The position numbers and the translations under genes are program-made. From Balneicella halophila (lineage in GTDB: Bacteria > Bacteroidota > Bacteroidia > Bacteroidales > Balneicellaceae): a stretch of 64,000 nt of DNA. The notes beneath the pieces are model-generated. The model worked only from the letters and a program-made list of their open reading frames with translations, did no database searches and was not told the DNA's origin. The stretch spans positions 252,669 through 316,668 of the forward strand of contig NZ_QENZ01000005.1 of NCBI RefSeq assembly GCF_003096835.1, in the 5' to 3' direction. This document shows, piece by piece, positions 1-64,000 of this stretch. Position 1 is the first letter of the stretch. Every line of letters starts with the position of its first letter.

Positions 1-100
1 TACTGTAAGTCCTACAAAAACGTTTTTATATCTAAATGCCACTGTTATTGTAATGGGAAGGCTATAAAAACAGGACGAGCCAGGAAACCTGCCTAAACAA
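1..100 (+). promoter_or_regulatory. Cobalamin riboswitch, 3' part (cut by window edge)
   Basis: Three hallmarks of the AdoCbl/B12 riboswitch appear in order: ACTGTAAG at 2-9 (end of the CCGCAACTGTAAG core), GCCACTG at 38-44 with its partner GGGAAGGC at 55-62, and the B12 box GAGCCAGGAAACCTGCC at 77-93. The 5' half lies left of the window. Downstream, CTGTTT (102-107) can pair with AAACAG (140-145) around an inner AAAGCTTT/AAAGCT stem, a possible expression platform about 60 nt before the btuF start. The genes that follow make a complete B12 uptake operon, so repression by cobalamin is the expected role. The motifs are seen; ligand and mechanism are inferred from the family. Confidence 0.9.
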
Positions 101-207
101 ACTGTTTGTATAAAAGCTTTCGGGAGTTAAAGCTAGAAACAGCATAAACAGCTATATTTTTGTTTTGCTTTCTAATCTCATCTCCTGAATACAATTGAAT
201 AATTAAA

Positions 208-1371
208 ATGAAATTGAGTAAAATTTTCCTTGTCTTGTTCTTAACACAAGTCATACATATAGGTTGTGTAAAAAAACAAGTAGAACCAAAGACCATAGCG
301 AGAAAAAAATCCGACAGCATTGACTTCGCATTCCAAACAGAAATTAAATTTGCGAAAGGTTTTAAAGTCATTAATCATGCCAGACACAAGGAAATCATTG
401 TCTTTCATCCAGAAACTAGAGATACTCTAAGCGTATATATCACAGCACTGCACGACACAAGCTTGCCTGACAACATAAAAACAAAAGGTATCCATATCTC
501 CGTTCCGGCACAGACCATAGCATGCCTATCCACTACACATGTCGGAGCTGTTGAAATTCTCAACTTACACGAAAAGCTAATTGGAGCAGGTACACCAGAA
601 TATATTTGGGATAAAAAAATACAAAACCGAATTGCCCAAGGCAAGATTAAGGAAATTGGTAGAGGGATGGGATTCAATCTAGAAAAGATTGTTGCATTAG
701 AACCAGATATTTTAATGCAAAACTATATGGACAAGACTGATGTAGATGGTAATTTGACCAATTTGGGAATTGCTGTTGTCTATAATAATGCTTGGAGAGA
801 AGAGACACTGCTTGCAAGAGCTGAATGGCTTAAACTAATGGGACTTTTATTTGGCAAAGAGCAAATGGCTGATAGTATTTTTAATAAGGTCGTATGTAAC
901 TACAATGAAATTAAAAACACAGCATCAAAAGCAGAGAGAAAACCAACAGTAATGTATGGTCATGATTTTAAAGGAGTATGGTACCTCCCACAGGACAAAA
1001 CATATTCTGTTGAAGCAATACGTGATGCCAATGCTAATTTAAAAACAGCGGGTGCAGGTAGCAAAAGCTTACCTAAAAGTTTCGAGGAAGTTTTTGAAAT
1101 GTATCACGATGCAGAATATTGGCTCAGTACACACAGTAAAATTCAAGATATGGACGAATTTCTATCTACTAATCCACGATATGGTGAGTTTCAAGCCACT
1201 AAAAACAACAAGGTTTATCTCAATAATAAAAGAGAGAAGCCTGATGGGGGAAATGATTATTGGGAAAGTGGCATCAACAGACCTGACCTCTTGTTAAAGG
1301 ATATTGTAAAGATATTGCACCCAGAGTTGTATCCAGAGTATGAATGCATTTACTGGAAACATTTAGAATAG
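208..1371 (+). CDS. btuF: Cobalamin ABC transporter substrate-binding lipoprotein BtuF-like
   Basis: This 387-residue protein is the likely periplasmic binding component of a B12 importer. The N-terminus is a lipoprotein signal with the lipobox cysteine at about residue 20 (IHIGC). It is followed by a TroA/BtuF-type fold; the typical motifs are ACLSTTHVGAVEIL near residue 100 and LEKIVALEPDILMQNYM near 155. The sequence alone would also fit an Fe3+-siderophore binder (FecB/FepB). The cobalamin riboswitch directly upstream decides the assignment. The ATG at 208 follows the riboswitch region, and btuC begins 5 nt after the stop. Family function is well established; the ligand is inferred from the riboswitch. 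Confidence 0.85.
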   Translation: MKLSKIFLVLFLTQVIHIGCVKKQVEPKTIARKKSDSIDFAFQTEIKFAKGFKVINHARHKEIIVFHPETRDTLSVYITALHDTSLPDNIKTKGIHISVPAQTIACLSTTHVGAVEILNLHEKLIGAGTPEYIWDKKIQNRIAQGKIKEIGRGMGFNLEKIVALEPDILMQNYMDKTDVDGNLTNLGIAVVYNNAWREETLLARAEWLKLMGLLFGKEQMADSIFNKVVCNYNEIKNTASKAERKPTVMYGHDFKGVWYLPQDKTYSVEAIRDANANLKTAGAGSKSLPKSFEEVFEMYHDAEYWLSTHSKIQDMDEFLSTNPRYGEFQATKNNKVYLNNKREKPDGGNDYWESGINRPDLLLKDIVKILHPELYPEYECIYWKHLE

Positions 1372-1376
1372 CAACT

Positions 1377-2405
1377 ATGAAACGTAACTCTCTCCTATTT
1401 ATTATAATAAGTATGGGAATTGTTTTGATTTTCTTACTTGATCTAAGATTAGGTAGCGTAGCAATTCCTATGGATGCTATTGTAGATTTACTTCAGGGAG
1501 AGCCTATCAAACAATCTTGGGAATATATTCTTATTAACTTCCGTTTACCCAAAGCAATAACAGCTTGCATCGTCGGTGCAGGAGTTTCAATCACAGGCTT
1601 ACAAATGCAAACGCTCTTCAGAAACCCTTTAGCTGACACATCTATTTTAGGTGTGGGGCACGGAGCCAGTTTAGGAGTAGCCACTTTTGTTCTTGCACCC
1701 AATATACTTCCAGGACTCTTGTCAACTTCCATTTCAAATAATTACTGGGGATTGATAATAGCCTCCATTATGGGTGCTTTTGTAGTTCTCGCTATCGTTT
1801 CCAGCATAGCTACATGGATGCGTGATATCGTATCATTATTAATTATTGGGGTCATGTTAGGATTCATTACAGGATCCTTAGTCTCAATTTTACAGTTTTT
1901 TAGTGATCCTGAGACTGTTCAAAGTTTCCTTATCTGGACATTTGGAAGTCTCTCTGGGACTACATGGACACAACTGCAATTTCTAATTCCAATTGTGAGC
2001 ATAGGACTTTTTGCGTCTTTACTTCTACCGAAAAGTATGAATGCCATTTTACTTGGAGAAAATTATGCGAAAAGCGTCGGAGTGAGTGTTAAAACCATAC
2101 GTATAACATTAGTAGTGCTCACCGGACTTATCACTGGAACGCTTACTGCCTTTGTGGGGCCCATTGCTTTTTTAGGAATTGCTGTGCCACACGTTGCTCG
2201 TTTATTATTTAAAACAGCAAATCATCGTACACTTATTCCTGCTACTATGCTATTAGGAGTCTTGTTGATGCTTTGTTGTGACATCATCTCGCAACTTCCG
2301 GGCAGTAATACTACCATACCTATCAATTCTGTTACATCTATTTTAGGGGCACCTATTGTCATCTTTGTTATCATGCAAAATCGTCGTAAAAAGTCAATAT
2401 TTTAA
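1377..2405 (+). CDS. btuC: Cobalamin ABC transporter permease BtuC-like
   Basis: This FecCD/BtuC-family inner-membrane permease of about 342 residues has roughly ten hydrophobic segments. Family motifs are seen: the N-terminal RLPKAITACIVGAGVSITG, then QTLFRNPLADTSILGV, and later VGPIAFLGIAVPHVARLL, the cytoplasmic loop region that meets the ATPase. An in-frame ATG at 1344 lies inside btuF. The ATG at 1377, 5 nt after the btuF stop and leading straight into a membrane segment (MKRNSLLFIIIS), is the better start. It should form the BtuC2D2 channel with the next gene. Assigned to cobalamin by operon context. Confidence 0.87.
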   Translation: MKRNSLLFIIISMGIVLIFLLDLRLGSVAIPMDAIVDLLQGEPIKQSWEYILINFRLPKAITACIVGAGVSITGLQMQTLFRNPLADTSILGVGHGASLGVATFVLAPNILPGLLSTSISNNYWGLIIASIMGAFVVLAIVSSIATWMRDIVSLLIIGVMLGFITGSLVSILQFFSDPETVQSFLIWTFGSLSGTTWTQLQFLIPIVSIGLFASLLLPKSMNAILLGENYAKSVGVSVKTIRITLVVLTGLITGTLTAFVGPIAFLGIAVPHVARLLFKTANHRTLIPATMLLGVLLMLCCDIISQLPGSNTTIPINSVTSILGAPIVIFVIMQNRRKKSIF

Positions 2406-2407
2406 GC

Positions 2408-3424
2408 ATGAAAAAAACAATTTTAAATCTTCAAAAAACCGCTACAGGTTATAAATACAGCAATAAAACCAAAGTTATTTCTAGAGAAATTAATGCCAGC
2501 ATAGATGAAGGGAAACTAGTTGCATTATTAGGTCCGAATGGCTGTGGAAAATCGACTCTGCTAAGAACTATTGCAGGATTACAGCCCAGCCTAGAAGGGA
2601 CTATATTTATCAACAATACTAAGATTGAAAACCTTAAAGGAAAAGCTAAAGCCAAATTATTGAGCTTAGTGCTTACAGACAGAATTGAAGTTGCCAACCT
2701 AATTGTTAGAGACATTGTGGAAGTTGGCAGATATCCCTATACAGGCTCTATGGGAGTACTACAGCCCAAAGATGAAATCCTCATAAACGAAGCTATCCAG
2801 CAGTGCAACCTTGAAGATTATTCGGATAGAATGTATAGCGAATTAAGTGATGGTGAGAAACAACGCGTTATGCTGGCTCGTGCATTAGCACAAGACACCC
2901 CGCTAATGATGCTAGATGAACCAACGGCACATCTGGACTTGCCTAATAGAGTTGAGTTAATGAAAATGCTTCGCGATTTAGCACAAGAAATGAATAAAGC
3001 CATACTACTTTCTACCCACGAATTAGATTTAGCTCTGCAGTGGTGCGACACCATTTGGCTAATGAATACCGACGGATATATAGAGTCAGGTTTTCCAGAG
3101 GATCTTGTTTTAAATGATGCCTTTGCCAAAGTTTTTAGTAATGATTCATTCTATTTTGATAAAACTACAGGGGTCTTCAAACTAAATAGAAGAACATATG
3201 GCACTGTCTTCCTTACAGGAAACAATGTTATAAAAGAATGGACACGGCGAGCTCTGGAAAGAGAAGGCTATGAGTTGATTGATAACGAAAAAGATGCAAC
3301 CCATTGCGTTCATATTCAAGACTCTAAGAAATGGCTACTGAAAAACCAAAACAAAAAAATTAGTTGCAGTTCCATAGAAGAATTGCTCAATAGAATAAAC
3401 AATTTAAATAATAATGTTAAATAA
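2408..3424 (+). CDS. btuD: Cobalamin ABC transporter ATPase BtuD-like with C-terminal extension
   Basis: The ATPase has Walker A GPNGCGKST at 42-50, the signature as LSDGEKQR near 145 (a variant of LSGGQ), Walker B with LMMLDEPTAHLD near 165, and a switch histidine in LLSTHELD. A normal FepC/BtuD ATPase is about 255 residues. This one has 338, with about 85 extra C-terminal residues (after KLNRRTYG) that match no motif I recognise. The start is 2 nt after the btuC stop and btuB follows 6 nt after its own stop, so all four genes are one operon. It powers import through BtuC. Confidence 0.87.
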   Translation: MKKTILNLQKTATGYKYSNKTKVISREINASIDEGKLVALLGPNGCGKSTLLRTIAGLQPSLEGTIFINNTKIENLKGKAKAKLLSLVLTDRIEVANLIVRDIVEVGRYPYTGSMGVLQPKDEILINEAIQQCNLEDYSDRMYSELSDGEKQRVMLARALAQDTPLMMLDEPTAHLDLPNRVELMKMLRDLAQEMNKAILLSTHELDLALQWCDTIWLMNTDGYIESGFPEDLVLNDAFAKVFSNDSFYFDKTTGVFKLNRRTYGTVFLTGNNVIKEWTRRALEREGYELIDNEKDATHCVHIQDSKKWLLKNQNKKISCSSIEELLNRINNLNNNVK

Positions 3425-3430
3425 AATATT

Positions 3431-5572
3431 ATGAAAAAGTTATCCATTTTAATTATCAGTTTTTTTATGCTTAGCATTGGCTACGCAAAGGAAAATGTCG
3501 CTGACACTATCAAAACTCAAGAAATTGAGGAGGTAGTTATCTATTCTTCAAGAACAGAATCAAAATTAAAGGAGTTGCCATTAAAAGTCGAAATTATCAA
3601 TCAAAAGGCAATTAGTAATTCGGGCTTAAGCAGTGTAGAGGATTTATTAAAGAGAAGTATATCTATTGATTTAGTGCAATATCCCAACTACTCTACAACC
3701 TTTGGTTTTCGAGGTTTTGCTCCTGCTGGTCATGATGCTAGTTATGTAAAAGTACTTGTTGATGGAATTCCTTCCGGAACAGTTAACTTATCCATATTAC
3801 CACTTACCGATATTGAGAGAATAGAAGTATTAAAAGGTCCCTTCTCATCATTGTATGGAACTAGTGCCATGGGAGGTTTAGTAAATATCATCACGAAAAA
3901 AAATACTGAAAAATTAACAGGAAACATCAGTGCAGGATATGGTAGTTTCAACCTGCTTGATTTAAATGCAAGTATAGGAGGAAAAATAAAAGGTGGATTT
4001 TCATTTGATGCAGCTACATTTTATAGAAAAAGTGATGATTATACCTCTGGTGAAGAAAATTTTTATACTTATAATCCTACTGAAGAACTTATCCTAGGGA
4101 AAGAGTCTTATGGTAAAGAAATGAAAAATACTGCGACTGACAGTAAAGGGGGCAATTTACGATTAGGTTATAAATTTAACGACAACTGGTCGCTAGATGT
4201 TTACCAATCCTACTTCTTGGTAGATGATGTTGCTACTAATGGAGGTTTTTATAGTGAAAATCCAAGTTATATTAAAGACATAGACCGATACAGTATTTAT
4301 GGAACTCTAGATGGGCAAATAAACAGACACAACATCAAATTTAATCCATATTATAATAATGAAAATTCTGAGTTTAACAGTCCGACTACTGGCAACAAAG
4401 ATTTTGGCAATGAAAATAAAAATTTTGGATTCCAACTTCAAGATTTATTTAAAATAAAAAAACATGTCATTATCTTTGGTCTAGATAATGACAATATTAA
4501 CTACACATCAAATAAATTCGATCCAAGCAACGGACAGCCAATAGCACCATGGAACCCAGATTATACTAACAATTCATTAGGTGCTTTTGTGCAAGCGAAC
4601 TTCAAATTAGGAAACCGTATTAATCTTACAGCTGGTGGACGTTATGATTTTATGAAATTAAAACTTGAAGCTAATGACTTCTTAGGCAATCCTGAAAGCT
4701 CAGAAGATCATAGCGTATTTAATCCTAATGTCGGTTTAAAAATAAAAATTGACAAAAATACTTCTATACATGCTAATGTTGGAACTGCTTATTTAGCACC
4801 GAAAGCAATGCAAAAAGCAGGTTCTTATAGTATTTCATACACTTGGGGTGGCAATACATACAATACGAACTATAAAGGCAATCCTGATTTAGACCCAGAG
4901 AAATCCATCACTTACGATATTGGAATAGGTTATCACAATATAGCACAAGGTATAGATCTGGATGCGACTTATTTCAATACCGACCATAAAGATAAAATTG
5001 TAAATAATGTATTTGTAGATCCTGATCCTAGTAACTGGGGTGATGAGTACTACACTTATACAAATGCTAGCAAGGGTCGCATGGATGGTGTAGAATTGGT
5101 TGCAAGTTATGACTTTGGTAGCTTAGCTGATTATGCATTCTCATTAAAAGCCTACTTAAACACCACGCTTCTGTTCAATGCTGACGTAAAATCAGACGAG
5201 GAAGATGCCCAATGGGAAGAGCTTAAATACGTACGCAAACATACAGGAAATTTCGGATTGCATTTCAAAACAGATAAAAAATGGGATATCAAACTTAACG
5301 GTCGGTATATTGGTAGTCGAATTACTTCAAAATATTCAATGTCTCCTCAATTAGAGGCTTTAATAAACAAAAATCAACCACAATACGCTAAAAAGGGTGT
5401 ATTAAAATATCCACAAGCTATAGTTTTTGATGCTCATCTATATTACAATCTAACAGATAATTTTACCATTGGTTTCAATGCAAATAATATCTTAGATGAA
5501 AACTATGCAGAAAACGATACCTACAATATGCCAGGTAGAAATTTCTTAGGACGAGTAAGCTATAGGTTTTAA
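3431..5572 (+). CDS. btuB: TonB-dependent outer-membrane cobalamin receptor BtuB-like
   Basis: The 713-residue receptor has a signal peptide ending near residue 19 (IGYAKE) and a TonB-box-like IEEVVIYSSR. The plug domain carries VEDLLKRSISID, YVKVLVDGIP and the typical IERIEVLKGPFSSLYGTSAMGGLVNIITK. A long beta-barrel ends in an aromatic C-terminus (RVSYRF). There is no SusD partner, which agrees with a nutrient receptor of BtuB/FepA type rather than a glycan system. As the last gene of the riboswitch operon it should take cobamides across the outer membrane to BtuF. A terminator follows 20 nt after the stop. Confidence 0.87.
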   Translation: MKKLSILIISFFMLSIGYAKENVADTIKTQEIEEVVIYSSRTESKLKELPLKVEIINQKAISNSGLSSVEDLLKRSISIDLVQYPNYSTTFGFRGFAPAGHDASYVKVLVDGIPSGTVNLSILPLTDIERIEVLKGPFSSLYGTSAMGGLVNIITKKNTEKLTGNISAGYGSFNLLDLNASIGGKIKGGFSFDAATFYRKSDDYTSGEENFYTYNPTEELILGKESYGKEMKNTATDSKGGNLRLGYKFNDNWSLDVYQSYFLVDDVATNGGFYSENPSYIKDIDRYSIYGTLDGQINRHNIKFNPYYNNENSEFNSPTTGNKDFGNENKNFGFQLQDLFKIKKHVIIFGLDNDNINYTSNKFDPSNGQPIAPWNPDYTNNSLGAFVQANFKLGNRINLTAGGRYDFMKLKLEANDFLGNPESSEDHSVFNPNVGLKIKIDKNTSIHANVGTAYLAPKAMQKAGSYSISYTWGGNTYNTNYKGNPDLDPEKSITYDIGIGYHNIAQGIDLDATYFNTDHKDKIVNNVFVDPDPSNWGDEYYTYTNASKGRMDGVELVASYDFGSLADYAFSLKAYLNTTLLFNADVKSDEEDAQWEELKYVRKHTGNFGLHFKTDKKWDIKLNGRYIGSRITSKYSMSPQLEALINKNQPQYAKKGVLKYPQAIVFDAHLYYNLTDNFTIGFNANNILDENYAENDTYNMPGRNFLGRVSYRF

Positions 5573-5592
5573 TAAATTTAATAATTAATGAA

Positions 5593-5625
5593 AATGCTAT
5601 CTCTTCCCGGAGGTAGCATTTTTTT
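5593..5625 (+). terminator. Rho-independent terminator of the btu operon
   Basis: The arms AATGCTA (5593-5599) and TAGCATT (5614-5620) extend inward through four more pairs around a six-base loop and are followed by a run of Ts. The ATG at 5588 opens straight into this hairpin, so it cannot be a sensible gene start. Confidence 0.85.
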
Positions 5626-5710
5626 ATTGTCATTTAGTAAAAATCTGGATATCAAAACAGATATAATAATATTATTTTTTAGTACCTTTCGCCCTAAATT
5701 TCTGTACAAC

Positions 5711-7594
5711 TTGAAAAATATTTTATATTACATATTTCTAGGGATTTTTTTATTTGCATCTGCTGTAGGCTCTTATGCCCAAGATGAACAGCAGGCTACA
5801 GATTCTATTTTTCATTATGAGGATACTAATCTCTATAAACAAAAACAATTTTACAACAATTGGAAAGAGAAGGCCTCCAAACATAAATGGTCTAACGAAC
5901 TTTTCAACATATTGTTTGATCCACCCACAGCAACCACACCCAAAAGTATATCTAAAAATAGTATTGCACGCTCCTTCGCTTCGCACGAAGGCAAGTGGAT
6001 AAGAAAAATTACATTTACCGTAACCAATCCCTTTGGGAAAACTGTGAACGGACTCCCCACCGATAGTACAGACAATAAATTAGCTGAATTTGGAAATCGT
6101 GTACACATGAGAACCAAAGTTAGCCATCTGAAGCGTGTCATGTCCTTAAATGAAGGTGAACCTCTTGATATCAAGCTACTTGAGGAAAACGAAGAGAAGC
6201 TACGTTCCTTAGGATACATAGATGAAGTCTTTCTAACAGTTACAGATATTGGTAACAATGAGGTAGAAATAGATTTTATATTGAAGGATCGGTTTGCATG
6301 GTCTTTTAGTTATCAAGCAAATAATCTAGTCGCACATAAAGCTAAAGTTTACAATAAAAACCTATGGGGATTAGGACATAATGCTAGAGTTGCCTATTAT
6401 TATAATCCAGACAAACATGTACAACACAGCTTGGGTTTCGAATACTCTATTCCTTCCATTGGTAATTCAAAAATTCAAGCAACAGCTATTGCTGAAAATA
6501 CACATCATAATAAAAAACTATCTCTTGAATTGGATAGAACTTTTATTGATTATAGAACAAAATATGCAGGCGGATTAAAAGTCAGTTCCTATAAAGACGC
6601 TGATCATGTACCTACTAACGACATTGCTAGATTCGATAATGAAATAAATTTTCACGAGGTTGATCTATGGGGCGGTACCACACTACCTTTTAATCTAGAA
6701 GCAAAGAATGAATATGCACGATACAGGAAAGCATTGACAGCAAGACTATACAGAGTCAATTTCACAAAACATCCTGAAATCAAAGCCGACACAAATGTAT
6801 TTCTATTAAAAACTACTGGAGCTTTGCTCGGTTATAATGTTTCCAAACAACAGCTGTTCCTTAGTAATTTAATGTACAGCTATGGTCGTGTAGAAAATAT
6901 ACCGTATGGTTATTTAGCTCAAATATTTGTAGGGACAGTTTACAACGACTGGAATCGCAAAGGCTATATCGGACTGAACTTCTCACGTGGATATTATAAT
7001 GCTAGAAAGAGTCATTATTTTTCAACACGTTTGAGTGGTGGTACGTTCTTAAATAGGCAAGGTTTTTTAGATGGACTGATAAGCGCCGAGTTTAGTTATA
7101 TCTCTAGATTGTATCGATTTAGAGACACCAAACACCGTCATTTCTTTAAAGTTAAATATATCGTCGGGCTGAATCCAACTGATGATTTCTTGAATCTGAA
7201 CGAAGACAATGGATTGAGGAATTTCAAAAGCGAAGAAACTACAGGCGACAGAAAGCTCGTAGTCAATGTTGAAGACGTTTTTTTCTCTCCTATGACCATT
7301 GCGGGTTTTCGTACAGCATTCTTTTCATTTTTGGACCTAGGATACATTGCGAGTGATAATAGCAAGATTATCAGCTCCGACAATATTTATGGCGGTGTAG
7401 GCTTAGGAGTTAGATTAAACAATGACAATTTTGTTTTTAAGACCTTCCAAATCAGTTTTTCATTATTTTTCAAAAGACCTGACGACGTAAGCTTCTTTAG
7501 ACCTGACGCATCCAGCGTAAAAAGACAAGAATTCACCAACTTCTATATTGAAAAACCTTATTTCTTTTTTCAAGAAGAAACGTTTAAGAGATAG
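5711..7594 (+). CDS. Outer-membrane beta-barrel protein with POTRA-like region
   Basis: An open frame runs from 5588, but that part is the preceding terminator. Starting at the TTG at 5711 gives a clean signal peptide (LKNILYYIFLGIFLFASA then GSYAQ) and a protein of about 627 residues. A weak promoter box TACCTTTC sits at 5683-5690. A POTRA-like stretch at about residues 90-185 (HLKRVMSLNEGEPLDIKLL, then EKLRSLGYIDEVFL) is followed by many alternating beta strands. This looks like an Omp85-superfamily or related barrel, common in Bacteroidota and of unknown substrate. No patatin or passenger domain is seen. It overlaps the convergent EamA gene by 11 nt. Class is fairly sure; function is unknown. 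Confidence 0.7.
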   Translation: MKNILYYIFLGIFLFASAVGSYAQDEQQATDSIFHYEDTNLYKQKQFYNNWKEKASKHKWSNELFNILFDPPTATTPKSISKNSIARSFASHEGKWIRKITFTVTNPFGKTVNGLPTDSTDNKLAEFGNRVHMRTKVSHLKRVMSLNEGEPLDIKLLEENEEKLRSLGYIDEVFLTVTDIGNNEVEIDFILKDRFAWSFSYQANNLVAHKAKVYNKNLWGLGHNARVAYYYNPDKHVQHSLGFEYSIPSIGNSKIQATAIAENTHHNKKLSLELDRTFIDYRTKYAGGLKVSSYKDADHVPTNDIARFDNEINFHEVDLWGGTTLPFNLEAKNEYARYRKALTARLYRVNFTKHPEIKADTNVFLLKTTGALLGYNVSKQQLFLSNLMYSYGRVENIPYGYLAQIFVGTVYNDWNRKGYIGLNFSRGYYNARKSHYFSTRLSGGTFLNRQGFLDGLISAEFSYISRLYRFRDTKHRHFFKVKYIVGLNPTDDFLNLNEDNGLRNFKSEETTGDRKLVVNVEDVFFSPMTIAGFRTAFFSFLDLGYIASDNSKIISSDNIYGGVGLGVRLNNDNFVFKTFQISFSLFFKRPDDVSFFRPDASSVKRQEFTNFYIEKPYFFFQEETFKR

Positions 7595-8504
7595 ACTTCT
7601 TCTTTTTCACGATTTGGGTATTGAGCAGTATCAGTGCAATTGCAATAATACACATGCCCACTATAGCTAAAAATGTAGGATATTCATCAGGGAGTATAAT
7701 CCAACTAAGAATTGCACCCAGTACCGGTGTTATAAACTTCCAAGTATTTAAATCGGAAACCTTGACTCCTGGACGTTTGAGCAATGAAAACCAGATCGTA
7801 ATAGCAGCTGCAGACAGAAAGCTGAGCCAAGCTAACGACAGATAATATTCCTTAGGATAAATTTTCCATTCAAATTTTTCAAAAAATAAAGATATGATAA
7901 AAAGTGCGGCACCGCCCACTACAAGCGAAAACGAGCTTAAAACCATAGGTGGCAAGCCCTTACCATATTTAGAAATGACAACATTCCCAATACCTCCAAT
8001 AATATTATTAAAAAGAAGCAGTACAATTCCTAACCATAGTAAAGGATAATGCATCGAAGCATTTTCTTTATTGAGAGAAATAATAGCCACGCCTAACATT
8101 CCTAAAAAAATAATGGAAGTCTTCCTTTTAGATAATTTATCATCGGAAGTCATAAAATGAGCTACTAACGAGGCAAAAAGAGGTCCTGCACCAATTAGCA
8201 TAGCTCCTAATGAGGCTGGCACTTTTTCTAAGCCTGTATAGAATAGCGCATACACTAAAGTGGTTTGAAGTAAAGCTACTAAAATAATGATTTTCCAATG
8301 GGCTTTCGCAATTTTCCATTTTGCAGGAAAATTTTGAACAAAAGGCAGAATCATTAAACCTGAAAGAAAAAATCGAATTCCTGCAAATTGTAGCGGAGTC
8401 GTATATCTGAGTCCTATTTTAATGCCAACAAAGGCTGTTGACCATAGAAAACAAGCTACAATAGCTAAGAAAATTGTATTGTTAAAAAAATGATTCTGTT
8501 TCAC
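7584..8504 (-). CDS. EamA/DMT-family membrane transporter
   Basis: This 306-residue protein has ten predicted membrane segments in two EamA repeats. The repeats are marked by FLWSTAFVGIKIGL and RFFLSGLMILPF near the start and by SLAWLSFLSAAAITIWFSLL in the second half. The C-terminus is lysine-rich (KKKKSIS). It starts with GTG at 8504 whose first G is the last base of the sialidase stop TAG, so translation is probably coupled to the sialidase gene. The family exports or exchanges metabolites; the substrate cannot be read from sequence. The coupling suggests a link to sialoglycan use, but this is only context. Confidence 0.8.
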   Translation of the reverse strand: MKQNHFFNNTIFLAIVACFLWSTAFVGIKIGLRYTTPLQFAGIRFFLSGLMILPFVQNFPAKWKIAKAHWKIIILVALLQTTLVYALFYTGLEKVPASLGAMLIGAGPLFASLVAHFMTSDDKLSKRKTSIIFLGMLGVAIISLNKENASMHYPLLWLGIVLLLFNNIIGGIGNVVISKYGKGLPPMVLSSFSLVVGGAALFIISLFFEKFEWKIYPKEYYLSLAWLSFLSAAAITIWFSLLKRPGVKVSDLNTWKFITPVLGAILSWIILPDEYPTFLAIVGMCIIAIALILLNTQIVKKKKSIS

Positions 8505-10183
8505 TAATTTCGTATCAACTCCTTAATGTGGTATATTTGAAACACTAAGTCAGCACCACTTCCTTCATACAATATACCTACATGTTCATCATCAACTTTA
8601 GTCAGGGACGAATAGCCCCTTCCCTCTCCAGAATCTATGAGTGTGGTATGTTTTGGCAACCAACTTTCAGCATCATCTAAACTCACTTTTATACTCATAT
8701 TTTCTCTTTTTGCTTTTGATGCGGGATTGCTGAACAAAACAATAGACCTCAGGTTACCATCAACAAGAAATTCATCTTTTATCAAACTGGCTTGACAACT
8801 AGGTTCTACCAGCGCGCTATTTGATGTTGAATGGTTTGTCCAAGTGGCTCCGAAATCATCAGTAAATGCAATAGCTCTACCATTAGTCTTAGAATCATTA
8901 CCTTTATTGTGAATATCACGCATATTTAACATTAAATTGCCATCATTCAAAACAATAGCCTGAGACTCCATAGTATTGGCTTTAGCACCAGATCCTATTT
9001 GCCATGTCCTCCCTCTATCTTTGCTATAAATAATCGATGCAAAAGGAGTATAAGTTTCACCATCTATAGAGGGTTTATCTAGTTTTTCTTTAAACTGAAC
9101 GGGAAAGACTAGCACACTATCTCCTACTGTGACACCTCTACCTGGTGCTTGCATCAATAGTTGCCAATCAGGATTTTTAACCTGTGAAGTGATATTATAA
9201 GGTTCAGACCAAGTTTTACCATCGTTAGTGCTTTTGACTAAGACTAACTGTCCTGTTCTACGCGGTGACATACCCGGGCGACTACCTGTCCAAACCATTT
9301 TTTTCTCATTCATACCGTGTGCCCATAAGGCTGCAACCCATAATGTATGATTTTTCTCATCATACAGAATAGAGGGATCACCTACCCCATTTAGTTTTTC
9401 TGGCTTTCTTCCATACTCACCCATATCAATAACAACATCGGTGGGTTGCCAAGTTTGTCCGCCATCAGTACTGCGACTCATTCCTACATCTATATCACCT
9501 TGCAAATCTTTACTGCTATTATGACGTATATCATAAACAGCAATCAACGTACCTTTACGAGTAGTTATCAAACCCGGTATACGATAGGTATCAATACCGC
9601 CTTGACCGTGTTGTAAGAGCGCTATCCCAAATTTTCGTTGCAATGAACCCAAATCAAGCTTATACTTTTTCCCACTTATGGTCATTGAAAGCGGTGTTAT
9701 CTCTAAATGATTGTTAATATTCGCATTGTCTTTTAATGAACATTTTAATCTAAAAGAATTTCTCCCTTTCGAAAGTTTCACTTTGTCACTAAAAGTCAAA
9801 ATGCTATCGGCTGTAACTTTAGTTAGCTCACCAAAGGTTGATATACTATCTTTATCATCAATATATTCTAAAGAAAATCCTTTGAAATCTTCAAGGTTTT
9901 CTGTCCCTTTTAGAGTAAAACTCAATCCTTTTAGATAGATTGACATACGATGATCTTTCACTTGGAAATTCCAAGAAAGAACGATATTATCTTCTTTAGC
10001 TTTTAAAATAGGTGTAACATCACTATGTACTTTTACAAATTCTAATGAATTTTTCAAGCCATGAGACAATGGGACTTCTACATCATATGTCTTAGTTTCT
10101 ATGACTACTGGCTCCTCTTTATCCTTTTTACAAGAAAAAGTAAAAAGAATTAAGATAATGCTAATGAATTTATAATAATGCAT
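8504..10183 (-). CDS. nanH: Exo-alpha-sialidase (neuraminidase), lipoprotein
   Basis: The 559-residue sialidase has a lipoprotein signal with cysteine at residue 18 (LFTFSC). An N-terminal beta-sandwich of about 170 residues resembles the sialidase N-terminal domain. The catalytic propeller begins with the Y-R-I-P motif (TYRIPGLITTRKGTLIAVYD). It carries Asp-boxes STDGGQTW, STNDGKTW, SKDRGRTW and TDDFGATW. The fold cleaves terminal sialic acids from glycoconjugates (EC 3.2.1.18). The lipid anchor suggests a periplasmic or surface location. There is no sialic-acid lyase, epimerase or NanT next to it, so released sugar must be handled elsewhere. Confidence 0.9.
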   Translation of the reverse strand: MHYYKFISIILILFTFSCKKDKEEPVVIETKTYDVEVPLSHGLKNSLEFVKVHSDVTPILKAKEDNIVLSWNFQVKDHRMSIYLKGLSFTLKGTENLEDFKGFSLEYIDDKDSISTFGELTKVTADSILTFSDKVKLSKGRNSFRLKCSLKDNANINNHLEITPLSMTISGKKYKLDLGSLQRKFGIALLQHGQGGIDTYRIPGLITTRKGTLIAVYDIRHNSSKDLQGDIDVGMSRSTDGGQTWQPTDVVIDMGEYGRKPEKLNGVGDPSILYDEKNHTLWVAALWAHGMNEKKMVWTGSRPGMSPRRTGQLVLVKSTNDGKTWSEPYNITSQVKNPDWQLLMQAPGRGVTVGDSVLVFPVQFKEKLDKPSIDGETYTPFASIIYSKDRGRTWQIGSGAKANTMESQAIVLNDGNLMLNMRDIHNKGNDSKTNGRAIAFTDDFGATWTNHSTSNSALVEPSCQASLIKDEFLVDGNLRSIVLFSNPASKAKRENMSIKVSLDDAESWLPKHTTLIDSGEGRGYSSLTKVDDEHVGILYEGSGADLVFQIYHIKELIRN

Positions 10184-10209
10184 ATTGTTTCTTCTTTTAT
10201 TTATCTATA

Positions 10210-10217
10210 CAAAGATA
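10210..10217 (-). promoter_or_regulatory. Probable -7 promoter element of the sialidase operon
   Basis: Read on the minus strand this is TATCTTTG, an exact match to the Bacteroidota TAnnTTTG box. It lies 26 nt before the sialidase ATG and between the sialidase and fructosamine kinase genes. No clear TTTG at -33 is seen. Confidence 0.55.
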
Positions 10218-10223
10218 CAATAA

Positions 10224-11069
10224 TTATGCTTTTAGATAGTCTTTAATTATGGACGTTGCTGATTGCAAATAACTATTTCCAAATAAATTAACATGATTGA
10301 GAATATGATAGAGTTTATATAAAGGTTCTCTGTATTGCCATCCTTCTTTAAGAGGATAAACCTCGTTATAACTTTGATAAAATGATTCTGAAAATCCTCC
10401 AAAGAGTTTGGTCATTGCTAAATCTGCCTCCCTGTGTCCATAATATACAGCCGGGTCATAAATGCATGCTTCACCTTTTGAATCTACCATAAAGTTTCCA
10501 CTCCATAAGTCCCCGTGCAGTAAAACAGCTTCTTCTTCGCTCCCATTTAGCACCTCATGAACGGTAGGCTCAAGCTTCTCATAGAATAGCTGTAAGGTTT
10601 GGGTCCAAAAACCTTGATTTTTCAGCAAATCCAACTGATAACGCAAGCGATATTCTCTGTAGAATGTCTCCCAGCTATCACATTTCGTATTGATCTGTGG
10701 AGTGTTGCCAATAAAATTATCTTCAAAGAAACCAAAATAAGAAGAAGTTGTTTGATGTAACTTGGCAAATTTTCTTCCAAATTGTGTAAAAAAATCCCTT
10801 TGAGGCTTCCCCTCTTCTATGAATTCAATAACTAAATATTCCTCATTTGAAAAAATAACATTAGGAACACGTATTGACTGTGATTCTCTTAGCGCCTCTA
10901 ATCCATGAGCTTCACACAGCAATGCCTTAGAATTTTGCATCCCTGTTTTTACTACATACTTATTTCCTTTTTCAGAAGTAACAAGAAAAGTATCAGCTAT
11001 AGAGCCGCCTCCTAATGTCTCCTTAGAAATACAGCTTTCATAAAGATATTCTGAAATTTTTTGCAACAT
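10224..11069 (-). CDS. Fructosamine/ketosamine-3-kinase family protein
   Basis: This 281-residue member of the fructosamine kinase family (APH-like kinase fold) has the nucleotide-binding lysine region YVVKTGMQ near residue 40. The catalytic HGDLWSGNFMVD lies near 185 and the metal-binding ICIYDPAVYYGHREAD-type segment near 205-220. Family members phosphorylate protein-bound ketosamines so that the sugar is released, a deglycation repair reaction; bacterial homologues are often more active on ribulosamines. It is last in a minus-strand operon with the helicase and aminotransferase, 6 nt after the aminotransferase stop. Family is sure; substrate is inferred. Confidence 0.85.
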   Translation of the reverse strand: MLQKISEYLYESCISKETLGGGSIADTFLVTSEKGNKYVVKTGMQNSKALLCEAHGLEALRESQSIRVPNVIFSNEEYLVIEFIEEGKPQRDFFTQFGRKFAKLHQTTSSYFGFFEDNFIGNTPQINTKCDSWETFYREYRLRYQLDLLKNQGFWTQTLQLFYEKLEPTVHEVLNGSEEEAVLLHGDLWSGNFMVDSKGEACIYDPAVYYGHREADLAMTKLFGGFSESFYQSYNEVYPLKEGWQYREPLYKLYHILNHVNLFGNSYLQSATSIIKDYLKA

Positions 11070-11075
11070 GAAAAT

Positions 11076-12266
11076 CTATTTCAATGCACTTATAATTAGG
11101 TTAATCGCTTCCTCAATTTCCCAATCAGTTATGTTTAGCGGAGGGGAAATACGAAATGTATTCGAATAAAATAAGAATGGGTCATTTATAAGTCCTAACT
11201 CAAAACCTCTTTGCATATAGCTTTCAAAAGAAGCTGCATCGTACATTTCTACAGCCAAAAAGAGACCAATACGTCGTATTTCTTTTACTTGTGGCAAATC
11301 CTTTAATGCTGTTTCGAATCGTCTTCCCTTTTCTTCAACCTTGTCTAAGATATTACCCTCAGTTAACAATTCAAAAGAAGCCAAACCTGCAGCTGCCGAT
11401 ACGGGATGCCCCCCAAATGTAGTTATATGACCCAACATGGGATTGCTGGTAAATGAATCTAAGATTTTTTTATCAGAAATCAAACCACCAAGAGGCATAC
11501 CACCGCCCATTGCTTTAGCTAAACACAAAATATCGGGCACAATGCCATAATTTTCAAAAGCAAAGAGTTTACCTGTTCGTCCAAATCCCATTTGTATTTC
11601 ATCGAAAACAAGTAGAGCTCCTACCTCATCACATCGTTTTCTTAACTTTTTTAGGAAATCGTCTTCAGGCAAAATGCAACCACCTTCTGCTTGTATTGGC
11701 TCAATGACTACGCAGGCAGTTTGCTCAGTAATTTGCCTTAATTGTTCTTCATTATTAAATTCTAAGATACGTATCTCTGGCAACAATGGGCGGTAAGCAT
11801 TCTTTAAACTCTCGTTACCAATACTGAGAGCACCGTGAGTACTTCCGTGATACGCATTTTTAAAAGCTACGATTTCTCTACGCCCTGTATATCGCTTTGA
11901 CAACTTTATAGCAGCCTCTATCGCTTCACTTCCTGAATTTACATAATACAAATTATTCAACCGCTCTGGCAACGCATCAGTCAATTTCTTGGCATATAGT
12001 ACTTGCGGTGCTTCTACATATTCGCCATAGACCATCAAATGCATATATTTCTCGGCTTGCTCCTTTACGGCATTCACTATTTTAGGATGGTTATGCCCCA
12101 GATTTGACACGGAAACACCAGAGACCAAATCTATATAACGCTTCCCATCTGTGCTGTACAAATAAATTCCTTCTGCCTTCTCTATTTCAAGCCCTATAGG
12201 TTGTGGGGAGGTTTGTCCAATATGTTGAAAAAATAATTGTCGTTTAGATACCATCTTATTCTTCAT
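11076..12266 (-). CDS. Class III PLP-dependent aminotransferase (acetylornithine/ornithine type)
   Basis: The family hallmarks are YYVNSGSEAIEAAIKLSKRYTGR, FKNAYHGSTHGALSIG, the aspartate motif LLVFDEIQMGFGRTGKLFAFE and LCLAKAMGGGMP, which holds the PLP lysine near residue 248. The open frame extends to 12347, but that part lies inside the helicase gene; the ATG at 12266 sits 1 nt after the helicase stop and gives a normal 396-residue enzyme. It resembles ArgD/ornithine-aminotransferase-like proteins often labelled aspartate aminotransferase family. No arginine genes are adjacent, so the amino donor is open. Confidence 0.82.
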   Translation of the reverse strand: MKNKMVSKRQLFFQHIGQTSPQPIGLEIEKAEGIYLYSTDGKRYIDLVSGVSVSNLGHNHPKIVNAVKEQAEKYMHLMVYGEYVEAPQVLYAKKLTDALPERLNNLYYVNSGSEAIEAAIKLSKRYTGRREIVAFKNAYHGSTHGALSIGNESLKNAYRPLLPEIRILEFNNEEQLRQITEQTACVVIEPIQAEGGCILPEDDFLKKLRKRCDEVGALLVFDEIQMGFGRTGKLFAFENYGIVPDILCLAKAMGGGMPLGGLISDKKILDSFTSNPMLGHITTFGGHPVSAAAGLASFELLTEGNILDKVEEKGRRFETALKDLPQVKEIRRIGLFLAVEMYDAASFESYMQRGFELGLINDPFLFYSNTFRISPPLNITDWEIEEAINLIISALK

Positions 12267-12267
12267 T

Positions 12268-13572
12268 TTACTTATTCTTCTTTTTTCTGCCACTGCGTTT
12301 AGCCGGCTTTTTATTCCCACGTTTCTTTTGATGAAATGCACCGCCACCGCCTTTTACCGTATCTTTCACTCGAATATTCTTAGTAATAATTCTTTCTTCT
12401 TCAAGTAAATCCTCTGATATTTTTAAATTAGAAGGCAATTCAAGTACTTCTATTTCTCGGCTAATTAATTTCTCAATTTCCAGCATTTGTTCTTCCTCTT
12501 CTTCAGTAAAGAAAGTTATGGCAACGCCCGAACGTTCTGCTCGTCCTGTTCGCCCCACTCTATGTACAAATTCTTCATTAAGAATAGGTAAATCAAAATT
12601 AATAACATGAGTAATATCATCGATATCAATACCTCTCGCACCTATGTCTGAAGATATTAAAATACGGGCATCTCCTTCTTTAAATGCTCTTAGGGTTTCA
12701 AAACGCGTATTTTGTGCTTTATTAGAATGGAGTACCCCCATTTCCTTCCCGAAATCTTCCAGCAATTTGGTTTGTACCAAATCAGCACGCTTCTTTGTTC
12801 TTACAAAAATCATCACTTTATTAAAGTCCGGTACTGACAACAGTAATTTTAACAAGTTGATTTTCGTATAGAAATTTGGCAACATATAAGCTCCTAGTGC
12901 AATATTTTCTACAGTTGATGCTTGGCGAGTGACCTCAACACGACGAGGATCCAAAAGAAACTCATCAGCCAATTTACTCACTTCCTCAGAATAAGTTGCC
13001 GTGAATAGCAGGTTTTGATGGCTTGTAGGCAATGCAGCATGTATCGTATTCAACTGATGAATAAATCCCATATCCATTAAACGGTCTGCTTCATCTATTA
13101 CTAAGGTTTTCACTTTCGATAATGTTAATACTCGAGTCATATAAATATCAATGCAACGACCCGGCGTAGTAACCAACAGATCAACTCCTTCGGCAACACT
13201 TGCTGACTGCGTACGAATATTAGAGCCTCCGTAAATGCCTAAAATTCTCAAATCATTAAATGATGCTAAGAGTTCGGCAGCTTCTACCACTTGCTGTACC
13301 AATTCACGTGTCGGTACGATAATCAATGCACGCGGAGCCATTTCCTGAGCATAATGCAGACGCTCCAATATGGGGAGCAAATAAGCAAAGGTCTTCCCTG
13401 TTCCTGTTTGTGCAATACCAATGACGTCTTTCCCTGACCGTATCGGTTTCAATGCAGCCGACTGGATTGGTGTAGGATGTTCAAAACCATTCTCATTCAG
13501 ACTCTTCATTAACGATTTGTTGAGCTTCATCTGCTCAAAAGTGGTAAACTTCTGTTTTTTTATCTCTGCCAT
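12268..13572 (-). CDS. DEAD-box RNA helicase (RhlE-like)
   Basis: All core helicase motifs are visible in this 434-residue protein: Q motif region HPTPIQSAAL (32-41), motif I AQTGTGKT (54-61), Ia PTRELVQQV (87-95), DEAD (160-163) in VIDEADRLMDMGF, motif III as TAT rather than SAT, and motif VI HRVGRTGRAERSG. The C-terminal tail is rich in Lys, Arg and Gly, as in RhlE-type helicases of ribosome assembly and RNA turnover. It starts 1 nt after the upstream gene of the same operon. Exact RNA targets cannot be told. Confidence 0.9.
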   Translation of the reverse strand: MAEIKKQKFTTFEQMKLNKSLMKSLNENGFEHPTPIQSAALKPIRSGKDVIGIAQTGTGKTFAYLLPILERLHYAQEMAPRALIIVPTRELVQQVVEAAELLASFNDLRILGIYGGSNIRTQSASVAEGVDLLVTTPGRCIDIYMTRVLTLSKVKTLVIDEADRLMDMGFIHQLNTIHAALPTSHQNLLFTATYSEEVSKLADEFLLDPRRVEVTRQASTVENIALGAYMLPNFYTKINLLKLLLSVPDFNKVMIFVRTKKRADLVQTKLLEDFGKEMGVLHSNKAQNTRFETLRAFKEGDARILISSDIGARGIDIDDITHVINFDLPILNEEFVHRVGRTGRAERSGVAITFFTEEEEEQMLEIEKLISREIEVLELPSNLKISEDLLEEERIITKNIRVKDTVKGGGGAFHQKKRGNKKPAKRSGRKKKNK

Positions 13573-13573
13573 C

Positions 13574-14083
13574 CTATTGTCCTTGTATTATCCTTGCTTC
13601 TTTCCTCAATTGTTGTAATGTAGTACCAATATAATCTTCCTTCTCATTACTATACTGCATCAGGAGTTCTTCTCCCAAACGCTCCTTAGTCTCAACATCA
13701 GTTGTAGAAGCTGCTTTGTTTATTAATTGTATCAAACGGTCTTTTGCCATTGAGATAGACTGCCATAGAGATTCAGACACATAAATCTGTTGAGAAAAAT
13801 TGTGTTCAAATTCTTCTCTTATGGTATTCAACAACAATAATTGCAATTGCTTTGCATCACTTGTTTTATGCATTAATCGCATTAATAATGATTGTGGCTT
13901 GCTACGTTCTAAGAACAATGAAAGTCTTTCATAGGCTTGCATTTTAAGTGCGAAGATTGCTTTTTCATCTCTTGAAACAGGTATGTTTGGCACTTTTACA
14001 TTTTTGTTTTTTCTCTCAGTCCACAGATATACTAAAAGTACTAGTGAGCCTACAATGAGTGCCATTAATATGTAGTTCTCCAT
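13574..14083 (-). CDS. Membrane-anchored protein of unknown function
   Basis: This 169-residue protein has one N-terminal membrane segment (YILMALIVGSLVLLVYLW, residues 4-21), a short basic linker (TERKNKN) and a cytosolic helical domain that appears coiled-coil-like (ALKMQAYERLSLFLERSKPQ and following). I do not recognise an enzymatic motif; similar small anchored proteins occur across Bacteroidota. It is the first gene of the operon continuing through the helicase, aminotransferase and fructosamine kinase with gaps of 1, 1 and 6 nt. Confidence 0.75.
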   Translation of the reverse strand: MENYILMALIVGSLVLLVYLWTERKNKNVKVPNIPVSRDEKAIFALKMQAYERLSLFLERSKPQSLLMRLMHKTSDAKQLQLLLLNTIREEFEHNFSQQIYVSESLWQSISMAKDRLIQLINKAASTTDVETKERLGEELLMQYSNEKEDYIGTTLQQLRKEARIIQGQ

Positions 14084-14101
14084 TTATTAATAAATAAGAA
14101 T

Positions 14102-14125
14102 TATATTTGTATTTCGACAAAATTA
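14102..14125. promoter_or_regulatory. Back-to-back divergent promoters
   Basis: TATATTTG at 14102-14109 (plus strand) points to the aspartate aminotransferase. TAATTTTG on the minus strand at 14118-14125 points to the helicase operon. Both match TAnnTTTG and lie only 8 bases apart, so the two transcription start sites should be close and polymerases may interfere with each other. Confidence 0.55.
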
Positions 14126-14144
14126 GTAAATTAAATCATTAGTT

Positions 14145-15344
14145 ATGAGTAAGACTATATTATCTGATAAAATAAATGCACTTGAGAACTCACCAACCAT
14201 AGGGATGGCTCAAAAAAGCAGAGAGTTGCAAGCACAAGGAATTGACATTATCAGTTTAAGTGTGGGGGAGCCTGATTTTGACACGCCAGAGCATATCAAA
14301 GAGGCAGGAATAAAAGCGATAAAAGAAAATTATTCACATTACACACCCGTAGCTGGCTACAAAGTCTTATTAGAGGCGATTTCTTTAAAACTCAAAAGAG
14401 ATAATGATTTAGATTACAACACCAATCAAATCGTGGTTTCGTGCGGGGCAAAACATTCATTGTATAATATTTTCCAATGTATTATTAATCCTAATGATGA
14501 AGTCATTATTCCTTGTCCGTATTGGGTTAGCTATAGTGAAATTGTGAAGCTTGCCGGAGGTGTTCCTGTATTTGTAGAAACTGGAATGGAAGATGGTTTT
14601 AAAATCACGCCTTCACAGCTAAAAGAGAAAATAAACGATAAAACAAAAGCCCTTTTCCTAAACTCTCCTTCTAACCCAACTGGCAGTATTTATTCTAAAC
14701 AAGAATTAGAAGAGATCGCTAAAGTAGTGGCAGACTATCCTAATTGTATGATTGTTTCCGATGAAATTTATGAATACATCACTTACGAAGGAACACATGA
14801 AAGCATCGCACAGTTCGACTTTATTAAAGACCAAGTGGTTGTGGTTAATGGAATGTCTAAGGGCTATGCCATGACAGGATGGCGCATCGGCTATATGGCG
14901 GGACCTGAATGGCTTGCAAAGGCAGTGAGCAAGCTACAGAGCCAATTGACTTCTGGGGTCACTTCTATAGCACAAATGGCTTCTATAGCTGGGCTTACAG
15001 GCACTGATGAACCGATTGTAAAAATGCGTAACAAGTTCAAAGAGCGTAGAGACTTAGCCGTGAAACTAATGAAAGAGATACCCGGTTTTGAAATTGAAAC
15101 ACCGAAAGCAGCTTTCTATTTATTTCCAAAAGTCAACCAACTATTTGGTAAAACATACGAAGATAAAACAATAAATAATGCTACTGATTTTTCCTTATTT
15201 TTGCTAGAACATGCAAGGGTTGCCACTGTAACAGGGGAAGCATTTGGTGCACCAGACTATATTCGATTATCGTATGCAACCTCAAACGAAATGATAGAAG
15301 AAGCTCTAAAACGTATCAAAGAAGCGGTGGCTCTGCTAAAATAA
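14145..15344 (+). CDS. aspC: Aspartate aminotransferase, class I (type Ib-like)
   Basis: This 399-residue PLP enzyme shows ISLSVGEPDFDTPEHI near the N-terminus, the substrate-binding SHYTPVAGY, ALFLNSPSNPTGSIYS, the cofactor region IVSDEIYEYITY and the PLP lysine K239 in NGMSKGYAMTGWRIGY. The C-terminal arginine region YIRLSYATS binds the substrate carboxylate. The layout is that of prokaryotic type Ib aspartate aminotransferases, which convert aspartate and 2-oxoglutarate to oxaloacetate and glutamate; some also act on prephenate or aromatic substrates. It is a single-gene unit with its own promoter and terminator. Confidence 0.9.
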   Translation: MSKTILSDKINALENSPTIGMAQKSRELQAQGIDIISLSVGEPDFDTPEHIKEAGIKAIKENYSHYTPVAGYKVLLEAISLKLKRDNDLDYNTNQIVVSCGAKHSLYNIFQCIINPNDEVIIPCPYWVSYSEIVKLAGGVPVFVETGMEDGFKITPSQLKEKINDKTKALFLNSPSNPTGSIYSKQELEEIAKVVADYPNCMIVSDEIYEYITYEGTHESIAQFDFIKDQVVVVNGMSKGYAMTGWRIGYMAGPEWLAKAVSKLQSQLTSGVTSIAQMASIAGLTGTDEPIVKMRNKFKERRDLAVKLMKEIPGFEIETPKAAFYLFPKVNQLFGKTYEDKTINNATDFSLFLLEHARVATVTGEAFGAPDYIRLSYATSNEMIEEALKRIKEAVALLK

Positions 15345-15375
15345 AAGAGCAGTTTCGGTTTTGATACCATCATAA

Positions 15376-15400
15376 AATAATGTTTCTTTGCATTATTTTT
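15376..15400 (+). terminator. Probable terminator after aspC
   Basis: AATAATG (15376-15382) and CATTATT (15391-15397) form a short AT-rich stem with an eight-base loop followed by Ts. TTTCTTTG in the loop (15383-15390) resembles a -7 box and may serve the tRNA gene just downstream. Confidence 0.55.
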
Positions 15401-15404
15401 TACA

Positions 15405-15489
15405 GGAAAGATGACAGAGTGGCCGATTGTGCACGCCTGGAAAGCGTGTGATGTGCAAGCATCCGGGGGTTCGAATCCCCCTCTTTCCG
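15405..15489 (+). tRNA. tRNA-Ser (anticodon GGA)
   Basis: The acceptor arms GGAAAGA and TCTTTCC pair across 85 nt. The anticodon stem CACGC/GCGTG encloses CTGGAAA, placing GGA at 15439-15441. A long variable arm and the T loop GGTTCGAATCC identify a class II serine tRNA. The discriminator is G and CCA is not encoded. It reads UCC and UCU codons. Confidence 0.95.
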
Positions 15490-15729
15490 CTTTAAGTAAA
15501 TGCCATAATTTGACGCAGTCCTTCGATAATACTAAAAGACGTAAATCTTCTCCAGTACGATGTTCAAAAGCCAAAAGATTTTGAACATCACACAAATTAT
15601 TCGCAATTCTTTTAAAATCTATAAAAAATTTATTTTTGACCAACACTATTTTATTTTGGTGCTATTTTTGCTATGCTACTAAACGTGTAATTTTGAATAT
15701 TTTTATAAATACTATTACTTAACTTGTTT
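15490..15729. other. Gene-free region with a perfect inverted repeat
   Basis: There is no convincing gene between the tRNA and the DUF502 gene. The notable element is a perfect 11-bp inverted repeat, GATGTTCAAAA (15559-15569) and TTTTGAACATC (15579-15589), around a nine-base loop. No T-run follows on either strand, so it is not an obvious terminator. An operator or a small structured RNA is possible. Confidence 0.5.
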
Positions 15730-16425
15730 ATGAAAAAGCCAACAAACAATAAGGTAAATTATAAATCTTATATTCTGAGTAAAATATTGAGTGGGTTCAT
15801 ATTTGCTCTTCCCCTCATAATTATTTTACTGCTTTTTATTTTTCTGTTCCGTTTAGTTGTTGGTGTTATCACTCCATTCAGCCAAACACTTACTGATACA
15901 GTGAACATAAACGTGTGGATACTCAATTTGTTTGCACTTTTAATTCTTGTGGGACTTTTTTTACTTATTGGGGTTTTCGTTTCCACGGCAAGAGGACAAA
16001 AATTCTTTCTCAGCATAGAAAACAATATTTTTTCATCAATTCCTCTTTACAATACCATTAAGAACATTATTAATCAATTTACCAGTGTAGAAGATAAGCC
16101 TTTCGAAGAAGTCGTATTGATTGATGTTTATCATACGAATTCGCATATGGTGGGTTTTATTGTAGAGCGTATGGGCAATGGATTCTGCATCGTCTATGTG
16201 CCGACGGCACCTAACCCGACTAACGGATTCGTTTATCACGCTAGAGAAGATGATTTAATCAAGATAAATACATCTACAGATAAAGCCATGGCGACAGTCA
16301 TAGGAATCGGAGCAGGAAGTAAAGCGATTTTTAAAGGGAAAGCCTACGAGGAGTTTGTTAAAGATGCTTTTGAGAAGAAACCTGTTGTAACTCCAAATAC
16401 TATCAATGAAATTACTGAGGAGTAG
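15730..16425 (+). CDS. DUF502 family membrane protein
   Basis: This protein of about 231 residues has two N-terminal membrane segments (around 20-50 and 65-90) and the typical DUF502 signature: STARGQKFF after the second segment, then IYNTIKNII-like PLYNTIKNIINQF and the conserved FCIVYVPTAPNPTNGFVYH. The ATG at 15730 is preferred over the upstream in-frame TTG at 15724. The family is widespread in bacteria; its molecular role is not established. It converges with the ElaA-like gene with 1 nt between the stops. Confidence 0.82.
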   Translation: MKKPTNNKVNYKSYILSKILSGFIFALPLIIILLLFIFLFRLVVGVITPFSQTLTDTVNINVWILNLFALLILVGLFLLIGVFVSTARGQKFFLSIENNIFSSIPLYNTIKNIINQFTSVEDKPFEEVVLIDVYHTNSHMVGFIVERMGNGFCIVYVPTAPNPTNGFVYHAREDDLIKINTSTDKAMATVIGIGAGSKAIFKGKAYEEFVKDAFEKKPVVTPNTINEITEE

Positions 16426-16426
16426 C

Positions 16427-16870
16427 TTATTTTTTGTACAGCATTGTCATATGAGGAATACCATCTTCTAAATACTTATTTCCAGTGGCTTGGAAGCCTA
16501 AATCCGCATAAAATTTCTCAAGATAGCATTGTGCTGAGATGCAAATGTCTGAAGTATGAAAATGATTTTGAATGGCATTAATTGATGCTTTTACTATTTC
16601 GTATCCATACTTTTGATTACGTTGCGCTATTGAAACCACTACCCTGCCGATACTTGCTATTTCAAAATACTCTCCTGGAGCAAAAACACGCGAATAGGCA
16701 ATGATTTTCCCTGCATCCTTCCCTATCACATGCAACGCCATTTGATCTTTTCCATCTATATCTTGATATACACATTGTTGTTCTACGACAAAAACCTCGC
16801 TCCGAAGTTTAAGTATCGCATAGAGTTCATCTCTTGACAATTCATCAAATGATTTAATCGCTATTTTCAT
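16427..16870 (-). CDS. ElaA-like GNAT acetyltransferase
   Basis: This 147-residue single-domain protein has the ElaA opening LYAILKLRSEVFVVEQQCVYQDIDGKD-type block (residues about 16-42). The acetyl-CoA binding stretch is IGRVVVSIAQRNQKYGYEIV (about 73-92), and the C-terminus is ADLGFQATGNKYLEDGIPHMTM. Family members are GNAT N-acetyltransferases with unknown acceptor. The cardiolipin synthase gene lies 18 nt upstream on the same strand, so they may be co-transcribed. Confidence 0.85.
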   Translation of the reverse strand: MKIAIKSFDELSRDELYAILKLRSEVFVVEQQCVYQDIDGKDQMALHVIGKDAGKIIAYSRVFAPGEYFEIASIGRVVVSIAQRNQKYGYEIVKASINAIQNHFHTSDICISAQCYLEKFYADLGFQATGNKYLEDGIPHMTMLYKK

Positions 16871-16888
16871 TCATCATAATATTAATGG

Positions 16889-18334
16889 TTAAAGCAACGG
16901 CGAAAATACCCGAATAGCCTTTTCTAAAATTTGGATTGATTTTCTTCGCTTACTCCACTCGGCGAGCTCTAATTCTTTTGCATCTGATAAATCCTTAAAG
17001 AATAAAGTTTTCAATTCAGTTGCAAAATCTTCATCGTAAACTAGTGCATTGACTTCAAAATTCAGGTCAAAACTTCGGTTATCAATATTTGCTGTGCCTA
17101 CTACGGCTAGCTGCTCATCGCACACCATCGTTTTTGCATGAACAAAGCCTTTTTGGTATAGGTAAATTTTAATCCCCTTACTCAATAGATCTCTAAAATA
17201 TGACTTGCTTACAGAGTTAACAAAAATGGAATCTGATTTTTCAGGTACTAAAATACGTACATCAACTCCACGCAAAGCAGCCATATGCAGTGCCTGAATA
17301 AAATCTTCACTAGGAATCAGATATGGCGTTGTGATATAGACTTCCTTTTTAGCCACTGCTATAGCTTGTAAAAAGCTATACAATATACTTGGATTCTTAG
17401 AATCAGGACCACTTGAGACCACCTGAACCCATTGCCCCGCTTCTAGCCTCGTATGTTCTTTGAAAAATTCAGCTCTAGGTTTCACTTCTTGATTCGCACA
17501 GAAGTTCCAATCTGCTAAAAAGATGCGTTGCAGTTCCCAAACCGCTTCTCCTTCAATCATGAGGTGGGTATCCCTCCAATAATTCTTTGTGATTTGTTTG
17601 TTAATATATTTATCGCTGACGTTAATGCCTCCTACAAACGCCTTTTCACCATCAATAATGACAATTTTTCTGTGATTTCGATAATTCAATCTATTGGCAA
17701 GATAAATAAAGATAACTTTATAAAAGGCAAAGGCTTCCACTCCGTTCTTGCGCATCTTTTTTACAAGGTTTTTACGAATCCTATTACTCCCAAAGTCATC
17801 ATAGATAAACCTTACTTCTACTCCTTCTTTGGCTTTCTGCATTAATATCTTTGCAATTTCATTACCTATCTCATCATTTTCATAGATATAATATTCCATG
17901 TGAATATGATGCTTAGCATTCTTTAGCGCATCTAATAAGTACACAAACTTTTGTTCTCCATTTTCCAATAATTTCACTTTATTGTTTCTGGTAGGAAGAC
18001 ATTTATTATCGGAAAAAAGCATTTGACTCAGACCATAAAAATTGTTGTATCTGCTTTTAAATGCTCCTTTGGATTTTTTAAGATAAAACTGGATAATCTC
18101 ACTAATTCTATCAGCTTGTTTATCATCTAAAAGTAGCTTTTTGTCATAGATCCCAGACTTTCGATAGTTTAAACCAAAGGATAGATAAATTAGCACGCCA
18201 AGTATAGGAAGTATAAATATAAGTAAGATATAAGCGGAAGCCTTAACTGACGATTTGGTATCGTAAATAACTCTAATGGATATACCAATTAGAAATAGAT
18301 AATATGCTAGTTTTAACAACAGATCCCAATTCAT
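16889..18334 (-). CDS. cls: Cardiolipin synthase (phospholipase D family)
   Basis: The 481-residue enzyme has two N-terminal membrane segments (PLDc_N region) and two HKD motifs. The first is in NHRKIVIIDGEKAFVGGIN and the second in HAKTMVCDEQLAVVGTANID, each HxKx4D. These catalyse phosphatidyl transfer to make cardiolipin from phosphatidylglycerol at the inner membrane. Length and layout are typical of bacterial ClsA-type enzymes. An inverted repeat TTTTAC-N6-GTAAAA (18403-18420) lies about 70 nt upstream of the start. Confidence 0.9.
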   Translation of the reverse strand: MNWDLLLKLAYYLFLIGISIRVIYDTKSSVKASAYILLIFILPILGVLIYLSFGLNYRKSGIYDKKLLLDDKQADRISEIIQFYLKKSKGAFKSRYNNFYGLSQMLFSDNKCLPTRNNKVKLLENGEQKFVYLLDALKNAKHHIHMEYYIYENDEIGNEIAKILMQKAKEGVEVRFIYDDFGSNRIRKNLVKKMRKNGVEAFAFYKVIFIYLANRLNYRNHRKIVIIDGEKAFVGGINVSDKYINKQITKNYWRDTHLMIEGEAVWELQRIFLADWNFCANQEVKPRAEFFKEHTRLEAGQWVQVVSSGPDSKNPSILYSFLQAIAVAKKEVYITTPYLIPSEDFIQALHMAALRGVDVRILVPEKSDSIFVNSVSKSYFRDLLSKGIKIYLYQKGFVHAKTMVCDEQLAVVGTANIDNRSFDLNFEVNALVYDEDFATELKTLFFKDLSDAKELELAEWSKRRKSIQILEKAIRVFSPLL

Positions 18335-18423
18335 ACCTGTAAATATAAGAAAACTGAATTATTTTATTTAAAAAAGTATCAATATAACTTTATAGGAATG
18401 CATTTTACGTTAGTGTAAAACTA

Positions 18424-18450
18424 AAAAGGGAGTTGTAAGATTTTCCCTAT
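18424..18450 (-). terminator. Weak terminator after the AEC pseudogene
   Basis: Read on the minus strand, AGGGA and TCCCT form a five-pair stem followed by TTTTT. It lies just past the AEC stop codon, towards cls. The stem is short, so confidence is limited. Confidence 0.4.
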
Positions 18451-18466
18451 CTCAGATTATTGGCTT

Positions 18467-19441
18467 CTAAGTCAATTTTCTGATGAAAATTTCCAATAAA
18501 AACGCCTTTCTATTGAATCTTTTTTTTAGAAAATCTGAATTAGCCAATACCACAGTCCAATAGTTAAAAATGACAGAGGTATTCCAACACTCAACATAAG
18601 ACTGCAAAAAACGTGGTTTTAAACCATATTCAATCGCAACAATCGCTGCCGTAATCATAGACGCCATCGCAGATTCTATAACCGTAATTTCAATAATCTG
18701 ACCTGTTTCCTTAAAGACAATGAAACATAAAGTAAAGATAATCGCGGGAAAAAGTAAAAGTTTAAAACCTAATCCTAACCAAACGTAGTTCCAGTGCAGA
18801 CTTTTAAAGTCTAATTTTAATTGCATGCCAACAGAAAGAAGGGCTAAAGGCACAACCAAACTCCCCATCATATCTAAAGTAGCATCAATATCTTCAGGAA
18901 TGTTAAGTTGACATAAATTAAGCGCCCAACCTATGACGAAAGCAAGAAAGGGTGGGAATTTAAGAATGTTTCCAACGACCAGCCTTGCTGATATTTGATG
19001 CTTATTAGCATAAATATTGGCAATTAATATCCCTACGGTTGTAAGCGCAACGAAACTACCAGGTTGGTCAACCATAATCACAGTTTCTATGCCCTCTTTA
19101 CCATAAAGTGCCAGTATCACATGAATACCCACAAATGACGTGTTGCCAAAACCAGCCATGATGATTAACGCACCTGTTAACGATTTACTCCAGCCGAATT
19201 TATACCCCAAAAAACCAAACAACAACCATCATAGTCCTATATTTACCCAAGGCATCAAAATCGGAAATAATAATTCTGAAGTTAATTCGATTTTAGGGAT
19301 AAAATAAAGCGTAAGTGCTGGTAAGGCAAAGTATATGACTAAGGAATTTAATGTCTTGAAAGCATCAACATTTACAACTTTAAATTTCTTGAGCAAATAA
19401 CCTGCAAGAAGACAAATAAATATTAAATAGATTGAGGACAT
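18467..19441 (-). pseudogene. AEC (auxin efflux carrier-like) transporter interrupted by an in-frame TGA
   Basis: Residues 1-70 begin MSSIYLIFICLLAGYLLKKF and end at a TGA at 19231-19229. The same frame continues at once (TGG TTG TTG then FGFLGYKFGW) for about 250 more codons with the remaining membrane segments. Together they give a normal ten-helix AEC/PIN-like carrier of about 324 residues. No base is gained or lost, so this is a nonsense change, probably from TGG or CGA. Other genes here end with TGA (satD, cbpA), so TGA is a real stop. Restart at the TTG at 19225 is possible but would lack the first helices. Confidence 0.75.
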
Positions 19442-19480
19442 ACTTTTTTAAATCTAATGCGTCTTTAATACTAGAGGGGT

Positions 19481-20179
19481 TTACTCAACTGCACTGCTTT
19501 TTTGTGAAGCAATAGCAAGTAAAACACCTAGCATAATTCCTAATAATGCGGCAAAGAGAACTTGAAATTCCGGAGGTAATAAAAAAGTTATCGTATGTGC
19601 TGGTATCCAGAAAAATGGAATCGTCTTTTTGAAGACAAATCCCCACTGTACGCCCCAATCTAATTCTTGAAATATTTTTTTGAAGCGAATGGGCGTAAAT
19701 AGGCCAGCAACAGTCCCGCCATTAGCAAGAATATGAGTATCAGTAATTTTATGAAATGTCATCATAACTGGAGCATAAATAGTATTCATTGCTGCACTGA
19801 TGCAAAACGCTACAACTAATTTATCGGTACTAAATGCTTGCTTCATCACCGATATTGCTTCATCAAAACCCAAATAGGCAAGGAACTGAGGAACTCCTGT
19901 AGCAAAAATTATCAAGGACATTTTGACCGTCAATCCTAAGAAACCCCAAACTATAGCACGAGGAATGATTCCAAAACCTTCTTTATTGTATTGTCCTGTT
20001 TTTATACGCAAACCAATAACTTCTCCTAAGGTAGCTAGAATAGCAAATTTAATGAAGGACATTAGCATTCCATGTTCAGTATTAAATTTAGTATAGGCAT
20101 CATAAACGCTATCAAAAATAAAAAATGGAGCAAATACTATGATACATACACTAATAAATAGTAAGTCTTTCTTTTTCAT
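19481..20179 (-). CDS. Mpv17/PMP22-like integral membrane protein
   Basis: This 232-residue protein has about four to five membrane segments. The C-terminal part, WGFVFKKTIPFFWIPAHTITFLLP followed by LFAALLGIMLGVLLA, resembles the C-terminal signature of the Mpv17/PMP22 family as seen in bacterial homologues. Function is unknown; Mpv17 proteins have been linked to channel activity in organelles. It lies between the AEC pseudogene and hcpR on the same strand, but a terminator separates it from hcpR. The family call is from memory of the motif and is moderate. Confidence 0.6.
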   Translation of the reverse strand: MKKKDLLFISVCIIVFAPFFIFDSVYDAYTKFNTEHGMLMSFIKFAILATLGEVIGLRIKTGQYNKEGFGIIPRAIVWGFLGLTVKMSLIIFATGVPQFLAYLGFDEAISVMKQAFSTDKLVVAFCISAAMNTIYAPVMMTFHKITDTHILANGGTVAGLFTPIRFKKIFQELDWGVQWGFVFKKTIPFFWIPAHTITFLLPPEFQVLFAALLGIMLGVLLAIASQKSSAVE

Positions 20180-20263
20180 CGTCTTGTAAAATCTTAAATA
20201 AATGGTTTGTTTAGAAAAAGTTTTAAAATGATGCCAAAGATATTCTAAATAACTAACTATTAA

Positions 20264-20300
20264 AAAAAGCCAAGCTATGTTTGTTATAACATAAGCTTTA
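20264..20300 (-). terminator. Rho-independent terminator of hcpR
   Basis: On the minus strand AAGCTTATGTT pairs with AACATAGCTT, with one bulge, and is followed by GGC and a run of seven Ts. It lies about 50 nt after the hcpR stop codon. Confidence 0.7.
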
Positions 20301-20347
20301 AATAACGAAAAAGACTAATTCTTTACAGACCACTTCATCTAGAATCA

Positions 20348-21022
20348 TCATTTTCCTAAGTAACTCATCAATAATCTTTCATCCAATATTTTCACCCGTT
20401 TATTTTTGACAACAATAATATTTTCTTCCTGAAGTGCTAAAAGATTTTTGGTGAGTGCTGGTCTAGTTATTCCAAATAAGGCAGCTAGAGCTTCATGCGT
20501 TTTTCCTAAAGGGAAAAAATCTTTATCAGGATGTTGTTGCTTAATTCCAAGTAAATAATGAGCTAATTTCTGTTTTACATTTTTCAAGCTTAAAAATCTC
20601 AGTTTCTGTGATACGGTCACAAATCGATTAGCCGTAGCATTGAGGTAGTTTCTAAGGATTGCATCTTCCATCTGTAGCAATCGCAGGAACTCTTCTTTTG
20701 GGATTCTCAACACTTTAGCCTGAGTGGTTGCTACGATATTTACTAAAAGTTTATCCTGAGTTGCAAATAAAAAAGCCTCAGCAAAAGTACTGGGTGCAAA
20801 AATATCATCAACTACTACATTCTTACCATTAAAATTTGCTACTTCTCCCCTTACACGACCTTCAAGCAGTACATGCAGACTATCACAAGTATCGCCACTA
20901 TACGCGATAATATTCTCAGCTTGATAATCACGGACTTGATAATGGATCTTTTCAAAAGCATGAGATAGATTAGCTATAGATATTCCTTTGAATAAAGGTA
21001 TTTGTGAAAGTATTTTAATCAT
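20348..21022 (-). CDS. hcpR: Crp/Fnr-family regulator, HcpR-like
   Basis: The 224-residue regulator has an N-terminal cyclic-nucleotide-binding-like domain (LFKGISIANLSHAF, then IAYSGDTCDSLHVLLEGRVRGE), a long dimerisation helix and a C-terminal winged helix with recognition region LAALFGITRPALTKNLLALQ. It has a single cysteine, so it is not a [4Fe-4S] FNR. It diverges from hcp with a perfect operator between them. This arrangement is that of HcpR, the heme-dependent NO-responsive activator of hcp known in Porphyromonas and relatives. The role is inferred from synteny and family. Confidence 0.85.
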   Translation of the reverse strand: MIKILSQIPLFKGISIANLSHAFEKIHYQVRDYQAENIIAYSGDTCDSLHVLLEGRVRGEVANFNGKNVVVDDIFAPSTFAEAFLFATQDKLLVNIVATTQAKVLRIPKEEFLRLLQMEDAILRNYLNATANRFVTVSQKLRFLSLKNVKQKLAHYLLGIKQQHPDKDFFPLGKTHEALAALFGITRPALTKNLLALQEENIIVVKNKRVKILDERLLMSYLGK

Positions 21023-21054
21023 TTTTTAGGATAAAGATAAAGAAAAACGCCATT

Positions 21055-21072
21055 ATGTAATCCAAATTACAT
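21055..21072. promoter_or_regulatory. HcpR-type palindromic operator
   Basis: Perfect dyad ATGTAAT-CCAA-ATTACAT (arms 21055-21061 and 21066-21072) lies in the hcpR-hcp intergenic region. Spacing and form fit a Crp/Fnr-family site. Its centre is about 43 nt before the start site predicted from the -7-like box CATCTTTG (21093-21100), the position of a class II activator. It also lies 33 nt upstream of the hcpR ATG, so autoregulation is possible. Confidence 0.8.
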
Positions 21073-21092
21073 TTTTCATTACAACGAATCAG

Positions 21093-21100
21093 CATCTTTG
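21093..21100 (+). promoter_or_regulatory. Weak -7 element of hcp
   Basis: CATCTTTG differs from TAnnTTTG at its first base, as expected for a promoter that needs an activator. It lies 39 nt before the hcp start codon. Confidence 0.5.
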
Positions 21101-21139
21101 TATCAATTCAATGAAAAAACACATTAAAATATAGAAATT

Positions 21140-22798
21140 ATGAGTATGTTTTGTTATCAATGTCAAGAGGCTACTAAAGGAGTTGCCTGCACAGTAGTAG
21201 GAACTTGTGGCAAAAAAGAGGATTTATGTCACTTGCAAGATTTAACGATGTATGTGCTGAAAGGAATATCCATCTACACAACATTAGCAAGAAAACAGGG
21301 TATTGAAATAAATGATAGCGTAAATAAAGTTGTTTTTGATGGCTTATTCATGACAATAACCAATGCAAATTTTGATAATGAAAGATTTGTAAATTTCATC
21401 AAAGACGCTCTAAAAGTAAGAGATGAAGTTCGAGAGTCATTTGTAAATGCAGGCGGAAAACTACCTGAAGAATTGCATGACAGTGCGATATGGACTGGAG
21501 AAACAGAAGAAGAATTTGAAGCCAAAAATGAAGACGTGAGTGTTCTTGCTACAGAGAATGAGGATATTCGCAGTTTAAGGGAATTAGTGACTTATGGTGT
21601 TAAAGGAATGGCGGCATACGTAGAACACGCGTACAATCTGGGGCATGAAAAAGAAGAAATTCATGTGTTCATTCAAAGAGCTTTGGCATCAACTACCGAC
21701 GACAGCCTATCTGTAGATGATTTAGTAGGTCTCACATTAGAAACAGGGAAGTATGGTGTTGAAGCCATGCAGTTGTTAGACAATGCAAATACATCATCTT
21801 ACGGAAATCCTGTAGCTACGAAAGTGAATATCGGAGTTGGAGACAAACCGGGAATACTAATTAGTGGTCACGACCTTAGAGATATTGAAGACTTACTTAT
21901 CCAAACTGAAGGTAAGGGAGTAGATGTTTATACTCACTGCGAAATGTTACCTGCACATGCTTATCCGGCATTCAAGAAATATAAACATTTCATCGGAAAT
22001 TATGGAAACGCATGGTGGCAACAAAAAGAAGAATTTACAGCCTTCCAAGGTCCTATTTTGTTTACGACCAATTGTATCGTTCCCCCTTCAAAGAGTTCAA
22101 CCTATGCAGATAAAGTATTTACAACAGGAGCTGCCGGTTATCCTGGATCTAAGCATATTCCAGATAGGGAAAAAGGCGGTCGTAAAGACTTCTCTGAAAT
22201 TATTGAATTAGCAAAAACGTGCCCTCCTCCAAAGGAAATAGAAACCGGAGAAATCAATGGCGGATTTGCTCACAACCAAGTGATAGAATTAGCAGACAAA
22301 GTTGTAGATGCAGTGAAGAGTGGTGCGATTAAGAAGTTCTTTGTAATGGCTGGTTGCGACGGTCGCCAAAATAAACGTAACTACTATACTGATTTTGCAT
22401 CAAAATTACCACAAGACACTGTTATTCTTACGGCTGGCTGTGCTAAGTTTCGCTACAATAAGTTAGCATTAGGAGATATTGGTGGTATACCTCGTGTTTT
22501 AGATGCAGGGCAATGTAACGACTCTTACTCATTGGTAAAAATAGCTTTGGCATTGAAAGAAGTCTTTGGCTTGGATGATTTAAACGACTTACCAATCGCC
22601 TACAATATTGCTTGGTATGAACAAAAAGCCGTTATTGTACTGTTAGCATTATTACACCTAGGCGTTAAAAACATCAAATTAGGACCTACCCTACCGGCAT
22701 TTCTTTCTCCTAATGTAGCAAATGTTTTGATTGAAAATTTTGGAATTTCAGGCATCGGAGAAGTAGAGGAAGATATGGAAAATCTCTTAAGAGCTTAA
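21140..22798 (+). CDS. hcp: Hydroxylamine reductase / hybrid cluster protein
   Basis: The 552-residue enzyme has the N-terminal cluster ligands C5, C8, C17 and C23 ([20 protein letters not shown]), spacing C-x2-C-x8-C-x5-C as in class I Hcp. Later hybrid-cluster regions are also present: [32 protein letters not shown] and [11 protein letters not shown]. Hcp reduces hydroxylamine and, in vivo, scavenges NO at low oxygen in the cytoplasm. No hcr reductase gene follows, so its electron donor is elsewhere. Regulation by the divergent HcpR through the palindrome at 21055 is very likely. Confidence 0.95.
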
Positions 22799-22840
22799 AA
22801 AAACACCAATTTAAAATAAAACAAATATGTCCAAAAAGAG

Positions 22841-22873
22841 AAAGGAGTTACTGATATAGTGACTCCTTTTTTT
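22841..22873 (+). terminator. Terminator of hcp
   Basis: AAAGGAGT (22841-22848) pairs with ACTCCTTT (22862-22869) around an inner TACT/AGTG pairing and is followed by Ts. Confidence 0.85.
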
Positions 22874-22993
22874 GATTTTTATATTATACAACATCTATTG
22901 TTTATTAATCAAACATATCCTTTGAGCTTTCAAAAAATATTGGGTATTTTGTGATGATAAATTCAGAATGTTAAAACCAATAATATCTAAAAT

Positions 22994-24385
22994 ATGAGAA
23001 AAATTGCATTTTTAATTGTATTCATTAGCCTGTGGTTAAGTTCATACGCCCAAGAGGGAACCATAGGCAAAGAGCAAATGAGAGAAATAAAAAAGTCGTA
23101 CAATGCCAACGACCCGGCGACAAAGGCTCTTACAAATGCTTTGAGTAACAATGATGTTATGAAATTAGTGCTTAGTCGTGAAAATTTAAGCACTGTAGAT
23201 CATAATTTCACATATAGGGTAAATGCGAAGGGTATCACAGACCAAAAAAGCTCCGGACGTTGTTGGATGTTTACCGGAATGAATGTATTGCGCCCATCAA
23301 TTATTGAGAAATACCAACTATCAAACTTTGATTTTTCACACAACTATTTGTACTTCTGGGATATTTTCGAGAAATGTAATCTCTTTTTAGAAGCTCAGAT
23401 AAAGTATGCCAACCTTCCAATGGATGACAAATCGGTTGATCATTTGTTTCGAAGTACAATAGGTGACGGTGGTGTCTGGAATTCTTTCTCAAATCTTGCA
23501 GAAAAATATGGACTCGTTCCTGAACAGGTAATGCCTGAGACTAACACAAGTAATAATACTCACTGGATGCTAAAGCTTATCAAACGTAAATTACGTGAAG
23601 ATGGTTTAGAAATACGCAATATTGCAACGTCAAAAACGTCAAAAAATGCTATTCAAAATGCCAAGATTAAAATGCTCGGAGATATTTATCGAATATTATG
23701 CTTGAATTTAGGCGAGCCGCCTGCAGAGTTTGACTACCGCTTTGTTGATAAAAATGGAAAACTTGGTGAATACAAGACTTACACACCTATATCATTCATG
23801 AAAGAAGTTCTTGGAGATTATGATTTTTCGAACTATGTGATGTTGATGAATGACCCTTCTCGCCCCTACTTCAAAATGTATGAAATTGATTATGATCGTA
23901 ATGTGATGGAAGGTAAAAACTGGATTTATTTGAACCTTCCTTCTGATGATATTAAAAAGTTTGCCATAGAAAGTATTAAAAATAATGAGGCAATGTACGC
24001 TTCCTGTGATGTGAACAAACAGATAAATAAAGATTTAGGATATAGCGATATTTACAACTATGATTTTGAGTCACTTTATGGAGTGGAATTCGGAATGAAT
24101 AAGGCACAACGAATCAAGACTTATGATAGTGGCTCTACTCACGCTATGACATTAATAGCTGTAGATTTGAAAGATGATAAACCTGTAAAATGGCAATTTG
24201 AAAACAGTTGGGGAGCATCAGCGGGACACAATGGTTATTTAACCTTTACAGACAAGTGGTTTGACGAATATATGTTCCGAGTGGTAATCAACAAAAAATA
24301 CATTGATGCCAAAACACTTGAATATCTGAATCAAAAACCTATAGTACTTCCACCTTGGGATCCTATGTTCAGGGAAGATTATTAA
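22994..24385 (+). CDS. Secreted C1 peptidase, bleomycin hydrolase/aminopeptidase C-like
   Basis: The 463-residue protein has a signal peptide ending near residue 20 (SSYAQ). Papain-fold catalytic residues are C90 in QKSSGRCWMF, H383 in GSTHAMTLIA and N404 in QFENSWG, typical of the PepC/bleomycin hydrolase branch (C1B). The normal enzyme is cytosolic and hexameric; this version is exported, as found for several Bacteroidota such as Porphyromonas. Expected activity is aminopeptidase or peptidase digestion of host or dead-cell peptides in the periplasm. It is a single-gene unit between two terminators. Confidence 0.88.
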   Translation: MRKIAFLIVFISLWLSSYAQEGTIGKEQMREIKKSYNANDPATKALTNALSNNDVMKLVLSRENLSTVDHNFTYRVNAKGITDQKSSGRCWMFTGMNVLRPSIIEKYQLSNFDFSHNYLYFWDIFEKCNLFLEAQIKYANLPMDDKSVDHLFRSTIGDGGVWNSFSNLAEKYGLVPEQVMPETNTSNNTHWMLKLIKRKLREDGLEIRNIATSKTSKNAIQNAKIKMLGDIYRILCLNLGEPPAEFDYRFVDKNGKLGEYKTYTPISFMKEVLGDYDFSNYVMLMNDPSRPYFKMYEIDYDRNVMEGKNWIYLNLPSDDIKKFAIESIKNNEAMYASCDVNKQINKDLGYSDIYNYDFESLYGVEFGMNKAQRIKTYDSGSTHAMTLIAVDLKDDKPVKWQFENSWGASAGHNGYLTFTDKWFDEYMFRVVINKKYIDAKTLEYLNQKPIVLPPWDPMFREDY

Positions 24386-24407
24386 TAATATCGGACAGAA
24401 AAAATAG

Positions 24408-24441
24408 AAAGGAGTTTCAAAATTTTGTAATTCCTTTTTTT
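24408..24441 (+). terminator. Terminator of the C1 peptidase gene
   Basis: AAAGGAGTT and AATTCCTTT pair around a short loop and are followed by Ts; one G bulges out. The arms are close in sequence to the hcp terminator. Confidence 0.75.
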
Positions 24442-24482
24442 ATTATTCAGCATCATAGTAAATTTAGCAATAAAAAGTCTTG

Positions 24483-25064
24483 ATGCGAAAATCTTTCTAT
24501 TTACTACTTTTCCTCTTATCCTTTACCACGATATTCGGTCAAACAAACTTTTACAAGCAACTTGCTGATTCTGCATTTGTATTAACTCAACAAAAAGTAC
24601 AATACGACCCTAACTATTTTAAAATAACCTATCCTAATGGTGATATTCCCGAAAATAAGGGTGTATGCACTGATGTAATAATAAGGGCATATCGAAAAGT
24701 TGGTGTTGATCTACAGAAGGAAGTCCATACAGATATGAAAACTCATTTTGGTAAATATCCTAAGATCTGGGGATTAAAAGGGACTGATACCAATATAGAT
24801 CATCGCAGGGTTCCAAATCATATGACTTTCTTCTCAAGATTTGGGGAGGTACTAGAAATAACAAACAACGCTAATGATTATAAGCCTGGAGATATTGTTT
24901 GCTGGAATTTAGGTGGTGGTATCACCCATATCGGTATTGTATCTAGCAAAAAAAGTCTAAAAAATAAGAGTCCTCTGATTATACACAATATTGGAGCCGG
25001 TCAAGTTCTGCAAGATTGTCTTTTTGATTATAAAATTATAGGACATTACAAGTATAAAAAATAG
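24483..25064 (+). CDS. DUF1287 family exported protein
   Basis: The protein has 193 residues from the ATG at 24483; an in-frame TTG directly before it is less likely. A signal peptide (LLLFLLSFTTIFG) is followed by the DUF1287 pattern: GVCTDVIIRAYRKVGVDLQ, DHRRVPNHMTFF, YKPGDIVCWNLGGGITHIGIV and a final IIHNIGAGQ. The Cys and two His suggest an NlpC/P60-like cysteine hydrolase fold, probably acting on cell-wall peptides or related amides in the periplasm. The family's activity is not firmly known. Confidence 0.8.
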   Translation: MRKSFYLLLFLLSFTTIFGQTNFYKQLADSAFVLTQQKVQYDPNYFKITYPNGDIPENKGVCTDVIIRAYRKVGVDLQKEVHTDMKTHFGKYPKIWGLKGTDTNIDHRRVPNHMTFFSRFGEVLEITNNANDYKPGDIVCWNLGGGITHIGIVSSKKSLKNKSPLIIHNIGAGQVLQDCLFDYKIIGHYKYKK

Positions 25065-25142
25065 CTTTCTGTCCCTAATTTTCTACTCAAAATATCAATT
25101 TTAAAAAATTCAGTATTTTATTAATAATTTAATTTTAAAACT

Positions 25143-25319
25143 ATGAAACTAATTAGTGGAATCATTTTAGTTATCGCAAGTATAATATTACTTTTCATCA
25201 ATTCTAGAACTGATTTCTTTGATGCACTTGCAGGACTACTGCTAGGACTAGGTGTCGGACTATTGGTAGGATATTTTCAAAAGTCAAAAAAGAAACCTAA
25301 GAATCAACACTTGTATTAG
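25143..25319 (+). CDS. Tiny two-helix membrane protein
   Basis: The 58-codon frame is MKLISGIILVIASIILLFIN, then a short polar turn (SRTDFFDA), then a Gly/Leu-rich helix LLLGLGVGLLVGYF and a basic tail (KSKKKPKNQHLY). Two membrane segments with positive ends make a credible small protein. No function is recognisable. It resembles the next small gene at 25430 in size and in its second helix, so they may be related. Confidence 0.6.
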   Translation: MKLISGIILVIASIILLFINSRTDFFDALAGLLLGLGVGLLVGYFQKSKKKPKNQHLY

Positions 25320-25400
25320 CAAATAAACTTTCTTAAACTCCCCTAAATATTCTGCTTTGTAACACACTTTAGTTACTATTTAGATCTCACCTATTTTTGT

Positions 25401-25408
25401 TACATTTG
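25401..25408 (+). promoter_or_regulatory. -7 promoter element
   Basis: TACATTTG is an exact TAnnTTTG match, 21 nt before the small gene at 25430. It probably also drives the C69 peptidase gene that follows. Confidence 0.55.
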
Positions 25409-25429
25409 TTGTCAAACGTTTATTTAATT

Positions 25430-25603
25430 ATGAAAAAACTGTTGATAGGAATAGCTTGTGTGGTTTTAGGATTGGCTCTACCTGAGTTAGAATTATCATA
25501 TCGGTTTATCTCCTTTTTATCTGGAGCACTACTCGGAGCAGGTATCGTAATCATAATTATTGAAGCTTTTAGACTCATAACAAAATCAATAACTAAAAAC
25601 TAA
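25430..25603 (+). CDS. Tiny two-helix membrane protein
   Basis: This 57-residue protein has two membrane segments, LIGIACVVLGLALP and FLSGALLGAGIVIIIIEAF, and a basic tail (LITKSITKN). The start at 25430 is supported by the TACATTTG promoter just upstream. The G-A-L-L-G-A-G helix parallels the G-L-L-L-G-L-G helix of the gene at 25143. The stop lies 4 nt before the C69 peptidase ATG, so the two are co-transcribed. Function is unknown. Confidence 0.65.
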   Translation: MKKLLIGIACVVLGLALPELELSYRFISFLSGALLGAGIVIIIIEAFRLITKSITKN

Positions 25604-25607
25604 TACA

Positions 25608-27302
25608 ATGAAGAAATTTAGCATTTTAAGTATATTTTTTATACTTAGCACTGTGGCAAGTTTTGCTTGTACTAATTTTCTATTTACCAAATCAACCACC
25701 ACTGATGGTTCTACTATGATAACCTATGCAGCTGATGCTCACGTTATTTATGGTGAACTTTACCATTGGCCGGCAGCTGACTATCCTGAAGGCACTATGC
25801 TAGATGTAATAGAATGGGATACAGGTAAATTTCTTGGGAGAATTCCGCAAGTAGCACACACTTACAATGTTGTAGGTAATATGAATGAGCACCAATTAGC
25901 TATTGGAGAGACCACCTATGGCGGACGCAAAGAGCTTTATCATCAGGATGGAGCAATTATCGACTACGGCAGTTTAATTTACATCACTCTTCAACGCGCA
26001 AAGTCAGCACGTGAAGCAATAAAAACTATGGCTAATTTAGTCAAAGAACATGGTTATTACAGTAGTGGTGAGTCGTTCTCTATAGCTGATAAAGACGAAG
26101 TTTGGATTATGGAGTTAATTGGTAAAGGGAATGAAGAAAAAGGGGCTGTTTGGGTAGCACGGATGATTCCTGATGGCTACGTAAGCGGACACGCTAATCA
26201 GGCTCGTATTACTACTTTCCCACAATCAGGAAATACTGTTGCTACTTCAGATAATATTGATGACATTTTCAATAAAGAGGTAACAACTGTATATTCTTCT
26301 GATGTGATTTCTTTTGCTAAAAAAATGGGATTCTACCCACAAAATGCTTCTGATAAAGACTTTAGCTTTTCTGACAGCTATGCACCTGTTGACTTTGGAG
26401 GTGCAAGATTCTGCGAATTACGTGTTTGGGCGATGTTCAATAAAATTACAGATGGAATGGATCAGTATTTTGAATATGGTAAGGGCGATATAAAATATGA
26501 TGACAAAGGCTATGCGACTAATAGAATGCCTCTTTGGGTAAAGCCAAACAAAAAAGTAGATCCTAAAGACGTTATGGATTTGATGCGTGACCATTTAGAA
26601 AATACTGAGTTGGATATGAGTAAGGATGTAGGTGCAGGTCCTTTTGGCAATCCATATCGATGGAGACCAATGACTTGGGAGGTTGATGGTGTTAAGTATT
26701 GCCACGAACGTACTACCAGCACACAACAAACAGGCTTTTCTTTTGTATCTCAGTCACGTAACTGGTTACCAGACGAAATTGGCGGTATTATTTGGTTTGG
26801 AGTTGATGACACTGCTTTTACTTGTTATTTCCCTATGTACACCTCTGCTACAGATGTTCCTTATGCTTTTGCAGAAGGAAATGGTGACATTATGGATTTT
26901 ACTAATGAATCTGCATTTTGGGTTTTCAATCAAATTTCAAATTTTGGATATACTCGCTATAGCTACATCCACCCGGAGGTAAAAGCTAAACAAGATGAGA
27001 CAGAACGAGGATTTCTAGAAGATATTAAAACTATCGACAAAAATGCAAAATATCAGTATGACCAAGGCAATAAAGCTGGTGCAGTTCAATATTTGACCAG
27101 TTACTCTAAGAGACAAGGAAACGCAATGGTTGATGATTGGAGAAGATTCTATGGCTATTTGTTTGCTAAATATATGGATGGAAACATTAAAACAAAAGTG
27201 CCAAATAAAAAGAACCCTAAGGTTGAACAACCTGGATATAGCAATGAATACTATAAAAGCATCATAGAGCAAACAGGTGACAAACTGAAAATGAAAGAGT
27301 AA
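25608..27302 (+). CDS. C69-family (U34) dipeptidase, secreted
   Basis: The 564-residue N-terminal-nucleophile peptidase has a signal peptide that ends at A20, so cleavage would expose C21 (ASFA-CTNFLFTK) as the catalytic residue, as in PepD-type dipeptidases. Family blocks follow: DGSTMITYAADAH, the HQLAIGETTYGGR region and GHANQARITTFP. C69 enzymes release N-terminal residues from dipeptides. With the C1 peptidase and the DUF1287 protein it suggests a local set of exported peptidases. It is co-transcribed with the 57-residue membrane protein before it. Confidence 0.9.
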   Translation: MKKFSILSIFFILSTVASFACTNFLFTKSTTTDGSTMITYAADAHVIYGELYHWPAADYPEGTMLDVIEWDTGKFLGRIPQVAHTYNVVGNMNEHQLAIGETTYGGRKELYHQDGAIIDYGSLIYITLQRAKSAREAIKTMANLVKEHGYYSSGESFSIADKDEVWIMELIGKGNEEKGAVWVARMIPDGYVSGHANQARITTFPQSGNTVATSDNIDDIFNKEVTTVYSSDVISFAKKMGFYPQNASDKDFSFSDSYAPVDFGGARFCELRVWAMFNKITDGMDQYFEYGKGDIKYDDKGYATNRMPLWVKPNKKVDPKDVMDLMRDHLENTELDMSKDVGAGPFGNPYRWRPMTWEVDGVKYCHERTTSTQQTGFSFVSQSRNWLPDEIGGIIWFGVDDTAFTCYFPMYTSATDVPYAFAEGNGDIMDFTNESAFWVFNQISNFGYTRYSYIHPEVKAKQDETERGFLEDIKTIDKNAKYQYDQGNKAGAVQYLTSYSKRQGNAMVDDWRRFYGYLFAKYMDGNIKTKVPNKKNPKVEQPGYSNEYYKSIIEQTGDKLKMKE

Positions 27303-27340
27303 ATTTTAAACGCTTCATTGGTAATTAAAAGAAAGTTTAT

Positions 27341-27348
27341 TACCTTTG
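27341..27348 (+). promoter_or_regulatory. -7 promoter element of rplS
   Basis: TACCTTTG is an exact TAnnTTTG match. A TTG at 27318-27320 is in the right place for a degenerate -33 element. The resulting leader is about 85 nt. Confidence 0.6.
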
Positions 27349-27365
27349 CCGACCTGAAAAATCGT

Positions 27366-27400
27366 GTGCAATCTCTTACAGTTAGTCCGTAATATTGCAC
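27366..27400 (+). promoter_or_regulatory. Stem-loop in the rplS leader, candidate bL19 autoregulatory element
   Basis: GTGCAAT (27366-27372) and ATTGCAC (27394-27400) are perfect arms around a 21-nt loop that contains TTAGTCCG. The element lies in a leader of about 85 nt in front of rplS. There is no T-run, so it is not a terminator. Ribosomal protein leaders that bind the encoded protein are common; binding by bL19 here is inferred. Confidence 0.5.
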
Positions 27401-27439
27401 CTCGTGAAACAAAATAGAAATTACTAAAAGTAGAAAGAA

Positions 27440-27790
27440 ATGGACTTAATTAAAGTAGCCGAAGAGGCATTTGGAGGCGAATTAAACCACCCAAAATTCC
27501 GTAGTGGTGACACTATTAGTGTACATTACAAAATCAAAGAGGGTAACAAAGAGCGTATTCAGATTTTCCGTGGAGTTGTTATTCAAATCTCAGGAGAAGG
27601 AAACAATAAACGTTTCACAGTTCGTAAAATGTCTGGAAATATTGGAGTAGAAAGAATTATTCCGATAAACTCACCAGCCATTGAAAAAATCGAACTTAAC
27701 AAAAGTGGACGTGTACGTCGCTCAAGACTATTTTACCTACGTGAGCGTACTGGTAAAAAAGCAAGAATCAAAGAAAGAAGAATGGTATAA
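27440..27790 (+). CDS. rplS: 50S ribosomal protein bL19
   Basis: The 116-residue protein has the typical bL19 sequence: HPKFRSGDTISVHYKI, RIQIFRGVVIQI, FTVRKMSGNIGVERIIPINSP and a basic C-terminus (RSRLFYLRERTGKKARIKERR). bL19 sits at the interface of the 30S and 50S subunits. It is a single-gene transcript with its own promoter, structured leader and strong terminator. Confidence 0.97.
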   Translation: MDLIKVAEEAFGGELNHPKFRSGDTISVHYKIKEGNKERIQIFRGVVIQISGEGNNKRFTVRKMSGNIGVERIIPINSPAIEKIELNKSGRVRRSRLFYLRERTGKKARIKERRMV

Positions 27791-27814
27791 TTTTAAATAC
27801 CAACTCAACAATAC

Positions 27815-27849
27815 AAAAAAGGGAAAACGCATTAGTTTTCCCTTTTTTG
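27815..27849 (+). terminator. Terminator of rplS
   Basis: GGGAAAAC (27821-27828) and GTTTTCCC (27835-27842) are perfect arms around GCATTA, flanked by As on the left and Ts on the right, so it may work in both directions. Confidence 0.9.
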
Positions 27850-27852
27850 TTT

Positions 27853-27860
27853 TACTTTTG
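27853..27860 (+). promoter_or_regulatory. -7 promoter element of ispE, very close to the start codon
   Basis: TACTTTTG ends only 5 nt before the ispE ATG. If it is the real promoter, the mRNA would be leaderless or nearly so. No TTTG at -33 is seen, since that region is the rplS terminator. Confidence 0.5.
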
Positions 27861-27865
27861 TAACT

Positions 27866-28681
27866 ATGATTAGCTTCCCCAATGCAAAAATAAATATCGG
27901 ACTCTATATTACTGAAAAACGAGATGATGGTTACCATAATATAGAGACGATACTCTATCCTATACCTCTTAAAGATGCACTAGAAATTCGCAAAAGCAAA
28001 ACTGGTAAAACCAACTATCAGAATTCAGGAATCAAAATTGATGATATTGATTATGAGCAAACATCGGTGATGAAAGCTTATCATCTTTTGAGAGAACGTT
28101 ATTCTCTCCCTCCTATTGATATTATATTGTATAAAAATATTCCATATGGAGCAGGTCTTGGAGGAGGATCTGCTGATGCCGCGTTTATGCTAAAACTGCT
28201 CAATCAATATTTCAATTTAAATTTGACAGTCGAAGAACTCGAAAGCCATGCAAGTGAATTAGGAAGCGATGATCCATTTTTCATAAAAAACACACCACAA
28301 CTAGCCACTGGCAGAGGTGAAAATCTTAAAGAGGTTTCTGTTGATTTAAAAGGACACTATTTAGTGCTGTTAAAGCCCGACATTTTTATCAGCACAGCGA
28401 CTGCGTATAAAAATACAGTTCCTAAATCCTCTAATTTTGATTTAAAATCTGTAGATCAATTGCCTATTGCTGAATGGGAAGAAAATATCAAAAATGATTT
28501 TGAAGATGGATTGTTTCTTCAATTCCCACTGTTAGAAGAACTTAAAAGCGAACTTTACAGAAATGGTGCTATTTACGCTTCTCTTTCTGGTAGTGGTTCA
28601 TCTATCTATGGAATATTTGAATCTAAGCCCCAATTATCGACACTTTTGAAAAATAATTTACTCTGGCAAGGATTACTATAA
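27866..28681 (+). CDS. ispE: 4-diphosphocytidyl-2-C-methyl-D-erythritol kinase
   Basis: The 271-residue GHMP kinase has the N-terminal ISFPNAKINIGLYITEKRDDG, the ATP-binding PYGAGLGGGSADAAFML near residue 95 and the C-terminal SLSGSGSSIYGIF. IspE phosphorylates CDP-ME in the cytosolic MEP pathway for isopentenyl diphosphate, so the organism makes isoprenoids this way. The ATG at 27866 is fixed by the conserved N-terminus. Transcript appears single-gene. Confidence 0.95.
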   Translation: MISFPNAKINIGLYITEKRDDGYHNIETILYPIPLKDALEIRKSKTGKTNYQNSGIKIDDIDYEQTSVMKAYHLLRERYSLPPIDIILYKNIPYGAGLGGGSADAAFMLKLLNQYFNLNLTVEELESHASELGSDDPFFIKNTPQLATGRGENLKEVSVDLKGHYLVLLKPDIFISTATAYKNTVPKSSNFDLKSVDQLPIAEWEENIKNDFEDGLFLQFPLLEELKSELYRNGAIYASLSGSGSSIYGIFESKPQLSTLLKNNLLWQGLL

Positions 28682-28710
28682 TCCAATTCGTTTTTTCTTG
28701 AAAAATTCGC

Positions 28711-28718
28711 TAATTTTG
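28711..28718 (+). promoter_or_regulatory. -7 promoter element of fumC
   Basis: TAATTTTG is an exact TAnnTTTG match, 39 nt before the fumC ATG. Confidence 0.55.
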
Positions 28719-28757
28719 AGAGCGTATTTATAACATATTAATAAAAACTATATCATT

Positions 28758-30155
28758 ATGAGTTATCGAATAGAACATGACACTATGGGTGAGGTAAAAG
28801 TGCCTGCTGATAAATATTGGGGAGCACAAACACAACGCTCTAAACAAAACTTTCCTATTGGAGCTCCAGCTTCTATGCCTAAAGAAATTATTCATGCTTT
28901 TGGCTACTTAAAAAAGGCAGCAGCCTATGCAAATGCTGAACTAGGAGTTCTTCCCGAAGAAAAAAAAGATCTTATCGCAAAAGCGGCTGATGAAATCATA
29001 GAAGGTAAGTTAGACGACCAATTCCCTTTGGTAATTTGGCAAACAGGTTCAGGAACGCAGTCTAATATGAATGTGAACGAAGTCGTTTCTAATCGTGCTC
29101 ACGTATTGGATGGTGGAAAATTAGGAGAAGGTGATAAGAAAATTCACCCTAATGATGATGTAAATAAATCACAATCATCTAACGATACATTCCCAACTGC
29201 AATGCATATTGCTGCATACAGAATGCTAATCGAAACAACCATTCCCGGAGTTGAATATCTCAGAGATTCCTTGCAGAAGAAGTCTGAAGAAATGAAAGAT
29301 GTAGTGAAAATAGGACGTACGCACTGGATGGATGCGACTCCTCTTACTTTAGGTCAAGAGTTCTCTGGCTATGTTGCTCAAATCAACTTTGGATTGAAAG
29401 CTTTGAAAAACACTTTAGCTCACTTATCACAGTTAGCATTGGGCGGAACAGCTGTAGGTACTGGATTGAATACTCCAAAAGGTTATGATGTAAAGGTTGC
29501 CGAGTACATCGCAAAGTTCACAGGACAGCCTTTCCAAACTGCTGAAAATAAATTTGAAGCTTTAGCCGCACATGATGCTATTGTAGAAAGCCACGGAGCA
29601 TTGAAACAATTAGCAGTAAGTATCACAAAAATTGCTAATGACATACGTCTAATGGCTTCAGTACCACGTTCTGGAATTGGTGAACTCATTATCCCTTCCA
29701 ATGAGCCAGGTTCTTCAATTATGCCGGGAAAAGTAAACCCTACACAGGTTGAAGCTATCACTATGGTTTGTGGACAAATTATTGGTAATGACACTGCAGT
29801 ATCCTATGCTGGAACTACAGGACATTTTGAATTGAACGTTTTCAAGCCAATGATGATTGCTAACTTTTTACAGTCGGCTCGGTTATTAGGTGATGCTTGC
29901 CGTGCATTTACAGACAACTGTGTGGCTGGTATTAAACCAAATGAAAAACGCATCAAAGAACTCTTAGAAAACTCATTGATGTTAGTAACTGCTCTAAATA
30001 CACATATCGGTTATGAAAAAGCAGCGAAAATTGCTAAAAAAGCACATGCTGAAGATACTACATTGCGTGAGGCTGCTATTGAATTAGGTTTCTTGACTGA
30101 CGAGGAATTCACAGCTTGGGTAGATCCTAATAAAATGATTGGTAATTTAGAGTAA
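28758..30155 (+). CDS. fumC: Fumarate hydratase class II
   Basis: The 465-residue enzyme has the fumarase/aspartase signature [16 protein letters not shown] near residue 315, the substrate-binding [19 protein letters not shown] near 95, the [14 protein letters not shown] region and the B-site-like H in [15 protein letters not shown]. Class II fumarases are iron-free, oxygen-stable homotetramers that interconvert fumarate and malate. It is a single-gene unit with promoter and terminator. Confidence 0.95.
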
Positions 30156-30178
30156 TAAAATATAAATCGACACATTGA

Positions 30179-30212
30179 AGGGTGGCAATATTTTGTATTG
30201 TCACTCTTTTTT
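30179..30212 (+). terminator. Terminator of fumC
   Basis: AGGGTGGCAATA pairs with TATTGTCACTCT (wobble pairs included) around TTTTG, followed by Ts. Confidence 0.85.
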
Positions 30213-30238
30213 ATTCATCTTTTTTTCAAAAGAATGAT

Positions 30239-30246
30239 TACCTTTG
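30239..30246 (+). promoter_or_regulatory. -7 promoter element of the YgjV-GNAT/uvrA operon
   Basis: TACCTTTG is an exact TAnnTTTG match, 27 nt before the ATG at 30274. The in-frame TTG at 30244 overlaps this box and is therefore not the start. Confidence 0.6.
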
Positions 30247-30273
30247 TTTATTACAACCATTTTTAAAAAATAT

Positions 30274-30924
30274 ATGATAGACGCTTCCTTTTGGGGTATT
30301 CCTGTTGTTGAGTGGATTGGCTATATAGCCTCTGTTTTTGTTCTTATTTCTTTGATGATGTCGTCAATCTTGCGTTTACGCATTATCAATTTAATTGGTG
30401 CATTAATTTTTTCTATTTATGGACTACTGATAGAATCCTATCCTGTTGCGATTATGAATTTCCTTATCGTGCTTTCAAATATTTACTATTTGTACAAAAT
30501 GCGCAAGATTAAGGAGGAATTTACAATTTTAGAAGCAAGTCCGAATAGTACATTTATGGGACGCTTCATTGAATTAAATTATAAAGAAATAAAACGTTTC
30601 TTTCCTAAATTCATTTTTAACAATGAGGTTCATAATATTAGTTTCTATATTCTTAGAAATATGAATGTGGCCGGGCTTTTTATTGCTACACATTACAATA
30701 CGAATACATTAAAAGTAGTTTTAGATTATGTAAGTCCGGAATATCGCGACTTTAAAATTGGAGACTATATTCATCACCAACTTGTCAAATATTTCTTAGC
30801 AAAAGGCTATCGCAAACTTTTATGCGACACCAGTAATGCCAAACACATCAACTATCTATTGAAGATGGGCTACAAAAAGGAGGTTATCAATAATCACACT
30901 GTATATATAAAAACGTTAGGATAA
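30274..30924 (+). CDS. YgjV-like membrane domain fused to a GNAT-like domain
   Basis: The 216-residue protein has three membrane helices in residues 8-80 (VEWIGYIASVFVLISLMM, INLIGALIFSIYGLL, VAIMNFLIVLSNIYYLY), like the YgjV/PQ-loop-type family. A soluble domain follows from about 90 to 216. Its end, KGYRKLLCDTSNAKHINYLLKMGYKKE, resembles the last part of GNAT acetyltransferases. Substrate is unknown. The stop is 2 nt before uvrA, so the two share an mRNA. The start at 30274 is chosen because the longer frame runs into the promoter. Confidence 0.7.
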   Translation: MIDASFWGIPVVEWIGYIASVFVLISLMMSSILRLRIINLIGALIFSIYGLLIESYPVAIMNFLIVLSNIYYLYKMRKIKEEFTILEASPNSTFMGRFIELNYKEIKRFFPKFIFNNEVHNISFYILRNMNVAGLFIATHYNTNTLKVVLDYVSPEYRDFKIGDYIHHQLVKYFLAKGYRKLLCDTSNAKHINYLLKMGYKKEVINNHTVYIKTLG

Positions 30925-30926
30925 GG

Positions 30927-33695
30927 ATGACAGATAGTATTCATGTAAAAGGTGCACGTGTCCACAATCTTAAAAATGTTGAAGTTAAAATCCCTCGCAA
31001 TAAGTTAGTCGTTGTTACGGGTGTTTCCGGCTCAGGAAAGTCATCTTTGGCTTTTAACACGCTTTATGCTGAAGGACAAAGACGCTATGTAGAGAGTTTA
31101 TCTTCTTATGCTCGTCAATTCCTTGGACGTATTGATAAACCTGAGGTAGATTTCATCAAAGGAATACCACCGGCGATTGCCATTGAGCAAAAAGTAAATA
31201 CTAAAAATCCACGTTCGACAGTAGGAACTTCGACTGAAATCTATGACTACATAAAATTGCTTTATGCTAAGATAGGAATAACCTACTCTCCTATCTCAGG
31301 CAATCCTGTAAAACGTCACAAAGTTGAGGATGTCGTTAAAGCTATTTTATCAAAACCGAATGATACGAGTTTACTCATTTTAGCACCAATTCAACTACCC
31401 GAAGAACGAACTTTAGAACAGCAGCTACAATTGCTAATGCAACAGGGTTTTTCGAGAATAGCAAAAGATTCAGGCGAAGTCGTTAAAATAGAAAACTATT
31501 CCGATACTGACATTCCCTTACTAGTCATTGACAGAATAAGGGTAAATGACGAAGAGGGTCTACACGAACGAATTGCAGACTCTGTGCAGACAGCATTCTA
31601 CGAAGGTGATGGCTCTTGTGTTATTCAAGATATGAAGTCACAAGAAAAAGAAATATTTTCGAATAAATTTGAAGCTGATGGGATAACTTTTGAGCAACCA
31701 ACAGTGGATACTTTTAGCTTTAACAATCCCATTGGTGCTTGTCCTACTTGTGAAGGTTATGGTAAAGTGGTAGGCATAGACCCCGATTTAGTAATTCCTG
31801 ATAAAAGTCTGAGCGTTTATGAGGAAGCTATTTATTGCTGGCGAGGTGAGAAAATGAGAAAATGGAAAAATGAATTGGTTCGTAATGCTCATCACTTCGA
31901 CTTTCCTATACACACTCCTTATTACGAGCTCACTGAGGAACAAAAAGAACTACTTTGGACAGGAAATGAGTATTTTAAAGGCATCAATGCATTTTTCAAG
32001 CGTTTGGAAGAGAAGCAGTACAAAATTCAATTTCGAGTGATGCTCTCCCGATATCGTGGAAAGACACTTTGCCCGGAATGTAAAGGTACACGTCTCAAAG
32101 AAAGTGCTTCATACGTAAAAGTTGGAAATACTGCAATTACTGATTTGGTAAATTTACCAATTGTGCGTTTGCTTCCATTCTTTGAAAAATTGGAACTTAA
32201 TGAATACCAAACAAAAATAGCTGAGCGGATACTTGTAGAAATTACCAAACGTTTACAGTTTCTTTTGGATGTTGGCTTAGGTTATCTTACGCTTAACCGT
32301 CTATCCTCAACGCTTTCTGGTGGAGAAAGCCAACGAATTAATCTTGCCACTTCGTTGGGTAGCAGTTTAGTGGGCTCATTGTATATACTAGACGAACCCA
32401 GTATAGGACTGCACTCTAAAGATACTGAAAGACTTATAAAAGTGCTGAAACAACTTCGTGACTTAGGAAACACTGTTGTTGTAGTGGAACATGACGAAGA
32501 TATCATAAAAGCTGCTGATGAAATTATTGATATAGGTCCTTTGGCAGGAAGACTTGGAGGCGAAATTATCTTCCAAGGAGACCAAAAAGCTTTAAAAAAA
32601 GCTGACACTTTAACCTCTAAGTATATGAGAGGGGAAATGTCGGTCCCACTACCCGATTTTCCTCGTATTTGGACAGATTATCTTTCCATCGAACATGCTG
32701 TGATGCATAATTTAAAGAATTTATCCGTTAAATTCCCTTTAAACACATTAACTGCAGTTATTGGCGTAAGCGGATCAGGAAAATCAACATTGATTCGAGA
32801 AGTTCTAGTACCTACATTCAACAAAGTAAAAGGGCTCGGTGTTGATTACTACAAAAATAAGTCAGGAAGTTCGCTATCCGGAGATATTAGTCGGTTAAGT
32901 ACCTTAGAATTTGTTGATCAAAATCCTATCGGGAAATCTTCACGTTCTAATCCTGTCACATATATTAAAGCGTATGATGAAATTAGAACCTTATTTGCTT
33001 CTCAGAAATCTGCTAAACGAGCCGGCATGAAACCTGCACATTTTTCGTTCAATGTTGATGGAGGACGTTGCGAAGAGTGCCAAGGAGAAGGAGAAATACA
33101 AATAGAAATGCAATTTATGGCTGACGTAAGACTCACTTGTGAAAGTTGTAACGGTAAGCGTTTCAAAGATGAAGTCTTGGATATTAAATATGAAGGCAAA
33201 AATATTTATGATGTTTTAAAGATGACCGTCGAAGAAGCCATTGACTTTTTCGGTAAAAATGAACAAGGAACCCAAGAAAAGAAAATCATTAGTAAACTAC
33301 AAGTTCTTTCTGATGTTGGCTTAGAATATGTCCGTCTAGGTCAAGCATCGAGTACGTTGAGTGGTGGCGAAAGCCAACGTATCAAATTAGCATTCTTCCT
33401 TACTAAAGAGCGAGCAGAACCGTCACTATTTGTTTTCGATGAACCAACGACAGGACTTCATTTCCACGACATCAATAAACTTATGAGTGCTTTAAATTCG
33501 CTGGTGGATAGAGGACATACGGTTATCGTAATTGAACACAATATGGACGTTATTAAAGCCTCAGACTGGATTATAGAATTAGGTCCCGGAGGTGGCGAAG
33601 AAGGCGGTAAACTGGTATTTGCTGGAACTCCGAAGGATTTAGTGAAATGTAAGGACTCATACACAGCTCCTTATTTAGCCGAAAAATTAAAGTAG
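30927..33695 (+). CDS. uvrA: Excinuclease ABC subunit A
   Basis: The 922-residue protein is normal for UvrA. The first Walker A is [10 protein letters not shown] near 33 and the second [10 protein letters not shown] near 615. Zinc modules are [10 protein letters not shown] near 270 and [10 protein letters not shown] with CESCNGKRF near 715-740. Two LSGGESQR signatures are seen near 470 and 810. UvrA recognises bulky DNA lesions with UvrB in nucleotide excision repair. It is translated just after the YgjV-GNAT gene. Confidence 0.97.
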
Positions 33696-33703
33696 AAAAT
33701 CGT

Positions 33704-33711
33704 TACATTTG
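33704..33711 (+). promoter_or_regulatory. -7 promoter element of kdsA inside a palindrome
   Basis: TACATTTG matches TAnnTTTG and lies within GTTACA-TT-TGTAAC (33702-33715), 23 nt before the kdsA ATG. The dyad could be chance or an operator. Confidence 0.5.
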
Positions 33712-33734
33712 TAACAGACAAAAAGATCAATTTT

Positions 33735-34553
33735 ATGTTAGATTCATTGACAAAAATAAAACACAAAGAAAGTGGAAATTTCTTTTTAATTGCGGGGCCC
33801 TGTGCTATAGAAAGCAAAGAAGTTGTCGAAGAAACCGCTTCTGAGATTCAGAAAATTACAGACAAACTGCAAATACCTTGGATACTGAAAGGTTCTTATA
33901 AAAAAGCCAATCGCTCTCGAATAGATTCCTTTACAGGCATTGGAGATAAAAAAGCATTGCAAATATTAAAAGATGCCGGTGAAAAGTTTGACGTCCCTAC
34001 GGTTACTGATATACACACGCCACAAGAAGCCTCAATGGCTGCTGACTATGTAGATGTATTGCAGATTCCTGCATTTCTTTGTCGCCAAACAGAACTTTTA
34101 GTTGCAGCAGCAAAAACAGGTAAATATGTAAACATCAAAAAAGGTCAATTTCTTTCTGCCGAAACAATGCAATTTGCAGTGCAAAAAATTCGTGACTCCG
34201 GCAATGAAAATGTAATGCTTACTGAAAGAGGAAATAGTTTTGGTTATCAAGATTTAATCATCGACTATCGAGGCATACCTATGATGCAAACCAACAACTG
34301 CCCCGTTATTTTAGACATTACCCATTCACTGCAACGGCCTAACCAAAGCAGTGGAGTAACGGGCGGACAACCGGAATTAATTGAGACTGTTGCAAAAGCA
34401 GGTGTTGCTGTGGGCGTTGATGGCATATTTATTGAGACACATCCTAATCCGGCAGAAGCACTCTCTGACGGAGCAAACATGTTGCCTTTGGCACAATTAG
34501 AAAATTTATTAGAGAAATTAGTTAAAATAAGACAAACTATTAAAAATTTATAG
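33735..34553 (+). CDS. kdsA: 3-deoxy-8-phosphooctulonate synthase (KDO-8-P synthase)
   Basis: The 272-residue enzyme shows LIAGPCAIESKEVV (PEP/phosphate site), KGSYKKANRSR, VTDIHTPQEA and the DITHSLQRPNQSSGVTGGQ block. KdsA condenses PEP with arabinose-5-phosphate to make KDO-8-P for lipid A-core LPS in the cytoplasm. It presumably is co-transcribed with the SPOR lipoprotein that follows 2 nt later. It demonstrates that the cell makes LPS with KDO. Confidence 0.95.
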   Translation: MLDSLTKIKHKESGNFFLIAGPCAIESKEVVEETASEIQKITDKLQIPWILKGSYKKANRSRIDSFTGIGDKKALQILKDAGEKFDVPTVTDIHTPQEASMAADYVDVLQIPAFLCRQTELLVAAAKTGKYVNIKKGQFLSAETMQFAVQKIRDSGNENVMLTERGNSFGYQDLIIDYRGIPMMQTNNCPVILDITHSLQRPNQSSGVTGGQPELIETVAKAGVAVGVDGIFIETHPNPAEALSDGANMLPLAQLENLLEKLVKIRQTIKNL

Positions 34554-34555
34554 AG

Positions 34556-35038
34556 ATGAAAAATGTATTTTTTTATGCACTCTTGTTAAGTGCTTTCCTT
34601 GCAACCTCTTGTGGGTCCACTAAAAAATCAAGAACTGATGATGATTTCTATGATTTCAACAAACAGGAACCTACCATAGAAGAGCCAACGACTACAGAAA
34701 CAACTAATGATTATGATGTTGCAGCAGATGGAACTTATACGAAACCATCAAACGTATCTAGTCGATTTGAAACTGTGGAAATAGTACGAGGTGCTATTGA
34801 TTATGATGCAAAATATTTTATCATTTTGGGAAGTTTTGCTAACGAAAATAATGCGAATCGTCTAGTAGGAACTCTAGCAAAACAAGGATTTGCCCCTAAC
34901 ATTTTGAAAGCCGATAATGGAATGTACCGTGTTTCAGGATACTATTTTAATGACGAAAAAGCTGCACGTATGGAAGTAGATGCTATTCGCGCTAAATATC
35001 CAGAATATGATGACTTATGGTTATTAATAAAAAAATAA
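34556..35038 (+). CDS. SPOR-domain lipoprotein
   Basis: The 160-residue protein has a lipobox with cysteine at about 20 (LATSCGS), then an acidic and Thr-rich linker (EPTIEEPTTTET) and a C-terminal SPOR domain (YDAKYFIILGSFANENNANRLVGTLAKQG-type start, ending in YPEYDDLWLLIKK). SPOR domains bind denuded peptidoglycan at the division septum. It probably attaches to the outer membrane or stays periplasmic. Function beyond wall binding is unknown. Confidence 0.85.
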   Translation: MKNVFFYALLLSAFLATSCGSTKKSRTDDDFYDFNKQEPTIEEPTTTETTNDYDVAADGTYTKPSNVSSRFETVEIVRGAIDYDAKYFIILGSFANENNANRLVGTLAKQGFAPNILKADNGMYRVSGYYFNDEKAARMEVDAIRAKYPEYDDLWLLIKK

Positions 35039-35059
35039 GTAATTAAGCAAGACATTATA

Positions 35060-35094
35060 AAGGCCAATCTTTAATTTTAAAGACTGGCTTTTTT
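35060..35094 (+). terminator. Terminator of the kdsA-SPOR operon
   Basis: AAGGCCAATCTTT and AAAGACTGGCTT pair with one mismatch around a short loop, then a T-run. Confidence 0.85.
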
Positions 35095-35110
35095 GTTCAA
35101 TGAAAGTAAT

Positions 35111-35118
35111 TACATTTG
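35111..35118 (+). promoter_or_regulatory. -7 promoter element of the aldehyde dehydrogenase operon
   Basis: TACATTTG is an exact TAnnTTTG match with a TTTG at 35092-35095 upstream (somewhat close spacing), 22 nt before the ATG. Confidence 0.6.
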
Positions 35119-35140
35119 TATAAATCAATAATATAGCCCC

Positions 35141-36490
35141 ATGAAATCAATAAATCCATACAACAACGAAGTCGTTTTTGAAAACACCGCAATTACTATC
35201 GAAGAAGTCAATAATGCGATTGATGCATCTCATAACGCTTTTCTAAAGTGGAGAACAACGTCAATGGAAAATAGATCTAAACTTTTTTCGAAATTGTCAG
35301 ATGTATTAGAGGAGAACAAACAAAAATGGGGAAAGGTAATGACCTTAGAAATGGGAAAACCTATTTCTCAAGCTATCGCTGAAGTTGAAAAATGTGCTTG
35401 GGTATGTAGGTATTATGCTAAAAATGCAGACTCGCAATTAGCCTCTATGGAAATTGAAACAGATGCAACATACTCAGGTGTTCGCTATGATCCTCTAGGT
35501 GTAATCCTCGGAGTGATGCCTTGGAATTTCCCTTTTTGGCAAGTTTTACGATTTGCTACTCCTACGATTATGGCTGGCAACACCGCTTTGTTGAAGCATG
35601 CCAGTAACGTGACCGAATCAGCCAAATGTATTGCTGAAGCTTTTGAAAAAGCAGGTTTTCCCTCTGGAGTATTCACATTTCTTCCTATAGAAAGTGAAAA
35701 AGTTGAGGCAATTATTAAAAATCCTAAAGTAAAAGGAGTTTCTTTAACGGGCAGTAAGCCTGCAGGTGCTGCTGTTGCAAGCACTGCCGCTTCAGAAATA
35801 AAACCATCGCTGTTAGAGTTAGGTGGCAGCAATGCTTTAGTGGTTTTTGAAGATTGTGATATAGAAAATACTATAGGAACCTGTATTAATGCAAGATTTC
35901 AAAATACAGGACAAAGTTGTATCGCAGGAAAACGTTTATTAGTCCAAAAAAGCATTGCGACTAAATTTATTAATCTACTCAAAGAAAAGATAGAATCCCT
36001 CACTTCTGGAGATCCTCTAGATGAAAATACATATATTGGAGTAATGGTCAATAAAGAGGCTGCAGAAGAACTAAAAGAGCAACTCGACGATGCGCTAAAT
36101 AATGGAGCAAAACTCATTACTGGTGGTAAATGCGAAGGAGCTTACTTGGAGCCAACATTAGTCACAGAGGTTACAAAAGCTATGCGTATATTCCAAGAAG
36201 AAACTTTCGGTCCATTACTCGCCTGCACTATATTTGAAGATGATGAGGAAGCCGTAGAATTAGTCAATCTTTCTAAATTTGGTTTAGGCGTAAGTTTATT
36301 CACACAAGATAAGCAACGCATTGAAAAGTTAATTCCACAACTTGACGAAGGAGCTGTTTTTGTGAACGAATTGGTGAAAAGCGACCCTCGTCTTCCTTTT
36401 GGTGGTGTGGGCATTTCAGGTTACGGCAGGGAACTTTCTCAAGAAGGAATTCTAGCATTTGTGAATAAGAAAACGATTTACATAAAATAA
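35141..36490 (+). CDS. NAD(P)-dependent aldehyde dehydrogenase (succinate-semialdehyde type)
   Basis: The 449-residue ALDH is short, like the Sad/GabD-like enzymes of Bacteroidota. Motifs are VMPWNFPFWQVLRFATPTI, GVSLTGSKPAGAAVA, the general base region LLELGGSNALVVFEDCD near 228, and the catalytic Cys in FQNTGQSCIAGKR near 260. The end, FGGVGISGYGRELSQEG, is typical of succinate-semialdehyde dehydrogenases. The cofactor and aldehyde are inferred from resemblance. AI-2E and EamA genes follow with 11- and 12-nt gaps. Confidence 0.85.
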   Translation: MKSINPYNNEVVFENTAITIEEVNNAIDASHNAFLKWRTTSMENRSKLFSKLSDVLEENKQKWGKVMTLEMGKPISQAIAEVEKCAWVCRYYAKNADSQLASMEIETDATYSGVRYDPLGVILGVMPWNFPFWQVLRFATPTIMAGNTALLKHASNVTESAKCIAEAFEKAGFPSGVFTFLPIESEKVEAIIKNPKVKGVSLTGSKPAGAAVASTAASEIKPSLLELGGSNALVVFEDCDIENTIGTCINARFQNTGQSCIAGKRLLVQKSIATKFINLLKEKIESLTSGDPLDENTYIGVMVNKEAAEELKEQLDDALNNGAKLITGGKCEGAYLEPTLVTEVTKAMRIFQEETFGPLLACTIFEDDEEAVELVNLSKFGLGVSLFTQDKQRIEKLIPQLDEGAVFVNELVKSDPRLPFGGVGISGYGRELSQEGILAFVNKKTIYIK

Positions 36491-36501
36491 AAAAAAAGAG
36501 C

Positions 36502-37551
36502 ATGGGACTAAGTAAAATACATATTTCAGCGGTTAAATTATTGCGTTTTTTAGGAGTTTTTATAGGGATAATCTTAATTCTTTACCATGGTTCTTCCATA
36601 GTTTTACCCCTAGTTGTTGCTATGGTTGTTGCAACACTATTAGACATTCCAATGAGCACGATGCAAAAATGGGGATTACCAAAATGGTTAGCATTAACCT
36701 TGTCTGTTTTGCTCATGATTGTTATTTTTTCTGCACTCATGTGGCTTACGGGCTGGCAAATAGACAATATTTCTAAAGATTGGGATACCATTCAAGAAAG
36801 AGCTTCTGAGAAGATTGACACTTTAATGGCTTGGTCAAAAGACACATTGGGAATTAATTTAGAATCCTATTTGAACAAAGAATCAGGACTGACTAAGAAC
36901 TTACAAAGCTTCGCAACTAATTTTTTATCATCTTTTTCAAATGTAGTTTCCCAGTCCTTTATCATTCTTATCTACATCATCCTTTTATTGATGCAAAAAG
37001 AAATGTTCCATAATTTTTTCTATAAATTGGGTGCTGATAAGAATAAACCTACCATTGAGAAGATAATTAATAAATCTGGCGAGATGGTCAGTAAATATCT
37101 TCTAGGGAAAGCAAAATTGATGATTATTTTATTTGTCATTTATTACGGAGGATTTTTAATTGCTGATGTACCCTATGCATTATTTTTAGCTTTCTTTGCT
37201 TCGGTGTTTTCCATTATTCCTTATGTCGGAAACATTATTGGTGGAGGTTTTGCTGCACTATTGGCATTTATTTATTCAGGAACAACCGAAGGACTGCTTG
37301 TCATAGGTGTCGTCTCACTTGCTCAAATATTAGAAAACTACGTACTTACACCACTAATTATTGGTGAAGAAATTAATCTAAATCCGTTTATGACGGTATT
37401 TGGTGTGATAGTATTTGCTAGTTTATGGGGTGTAGTAGGAGCAATTATTTCCTTACCTATAATTGCAGTTTTAAAAGTTATTTTTGAGTACACTGAAGGA
37501 ATGGAACCTGCTCGTTATCTTTTAGAAGATAAAGAGGACTCCGATGATTAA
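36502..37551 (+). CDS. AI-2E family transporter-like membrane protein
   Basis: This 349-residue protein has about eight membrane segments: two pairs at the N-terminus, then a soluble stretch (residues about 90-150). The family signature follows: FASVFSIIPYVGNIIGGG, and ENYVLTPLIIGEEINLNPF with VIVFASLWGVVGAIISLPI. The family includes TqsA and sodium/proton antiporters, so the name AI-2 exporter should not be taken literally. No luxS is visible here. Confidence 0.85.
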   Translation: MGLSKIHISAVKLLRFLGVFIGIILILYHGSSIVLPLVVAMVVATLLDIPMSTMQKWGLPKWLALTLSVLLMIVIFSALMWLTGWQIDNISKDWDTIQERASEKIDTLMAWSKDTLGINLESYLNKESGLTKNLQSFATNFLSSFSNVVSQSFIILIYIILLLMQKEMFHNFFYKLGADKNKPTIEKIINKSGEMVSKYLLGKAKLMIILFVIYYGGFLIADVPYALFLAFFASVFSIIPYVGNIIGGGFAALLAFIYSGTTEGLLVIGVVSLAQILENYVLTPLIIGEEINLNPFMTVFGVIVFASLWGVVGAIISLPIIAVLKVIFEYTEGMEPARYLLEDKEDSDD

Positions 37552-37563
37552 AGTACTATCAGT

Positions 37564-38436
37564 ATGATTTTTTTATTGCTAAGCATACTTTCTTCGACAT
37601 TTATTTATTTAACGTTTAAACTATTAGATAAAAAGAATGTCAACACTTTGTATGCTATAGTGGTCAACTACTATTCGGCGACTGTCTTCGGATACATCAC
37701 CTTGAGCAATGAATTCTCAGTTGCTGAATTTCTTGTAAAACCGTGGTTTGGTGGTGCTACTATTCTAGGCATATTGTACATTACCACGTTTGTTTTAATT
37801 GGAATAACAGCACAGAGGCATGGACTTTCTGTAGTTTCTGTAGCACAGAGAATGAGTTTAGTGATTCCAATTGCATTTATCATACTTTATTACAATGAAC
37901 CCACTGGCATTTTAAAATTTTTAGGAATTTTATTGGCATTAGTAGCCGTATATTTAGTTTCAAGCAAAAACAAAGAGTTAAATGTAAGTGAACACAATCT
38001 CTTCTTGCCATTTGTATTATTTATTGGTAGTGGCGTCACAGAAACCTTAATAAAATACTTGGAAGAAAACTCTTTAGCTGAAAATGATATTGCTTTATTT
38101 TCGATGAGTATCTTTTTGTTTGCTGGAATTATTGGAACTGTTGTAGGTCTTTATCAATATATCGTCAAAAGGGTACGATTTACATATAAAGAAATCATTG
38201 GAGGATTATTATTGGGGATTCCTAATTATTTCTCAGTATATTTCTTTGTCTCGGCGCTGAAAAGCGATTTAGGCAGTACCGTTGTCTTTACGCTAAATAA
38301 TGTGTCAATAGTTGTTGTTGCCACTCTGTTGGGCATTTCCTTTTTTGGTGAAAAACTCTTAAGAAAAAATTGGATTGGAATTATTTTAGCGATTATTAGT
38401 ATTATTTTAATTGCAATAACCACAAATCAAATGTAG
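37564..38436 (+). CDS. EamA/DMT-family transporter
   Basis: The 290-residue protein has ten predicted helices in two halves; the first EamA half contains VVSVAQRMSLVIPIAFIILYYNEP and the second SALKSDLGSTVVFTLNNVSIVV. It is quite different from the EamA protein at 7584. It starts 12 nt after the AI-2E gene. Substrate is unknown. Confidence 0.8.
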   Translation: MIFLLLSILSSTFIYLTFKLLDKKNVNTLYAIVVNYYSATVFGYITLSNEFSVAEFLVKPWFGGATILGILYITTFVLIGITAQRHGLSVVSVAQRMSLVIPIAFIILYYNEPTGILKFLGILLALVAVYLVSSKNKELNVSEHNLFLPFVLFIGSGVTETLIKYLEENSLAENDIALFSMSIFLFAGIIGTVVGLYQYIVKRVRFTYKEIIGGLLLGIPNYFSVYFFVSALKSDLGSTVVFTLNNVSIVVVATLLGISFFGEKLLRKNWIGIILAIISIILIAITTNQM

Positions 38437-38472
38437 TTCCGCTCTTTTAACAACCAAATTCAAATATTTTTC

Positions 38473-38480
38473 TATTTTTG
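38473..38480 (+). promoter_or_regulatory. -7 promoter element touching the adenine deaminase start
   Basis: TATTTTTG ends 3 nt before the ATG at 38484. Transcription would begin at or inside the start codon, so a leaderless mRNA is expected if this promoter is used. Confidence 0.5.
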
Positions 38481-38483
38481 CTT

Positions 38484-39497
38484 ATGGATTTATTAGAATA
38501 TATTGAGAAAATTCCTAAAGCGGAATTGCACTTACACATAGAGGGCACTTTACAACCCGAATTGCTTTTAAAACTTGCTAAACGAAATAATGTATCTCTA
38601 CCCTATTCATCTATTCAAAAAATCAAAGATGCCTATCAGTTTCAAAACTTGCAAGATTTTTTAGACATTTACTACGCAGGAGCTAACGTATTACGAACTG
38701 AACAGGATTTTTTCGACCTTACCTGGGATTATTTAGAAGATGCGCATCGTCAGCATATTATTCATGTAGAAATATTTTTTGATCCACAGACGCACACTGA
38801 GCGAGGTATCCCATTCTCAGTTATTATTTCTGGAATTCATAAAGCTATGGAAAGAGCCAAAAAAAATTTAGGAATCAATAGTCAGCTCATTCTTTCCTTT
38901 TTACGACACTTACCTGAAGAATCTGCTTTTAAAACTTGGGAAGAGGCAAAACAATATAAACATCTTTTTGTAGGCATTGGTTTAGATTCTTCAGAGTTAG
39001 GAAATCCTCCTAAAAAATTTAAGAATATCTTTGCAGAAGCCAAGAAGGATGGAATGAAATTGGTTGCACATGCTGGCGAAGAAGGTCCTGCATCCTACGT
39101 GAGGGAAGCTATTGATGTCCTCAATATTGATAGAATAGATCATGGTAATAAATGTTTAGATGACGAGAATTTAGTAACAGAAATCATTAAAAAAGGACTA
39201 GCACTAACTATTTGCCCACTCTCCAATATTGTTTTGAAAAACACTCCATGCATGGAGGAACACCCTATTTTAAAAATGTTAGAGAAAGGTTTAAAAGTTA
39301 CCGTAAACTCTGACGACCCAGCGTATTTTGGTGGTAATTTAGTGAAGAATTTCGAGGCAATGGCAACGAATTTACCGCTAACAAAAAATCACGTTTATCA
39401 ACTGACGAAAAATGCTTTTGAAGCAAGTTTTATTGATGAATCTTTGAAAGAGCAATACTTAAAGCAACTTGATGAATTTCACCACCAGTTTGCTTAA
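38484..39497 (+). CDS. Adenosine-deaminase-family enzyme, probably adenine deaminase
   Basis: The 337-residue zinc hydrolase has H16 and H18 (ELHLHIEGTL), H196 in LVAHAGEEGPASY, RIDHGNKCLDD, and D277-D278 in VNSDDPAYFGG. The blocks LPYSSIQKIKDAYQF, FLDIYYAGANVL and VEIFFDPQTHTERG match, from memory, the adenine deaminase (Aah1-like) branch of the ADA family rather than true adenosine deaminase. It would convert adenine to hypoxanthine in purine salvage (EC 3.5.4.2). An in-frame TTG at 38478 lies in the promoter box. It overlaps aroE tail to tail by 4 nt. Confidence 0.82.
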   Translation: MDLLEYIEKIPKAELHLHIEGTLQPELLLKLAKRNNVSLPYSSIQKIKDAYQFQNLQDFLDIYYAGANVLRTEQDFFDLTWDYLEDAHRQHIIHVEIFFDPQTHTERGIPFSVIISGIHKAMERAKKNLGINSQLILSFLRHLPEESAFKTWEEAKQYKHLFVGIGLDSSELGNPPKKFKNIFAEAKKDGMKLVAHAGEEGPASYVREAIDVLNIDRIDHGNKCLDDENLVTEIIKKGLALTICPLSNIVLKNTPCMEEHPILKMLEKGLKVTVNSDDPAYFGGNLVKNFEAMATNLPLTKNHVYQLTKNAFEASFIDESLKEQYLKQLDEFHHQFA

Positions 39498-40243
39498 TTG
39501 GTAAGATTCCAAAGCTCCCACGAACGCTCAGCTTGGTATTCTAACATATCGTAACCATTTTTTATGTGTGCACCATTAACTTTTCCTTTTTCTAAAAATT
39601 TTGTGAGATCAGGATTATAAACCAAGTCATACAAATAATGCTGAGCAGTTAAAAACTGATAAGGTATCTCGGGAAAGGTTTCTGTATTTGGAAACATTCC
39701 CAACGGCGTGGTGTTGATGATTAATTGACATATTTGGATAACCTGATTACTTAAATCCTTATAAGTAAGAATACTTTGACTAGTGGTGCGTGAGACAAAT
39801 TTATAGGTAATGTCTCGTTCCTTCAATGCATAAGCGACAGCTTTGGAAGCTCCGCCGGTGCCTAAAATCAATGCAGTATTTATTTCCTGTGGAATAAATG
39901 AATCCAAAGATTTTCCAAATCCATAGCAATCAGTATTATAGCCAACAGTATAAGGCTTGTCAGCTCTCTGCTCAACCTTTATAGAGTTTACAGCTCCTAT
40001 TTGCCGTGCTGACTCTTCCAATTCATCAAGATAGGGTATAATAGTTTGTTTGTAAGGTATCGTTACGCTCAGACCTTTAATCTGAGGATATTTTTGAAGA
40101 ATTTCAGGAAATTTAGTTATTGACTGAATCTCAAAATTTCTAAATTCGGTTTTAATGTGCTCTCTTAGAAATCGTTTTTCAAAATATTCCTTCGAAAATG
40201 AATGTCCTAATGGATAGCCGATAAGTCCATAGATTGCATCCAT
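39494..40243 (-). CDS. aroE: Shikimate dehydrogenase
   Basis: The 249-residue enzyme has the substrate motif YPLGHSFSKEYF, SVTIPYKQTIIPYLD with the catalytic Lys, the NAD(P)H loop LGTGGASKAV and NTDCYGFGKSLD. It reduces 3-dehydroshikimate to shikimate with NADPH in the aromatic amino acid pathway. It is last in the operon TPR-phosphosulfolactate synthase-DUF368-aroE and starts 3 nt after the DUF368 stop. Confidence 0.93.
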   Translation of the reverse strand: MDAIYGLIGYPLGHSFSKEYFEKRFLREHIKTEFRNFEIQSITKFPEILQKYPQIKGLSVTIPYKQTIIPYLDELEESARQIGAVNSIKVEQRADKPYTVGYNTDCYGFGKSLDSFIPQEINTALILGTGGASKAVAYALKERDITYKFVSRTTSQSILTYKDLSNQVIQICQLIINTTPLGMFPNTETFPEIPYQFLTAQHYLYDLVYNPDLTKFLEKGKVNGAHIKNGYDMLEYQAERSWELWNLTN

Positions 40244-40246
40244 AAC

Positions 40247-41188
40247 TTAGTCTTTTTTGGAAATCGTTGCAACACGTTCTATGAATACAATCAATAAGAA
40301 GCCAGCTATAGCACAGACAATAGTTCCCAATAAATAATTATCTTCTTGCAGTAATTCGGAATAAGAGTATGGTGATATATTTCGTTCTACCAAAGGTTTC
40401 ACTTCTCCATGACGGTCGGCAAAAGTACTTACAACCTCTTTCCAAGGCCAAACTTTGTTCAGTGAGCCAATCATAAAACCAGTTAAAACTGCGACTGTAG
40501 CATTATGAAACTTCTTCAAAAAATAGCCTAGTATGTTCGAAAATGTCACAATCCCAATGGCTGCTCCTCCCATAAAAATTGCCAGAACTTTTAAATTAAA
40601 AGTATCAATAGCATTCATGAGATAAGCATATTTCCCCATCATTAACAGGATAAATGCACCAGAAACACCCGGCAAAATCATTGCGCAAATGGCAATCATG
40701 CCACTTAGAAAAATAAACCATACGGTTTCGGGAGTAGAAGCGGGACTTAATTCTGTAATCAGGTAAGCTACAATAACTCCCAAAATCAATGCAATATAGG
40801 TTGCCTTATTCCATTGAGTTATCTTTTTACCGACTAACCAAGCAGACGCAATAATTAATCCGAAGAAAAAACCCCATGTCAGCAAAGGATGTTGAGCTAA
40901 TAGAAACGTCATGATTTTAGCCAAAGAAAGGACACTCAAGCCAATACCAAAGAACAAAGCTAAAAGAAAAGGAAGATTAATAGCTTTTGAAAATGCCGTA
41001 AATTTACCTGAAAAAAGAAGTTTTAATGTGGCTAAGTTTATCGATTTTATACTGAAAATCAGTTCCTCATATATTCCAGTGATAAAAGCAATAGTACCTC
41101 CAGAAACTCCAGGGACTACATCAGCGGCTCCCATTCCCATCCCTTTTAAACTCACAAGGAGATAATCTATAAAATTGCGTTTCATCAA
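40247..41188 (-). CDS. DUF368 membrane protein (polyprenyl-phosphate translocase family)
   Basis: The 313-residue protein has about eight to nine membrane segments and the family signature MGAADVVPGVSGGTIAFITGIYEELI near the start, repeated as MILPGVSGAFILLMMGKY in the second half. DUF368 proteins have been identified as undecaprenyl-phosphate translocases that recycle the lipid carrier for peptidoglycan and surface glycans. That function is from family knowledge. It lies between the phosphosulfolactate synthase and aroE with 3-nt gaps. Confidence 0.88.
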   Translation of the reverse strand: MMKRNFIDYLLVSLKGMGMGAADVVPGVSGGTIAFITGIYEELIFSIKSINLATLKLLFSGKFTAFSKAINLPFLLALFFGIGLSVLSLAKIMTFLLAQHPLLTWGFFFGLIIASAWLVGKKITQWNKATYIALILGVIVAYLITELSPASTPETVWFIFLSGMIAICAMILPGVSGAFILLMMGKYAYLMNAIDTFNLKVLAIFMGGAAIGIVTFSNILGYFLKKFHNATVAVLTGFMIGSLNKVWPWKEVVSTFADRHGEVKPLVERNISPYSYSELLQEDNYLLGTIVCAIAGFLLIVFIERVATISKKD

Positions 41189-41191
41189 AAA

Positions 41192-41953
41192 CTATTTAGG
41201 AAGAAAATCCAATAGCGTATCACCTCGCAAACCAGCACGTAAGGTTTCTAACGCAATTACCTCGTTTGTAGCAATGTTACCCAAATTTACTTCAGGTCCG
41301 AAATTTTTGATAAACCATACCTGCTGACTCTTTAATGGAGCCTCCCATAAAATATTATCAGCATTCATAGCTTCATCTATGGTTTTAATCAACTCTGTGT
41401 TAGCTGAGCCGTCTTTATTAAAAATACCAATAGTTCCACTCTCTCTTGCTTCAGCAATTACCTTCCAGGCTCCTGCAACTCGCTCTGCTTTCATCTTCTC
41501 CACCCACTCATCATTCGTCAAATGTCTCTCTCCTGTTTTTAATCCAACCTCTGAAAGCACTGTGAAGTCCTTTGCTAACTCTCTGATATAATCACACTTT
41601 AAACTTTCATCAATGGGTAATACACCATCTGAGATTTCAACATACTCTACTTCACAATCTAGCAAATATTTACGATATTCTTCAAATTGGTCACGAGCTA
41701 CGAATGCTTCAAATAAGGTCCCTCCAAAATATACTTTTATATCAGCTTGTTTATAGACATTAATTTTATTTTCCAAATCAGGGCACAACAAAGATGTACC
41801 AAAACCCAGTTTAACAATATCAACATATTTACCTGAGGAAGCGACTAAATCTTCAGCTTCTCGAGTACTCAACCCCTTATCCATTACCATCGTAAGCCCT
41901 TTATTACGAGGTTTGTTCTCTCTTTCTGGAATATGCGTTAATACGTAATTCAT
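41192..41953 (-). CDS. comA: Phosphosulfolactate synthase (ComA-like)
   Basis: The 253-residue TIM-barrel protein shows GLTMVMDKGLSTREAEDLV, VDIVKLGFGTSLL, YFGGTLFEAFVA, YVEISDGVLPI, LSEVGLKTGE and WEAPLKSQQVWFI, the ComA/YitD pattern. The enzyme adds sulfite to PEP to give phosphosulfolactate, the first step to coenzyme M in methanogens and to sulfolactate in Bacillus. In Bacteroidota a sulfonate precursor of sulfonolipids is a plausible product; comB and comC are not adjacent. It starts directly after the TPR gene. Confidence 0.85.
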   Translation of the reverse strand: MNYVLTHIPERENKPRNKGLTMVMDKGLSTREAEDLVASSGKYVDIVKLGFGTSLLCPDLENKINVYKQADIKVYFGGTLFEAFVARDQFEEYRKYLLDCEVEYVEISDGVLPIDESLKCDYIRELAKDFTVLSEVGLKTGERHLTNDEWVEKMKAERVAGAWKVIAEARESGTIGIFNKDGSANTELIKTIDEAMNADNILWEAPLKSQQVWFIKNFGPEVNLGNIATNEVIALETLRAGLRGDTLLDFLPK

Positions 41954-43357
41954 TTATTCATGTAGTTTTAATAAGTCATCAATTTTTCCTTTGCTAACAA
42001 GAGGTTCATTTCTTCTGCAATAATTAACCAATTCATCAAACTGTCCGTTATCTATAGACTTAGCTTGTTTTAGATAGCGTTTAGCTTCTACAAGATCATC
42101 TTCTAATAGAGCAAAAAGTGATAAATAATAAAACAATTCAGCCTCTTCTTTAAAATCCTTTTTGACTGCTTCTAAAACCTCTCTTGCTTCTTGAATATTG
42201 TTCTTTTTGTGATAAAATTTTGCTAACTCTATATGATTATGCAAAGCATCAGGAGAAGCAATAATAGCATACCGATAGGCATTAATTGCCAAAGTATCTT
42301 CATTAATCAGTGTATAAAGTTCTCCTAATTCTATATAACATTCACTAAAAGTACCATCTGTTTTAGCGGCCTTTTCCATATGCTGAATTGCTTCATAAAT
42401 ATTTCCCTGAAGTTTAGCAACCATGCCTAAGCCAAACCATGCATCAGAAAGCTTAGGATCTATAGACAATGCTTTATTGTAATGCAAAACAGCACTCTCG
42501 TACTCTCCTAGTCGCTCGTAGCATTCAGCAATGTAAGTATTTGTTAATGAGTGATTATCATCATAGTTTAGATACTTCAAATAGCATGTAAGTGCTTCTT
42601 TGTATTTACCTAAATAAAACAAGGCATTTCCTTTGTTGAAATATGCCTTACTATGCTTAGGACGGATTGCTAAAGTATAATCATAAGCCTCTACAGCATC
42701 CTCATAACGTTGCAATCTGTTGTAAATAATTCCTAAATTATACCAAACTTTATGGGAATATGGAGAAATGTCAAGATATTTATTATAAAATAAAATACTA
42801 TTATCTAGGCGCTCTAACTGTTCATAACAATATGCTACTTCAAACAAATTATTGAGATCGTTTGGAGATTCTTCATAAAGTTTATAATGGTACTGTAAAG
42901 CCAAACTGAACTCAAATACATGCTGAAATGCTAACCCAATACGAAAAAGTAGTTCCTCCCTGTTTTCATCATCACGTTCTATTGCCATAAGAAAAGCAGA
43001 ATTGGCTTCTTCGTATTTCCCAGTTGCTGTAAATATAGTGCCTCTTAATAGATGAAATTCAGCGTCATCACTGGTCTGTTCTAATTCTTTTATAAGATTC
43101 AGCGCTTTCTGTGTTTTACCTTTTAAAACATACATCTCAGCCTGTTTGTATTTCAATTCTATTGCATCAGGATGTTGAACCAATGCTTCGCTGATGACAT
43201 TTTCGGCTTTGGATTCTTGCATCGTCGTTAGATAATACTCTGCAATATCAACATAGTCAAATACATCAAAATAACGAAATGATTCTCCTCTTAAAGTTTC
43301 TTCATAGAGCCTAACTAACTCGGCTATATCTTTATTTTCGTCAAAATAATTTGTCAT
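41954..43357 (-). CDS. Tetratricopeptide repeat protein
   Basis: The 467-residue protein is built almost wholly of TPR units, about twelve, with W/Y/G/A positions as in SHKVWYNLGIIYNRLQRYEDA, HSKAYFNKGNALFYLGKYKEA and SDAWFGLGMVAKLQGNIYEA. There is no signal peptide or membrane segment, so it is cytosolic, acting as a scaffold for protein partners. It is first in the operon with the phosphosulfolactate synthase, DUF368 and aroE; its partner is unknown. Confidence 0.88.
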   Translation of the reverse strand: MTNYFDENKDIAELVRLYEETLRGESFRYFDVFDYVDIAEYYLTTMQESKAENVISEALVQHPDAIELKYKQAEMYVLKGKTQKALNLIKELEQTSDDAEFHLLRGTIFTATGKYEEANSAFLMAIERDDENREELLFRIGLAFQHVFEFSLALQYHYKLYEESPNDLNNLFEVAYCYEQLERLDNSILFYNKYLDISPYSHKVWYNLGIIYNRLQRYEDAVEAYDYTLAIRPKHSKAYFNKGNALFYLGKYKEALTCYLKYLNYDDNHSLTNTYIAECYERLGEYESAVLHYNKALSIDPKLSDAWFGLGMVAKLQGNIYEAIQHMEKAAKTDGTFSECYIELGELYTLINEDTLAINAYRYAIIASPDALHNHIELAKFYHKKNNIQEAREVLEAVKKDFKEEAELFYYLSLFALLEDDLVEAKRYLKQAKSIDNGQFDELVNYCRRNEPLVSKGKIDDLLKLHE

Positions 43358-43392
43358 TAAAAAATCGTGCTTCGTTATTTGAAAAATTGCTA

Positions 43393-43400
43393 CAAAGGTA
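43393..43400 (-). promoter_or_regulatory. -7 promoter element of the TPR-comA-DUF368-aroE operon
   Basis: TACCTTTG on the minus strand, 35 nt before the TPR start codon, matches TAnnTTTG. Confidence 0.6.
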
Positions 43401-43403
43401 GCC

Positions 43404-44669
43404 TTATTTCTTCAAAAACCTTGATACATTAAACTTTTTATTCGGTTGTTCTTCTTTCCTAACCTCTTGTCTTTTCCTAGGCTTTTCTTCAATCAATTTT
43501 CCTTTTTCTTTCGGAGTATCTTGGTTGTATTTTTTACTTCCTTCATAGAGTTCAAAGTGTTGCAACTGTCCTTCCAATTGTCCATTCAGTAAGGTTATTT
43601 TTTCTGATGGGCGTAAACCAATATGTTTAAAATTCTCTTTGGGGGCAGTAATTATCCATGCATCAAATCCTTGGAAATCATTTTTAAGTTTACTGCCTAT
43701 CATATTGTAAATCTCTGCAATTTCTCCCGCTCCTATTCGCTCACCATAGGGCGGATTGGTTATGACTAATCCTGAGTCAAATGTATTATTAAAATCTTCA
43801 AAACTAGTGTGCAAAGTTTTAACATTCATGTGGAGTTTTGAACGACGTAGATTTACCCTAACAGCACGTAGCACTTCCCTATTAATATCTGCACCTATGA
43901 TTGTTGCTTCGATAGGCTTTATTCTTTGGTCGGCTTCTCTTTTAACTTTTTCCCAGAGTTCTTTGTCGAAGTTCTTCCATGATTGAAAACCGTAAGTATC
44001 TCTATAATAGCCTGCTGGTATATTTCTAGCTAACATGATAGCTTCTATAAGAATCGTACCTGAACCACACATAGGATCAATAAGTGTTTGCTTTCCATCC
44101 CAACCGGCAAATTTTAGCATGGCTGCAGCAAGCACTTCATTAATTGGTGCTAAACCTTCGCTAAAACGATAACCCCGTTTGTGCAATGAATCCAATGAAC
44201 TGTCTAAGGAAACAATGCAACGGTCTTCTGATACGTGGAGATTGAACTTCACATTAGGAGCCTGCGTATTTACAGAAGGTCTTCTGCGATAATTCCGTAC
44301 AAAATAATCACAAATAGCATCTTTGAATTTATACACGGCAAATTGTGTGTTATCAAACTTACTGGAATAAACCACCTTGTCAATAGCAAAAGTGTCATTC
44401 AAATCCATATACTTTGCCCATTCAAAATTATAGAGCTTATCATAAAAATCTTCTACATTTGTAAATTTAAATTCATGCAAAGGCTTCAAGATACGAATAG
44501 CAGTCCGTAGTTGATAATTAGCTTTGTACATCAGTTCATCATCTCCTTCAAAACTTATAGCTCTACGCATAGGCTTCACTTTTTGTGCACCTATATCCTC
44601 TAACTCTTTTACCAATAAGTCTTCTAACCCCAACAAGGTTTTTGCAACCATTTTAAATGATGAACTCAT
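43404..44669 (-). CDS. rlmL: THUMP-domain RNA guanine-N2 methyltransferase (RlmL-type)
   Basis: The 421-residue protein has an N-terminal ferredoxin-like and THUMP region (1-160) and a Rossmann methyltransferase with LIDPMCGSGTILIEA near 190 (SAM site) and the N6/N2 motif VITNPPYGERIG near 305. A Lys/Glu-rich tail follows. It matches the N-terminal half of E. coli RlmKL, which makes m2G2445 in 23S rRNA; the RlmK half is absent, as usual outside proteobacteria. Confidence 0.88.
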   Translation of the reverse strand: MSSSFKMVAKTLLGLEDLLVKELEDIGAQKVKPMRRAISFEGDDELMYKANYQLRTAIRILKPLHEFKFTNVEDFYDKLYNFEWAKYMDLNDTFAIDKVVYSSKFDNTQFAVYKFKDAICDYFVRNYRRRPSVNTQAPNVKFNLHVSEDRCIVSLDSSLDSLHKRGYRFSEGLAPINEVLAAAMLKFAGWDGKQTLIDPMCGSGTILIEAIMLARNIPAGYYRDTYGFQSWKNFDKELWEKVKREADQRIKPIEATIIGADINREVLRAVRVNLRRSKLHMNVKTLHTSFEDFNNTFDSGLVITNPPYGERIGAGEIAEIYNMIGSKLKNDFQGFDAWIITAPKENFKHIGLRPSEKITLLNGQLEGQLQHFELYEGSKKYNQDTPKEKGKLIEEKPRKRQEVRKEEQPNKKFNVSRFLKK

Positions 44670-44716
44670 ACAATATTATTCTTATTTATCATGTTCAGTA
44701 ACATACTATCAATTTG

Positions 44717-44756
44717 CAAAGATACGCTTTTTTATGGCAGGGTAATTGTATTTTTG
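44717..44756. promoter_or_regulatory. Divergent promoters between rlmL and the SIMPL gene
   Basis: TATCTTTG on the minus strand (44717-44724) points to rlmL. TATTTTTG on the plus strand (44749-44756) points to the SIMPL gene. Both match TAnnTTTG. Confidence 0.55.
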
Positions 44757-44785
44757 TATAGATATAAATCTTTAAATGTATCATT

Positions 44786-45475
44786 ATGAAACGAATCGCA
44801 ATTCTTATTCTATTACTCACAAGCTTAGCTTTTAATATGAATGCCCAAACACAAGATAACAAAAATTACATAGAGGTCACAGGTGATGCAGAACTCAAAG
44901 TTACACCTGATGAAATTTATCTATCCATTGCTCTAAACGAAAAAGATGTAAAAGATCGTCGCTCACTGGACGAGCTTGAGGGTGATGTCATTGCTGTAAT
45001 GCGCAAGCTCAACATTCCTACAGACAACCTGTCTATTGCTGGGGCAAACAGCGATATGGAACGTGCATTTTGGACAGGGAAGAAAATTTATGCCAGAAAA
45101 AATTACATTCTTAAACTTACAAATGCAAATATTATTGGTCAACTACTTAGAGAATTAGAAAAGAAAGGCATTTCTAATGTAAATTTAGCAAGAGTGGATA
45201 ATAGCCAAATGGAGAAATACCGAAAAGAGGTAAAGATAATGGCAATGAAAGCTGCGAAAGACAAAGCAAATTACTTGCTGGAAGCTATTGGAGAAAAAGT
45301 CGGAAAGCCATTACTTATTCAAGAGCGAAATTACCGTCCTCCTTTTTACCGAAACACAAGTAACGTAATGATGATGAAATCTGCTGATGCCAACGGCAGA
45401 AAAAATTACGAACTTGATTTTCAAGATTTAACTCTGAAATATGAGATATTTGCTCGTTTTGAAATTGCAGAATAA
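44786..45475 (+). CDS. SIMPL-domain (DUF541) exported protein
   Basis: The 229-residue protein has a signal peptide ending near residue 20 (AFNMNAQT) and a SIMPL domain: YIEVTGDAELKVTPDEIYLSIAL at the start and KIMAMKAAKDKANYLLEAIGEKVGKPLLI in the middle. Family members are periplasmic or membrane-linked and have been connected to stress protection, but no enzyme activity is known. The DUF4298 gene follows 17 nt after the stop. Confidence 0.85.
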   Translation: MKRIAILILLLTSLAFNMNAQTQDNKNYIEVTGDAELKVTPDEIYLSIALNEKDVKDRRSLDELEGDVIAVMRKLNIPTDNLSIAGANSDMERAFWTGKKIYARKNYILKLTNANIIGQLLRELEKKGISNVNLARVDNSQMEKYRKEVKIMAMKAAKDKANYLLEAIGEKVGKPLLIQERNYRPPFYRNTSNVMMMKSADANGRKNYELDFQDLTLKYEIFARFEIAE

Positions 45476-45492
45476 CCTAAATACTATATGCT

Positions 45493-45810
45493 ATGAAAGA
45501 AGAACAAAGAAAACGTATCGAAAGAATGGAGAGCATCTTTAATGAGATGGGTGTTGCCTTGAAAAATCTTGAAGACACATTGGGTGATTGGACAGAAAAG
45601 ATGCCTTTATATGATGAATTGCTTAGTTATTATACTAGTGAGGATTGGATGATAGATTATGAAGATTCAAAAAATAGCGAGTCTTTTCCAGGTCCAGAAG
45701 AGATGTCGCAAGCTATTTTAAGTGAGGATGCCATATATGATGAAATGGTAAGATACCGCGAATTAGCGATTAGATTATTGAAATTGGCAACTTATATGAT
45801 TGAGCAATAA
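45493..45810 (+). CDS. DUF4298 family protein
   Basis: The 105-residue helical protein has the family's pattern: a first helix with RIERMESIFNEMGVALKNLE, the conserved YYTSEDWMIDYEDS, and the C-terminal LSEDAIYDEMVRYRELAIRLLKLA. It is small, acidic and lacks catalytic motifs. Function is unknown. Probably co-transcribed with the SIMPL gene. Confidence 0.8.
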   Translation: MKEEQRKRIERMESIFNEMGVALKNLEDTLGDWTEKMPLYDELLSYYTSEDWMIDYEDSKNSESFPGPEEMSQAILSEDAIYDEMVRYRELAIRLLKLATYMIEQ

Positions 45811-46073
45811 TTTGTAAAAATATCCTCGTATATAAATAACCAATATTAGCAATAAATTATGAGATGCTAAATCCCAAATGTATTAGCTAGGATGCTATTC
45901 CATATCATTGTTGATAATCAAATTTCTAATAGATGTAAGTAAAGCTGGGAATAGTTTAATAAAAGCATTAATTTATTCAAACTTATTCTAACAAAAGACT
46001 TTGAATATATTATTCAAAAATAGAGTAAAAACATCCTAACAATCCACGATACTATAAATCATCGCTTAATCAT
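45811..46073. other. AT-rich gene-free region
   Basis: No gene, RNA or terminator could be supported in this stretch before the satD operator. It contains one degenerate copy of the operator half-site (ACGATA at 46046-46051). Confidence 0.5.
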
Positions 46074-46111
46074 ACGATATTTTGAAATATCGTTTATTTA
46101 TACGATATTTG
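46074..46111 (+). promoter_or_regulatory. Palindromic operator over the satD promoter
   Basis: The arms ACGATATTT (46074-46082) and AAATATCGT (46085-46093) form a perfect dyad around TG. A third half-site, ACGATATTT, follows at 46102-46110. The promoter elements TTTG (46081-46084) and GATATTTG (46104-46111) are 19 nt apart and are fully covered by these sites. A bound protein would block transcription. The -7 box ends 4 nt before the satD ATG, so the mRNA may be leaderless. Confidence 0.7.
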
Positions 46112-46115
46112 TAAA

Positions 46116-46760
46116 ATGATAGCAGTTATTACAGGCGACATTATCGCATCACGAAAATTGGTCAACCAAAATAAATGGATGTCTCCTCTCAAAGAATTAC
46201 TTTCTACTTGGGGAGAAAGTCCATTAGATTGGAAACTGGAACGCGGTGATTTTTTTCAAATTGAAGTTGTACAGCCAAAGGAAGTACTTAAAAAGGTGCT
46301 TGAGATTAAAGCACTAATCAAAAAAGTAAAACCTCTTGAAGAACAAAAAACAAGCAGTTCTATAGACGTAAGAATGGCTATTGGAATTGGAGAGAAAACC
46401 TACACAGGAACAAGCATCTCAGAGAATAATGGCTCCGCATATATTCACTCAGGAGAGAAATTTGACAGTCTTAAAAAAGAAGATGTAACTATTGGGATTA
46501 AAAGCCCTTGGCAAGATTTTGACAGAGAAATGAATCTTTACTTAAAACTAGCTGGTCTCTTTATGGATAAATGGACTCTTTCCTCAGCCGAATTGGTTGA
46601 AATTGTACTCAAAAATCCTGATGCGACACAAGAAGTCATTGGAGAGCAACTAAACATAAAACAAAACTCCGTAAGTGGCAGGTGGTACAGAGCCCATATA
46701 GATGAGTTGCTTGCCGTTGAAAAAATGTTCCAGAAAAAAATCTCAAATTTTATTAAATGA
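46116..46760 (+). CDS. satD: SatD family protein with cyclase-like motifs and C-terminal HTH
   Basis: The 214-residue protein begins MIAVITGDIIASRK, the SatD signature. Its motifs have the order and spacing of class III nucleotidyl cyclases: D8 in VITGDI, D45 in LERGDFFQIEV, VRMAIGIGE (85-93, like RIGIHTG) and GSAYIHSGEKFD (106-117, like the GDAVN block). Residues about 155-205 (SSAELVEIVL, TQEVIGEQLNIKQNSVSGRWYRA) look like a helix-turn-helix. The usual transition-state Asn/Arg pair is not evident, so activity may be lost. It could bind the operator upstream. It overlaps the DUF3307 gene by 4 nt (ATGA). Family sure; the cyclase idea is inference. Confidence 0.8.
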   Translation: MIAVITGDIIASRKLVNQNKWMSPLKELLSTWGESPLDWKLERGDFFQIEVVQPKEVLKKVLEIKALIKKVKPLEEQKTSSSIDVRMAIGIGEKTYTGTSISENNGSAYIHSGEKFDSLKKEDVTIGIKSPWQDFDREMNLYLKLAGLFMDKWTLSSAELVEIVLKNPDATQEVIGEQLNIKQNSVSGRWYRAHIDELLAVEKMFQKKISNFIK

Positions 46761-47473
46761 TAATCCTTATAAAACTCATATTAGCCCATTTTATTGGTGA
46801 TTTTCTGCTACAACCTAAATCATGGGTTGATGAAAAGGAGAAGAAAAAGATACGTTCTCCGAAACTTTATCTGCACGCTCTTATTCACGGTGGGTTGCTA
46901 TTATTACTGCTTTGGGATTGGAATTATTGGCTTTTAGCCTTATTGCTTACTTTCATTCACGGACTAATAGACGTATTAAAACTCTACCTACAAAATGAAA
47001 AGAATAAAACGACTTGGTTTCTAATAGACCAAGGCTTGCATATCGTTAGTATTATAGCATTATGGATCGTATTTTTTCATCCTGGCATAACTGCAATGAT
47101 CAGTAGCATTTCGCAAAACTTTTGGATTTACGTGACAGCTTTAATTTTTATCACTACCGTTTCAGGAATAATAATGCAAACACTTTTATATCAATGGTCA
47201 AAAGTTTTAGATGATGCAAATAGTAGATCATTAAAAAATGCTGGGAAATATATCGGAATGCTTGAGCGCTTGTTTGTTTTTCTCTTTGTAGTTTCCGGAA
47301 ATTGGCAAGGGATAGGATTTATGTTAGCGGCCAAATCGATATTCCGTTTTGGAGATTTAAAGCAATCAAAAGATCGAAAATTGACAGAATATATTCTAAT
47401 CGGAACATTACTTAGTTTTGGAATCGCTGTAGTAACAGGCTTATTAGTCCTTTATTTAACGCAGAATATCTAA
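46757..47473 (+). CDS. DUF3307 family membrane protein
   Basis: The 238-residue protein has about six membrane segments. The N-terminus LILAHFIGDFLLQPKSWVDEK is the DUF3307 hallmark, with conserved His and Asp inside the membrane, followed by LYLHALIHGGLLLLLL and LTFIHGLIDVLKLYL. The repeated H...D motifs suggest metal or lipid binding. The ATG at 46757 overlaps the satD stop, so synthesis is coupled to SatD. DUF3307 and SatD are often neighbours in bacteria, from memory, which supports a shared function. No activity is known. Confidence 0.8.
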   Translation: MIILIKLILAHFIGDFLLQPKSWVDEKEKKKIRSPKLYLHALIHGGLLLLLLWDWNYWLLALLLTFIHGLIDVLKLYLQNEKNKTTWFLIDQGLHIVSIIALWIVFFHPGITAMISSISQNFWIYVTALIFITTVSGIIMQTLLYQWSKVLDDANSRSLKNAGKYIGMLERLFVFLFVVSGNWQGIGFMLAAKSIFRFGDLKQSKDRKLTEYILIGTLLSFGIAVVTGLLVLYLTQNI

Positions 47474-47510
47474 TATAACATTAGATTAGTAAGAAACTAG
47501 CAAATTTTAT

Positions 47511-47546
47511 AAAAAACAAGACGAGATTTTTAAAAATCTCGTCTTG
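47511..47546 (-). terminator. Terminator of the truncated barrel gene
   Basis: A perfect 15-bp palindrome (arms CAAGACGAGATTTTT and AAAAATCTCGTCTTG, 47517-47546) is followed on the minus strand by TTTTTT. There is no T-run on the plus strand, so it belongs to the minus-strand gene fragment. Confidence 0.8.
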
Positions 47547-47580
47547 AACATTAAACTATTTATATAACTGAATAAGCTTA

Positions 47581-47810
47581 TTAAAATAAATCTACAGCAA
47601 TCTGCATTCTTGCTATTTCAACAGATGGATTCCACAAGAAAGTTGAATGTACAGGCAATGTATAATTACCTATCTTGACATCTTTATTTGCAGTAAAACC
47701 AACGTTTACGATGTCAAATGAATTTTCTCCATCTCCATATAAATGTGTATCTCCATCAAAAGCGAAACCTGCACCTAAATGTGCATGAACGTTAATCTTG
47801 CTTGATTGAT
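47581..47810 (-). pseudogene. C-terminal fragment of an outer-membrane barrel or exported protein
   Basis: About 75 residues remain, running KINVHAHLGAGFAFDGD, FDIVNVGFTANKDVKIG, YTLPVHSTFLWNP to a hydrophobic alternating end (MQIAVDLF) and a natural stop with terminator. The alternating pattern and terminal Phe are those of an outer-membrane barrel C-terminus. The 5' part, signal peptide and promoter are missing: upstream codons run into the DeoR fragment on the other strand. Family not identified. Confidence 0.65.
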
Positions 47811-48287
47811 ATAATTGCATCTGGAACAACTGTATTGTTCTTAGCAAGACAGATTCAAGACACTGAAAGACTTACAGTATTATCAAGCTCATTAACTATT
47901 TCAATAGAATTGGCAGCTCTAAGCAATGTCGAAATCATTCAATTAGGAGGGCCAGTTCGCAAAAGCTCAGCTTCAACTATTGGGGTTGCTGCTCAAAACA
48001 TGATTCAGCAATTTTCTACGAATACTCTTTTTTTAGGGGTAGATGGCATTGATTTAAATTTTGGAATCAGTACAACCAATCAAGAAGTAGCAGAACTAAA
48101 TAAATTGATGATTAAAAATACTGACAGAGTTGTTGTTCTAGCAGACTCTACAAAAATGAATAAAAAAGGTTTTGGAAGAATATGTGATATAGAAGATATA
48201 GATATCATAATAACTGATGACAATACCAAACCTTCTTATATACATAGCTTAGAAGAAAGAGGTATAGAAGTAATCGTAGCCTCATAA
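47805..48287 (+). pseudogene. C-terminal sensor domain of a DeoR-family regulator, 5' truncated
   Basis: The frame begins abruptly at about ASGTTVLFLARQI, the start of the DeoR effector domain, and continues with NVEIIQLGGPVRKSSASTIG, TLFLGVDGIDLNFGISTTNQEVAELNKLMI and VVVLADSTKMNKKGFGRI to a natural C-terminus. The first 75 or so residues of a normal DeoR protein (about 250), including the DNA-binding helix-turn-helix, are absent. The remaining 160 residues cannot act as a repressor. Loss of the 5' end coincides with loss of the 5' end of the neighbouring gene. Confidence 0.8.
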
Positions 48288-48302
48288 AACTTTTATTGAT
48301 AC

Positions 48303-48340
48303 TAAAACAAAGCCGATACTCTTTTAAGAATATCGGCTTA
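48303..48340 (-). terminator. Terminator of the tricorn-like gene
   Basis: AAGCCGATA (48310-48318) and TATCGGCTT (48331-48339) form a nine-pair stem with inner TCTT/AAGA pairs. On the minus strand it is followed by TTTGTTTT. It may also stop transcription of the DeoR fragment on the plus strand. Confidence 0.75.
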
Positions 48341-48360
48341 TTTGTAGGGAAGAAATAGTT

Positions 48361-51300
48361 TTACTTCACCTTTTTCATTAATACTTTAACAGCTGTTTCT
48401 AATTGTTGGTCAACTCCTTTAGTAATCTTATCAGGCATATTTTTAACTTGAATATCAGGTTGTGTTTCGTTATTCTCTAGCCACTCTCCTGCTTTGTTTC
48501 TTGCACTTACGGGTATTGACCCCCATAGCACTTTACCATTCTGCAACATTTCCCAACCTGCAAAACTACAGGTTCCAGGAACAGGCATACCAATCAATTC
48601 TCCGATGTTCAAATCAGTGTACATGCTTGAAAAACAATGACCATCACTATAGTTTGCTTCATTAGCTAACGCCACAGATGGCTTTGTCCAACGGAAGGAA
48701 GGTTCATAGCCCACTGTTCGTCCTTCTATTGCATATTCTATAAAGTTATCTCCTGTCAAAAACATACTTAAATCGCCAACTAAATCGCCACCACCATTAA
48801 AACGGGTATCAACAATTAAGCCTTTTGCATCATAATATTTACCCATAACGTGTTCATAAACATTGCGAAAAACACCGTCATTCATGCCAGAAAGATGCAC
48901 ATAACCTAAAGTTCCATTACTCAATCGCTCTACATCCTTCTCATTCTGTTTTACCCAACGGTCATATAGTAATGTACGCTGCTCTCCTAAACTTATAGGC
49001 TTTACTGTTACATAAAAATCTTTTTTGCCTTTTCCATAAAGTTTCAATGCTGTGTATTTACCCGCTTTACGATTTAAATATTTTGCATAATCTGTATCAG
49101 TTATTGGCTCTCCATCTATTTCTGTAATAATCATTCCTTTCTCAACATCAAGGTCGCTCTTGTCTAAAGGTCCTCCTTTAATAATTTCAGTAATTTTAAT
49201 CCCTTGTCCTTCATAATCATAATCGATAAAAGTTCCCAAGGAGGCTGTCTTATCACCATTAGGTGCTCTGTGATAATAACGAGCACCACTATGCGAAACG
49301 TTCAATTCACCTAACATCTCGGACAATAACTCTGTAAATTCAAAATCGTTACCGATATTCTTCAATTTAGGTTCATAATTAGCACGCAGCTTTTCCCAAT
49401 CAGCACCATGATAATCAGAAATGTAAAACATCCCTTTATTACGTTCATACACGTGGTCGAACATTTGCTGACGTTCTGCAACTACATCTAAAGAAATCTC
49501 TCCTCCGAGAGAAATTCCTTTAGAACTTCCTTTCTCAATATCAATCTTTGAAATACGACCATCGCCCAATAGGAATAGTTGTTCCATTTTTTCATCCCAT
49601 TGCAAACTACCCTTCTTCACTCCTAACTTAACGAGCATCTTCGTTTCTTTAGTACGTAAATTTGTTTTCCAAAGATTCATGCCTTTTTCAAAACGTGCTA
49701 AGTAATACAGTTCTTGTACATCTTTAGAAAGGACAGCATCTCCTAAACGCGAAGAATGAATTGTCAATCGCTCCTTCCGATTTTCAATTCCATCTAATTC
49801 TATTTTTACTTCTACGGGTTTGATTTCCTCTTCTTTACCTTTCTTTTCTTCCTTCGTCTTATCTTTTTCTTTACCTTCCTTATCTTCTTTCTCTTTATCC
49901 TCAATCTCTTTCAGCAACTCATATTCATCTTTACTCAAATTGAAACGGTCCCAAGCTTCTTTGGTTAAGAACATTGAATACACATCTAACTGGCGTGAAC
50001 CGCTATTTGCAGAAGAACGCAAGCCGTGACGGTCGCTAAACCACAGGATTTGTTTTCCTTCATCAGCCCATTGTGGAGAATAATCACCATAACCGCTTTC
50101 GGTAAGGTTAACCACCGAGTCTGGTTTGTTTGCTGACACCAATAACACTTCTGAATTGGCTAATACAGGAGAATATTCAACTAGCAACCATTTACTATCT
50201 GGACTCCATGTAAAATATTGGTCACCTTCACTCATGTACAGCAATTTATCGCCATCAAGTAATGTTCGTGTCTTTTTTGATTCTACATTGTAAGTTTTCA
50301 AAGTAGACCGATTTTCGATATAAGCAATCTCCTTTCCATCGGGAGAATATTTAGGTTCATAATTGCTGTTTATATTTTCAATAACTGCTTCCTCTTTCAA
50401 TAACGTGGAAGCAAAGAAGTAAGGCTCATGGTCATTTACTTTGGATGTTTGATAAATGCTCCACTTTGCATCACGCTCACTTGCATAAAGAATATGTTTT
50501 CCATCTGGAGAAAAACTCACAAAGCGTTCCGGTGCAGGAGTATTGGTAATACGTTTGTGCATTTTACCTTTTACTGAAGACACAAACACTTCACCGCGAA
50601 CAATATAAGCGACTTCTTTACCATCAGGTGAAACAGCCATTTCACTCACGTTTCCACTTACATTAATCAGTTGATGACGATTTGTTTTAGCTCCCGTACG
50701 AACGTGGACATTTATTTTTACAGGCTCCGCTCCCACTTTTTGCGTATATATAGAGCCATTATAAGTATAACAGAGCAATCCATTTTTAGAAATACTCAAG
50801 GAACGAACAGGGTGCTCTTTAAAATCTGAAATTTGCTGAGCATTTTGTCCGTTTAAATCCATACTATGAACATTAAATGTTCCACTACGCTCGCTCAAGA
50901 AATAAATTGTTTTTTCATCAGGTGAAAATACGGGATGACGGTCTTCTCCTTTAAAAGAAGTTATCATCGTGTGCATCTTATTTTTCACATCATATTTCCA
51001 AATATCACGAGTTATTGCTGATTTATGATGCTTACGAAAGGTATTCTCACCTCCTTTTTTATCATGATATAGCATAAGACTACCATCACTACTCACTTTA
51101 GCATATTCGGCAGGAATTGTAAATATTTGCTGTACACGCCCTCCATCAACAGGAACTTTATAGAGCTCAGGTTGCGAACCCGTCGGATACTGACGATGAT
51201 TTACGTCATCTAAGCGTTGTCCGCCAAAAATCACATATTTATCATCTTCTGAAAATGTATAAGGTGTTTCATTATTAGAATGAAAGGTCAATCGTTTCAC

Positions 51301-51591
51301 TTCTCCGCCTTTTTGAACATCGATAATGAATAAATCGAAATTCCCATATCGGTTAGATGCAAAACAAATTTTTGTACCATCATTACTCCAAACGGCTTCA
51401 TAATCATGGTCTTTATGGAAAGTCAATGGGCGAGCTTCTCCACCAACTGATGGAACAGTATAAATGTCCCCTTTGTAAGTAAATGCAATTGAAGTACCGT
51501 CTGGAGAAATAGACGTATAACGAAACCACTCATCATTAGCTTGTACAGAAACTTGTACAAAAAACGCCACTACTAAAAAAACGTATCTCAT
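48361..51591 (-). CDS. Tricorn-protease-like exported S41 peptidase
   Basis: The protein has 1076 residues from the ATG at 51591, where MRYVFLVVAFFVQVSVQA is a signal peptide; an upstream TTG start (51609) would spoil it. Repeated WD40-like PD40 units (VSPDGKEVAYIV, FSPDGKHILYAS) form two propellers to about 560, then a charged linker rich in Lys/Glu (about 570-605). A tricorn-type core domain follows, then a PDZ domain (about 840-900) and an S41 core with VDTRFNGGGDLVGD and the nucleophile Ser in NYSDGHCFSS near 981. It should degrade peptides in the periplasm. Confidence 0.9.
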   Translation of the reverse strand: MRYVFLVVAFFVQVSVQANDEWFRYTSISPDGTSIAFTYKGDIYTVPSVGGEARPLTFHKDHDYEAVWSNDGTKICFASNRYGNFDLFIIDVQKGGEVKRLTFHSNNETPYTFSEDDKYVIFGGQRLDDVNHRQYPTGSQPELYKVPVDGGRVQQIFTIPAEYAKVSSDGSLMLYHDKKGGENTFRKHHKSAITRDIWKYDVKNKMHTMITSFKGEDRHPVFSPDEKTIYFLSERSGTFNVHSMDLNGQNAQQISDFKEHPVRSLSISKNGLLCYTYNGSIYTQKVGAEPVKINVHVRTGAKTNRHQLINVSGNVSEMAVSPDGKEVAYIVRGEVFVSSVKGKMHKRITNTPAPERFVSFSPDGKHILYASERDAKWSIYQTSKVNDHEPYFFASTLLKEEAVIENINSNYEPKYSPDGKEIAYIENRSTLKTYNVESKKTRTLLDGDKLLYMSEGDQYFTWSPDSKWLLVEYSPVLANSEVLLVSANKPDSVVNLTESGYGDYSPQWADEGKQILWFSDRHGLRSSANSGSRQLDVYSMFLTKEAWDRFNLSKDEYELLKEIEDKEKEDKEGKEKDKTKEEKKGKEEEIKPVEVKIELDGIENRKERLTIHSSRLGDAVLSKDVQELYYLARFEKGMNLWKTNLRTKETKMLVKLGVKKGSLQWDEKMEQLFLLGDGRISKIDIEKGSSKGISLGGEISLDVVAERQQMFDHVYERNKGMFYISDYHGADWEKLRANYEPKLKNIGNDFEFTELLSEMLGELNVSHSGARYYHRAPNGDKTASLGTFIDYDYEGQGIKITEIIKGGPLDKSDLDVEKGMIITEIDGEPITDTDYAKYLNRKAGKYTALKLYGKGKKDFYVTVKPISLGEQRTLLYDRWVKQNEKDVERLSNGTLGYVHLSGMNDGVFRNVYEHVMGKYYDAKGLIVDTRFNGGGDLVGDLSMFLTGDNFIEYAIEGRTVGYEPSFRWTKPSVALANEANYSDGHCFSSMYTDLNIGELIGMPVPGTCSFAGWEMLQNGKVLWGSIPVSARNKAGEWLENNETQPDIQVKNMPDKITKGVDQQLETAVKVLMKKVK

Positions 51592-51720
51592 AGATATAAA
51601 TTTTAACAATTATTTTATTTCTTTTTAAATATCTCGCAGGATATTAGTTAGTTTCTCCGAACTCTTTTTGATATTTTAGCGAAAATAACACAAAGAATCT
51701 GAACAACCTTATACTTCAAC

Positions 51721-51751
51721 AAAAAGCCGACATACTTTACAGCATATCGGC
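51721..51751 (-). terminator. Terminator of the riboflavin operon
   Basis: On the minus strand GCCGATAT pairs with ATGTCGGC and is followed by TTTTTG, 25 nt past the ribH stop. Confidence 0.8.
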
Positions 51752-51775
51752 CTATTTGTTCACAGAATTTAGTTC

Positions 51776-52237
51776 TTAGAACTTCTCTAATAAATTTACC
51801 ATTTCTATTGCTGTGTTTACAGCCTCAGCACCTTTATTTCCTGCCTTTGTTCCTGCACGCTCTATAGCTTGCTCAATAGAATCTGTGGTTAACACACCAA
51901 AAATCACCGGCTTTTCAGATTGTAAGCTTACTTGTGCTATCCCTTTAGATACTTCCGATGCCACGTAGTCAAAATGTGGTGTATTTCCACGGATTACTGC
52001 TCCTAAACAAACGACTGCGTCATAAACTCCGGAGTTTACCATCTTTTTAGCTACCAACGGAATTTCAAAAGCTCCGGGTACCCAAGCTACAGTAATATCT
52101 TCTTTGATTACTCCATGACGAACAGCAGCATCTACGGCTCCATCTAATAATTTTGAACCAATAAATTCATTAAATCGTCCCACTACGATTCCTAATCGTA
52201 ATTCACTCGCAATCAGTTTTCCTTCTAATATATTCAT
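51776..52237 (-). CDS. ribH: 6,7-dimethyl-8-ribityllumazine synthase
   Basis: The 153-residue protein has [37 protein letters not shown] and the catalytic His in [20 protein letters not shown]. It condenses the pyrimidinedione with DHBP in the penultimate step of riboflavin synthesis and assembles as pentamers or 60-mers. Last gene of the rib operon, 8 nt after ribBA. Confidence 0.95.
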
Positions 52238-52245
52238 CTTATTAA

Positions 52246-53469
52246 TTATTTTAAAATAGTTTCTTTTTCTAAATTAGGTAATAGATGTCCCATTTTGTCA
52301 TGCTTCGTTTTCATATAAGCAAAATTCTTTTCGTTATGGTTCATCTCTATAGGCACTCTATCTACGATTTCTAAACCAAATCCTTCTAATCCAGTGATTT
52401 TTTGTGGATTATTTGTCATTAGACGCATTTTTCTTACCCCTAAGTCAGCTAAAATTTCAGCACCAATTCCATAGTCTCTTTGGTCTGCCTTGAAACCTAA
52501 TGCTAAATTAGCCTCTACGGTATCCATTCCTGCATCTTGAAGATGATAGGCTCTCAATTTATTTATCAAACCAATGCCTCGACCCTCTTGTCTCATATAA
52601 AGTAACACTCCACTTCCTTCTTCATTGATACGGCGTAAAGCTTCATTCATTTGCTCTCCGCAATCACAACGCAGTGAGCCGAAAGCGTCACCGGTAAGGC
52701 ACTCCGAATGCACTCGTACTAAGGTTTCACGCTCTGGGTCTATTTCACCTTTGACCAAAGCCACATGATGTTCGCCGTTTATTTTATTCACATAACCATA
52801 AGCTTTAAACTCTCCAAATTTCGTCGGCATAGCAGCAACAGTAACTCGCTCAGCCAACTTCCCATCTTGTTTCCTTCGGTACTTTATTAAGTCTGCAATA
52901 CTTATCATCTTGAGACCTTCTTCTTTTGCAAACTTCTCTAATTCCGGCATGCGAGCCATTTCGCCATCTTCTTTTATGATTTCGCAAATCACTCCGGCAG
53001 GAAATAAGCCCGCCAGGCGAGCCATGTCGACTGCAGCTTCAGTGTGTCCTTGACGAACAAGCACACCATTAGGCTTGGCAACCAATGGAAAAATATGTCC
53101 TGGTCTGCTTAAATCTCCCGGTTTAGAGTCCGGGTCTATAATTGTCTTAATCGTATGTGCTCGCTCAGAAGCTGAAATACCTGTATGACAATCTGCTGCA
53201 TCAACAGAAACGGTAAAAGCTGTTTGGTGCGAATCGGTATTCTTAGCAACCATCATATCAATATCCAGTTCTTTCATTCGTCCCTGAATGATAGGCATAC
53301 ATATTAAACCACCTGCCTTTTTTATCATATAATTGATATCTTTTGGCGTCACTTTTTCGGCTGCCATTACTAAATCGCCTTCATTTTCTCTGTCTTCATC
53401 ATCAACAATGATGATTTGTTCGCCTCGGCGGATTGCTTCTATTGCTGATTCTATTGTATCTAATGCCAT
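52246..53469 (-). CDS. ribBA: Bifunctional DHBP synthase / GTP cyclohydrolase II
   Basis: This 407-residue fusion has DHBP synthase in residues 1-200 ([36 protein letters not shown]). GTP cyclohydrolase II lies in 205-400 with zinc cysteines in [16 protein letters not shown] and the GTP site [13 protein letters not shown] and YGIGAEIL. It supplies both entry branches of riboflavin synthesis. The gene is 42 nt after ribE, and both domains keep the key residues. Confidence 0.95.
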
Positions 53470-53511
53470 TGCATCTATATTTTAATAATGTTAAATATTT
53501 TGATGAATTGA

Positions 53512-54162
53512 TTATAAAAACCCATTCTCACTTAAAAATTTCATATCTACTTTAGAGCTTGTTGTTTCTTTTTCTTTGAAACCTAACAATCGTTCTGTGT
53601 ATTTTGCTAGCACATCCATCTCTACATTGACCCAATCGCCTTCTTTCTTCTTGGAAAGCGTGGTGTCTTCTTGTGTTACAGGTATCGTGCTCACTGAAAA
53701 TGTTTGTTCTTCTAAAGTTGCTACAGTCAAACTAATACCATCGACAGCTACAGAACCTTTTTCGATTAAATAACGCATCGTTTCTTGTGGAACCTCTACT
53801 GTAACCCAACGTGCAATGTCTTCATGACGAATATTGGTAATTTTAGCCTTACAGTCAATATGTCCTGAAACCAAATGCCCTCCAAGGCGAGTGCTCAGTT
53901 GCAACGCTCGCTCCAGATTAACTCGTGAACCAATAGTCAAATCACCTAAAGTGGAATTTCTTAATGTCTGCGCCATCACATCCGCTGTAAAGGTGTTCCC
54001 ATCTATCGTGGCAACTGTAAGACAAACACCATCGGTAGCTACGCTGTCTCCATATTTTAAATCATGTAACACTTTATTTGCGCTAATCGTTAACCGACTA
54101 GACTTTGTTCCTCTACTAATGCTTTGTATTACTCCTATTTCTTCAATTATTCCTGTAAACAC
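53512..54162 (-). CDS. ribE: Riboflavin synthase, alpha subunit
   Basis: The 216-residue protein has two lumazine-binding repeats. The first starts MFTGIIEEIGVIQSI with DSVATDGVCLTVA, and the second is LGGHLVSGHIDCKAKI with GSVAVDGISLTVA. It dismutates two lumazine molecules to riboflavin. It follows ribD by 11 nt in the operon. Confidence 0.95.
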   Translation of the reverse strand: MFTGIIEEIGVIQSISRGTKSSRLTISANKVLHDLKYGDSVATDGVCLTVATIDGNTFTADVMAQTLRNSTLGDLTIGSRVNLERALQLSTRLGGHLVSGHIDCKAKITNIRHEDIARWVTVEVPQETMRYLIEKGSVAVDGISLTVATLEEQTFSVSTIPVTQEDTTLSKKKEGDWVNVEMDVLAKYTERLLGFKEKETTSSKVDMKFLSENGFL

Positions 54163-54173
54163 TTTATACTTCT

Positions 54174-55262
54174 TTATTTATTTACCTTAGCCTTAAACAA
54201 CCAATCTTCTCCGGAAGGCTCTACTTGAAAACCTGTAAGTTGGTAGGCATCTTTCATTAATGTGACCCCTTCGCCACCAACGCTCGTAGGTGCAACTGTG
54301 CCTCCGACTATTTTGGGTGCAACGAATGTCCAAACTTCATTAACAATTCCTGCCTGCAAAGCCGAAGCATTTAGCGTTGCTCCTCCTTCCAACAAAATAC
54401 TGTCAACACCTCTTTCACCTAATTCTTTCATCAAGTGAGCTAAGTCCACACGATTTTCGCCTGCTACAAAGACCTCTGCTCCTTTATCAGTATATTTTTG
54501 AATGATTTCTATAGAAGGCAGCTTTGTTGTTGCAATAATGACTTTTGCTTCGTGTTCCCATATTTTAGCATCCAAAGGTGTGCGAAGAAGACTATCGACA
54601 ATTATTTTGATAGGCTGGCGAACTTTTCCCTCTAACCGACAATCTAATTTGGGACTGTCTTTTAATACCGTATTGATACCCACCATAATTCCCATTAACT
54701 GATGACGTAATTGATGTACTTTTTTTCGTGAAATTTCACCGCTTACCCACTTGCTATCTCCGGTATGTGTCGCAATCTTTCCATCTAAAGTCATTGCTGT
54801 CTTCATCAGCACATAAGGAGTTTTCGTTTGAATGTATTTGAAAAATATGCGATTCAATTCTTTAGATGCCTCCTCCTCTATTCCAACAATTACCTTAATC
54901 CCTGCATCTTCTAACATTTTGACTCCTCTGCCGGCAACTAAAGGATTGGGGTCTAAACTTGCAATAACAACTTCCTTAACACCTGCTTTTATCAAAGCTT
55001 CAGCACAAGGCGGTGTTTTTCCATAATGCGAACAAGGCTCTAAGGTTACATAAATGGTTGCTCCATCAACGGATTTTCTGGTATTTCGTATGGCTTCTAT
55101 CTCAGCATGAGGTTTTCCGAAAGCGGTGTGGTAGCCTTCGCCGATAACTTCGCCATCTTTTACCAAAACAGCACCCACCATAGGATTAGGATTGACAAAA
55201 CCTTTTCCTTTGGAGGCTAAGCTCAAAGCCCGTTTCATAAATGTATTGTGAATTTCTTGCAT
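54174..55262 (-). CDS. ribD: Bifunctional pyrimidine deaminase/reductase
   Basis: The deaminase domain (1-145) has zinc ligands in KPHAEIEAIRN and TLEPCSHYGKTPPCAEALI, and the reductase domain (146-360) has MTLDGKIATHTGDSKWVSG and LLEGGATLNASALQ. The open frame begins at 55286, but that part is the terminator arm of the FMN riboswitch. The ATG at 55262, directly after the U-run, gives MQEIHNTFMKRALSLASKG and 362 residues. It is the first gene of the rib operon. Confidence 0.93.
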   Translation of the reverse strand: MQEIHNTFMKRALSLASKGKGFVNPNPMVGAVLVKDGEVIGEGYHTAFGKPHAEIEAIRNTRKSVDGATIYVTLEPCSHYGKTPPCAEALIKAGVKEVVIASLDPNPLVAGRGVKMLEDAGIKVIVGIEEEASKELNRIFFKYIQTKTPYVLMKTAMTLDGKIATHTGDSKWVSGEISRKKVHQLRHQLMGIMVGINTVLKDSPKLDCRLEGKVRQPIKIIVDSLLRTPLDAKIWEHEAKVIIATTKLPSIEIIQKYTDKGAEVFVAGENRVDLAHLMKELGERGVDSILLEGGATLNASALQAGIVNEVWTFVAPKIVGGTVAPTSVGGEGVTLMKDAYQLTGFQVEPSGEDWLFKAKVNK

Positions 55263-55294
55263 AAAAAAAGCCCTAGTAAAATTCAAACAGGGCT
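55262..55294 (-). terminator. Intrinsic terminator of the FMN riboswitch expression platform
   Basis: On the minus strand AGCCCT (55294-55289) and AGGGCT (55274-55269) form a stem around a 14-nt loop, followed by a T-run (55268-55263) that runs into the ribD ATG. It lies about 50 nt after the aptamer, so FMN binding would end transcription just before the gene. Confidence 0.85.
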
Positions 55295-55344
55295 ATATCA
55301 CACAAAGACATAGGTTACGAATGCAACCTAATCTCTACTATCAT

Positions 55345-55460
55345 TCTTCTTCCATCCGGACTATGACCGTCGGTATAGGATTTTCACCTAATCAGTCTTG
55401 CTTTTTGCAAGAGTCGTGGACTGTTACCACCGGTAGGGAATTACACCCTGCCCTGAAGAA
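55345..55460 (-). promoter_or_regulatory. FMN riboswitch (RFN element)
   Basis: On the minus strand the conserved RFN blocks appear in order: TTCTTCAGGGCAGGGTG, AATTCCCTACCGGTGGT, AGTCCACGA, GGTGAAAATCCTATACC, GACGGTCATAGTCCGGATGG and AAGAAGA. The first and last blocks form the closing stem. It precedes ribD-ribE-ribBA-ribH and should turn the operon off when FMN is abundant. Confidence 0.96.
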
Positions 55461-55474
55461 TTTTTATTTGCTTA

Positions 55475-55505
55475 CAAATATAATCTTTTTCTTACAGAAT
55501 CAAAC
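55475..55505 (-). promoter_or_regulatory. Promoter of the riboflavin operon
   Basis: On the minus strand TTTG (55505-55502) and TATATTTG (55482-55475) are 19 nt apart, an ideal -33/-7 pair for the Bacteroidota main sigma factor. Transcription would begin just before the aptamer. Confidence 0.75.
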
Positions 55506-55660
55506 ATAGTTCATTAGGAGAATTTACGATATTTAATTTTCTTCTTTATTGTTCATTTTGGTCTAACCCAAAACGAACTAAAAACTTAAGACTGTGATAA
55601 TAGTAACGAATAATTTTTACTTTTTCATTTTTAACTTTTCATTTAGGGAAATAATGAAAT
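55506..55660. other. AT-rich intergenic region
   Basis: No gene or structured element could be supported here. It separates the rib operon from the repeats and the Flavo-1-like element upstream of cbpA. Confidence 0.5.
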
Positions 55661-55719
55661 GAGATACTTCGCTATCGCTCAGTATAACAAAGAGATTCAT
55701 CACTGCGTTCAGAAAGACA
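55661..55719 (+). repeat. Two tandem degenerate repeat units
   Basis: Unit 1 (55661-55689) and unit 2 (55692-55719) both start GAGAT and end with TCAG-N3-ACA-type sequence. The middles are CTTCGCTATCGC and CATCACTGCGT. They share about 19 of 28 positions. The general pattern GAGATnCTTCGCT...CTCAGAATGACA is a dispersed intergenic repeat type I know from Bacteroidota and other genomes. The units are decayed. Confidence 0.6.
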
Positions 55720-55740
55720 AGAAAGAAACCCTCAATAATT

Positions 55741-55829
55741 AGCCCCGATTGGAGTGGTTATCCTTTTTGTGGGTTAGAAAATCAGTGCGAGAGCGGAAAA
55801 AAGATAGGAACGGAAAGCGGGAATGTGAT
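55741..55829 (+). ncRNA. Flavo-1-like intergenic RNA or repeat element
   Basis: The order AGCCCCGATTGGAGTGG, TTATCCTTTTT, a variable middle, AAAAAAGATAGG, then AACGGAAAGCGGGA recalls the Flavo-1 RNA motif of Flavobacteriia, from memory. TATCCTTTTT can pair with AAAAAAGATA. The element is richer in GC than the flanking DNA. Identity needs a covariance model search; function of such elements is unknown. Confidence 0.6.
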
Positions 55830-55886
55830 AGCAAAATAAAGAAAAGCTACCGCTACAAAACAAAAAATACCCCTAAGTCAATAGAA

Positions 55887-55916
55887 TAGCACAAAATAGC
55901 ACATTTTTTGTAGCAC
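55887..55916 (+). promoter_or_regulatory. Three TAGCAC direct repeats upstream of cbpA
   Basis: TAGCAC occurs at 55887, 55897 and 55911 within 30 bases, the last 25 nt before the cbpA ATG. Spacing of 10 and 14 nt would suit helical-face binding of a regulator. CbpM-type MerR-like proteins are encoded downstream, but whether they bind DNA is not known. Confidence 0.4.
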
Positions 55917-55940
55917 TATTCCACAAACTAATTCAACAAA

Positions 55941-56867
55941 ATGGAATATATAGACTATTATAAGATACTCGGTATCCCCAAAACGGCATCGAAAGATGAG
56001 GTGAAAAAAGCGTATCGGAAATTGGCGCGTAAATACCATCCGGACTTGAATCCTAACGATAAGGAAGCTCAAAAGAAATTCCAGCAAATAAATGAAGCCA
56101 ATGAGGTGCTTAGCGATGATGAAAAGCGCAAAAAGTACGATACTTATGGTAAGGATTGGAAACATGCTGATGCCTACGAAGAAGCACAACAACAGGGTGG
56201 ATATGGAGGAAATACCGGTGGATTCTCTGGTCGCCAACAGTATTCGAGTCAAGATTTTAAAGGAAATTTTGGCGGAGGAGATTTCTCTGATTTTTTCAAT
56301 GATTTGTTTGGCGGGGCTCATGGCTACAGCAGCAGACAACGGTCAACACGCTTTAGAGGACAGGATTTTAATGCCACATTGCAACTGAATGATGAAGATG
56401 TTTATACTTCGCAAAAGCAAGTGCTTACAGTCAACGGCAAAAAAATACGCTTGACAATACCTGCCGGAGTGGAGCATGGGCAAACCATCAAAATAAAAGG
56501 ATATGGCGGCGAAGGTGTGAATGGCGGCAGTAAAGGTGATTTGTATATCACGTTTGACATCATCCCGAGCAGTCGTTTTAAGCGAGTAGGCGCTGATTTG
56601 TATGCGGAACAAAAAATTGATTTGTACACAGCTGTGCTCGGTGGCGATGTTATTATCAATACCTTCAATGATAAAGTAAAGCTGAAAGTAAAAGCAGGTA
56701 CGCAAAATGGTACTAAGGTGCGTCTAAAAGGAAAAGGATTTCCAGTTTATAAGAAAAAAGGGCAATTGGGAGACTTATACATTACCTATACCATTGAAAT
56801 CCCTACTAAGCTAAGTGCCAAGGAGAAAGAATTGTTTGAAGAACTTGCAAAAATTAAGAAATCATGA
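55941..56867 (+). CDS. cbpA: Class II J-domain co-chaperone CbpA-like
   Basis: The 308-residue protein has a J-domain in 1-70 with HPD at 33-35, then a Gly/Phe-rich segment ([29 protein letters not shown]). Two C-terminal substrate-binding beta-domains follow ([34 protein letters not shown]). The zinc-finger of DnaJ is absent, as in CbpA/DnaJ2. It stimulates DnaK. The stop overlaps the cbpM start (ATGA). Confidence 0.93.
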
Positions 56868-57157
56868 AACCGACACTCATAAGTATAGAGACTATATCAA
56901 CCTATCATAAAGTAGATGAGGATTTTATAGAACATTTAAAGAATGCTGAAATAATCAATTTCATTATTGAAGATTCTAATTATTATCTAGAAGAAGAGGA
57001 ATTACCACATTTCGAGAAAATCGTTAGAATGTATTACGATTTACATATTAATATGGAAGGTATCGAAGCCATTCAGCACATGTTGCGGAAAATGGAAAGT
57101 ATGCAAAGACAAATGCAACAATTAGAAAACAGATTGCGTTTGTACGAAGATTTTTAG
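56864..57157 (+). CDS. cbpM: CbpM-like chaperone modulator, MerR family
   Basis: The 97-residue protein has an N-terminal helix-turn-helix-like part ([21 protein letters not shown]) and a C-terminal coiled coil ([20 protein letters not shown]). CbpM binds the J-domain of CbpA and inhibits it. The 4-nt overlap with cbpA supports joint synthesis. It converges with the nuclease gene, overlapping by 4 nt. Confidence 0.85.
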
Positions 57158-59967
57158 TTTCCTGAAAATACGGTACATATTCCCGTGTGTGAGTCATGGG
57201 AACACTCGCTGTCATCTTCAGAACGGAAAAAGACAGGTTCATTTCCGAAAATATCTCCCAAAACTTTTTGCAATAAAGATTCATATTCTCTGTGATGCTC
57301 AGCAAACGAGAAAGGAGGTTTGTTTTTACCCTCTCCCATACCAAATTCTGTTTTTGGCACAGTTTCGATGTCTTTAAGATGATAAACACAAGGTTCTGCA
57401 AATTCTCCTGTGTTTTGATAAAATAACCAACTGTAAAAAATCGTTTGCAGTGCTGTAGGATTACGATATTTTCCTGTAGCCTCAAATAATTCCTCCAAAC
57501 TTCTAAAACCTCTATTAATGTAACCTGTCTTATAATCAACAACTCTCACAACACCATCTTTTTCATCAATTCTATCAATCAAACCGCCGAGAACAACTTC
57601 ATTAGTCTGTCCGTTTGTTTCAAATTGTAAAGAAGCTTGCATACTCTCTTCTAGTCCTACTACTCTAAAAGGTGCATAGTTTTTATCTCTATTGATTAAT
57701 TTCTTCAGTAGATGCTTTAGCGTATCAAAAATTAACCATTCCTTGCCTCGTAATTCTCTTTCTTCTCCTGCAAAAAGCTCAATTTGAAATGCTTCAAAGA
57801 TTACTTTTTCAAGATTCTTTGGTTTTCCTATTTGATTAAGCAAATCGGTTGAAATTTCTTCATTTAAATAAGGTTTATAGAGCAATTCTGCAGCTTTGTG
57901 AAAAATAGAGCCAAACATATTATTATCATCAGCCTTTGCCAATGATTGCACCTCCTGGACTCCTTTAATATATCGATAGTAAAAGTTTTGAGGACAACGT
58001 AAATAACGATTTATTGCAGAAGCTGAAATCGGTTTTTTATCAATGAAGTATTTTTGTGATAAAATTCCAAGAACTGTTTCATCTTTCACAATTTCCTGTG
58101 GCTTTGCAGGAACCCACTTTAAATCTACAGAAGCGACCATCTCATCTATAACAAAAGGAGCTTCGAATTTTAGCTGGGTAATGTATCGGCTTTGTTCTTT
58201 AGTCTGCATATCTTCCGTTCCTGAAACCGAGAACAAGGTCATTGTTTCTGCACGGCTCAGCAAACGATAAAAATAATAGGCATACATCGAATTCTGCTCA
58301 TCCAATGTAGGTAAGCCTGCACCTATTCTTAAATTGTAGGGAATTAATGAACCGGCTAACTGAATGTTTGGCAAATAATTCTCATTAGCCGAAAGTATAT
58401 AGACATTTTTAAAATCTAACAAACGGGTTTCTAGGAAACCTATAATTTGCAAGTTTTCTTCAATAGACGTTTCAAAAGGCATACGTTGTTCAGTAAGTTC
58501 TTCCAACAATATCGTCCAAAAGAATTGTTGTGCTTTGATATCTACACGAAGTAAAACATCATGCATTCTTCGAGATAGCGTGCTTGTTCGCAACATCAAC
58601 TCCCGATCAGCACTATGGGCTTCCGTTTTTGTATATAAAAAAGACAATAAACGTTTCAGATGCAAATAGCATTCTTCCTGTTTCACTATCGGGCTTAGCA
58701 TCTTCGATAATTTCCCAGAGATACTTTCTGCGGTAACCCACATCTTATTGCTCTCCCTCATTTTCCTTTCTAACGTCTTTACTTCGTCTTTGTCAAAATG
58801 GGAAGCATAAGGATGATGCAATATTTTTTGAATAATATCACTAGAAAAAAACGCCGTATCATCTTGCCAAATCATACTTCGATGCAGACTTACCCAAAGT
58901 TCAAGAAATTGCATCCATGGAGTTTCTTTTAGCGGATATCCCATTGAAATATTTACTTCATCAAGCGTTTCCGGCAGGGAGGAGAGTACGGTAACCAATA
59001 AGTCCTCATTAGCTAAGACCACCACTGATTTTTTCAATTCCTCTGGAGAAATATCCTTCAATATCTCACCTAAAACTTTCGTTTGTTGCACTTCAGTAGC
59101 ACATTCTATATGTTTAACGTTCTTTTGTGAATCTATTCCTCTCTCCAGAACGAATGTCTCGGGATTAGGAAAATCTGAAATATTCCTACTGATAAATCTT
59201 CCCGCTTCATTAAATCTATTATCAATATAATACACGTCATAGTCCCAGTAGAATGTCGCTATATCTTGCTCCTTTAACAAACGAAAGATTTCACGTTCTG
59301 CTTTGCTCAGCACATTAAAACCAATAAAGACCGTTTGTCTATCGGCTAATGTTGTCTCTCCTCTTTTTAAAGCTTCAGCTACTTCTCTGAAAATACGACC
59401 TTCATAAGCTATCCCTTCTTCATCTAAAGTTTCATTAAAATCTTCATACACTTTTGGCAAGGCCTTCCACATCTGTAAAAACATTTGCTGATGCTTTGAA
59501 TGCTCTTCAATATCAAAACTTTTCCAAAATTGTTTAATAGCTTTAATTTGTTCCTCAGTCAGATAAGACAGAGAATCGTCAATTGCTTGCAGGGAAGCTA
59601 TGTTTTTGAATAACTGTTGAGTGTCAACTAAATGTTTATCAATGGTATCAAAATCGCCCAAGAGTAAATTCGCAAAAGGATAAAACTCTGAAAAAGATTC
59701 ATTTGTATCATTAAACTTCTTAAAGCTTTTGTATAATTTCCCTCTAAGTGTGAGCTTATCAGCTACAACCTTTCTGGATTGCTCAACAATTAAATCATTG
59801 ATTATAAGACATTCTGGAACTATGAAATAATCAGTTGCGAATTCTTTAAGATATTTCTTGAAATAGATAAGAGAGCGTTTATTGGGAAAAACAATTTTCA
59901 AGTCTGAAAGCTGTTCCCCATACAAATTCCAAAGGTGTTGAGCAGTATGATGCAAAAAAGGTCTCAT
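57154..59967 (-). CDS. AddB-like PD-(D/E)XK nuclease family protein
   Basis: The 937-residue protein begins like AddB/RexB-type helicase-nucleases (LKIVFPNKRSLIYFKKYL, a Walker-like region without GKT). The C-terminal nuclease has IDRIDEK near 795 and VVDYKTG near 807, preceded by ISASAINRYLRCPQNFYYRY (iron-sulfur-cysteine region start). Function in double-strand break processing with an AddA helicase is expected. No addA is adjacent in this window. The helicase half seems inactive, as in other AddB proteins. Confidence 0.85.
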   Translation of the reverse strand: MRPFLHHTAQHLWNLYGEQLSDLKIVFPNKRSLIYFKKYLKEFATDYFIVPECLIINDLIVEQSRKVVADKLTLRGKLYKSFKKFNDTNESFSEFYPFANLLLGDFDTIDKHLVDTQQLFKNIASLQAIDDSLSYLTEEQIKAIKQFWKSFDIEEHSKHQQMFLQMWKALPKVYEDFNETLDEEGIAYEGRIFREVAEALKRGETTLADRQTVFIGFNVLSKAEREIFRLLKEQDIATFYWDYDVYYIDNRFNEAGRFISRNISDFPNPETFVLERGIDSQKNVKHIECATEVQQTKVLGEILKDISPEELKKSVVVLANEDLLVTVLSSLPETLDEVNISMGYPLKETPWMQFLELWVSLHRSMIWQDDTAFFSSDIIQKILHHPYASHFDKDEVKTLERKMRESNKMWVTAESISGKLSKMLSPIVKQEECYLHLKRLLSFLYTKTEAHSADRELMLRTSTLSRRMHDVLLRVDIKAQQFFWTILLEELTEQRMPFETSIEENLQIIGFLETRLLDFKNVYILSANENYLPNIQLAGSLIPYNLRIGAGLPTLDEQNSMYAYYFYRLLSRAETMTLFSVSGTEDMQTKEQSRYITQLKFEAPFVIDEMVASVDLKWVPAKPQEIVKDETVLGILSQKYFIDKKPISASAINRYLRCPQNFYYRYIKGVQEVQSLAKADDNNMFGSIFHKAAELLYKPYLNEEISTDLLNQIGKPKNLEKVIFEAFQIELFAGEERELRGKEWLIFDTLKHLLKKLINRDKNYAPFRVVGLEESMQASLQFETNGQTNEVVLGGLIDRIDEKDGVVRVVDYKTGYINRGFRSLEELFEATGKYRNPTALQTIFYSWLFYQNTGEFAEPCVYHLKDIETVPKTEFGMGEGKNKPPFSFAEHHREYESLLQKVLGDIFGNEPVFFRSEDDSECSHDSHTGICTVFSGN

Positions 59968-59969
59968 AG

Positions 59970-60572
59970 TTATAACACAGCGTTTAGAACTTCTTTTATC
60001 GAATTATATGTACTATTTAGTACCACACCTTTGCTTGTTGTTTTAAACCATTTACACTTAGTAATCCCCTCCTTTGTTTGTGGCACTAATTTCTCATTGC
60101 CCTCGTACCTCATCAAATACCACGTGCATTTTTTCAACTCCCAGATTCCTTTCGTCTTATAGATATGATAAGTTGTGGGGAGTTTATCTACAATAACAGG
60201 TGCGGTGATTCCAGTTTCCTCTTCCACTTCCCGTATAGCAGCAATCCTGTTTTTCTCTGTCTTTTTTAGCCGACCTTTTGGCAAGTCCCATCTTTCATAT
60301 CTGTAGATAGCTAAAAACCGATTGTCTGTATTAAAAACTAAACCGCCTGCTGTACGAACATAGTTAAACTTTGATTTAAAATACTTAAACAGTGCTTTTG
60401 TATCAGGATATACAATACAAATGTCAAATTCTAATTCATAATTGATAATTTTATCCACATAACGATCAACTTCTTCTTTCTCATGGATACCATAACTTAC
60501 ACAAGCCATCATAGGAACTTCATTGATAAAAATAGTCCTATCTTTGAAAAATACTTTATACATTTGTGCCAT
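59970..60572 (-). CDS. NUDIX hydrolase
   Basis: The 200-residue protein has an N-terminal domain of about 65 residues and a NUDIX box GRLKKTEKNRIAAIREVEEE then TGI at about 100-122, with the pattern G-x5-E-x7-REVEEETGI complete. A substrate among nucleoside diphosphate derivatives or capped RNAs is likely; it cannot be told which. The ATG at 60572 shares bases with the pyrE ATG on the other strand. A second ATG at 60563 (MYKVFFKDR) is a possible true start. The AddB-like gene follows 2 nt after the stop. Confidence 0.85.
   Translation of the reverse strand: MAQMYKVFFKDRTIFINEVPMMACVSYGIHEKEEVDRYVDKIINYELEFDICIVYPDTKALFKYFKSKFNYVRTAGGLVFNTDNRFLAIYRYERWDLPKGRLKKTEKNRIAAIREVEEETGITAPVIVDKLPTTYHIYKTKGIWELKKCTWYLMRYEGNEKLVPQTKEGITKCKWFKTTSKGVVLNSTYNSIKEVLNAVL
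60559..60566 (+). promoter_or_regulatory. -7 promoter element of pyrE, close to the start codon
   Basis: TACATTTG is an exact TAnnTTTG match ending 4 nt before the pyrE ATG; a leaderless mRNA is expected. It lies inside the first codons of the NUDIX gene. Confidence 0.5.
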
Positions 60573-61212
60573 GAAAACAAACCAATTTAATATAGCGGAA
60601 CAAACCGCAGATTTCCTATTACAAATTAAAGCAATAAAATTAGAACCTTCAAATCCATTTACGTGGGCAAGTGGGTGGAAATCGCCAATTTACTGTGATA
60701 ATCGAAAAACTTTATCTTATCCTAACATAAGAAAGCATCTCGCAAAATCTTTCGCAACTATTATCAAAGAAAAATTCTCTGATGTGGAAGTAATTGCTGG
60801 AGTAGCAACCGGTGGAATTGCTGTTGGCGTTTTAGTTGCCGAAATATTAGACTTACCCTTTATCTATGTGCGCTCTGAAGCTAAGTCGCACGGAATGACC
60901 AACCAAATAGAAGGTGCTTATGAAGCAGGGCAAAAAATGGTGGTTATTGAAGACCTCATCTCTACCGGAGGTAGCAGTTTGAAAGCAGTAAACGCATTGC
61001 GTGGTGCTGACTGCAAAGTTCTAGGTATGGTAGCAATATTTACCTATGATTTTGAAAAGGCTGTGAGATCTTTTGCGGATGCAAACTGCGAAGTCTATAC
61101 ATTGTCTAACTATGCAACTCTTATTGAAAGAGCTAAGGAAACAGGCTACGTGAGTGAAGATGATGTTGCCCGCTTGCAAGAATGGCGTAAGGCTCCAGAT
61201 CAGTGGAAATAA
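60571..61212 (+). CDS. pyrE: Orotate phosphoribosyltransferase
   Basis: The 213-residue enzyme has the substrate region SPIYCDNRKTLSYPN, GVATGGIAVGVLVAEIL, YVRSEAKSHGMTNQIEG and the PRPP motif MVVIEDLISTGGSSLKAV. It makes OMP from orotate in pyrimidine synthesis. The frame is open from 60523 but the ATG at 60571 fits the family N-terminus (MKTNQFNIAEQTADFLLQI). Confidence 0.95.
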   Translation: MKTNQFNIAEQTADFLLQIKAIKLEPSNPFTWASGWKSPIYCDNRKTLSYPNIRKHLAKSFATIIKEKFSDVEVIAGVATGGIAVGVLVAEILDLPFIYVRSEAKSHGMTNQIEGAYEAGQKMVVIEDLISTGGSSLKAVNALRGADCKVLGMVAIFTYDFEKAVRSFADANCEVYTLSNYATLIERAKETGYVSEDDVARLQEWRKAPDQWK

Positions 61213-61225
61213 CAATTTTGTGTTT

Positions 61226-61678
61226 ATGAGTTTAGTAAAAAAAGTAAGCGATATTAAGAAAATAAATGCTTCAGCAGAGCAAGTGTACAACTTTTTATCT
61301 GATTTTGAAAAAGTATCAGAATTGTTTGAAGAGGCATCTGATAGGATACCTGAAGAGGAAAAGCAAAAAATAAGCGAACATATTGAGGACTTCACTGCCG
61401 ATAAGGACAGTTGCAAATTTACCATCAAAAACTTTGGACGGACAGGTTTATCTATCGTGGATAGAGAACCTAGCAAAACAATAAAATATCAAGCAGACAG
61501 TAATAGTCCTGTACCTGTGACGCTTTGGGTTCAACTGGTTGAAGTAGATGCTAACGACACCCGCTTACGGGTAACTATGCATACAGAATTGAACATGATG
61601 ATGAAAATGATGGTAAAAAACAAGTTAGACAAAGGAGTCAATCAGTTGGCTGAAGCACTTACGATGATACCATATTAA
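61226..61678 (+). CDS. SRPBCC superfamily protein
   Basis: The 150-residue protein from ATG 61226 has the START-like pattern MSLVKKVSDIKKINASAEQVYNFLSDFEKVSELF, then a middle with CKFTIKNFG, VPVTLWVQLVEVD and a C-terminal helix (VKNKLDKGVNQLAEALTMIPY). Such proteins hold small hydrophobic ligands; function is unknown. pyrE is 13 nt upstream and this pair is a conserved neighbourhood in Bacteroidota, from memory. Confidence 0.85.
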   Translation: MSLVKKVSDIKKINASAEQVYNFLSDFEKVSELFEEASDRIPEEEKQKISEHIEDFTADKDSCKFTIKNFGRTGLSIVDREPSKTIKYQADSNSPVPVTLWVQLVEVDANDTRLRVTMHTELNMMMKMMVKNKLDKGVNQLAEALTMIPY

Positions 61679-61685
61679 GTTTTTA

Positions 61686-62816
61686 TTATTTTTCTGCCAT
61701 CACACTTTTATAGACGCCCATTAGGCTATGAACAACCGCTTCGTCTGAGAACTTCTGCACATGTGTTAGCCCTTTTGCAATCATTTCCTGCCTAAGTTTT
61801 CCATCTTCTAAAATTTTGTCTGTAAGAATAGCAATTTCCTCAGGATTATTCGGATTTATATATATCGCTGCGTCGCCACCAGTTTCAGGGAAACAGCTTC
61901 CCTTACTCGTAATTACTGGAACTTTTGAAGCCATTGCCTCCACAATAGGGATACCAAAACCCTCGAAAAATGAAGGATAGGCAAACAACGATGCTGTTTG
62001 GTAAATAGCAGGTAAATCTTCATTAGGAACATTATGAAGGAAGATGACACGATCCTCCAATTTTTTTCTCTGAATCAATTGTTGCAACTCAGCCATATAT
62101 TTTTTCACAGGTCGACCAATTGCAACGATTTTAGCATCATGCTTTGCATAATTCAAGGAATGTATCAAACTGATTAAATTTTTACGTGGCTCTATTGTAC
62201 CTACATTTAAGACAAAAGTATCTGGCAATGCGTATTTCTTTTTCACCTCTACCTTTTTGCTTTCACTTACAGTATCCCAAAACTGACTTGCGCATCCTTG
62301 ATAGGAAACTACAATTTTCTCCGGAGCAATCTGAAAGTAATTCACAATATCATGTTTCGTTTGCTCACTTACAGCGATGATTTTATCTGCCTTTAAACAA
62401 GAATTTTTGAATTTTCTCAAATAGATTTGATTATCGATACGAGAAAAAAACTGAGGAAAACGTAAAAATATCAAATCATGTATCGTGACAATGGATTTAA
62501 CATTAGCATTTTCAATATCGGAGGGCAATTCATTGCTTAATCCATGAAAAATATCTAATCTGTCTTTATTTATTGCACTACTCATGCTTAAGCTACGCCA
62601 AAAGGCACTAAATTTCTTAGCTAAGAATGAGTCAGGTTGTCTTACAATAAATGGTTTTCCACAATGGAAAGGGATAGCATTTTTAATCTTAGGAGTGTAG
62701 AGATAATACTCATTATCAGGATAATATTGCTGGAGCAATAGCAATGCACTGCGACTGTAATTCCCTAAGCCACTATAGTTATAAAAAGCTCTTTTAGCGT
62801 CATATCCTATCTTCAT
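61686..62816 (-). CDS. GT4-family glycosyltransferase
   Basis: The 376-residue protein has the GT-B layout: N-terminal part with YSGLGNYSRSALLLL and IFHGLSNELP, then NVGTIEPRKNLISLIHSL and the C-terminal PSFFEGFGIPIVEAMASKVP with the two Glu of the EX7E motif. Nucleotide-sugar donor and acceptor are unknown; LPS or capsule glycan assembly fits the neighbouring Wzi and kinase genes. It overlaps the kinase stop by 1 nt. Confidence 0.88.
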   Translation of the reverse strand: MKIGYDAKRAFYNYSGLGNYSRSALLLLQQYYPDNEYYLYTPKIKNAIPFHCGKPFIVRQPDSFLAKKFSAFWRSLSMSSAINKDRLDIFHGLSNELPSDIENANVKSIVTIHDLIFLRFPQFFSRIDNQIYLRKFKNSCLKADKIIAVSEQTKHDIVNYFQIAPEKIVVSYQGCASQFWDTVSESKKVEVKKKYALPDTFVLNVGTIEPRKNLISLIHSLNYAKHDAKIVAIGRPVKKYMAELQQLIQRKKLEDRVIFLHNVPNEDLPAIYQTASLFAYPSFFEGFGIPIVEAMASKVPVITSKGSCFPETGGDAAIYINPNNPEEIAILTDKILEDGKLRQEMIAKGLTHVQKFSDEAVVHSLMGVYKSVMAEK

Positions 62817-63595
62817 TATTTCCTTGTTATTTTTTTGAATCTCTTCTTATATTTATTTTTCCGTTTTATTTTACGCTTATGTTTCTTATCAGAAGAAATC
62901 AATAATTCTGTTACTGTTTTAGCATCTTTATCCGTTATTTTCGCATACTCATCAGCAATGATTTTAAGTTCGCTCCTCTCAGCCCAAAGTCTTGAGAACA
63001 TTTTCAGCCCTTTGCGTATATCCATTTCTTCAAATCGCATTCTATTGATATCCACAATGCTGAATTGATACATATTGCTGTCTTTTTTTATCAAGATATT
63101 TCCTCGAGAATAGTCAAGATGATTAACCCCATGACGAAGCATACTGAAATATGTGAAGCGTGTAAATTGACGAAGAAGTAATTCTTTATTGTCTATTTCC
63201 TTGCCAATGACTTCCCGTATGGTAATTGGATAATCATCGAGTTGAATACTCACAAAATAACTTCTATCCAAAAGACCATTTCGGAAGCAATTTATGTAAG
63301 CTATAGGTTCTGGTGTTTCTACACTCATATTTTGCAATTTGTGAGCATAATAATAGGTGCGTTTTGCCTTCGAGTATCTCAAATAAGCATACGCAAACTT
63401 ATTGATCAAATGAGGAATTTGATACGACTTTACATTTACAATAATTCCATCTAAACGAAACAGTTTTATCTCGTTCCTACTTTTGTAAATAGTCTCACCT
63501 ATTGTATCCCATTTATCAGGAAGGGAATAAACGAACTCCTCTAAATGACGAAACTTTGAATTAATTACAATTTCTCTATTTTCTCCACCAACCAT
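62816..63595 (-). CDS. LPS kinase-like (KDO/heptose kinase, WaaP/InaA-type) protein
   Basis: The 259-residue protein has the kinase catalytic loop HLDYSRGNIL near 158 and the metal-binding IVDINRMRF near 180, with a Lys-rich tail (KHKRKIKRKNKYKKR). Such small kinases phosphorylate inner-core sugars of LPS or similar acceptors at the inner membrane. The start at 63595 lies inside the Wzi gene, overlapping by 20 nt in another frame. Acceptor is inferred. Confidence 0.75.
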   Translation of the reverse strand: MVGGENREIVINSKFRHLEEFVYSLPDKWDTIGETIYKSRNEIKLFRLDGIIVNVKSYQIPHLINKFAYAYLRYSKAKRTYYYAHKLQNMSVETPEPIAYINCFRNGLLDRSYFVSIQLDDYPITIREVIGKEIDNKELLLRQFTRFTYFSMLRHGVNHLDYSRGNILIKKDSNMYQFSIVDINRMRFEEMDIRKGLKMFSRLWAERSELKIIADEYAKITDKDAKTVTELLISSDKKHKRKIKRKNKYKKRFKKITRK

Positions 63596-64000
63596 TTGTA
63601 CTTATTTTCACGAATGCGCCCATTGAATCTTCTAAATATTCCCCTTTATCAGCTGCTACTCCCCAGCTTATATTGACTGGAAATTCTCTAATTGCTACTG
63701 GAATAGTCATTTCAAGATATCCTGAAACTTGTTTTTTCTCAGCAATAGGCTTAGCATAGGTTCCTATATTACTGGAATAACTCAATAAGGCTTTATAGGG
63801 GAATTTATTGGCAATATAACCAAAAACTCCTCCATGTAGTGCTTTAACTCGATTATTAGAAACCCCTAAAGTATAATTATCATTTTCAATAGGGGTAAAA
63901 AAAGGCGTTCCTATCGTTTGACCATAACTCGTCCAGCCCGATTTATAAACGCTATGATTAAAATAATTATCCCGTCCTGTCCAAAGTTTATCCTCTCCTG
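63576..64000 (-). CDS. Capsule assembly Wzi-family outer-membrane protein (C-terminal part, 5' end beyond window)
   Basis: The frame is open to the window edge, and the 141 visible C-terminal residues include DKLWTGRDNYFNHSVYKSGW and TSYGQTIGTPFFTP, typical for the Wzi family. It then ends with barrel strands to AFVKISTNGWWRK. Wzi anchors or assembles capsule at the outer membrane. The gene is the first visible of a surface polysaccharide operon with the kinase and glycosyltransferase. An ATG at 63785 lies mid-gene and is not a start. Confidence 0.85.
   Translation of the reverse strand, partial: GEDKLWTGRDNYFNHSVYKSGWTSYGQTIGTPFFTPIENDNYTLGVSNNRVKALHGGVFGYIANKFPYKALLSYSSNIGTYAKPIAEKKQVSGYLEMTIPVAIREFPVNISWGVAADKGEYLEDSMGAFVKISTNGWWRK

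Follow-up and report, generated by a model that had tools for sequence, protein, structure and literature searches.

A cyclase-fold protein with a helix-turn-helix domain very probably binds a phased operator array at its own promoter in the satD–DUF3307 locus of Balneicella halophila

Introduction

What is a cyclase-like protein doing with a DNA-binding domain, and why is it encoded directly ahead of a membrane protein? The question is raised by a two-gene locus, satD–DUF3307, in a 64,000-nucleotide stretch of the Balneicella halophila genome (contig NZ_QENZ01000005.1, positions 252,669 to 316,668 of the forward strand). We call this whole stretch the window, and all coordinates below refer to it. 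An earlier note on the same DNA had likened the pair to cyclase-effector systems such as Pycsar.

In the literature that we found, SatD is described only as an acid-tolerance annotation and DUF3307 appears only in a gene table. The name SatD stems from acid tolerance in Streptococcus mutans, as cited in a study of S. pyogenes (PMC11323703). In that study, satD, present in 178 of 249 genomes, was the one accessory gene to rank in the upper quartile for essentiality. A gene that is accessory and at the same time essential is what would be expected, by analogy, of an antitoxin or of a repressor of a harmful partner. A further paper on cyclase-like proteins of Bacteroidetes (PMC4886424) was rejected as a source on SatD, as it concerns DUF2652.

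Results

The satD–DUF3307 locus

The satD gene (46116..46760, + strand) encodes 214 amino acids, comprising a cyclase-fold domain and a C-terminal helix-turn-helix (HTH), and is followed by the gene for a 238-amino-acid integral membrane protein (46757..47473, + strand) recognized by Pfam, alignment and an AlphaFold2 model. The two reading frames confirm the stop-start overlap described in the earlier note: the TGA of satD and the ATG of the DUF3307 gene share the letters ATGA, a 4-bp overlap. The motifs quoted there from SatD (TGDI, RGDFFQ, VRMAIGIGE and GSAYIHSGEKFD) are all found in the open reading frame, and the C-terminal HTH claimed there is predicted with high confidence (AlphaFold2 pLDDT 95.8). 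It is also correct that phage-defence neighbours are missing, in that no defence gene in the window adjoins the pair. The note did not include the operator array upstream of satD, which is the strongest feature of the locus.

The window protein scores 26 bits against the SatD model (PF16264), for which the gathering cut-off is 29. The model is matched by 39 of 47 aligned relatives (42-70% identity), and we therefore assign the protein to the SatD family. Its partner belongs to DUF3307 (PF11750) with 108.8 bits against a cut-off of 23 (E 2.4e-31).

An operator array across the satD promoter

Three palindromic units, given here without strand, precede satD. The third (46088..46107) is a perfect TATCGT-N8-ACGATA that ends 8 bp before the ATG; it is the sole perfect match in the genome, with no second one elsewhere. 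Exactly 28 bp before it lies CATCGC-N8-ACGATA (46060..46079), with two mismatches, and exactly 28 bp before that the degenerate CATCCT-N8-ACGATA (46032..46051), likewise with two mismatches to the perfect form. Matches with one mismatch are no commoner in the genome than those to a reversed control pattern, so no second regulon target was found.

Unit 3 is enclosed by a predicted Bacteroidetes-type promoter, TTG-N19-GATATTTG (46082..46111, + strand; consensus TAnnTTTG), and sits within its -33/-7 spacer. Because the ATG follows only 4 nt after the end of this promoter, the satD transcript is probably leaderless. The same layout, a promoter around an operator unit, is seen in 32 of 117 array loci, as against about three in shuffled sequence.

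The array recurs at most satD loci. When any period from 22 to 35 bp was allowed, it was found in 122 of 156 homologous loci, at 28 bp in 94 and at 29 bp in 28, whereas only 7 of 78 shuffled upstream regions passed the threshold, none of them at 28 or 29 bp. Over three successive half-sites, mean identity is 0.925 for a spacing of 14 bp and stays at 0.61-0.67 for every other spacing between 8 and 24 bp; at 14 bp, 48 loci have a value of at least 0.85. Arrays with a 28- or 29-bp period also precede several of the pairs carried on plasmids, including those of Vibrio, Enterobacter and Halorientalis. About 34 of the 156 loci, among them L180 and a divergent subgroup, have no array detectable at the threshold. 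The subgroup (L144, L146, L147, L149-L151 and L153-L156) is paired with DUF3307, and its HTH ends in GDSLIRAH or similar.

The recognition helix covaries with the half-site

The predicted HTH domain spans SatD residues 155-213 (46578..46754, + strand), with helices at 155-166, 172-179, 183-192 and 195-213 in the AlphaFold2 model, and profile searches with SatD relatives match HTH families. The third of these helices, QNSVSGRWYR (residues 183-192; 46662..46691, + strand), is the predicted recognition helix, and its residues 184, 185 and 188 covary with the operator half-site. The half-site consists of TAT and three variable bases, as in TATCGT, TATTGC, TATTAC, TATTCC, TATCGG, TATCTG and others.

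In an unbiased scan of all variable SatD columns, residue 185 ranked first for base 4 (z 15.3) and residue 188 for base 5 (z 8.7); for base 6 the top ranks went to residues 184, 188 and 185. All columns ranked at the top against half-site bases thus fall on the predicted recognition helix. Base 4 is C where position 185 is Ser, Thr, Arg or Val, and T where it is Gly or Ala; base 5 is A or C where position 188 is Arg, Lys or Gln, and mostly G where it is Gly, Glu or Asp. These rules were derived from 46 loci and held when checked on newly fetched Bacteroidota loci, giving an overall agreement of 76 of 78 loci for base 4 and 75 of 81 for base 5. Within the 28-bp set, the only two proteins with the change Q183R are also the only two with G in place of A at base 2 (TGTTAC). 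Members with the 29-bp period follow a different, contextual code, such as QSSVSQ with TATAAG.

In a tree of the SatD N-terminal domain alone, the two base-4 contact traits change 12 and 11 times. None of 5000 characters simulated on the tree reached the observed agreement, for base-4 and base-5 contacts alike. A stricter independent-pairs test gave three contrasts in the same direction and none in the opposite one, a number of well-supported pairs too small for significance.

Since the half-site bases change in step with residues 185 and 188, it is very probable that SatD acts as a transcription factor and binds the promoter of its own gene. As the operator overlaps that promoter, SatD most likely acts as a repressor; activation, or both, would be possible from the same position. 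Some arrays are asymmetric: in L018, L022, L023 and L024 the forward half-sites are TATTAC and the reverse ones TATTCC, and adjacent SatD subunits may contact the DNA unequally there.

A cyclase-type palm domain with two metal-type aspartates

Residues 1-150 of SatD (46116..46565, + strand) are predicted by structure comparison (VIA-align) and hhalign to form a palm domain of the class III cyclase/GGDEF/Cas10 type. The AlphaFold2 model, built from an alignment of 47 SatD proteins (pLDDT 95.8), has among its best Foldseek matches GGDEF domains, soluble guanylate cyclase, Rv1264, GTP cyclohydrolase III, Csm/Cas10 and the Panoptes mCpol. VIA-align Z scores were 9.5 for GTP cyclohydrolase III, 9.1 for the DosC GGDEF domain, 9.1 for Rv1625c and 9.0 for Cmr2, values of about 9 being modestly above the level common among unrelated models. 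Compared by hhalign with 15 class III cyclases of Bacteroidota, the SatD profile gave E 5e-5 and a probability of 68%, with D8 pairing with the Asp of 'FADI' and D45 with that of 'GD', the two metal-binding Asp of class III. A sequence search of the PDB returned HTH proteins and nothing else apart from a weak match to the class III cyclase Ma1120 (E 0.6).

The earlier note had proposed that conservation of D8 and D45 (codons 46137-46139 and 46248-46250, + strand) be checked. Both are invariant in 47 aligned relatives, along with G44, Q48, R86, I89, G90, I91 and G92, and in a broader set D8 is kept in 133 and D45 in 135 of 136 sequences. The class III-like fold and the lack of typical transition-state residues, both put forward in the note, were likewise upheld. 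At the positions checked within residues 103-114, no Asn/Arg pair like that of class III enzymes was conserved in 136 sequences (position 114 is E in 70, R in 26 and K in 10), these positions having been mapped by motif as the hhalign alignment ended at residue 94. Nor was a GGDEF signature or a match to PF00211 found in SatD, and no PADLOC, Pycsar or Panoptes family matched it convincingly. SatD thus has the beta-alpha-beta palm fold and the two metal-binding Asp of class III cyclases and shows no conserved counterpart of their transition-state Asn and Arg. Judging from the modelled fold and the conserved Asp, the domain could plausibly bind a metal-nucleotide.

The DUF3307 membrane protein

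The earlier note had described the partner as a six-helix protein with conserved intramembrane His and Asp. The polar residues are indeed invariant (H11, D15, H40, H44, H68, D72, D91 and H95), but the AlphaFold2 model (pLDDT 91.8) has about ten helices, several of them short, which makes the count of six a rough one. A C-terminal motif, ER..AAKS..RFGDL..LTEY, is conserved as well. Comparison with PDB structures gave Z scores of at most 7.6, which are uninformative for a helical bundle, and no recognizable fold match; the PADLOC 2TM effector model was matched with an E value of only 0.026. Invariant His and Asp at predicted intramembrane positions suggest chemistry, transport or a channel. We conjecture, from genomic and Tn-seq context, that DUF3307 is harmful when unrestrained.

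Judged by structure (BFVD A0A1L7N193 and others), there are phage proteins of about 120-130 amino acids that consist of the DUF3307 N-domain alone, and phage DUF3307 proteins also appear in PMC8504454; such a domain might interfere with the host pair. No relatives of SatD or DUF3307 were confirmed in IMG/VR, and tblastn of phage records gave no match for DUF3307 or for a Fusobacterium SatD. In locus L109 the DUF3307 gene has an in-frame TAA (TKR*WFF) beside an intact satD. Apparent internal stops in DUF3307 of several genomes of family f122 were rejected as overruns past the C-terminus.

Pairing, spread and neighbourhood

The pairing is near-obligate. All 48 SatD relatives found at 40-70% identity in a scan of contigs have DUF3307 adjacent, and 38 of the 48 keep the 4-bp overlap. 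Among 395 Bacteroidota genomes, SatD occurs in 94 and DUF3307 in 108, with both in 91 (p 1.7e-67), that is, in 91 of the 94 genomes with SatD. Occurrence is patchy, with SatD in 16 of 149 sampled relatives of the B. halophila genome.

The pair is also found on plasmids: in each of the nine annotated records tested, the reading frame directly before DUF3307 has a profile match to the SatD family (E 2e-27 to 2e-50). These come from Segatella, Vibrio, Salinivibrio, Sphingomonas, Pseudomonas, Enterobacter, Klebsiella, E. coli and the haloarchaeon Halorientalis, and a second haloarchaeon, Haloplanus, is annotated with the pair. On the 3770-bp E. coli plasmid pEC34A and on a 4424-bp Klebsiella plasmid, satD and the DUF3307 gene are the sole evident cargo. 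(The enterobacterial pairs on plasmids of 3.8-4.4 kb lie at 1792-3481 of L178 and 362-1937 of L187.) Among 5,426 complete E. coli genomes, none has a near match to the pair of pEC34A.

Most neighbours of close SatD relatives are ordinary genes, and no conserved third gene was seen beside the pair beyond lineage synteny. The pair lies between hsdS and hsdR in two type I restriction-modification lineages (L018/L020 and L021/L036), which are unrelated to one another, their HsdR proteins being about 22% identical, and in Sphingomonas it adjoins a Pycsar system. These neighbours lend circumstantial support to a role in defence.

In Aerococcus tenax (L188, 1597-5209) the gene after that of a SatD relative encodes a DUF975 membrane protein, a barnase/barstar-like pair lies upstream, and the membrane partner of SatD may differ in Bacillota. 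Elsewhere in the window, Rfam matches an FMN riboswitch (55340-55464), a Flavo-1 RNA (55737-55828) and, truncated where the window begins, a cobalamin riboswitch (1-110).

Discussion

The best joint explanation, and one that we consider probable, is that a nucleotide-sensing SatD represses its own operon and restrains a DUF3307 effector, the two forming a conflict- or addiction-like module. Computation gives good support to the fold, to the array and its assignment to the SatD HTH, to the near-obligate pairing and to the wide spread. Repression rather than activation, oligomerization, a nucleotide ligand and harm by unrestrained DUF3307 are what we infer beyond these.

We suggest that SatD is a one-component transcription regulator whose palm domain oligomerizes and probably senses a nucleotide, as the fold and the invariant residues imply, and whose C-terminal HTH would read the half-site TATNNN. 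Its subunits would line up on alternating half-sites every 14 bp, in palindromic units of 28 bp, across the satD promoter. With 14 bp amounting to 1.33 helical turns, each subunit would stand about 120 degrees further round than the one before it, and the subunits could wrap the DNA. Such an assembly would repress the satD–DUF3307 operon. A change in the nucleotide signal, or loss of SatD, would then release the operon and let DUF3307, the putative membrane effector or output held in check by SatD, accumulate or become active. The two genes would travel together as a small mobile module, and it is the patchy occurrence, the tiny plasmids, the restriction-modification operons, the Pycsar adjacency and the essentiality in S. 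pyogenes that lead us to read this module as conflict-like. Tentatively, we also raise the bolder idea, possible rather than probable, of a mobile conflict module that is pan-prokaryotic and whose SatD, either catalytic or nucleotide-sensing, polymerizes on the 14-bp-phased array and couples nucleotide state to the release of DUF3307 as a new class of membrane effector.

We think it rather unlikely that SatD is instead a housekeeping, nucleotide-responsive regulator of a DUF3307 enzyme or transporter in envelope or acid stress, with no part in conflict. The name taken from acid tolerance in S. mutans, as cited in PMC11323703, would fit this role, as would the ordinary genes around most loci and the invariant intramembrane His and Asp, which suggest chemistry or transport. 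However, a housekeeping function sits poorly with presence in only 16 of 149 relatives and 94 of 395 Bacteroidota genomes, with pairs on tiny plasmids and inside restriction operons, and with a satD that is essential but accessory in S. pyogenes (PMC11323703).

Still less likely, in our judgement, is that SatD is an active cyclase or oligonucleotide synthetase gating DUF3307 in the manner of Pycsar, CBASS or Panoptes, its HTH merely tuning expression. The parts of the earlier Pycsar-like plan that stand are the palm fold, here of the cyclase/Cas10/mCpol type, the two invariant metal-type Asp and the near-obligate membrane partner. The neighbouring Pycsar and type I systems could be read in the same direction, and Panoptes OptS-OptE is a known operon of a palm enzyme and a membrane effector (PMC12657218). 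Against this, SatD has neither the conserved Asn/Arg transition-state pair nor a GGDEF signature, no PADLOC, Pycsar or Panoptes family fits it convincingly, and DUF3307 has no recognized nucleotide-binding domain, so a signal enzyme feeding an effector is unsupported. The array and the covarying recognition helix mark SatD as, at the least, a DNA-binding regulator of its own operon. As for the palindromes being hairpins of an attenuator in the 5' leader RNA rather than DNA operators, the arms do stay complementary while their sequence varies among loci, but this is highly improbable given a -7 box downstream of or overlapping the array, which leaves the array mostly untranscribed, half-sites that track the HTH recognition residues and are equally spaced on both sides, as hairpins would not need, and no Rfam match at the palindromes.

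Returning to SatD as a nucleotide-sensing repressor, we can place the module among known systems. By profile, the window protein is of the same family as the SatD of the S. mutans sat genes (PF16264); the cyclase fold, an HTH that reads a phased array and a DUF3307 partner are not described for SatD in the papers we found. SatD resembles class III cyclases (PF00211) and GGDEF proteins in fold, motif order and the two metal-type Asp, and differs from them in lacking a conserved transition-state Asn/Arg and the GGDEF signature and in having an HTH fused directly. It does not form the pair of a PycC cyclase with a PycTM or PycTIR effector that defines Pycsar. Panoptes likewise pairs a palm-fold protein with a membrane protein in an operon of two genes; however, its OptE is an S-2TM-beta protein and its OptS a minimal Cas10 polymerase (PMC12657218), whereas here Pfam assigns the partner to DUF3307, SatD has an HTH and an operator array in addition, and the combination of mCpol with S-2TM-beta is not found.

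The toxin-antitoxin operons AbiE and Rv2827c are alike in that their first gene codes for a regulator that binds DNA and controls its own operon, and in that several inverted repeats lie over the promoter (PMC7319586). The repeats of the AbiE type are 23 bp long with other spacings, whereas the SatD half-sites are 6 bp and alternate every 14 bp; the regulator here has a cyclase fold, the partner is a DUF3307 membrane protein and its toxicity is conjectural. The satD locus shares with such modules an overlapping operon that has the regulator first and a putative autoregulatory operator, binding to which is indicated by covariation.

A SatD–DUF3307 module would offer a direct explanation for the accessory yet essential status of satD in S. 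pyogenes, and it adds a cyclase-fold candidate to the hunt for nucleotide-based conflict systems. The recognition code of SatD, from residue to base, can be read from genomes, and the alternation of half-sites about every 14 bp, preserved all the way from Bacteroidota to haloarchaea, leads us to expect a specific assembly in which the protein binds DNA cooperatively. The module spans bacteria and some archaea, and it joins SatD and DUF3307, families that are both widespread and both of unknown function, into a single unit that can be tested, with its operator defined and a fold proposed.
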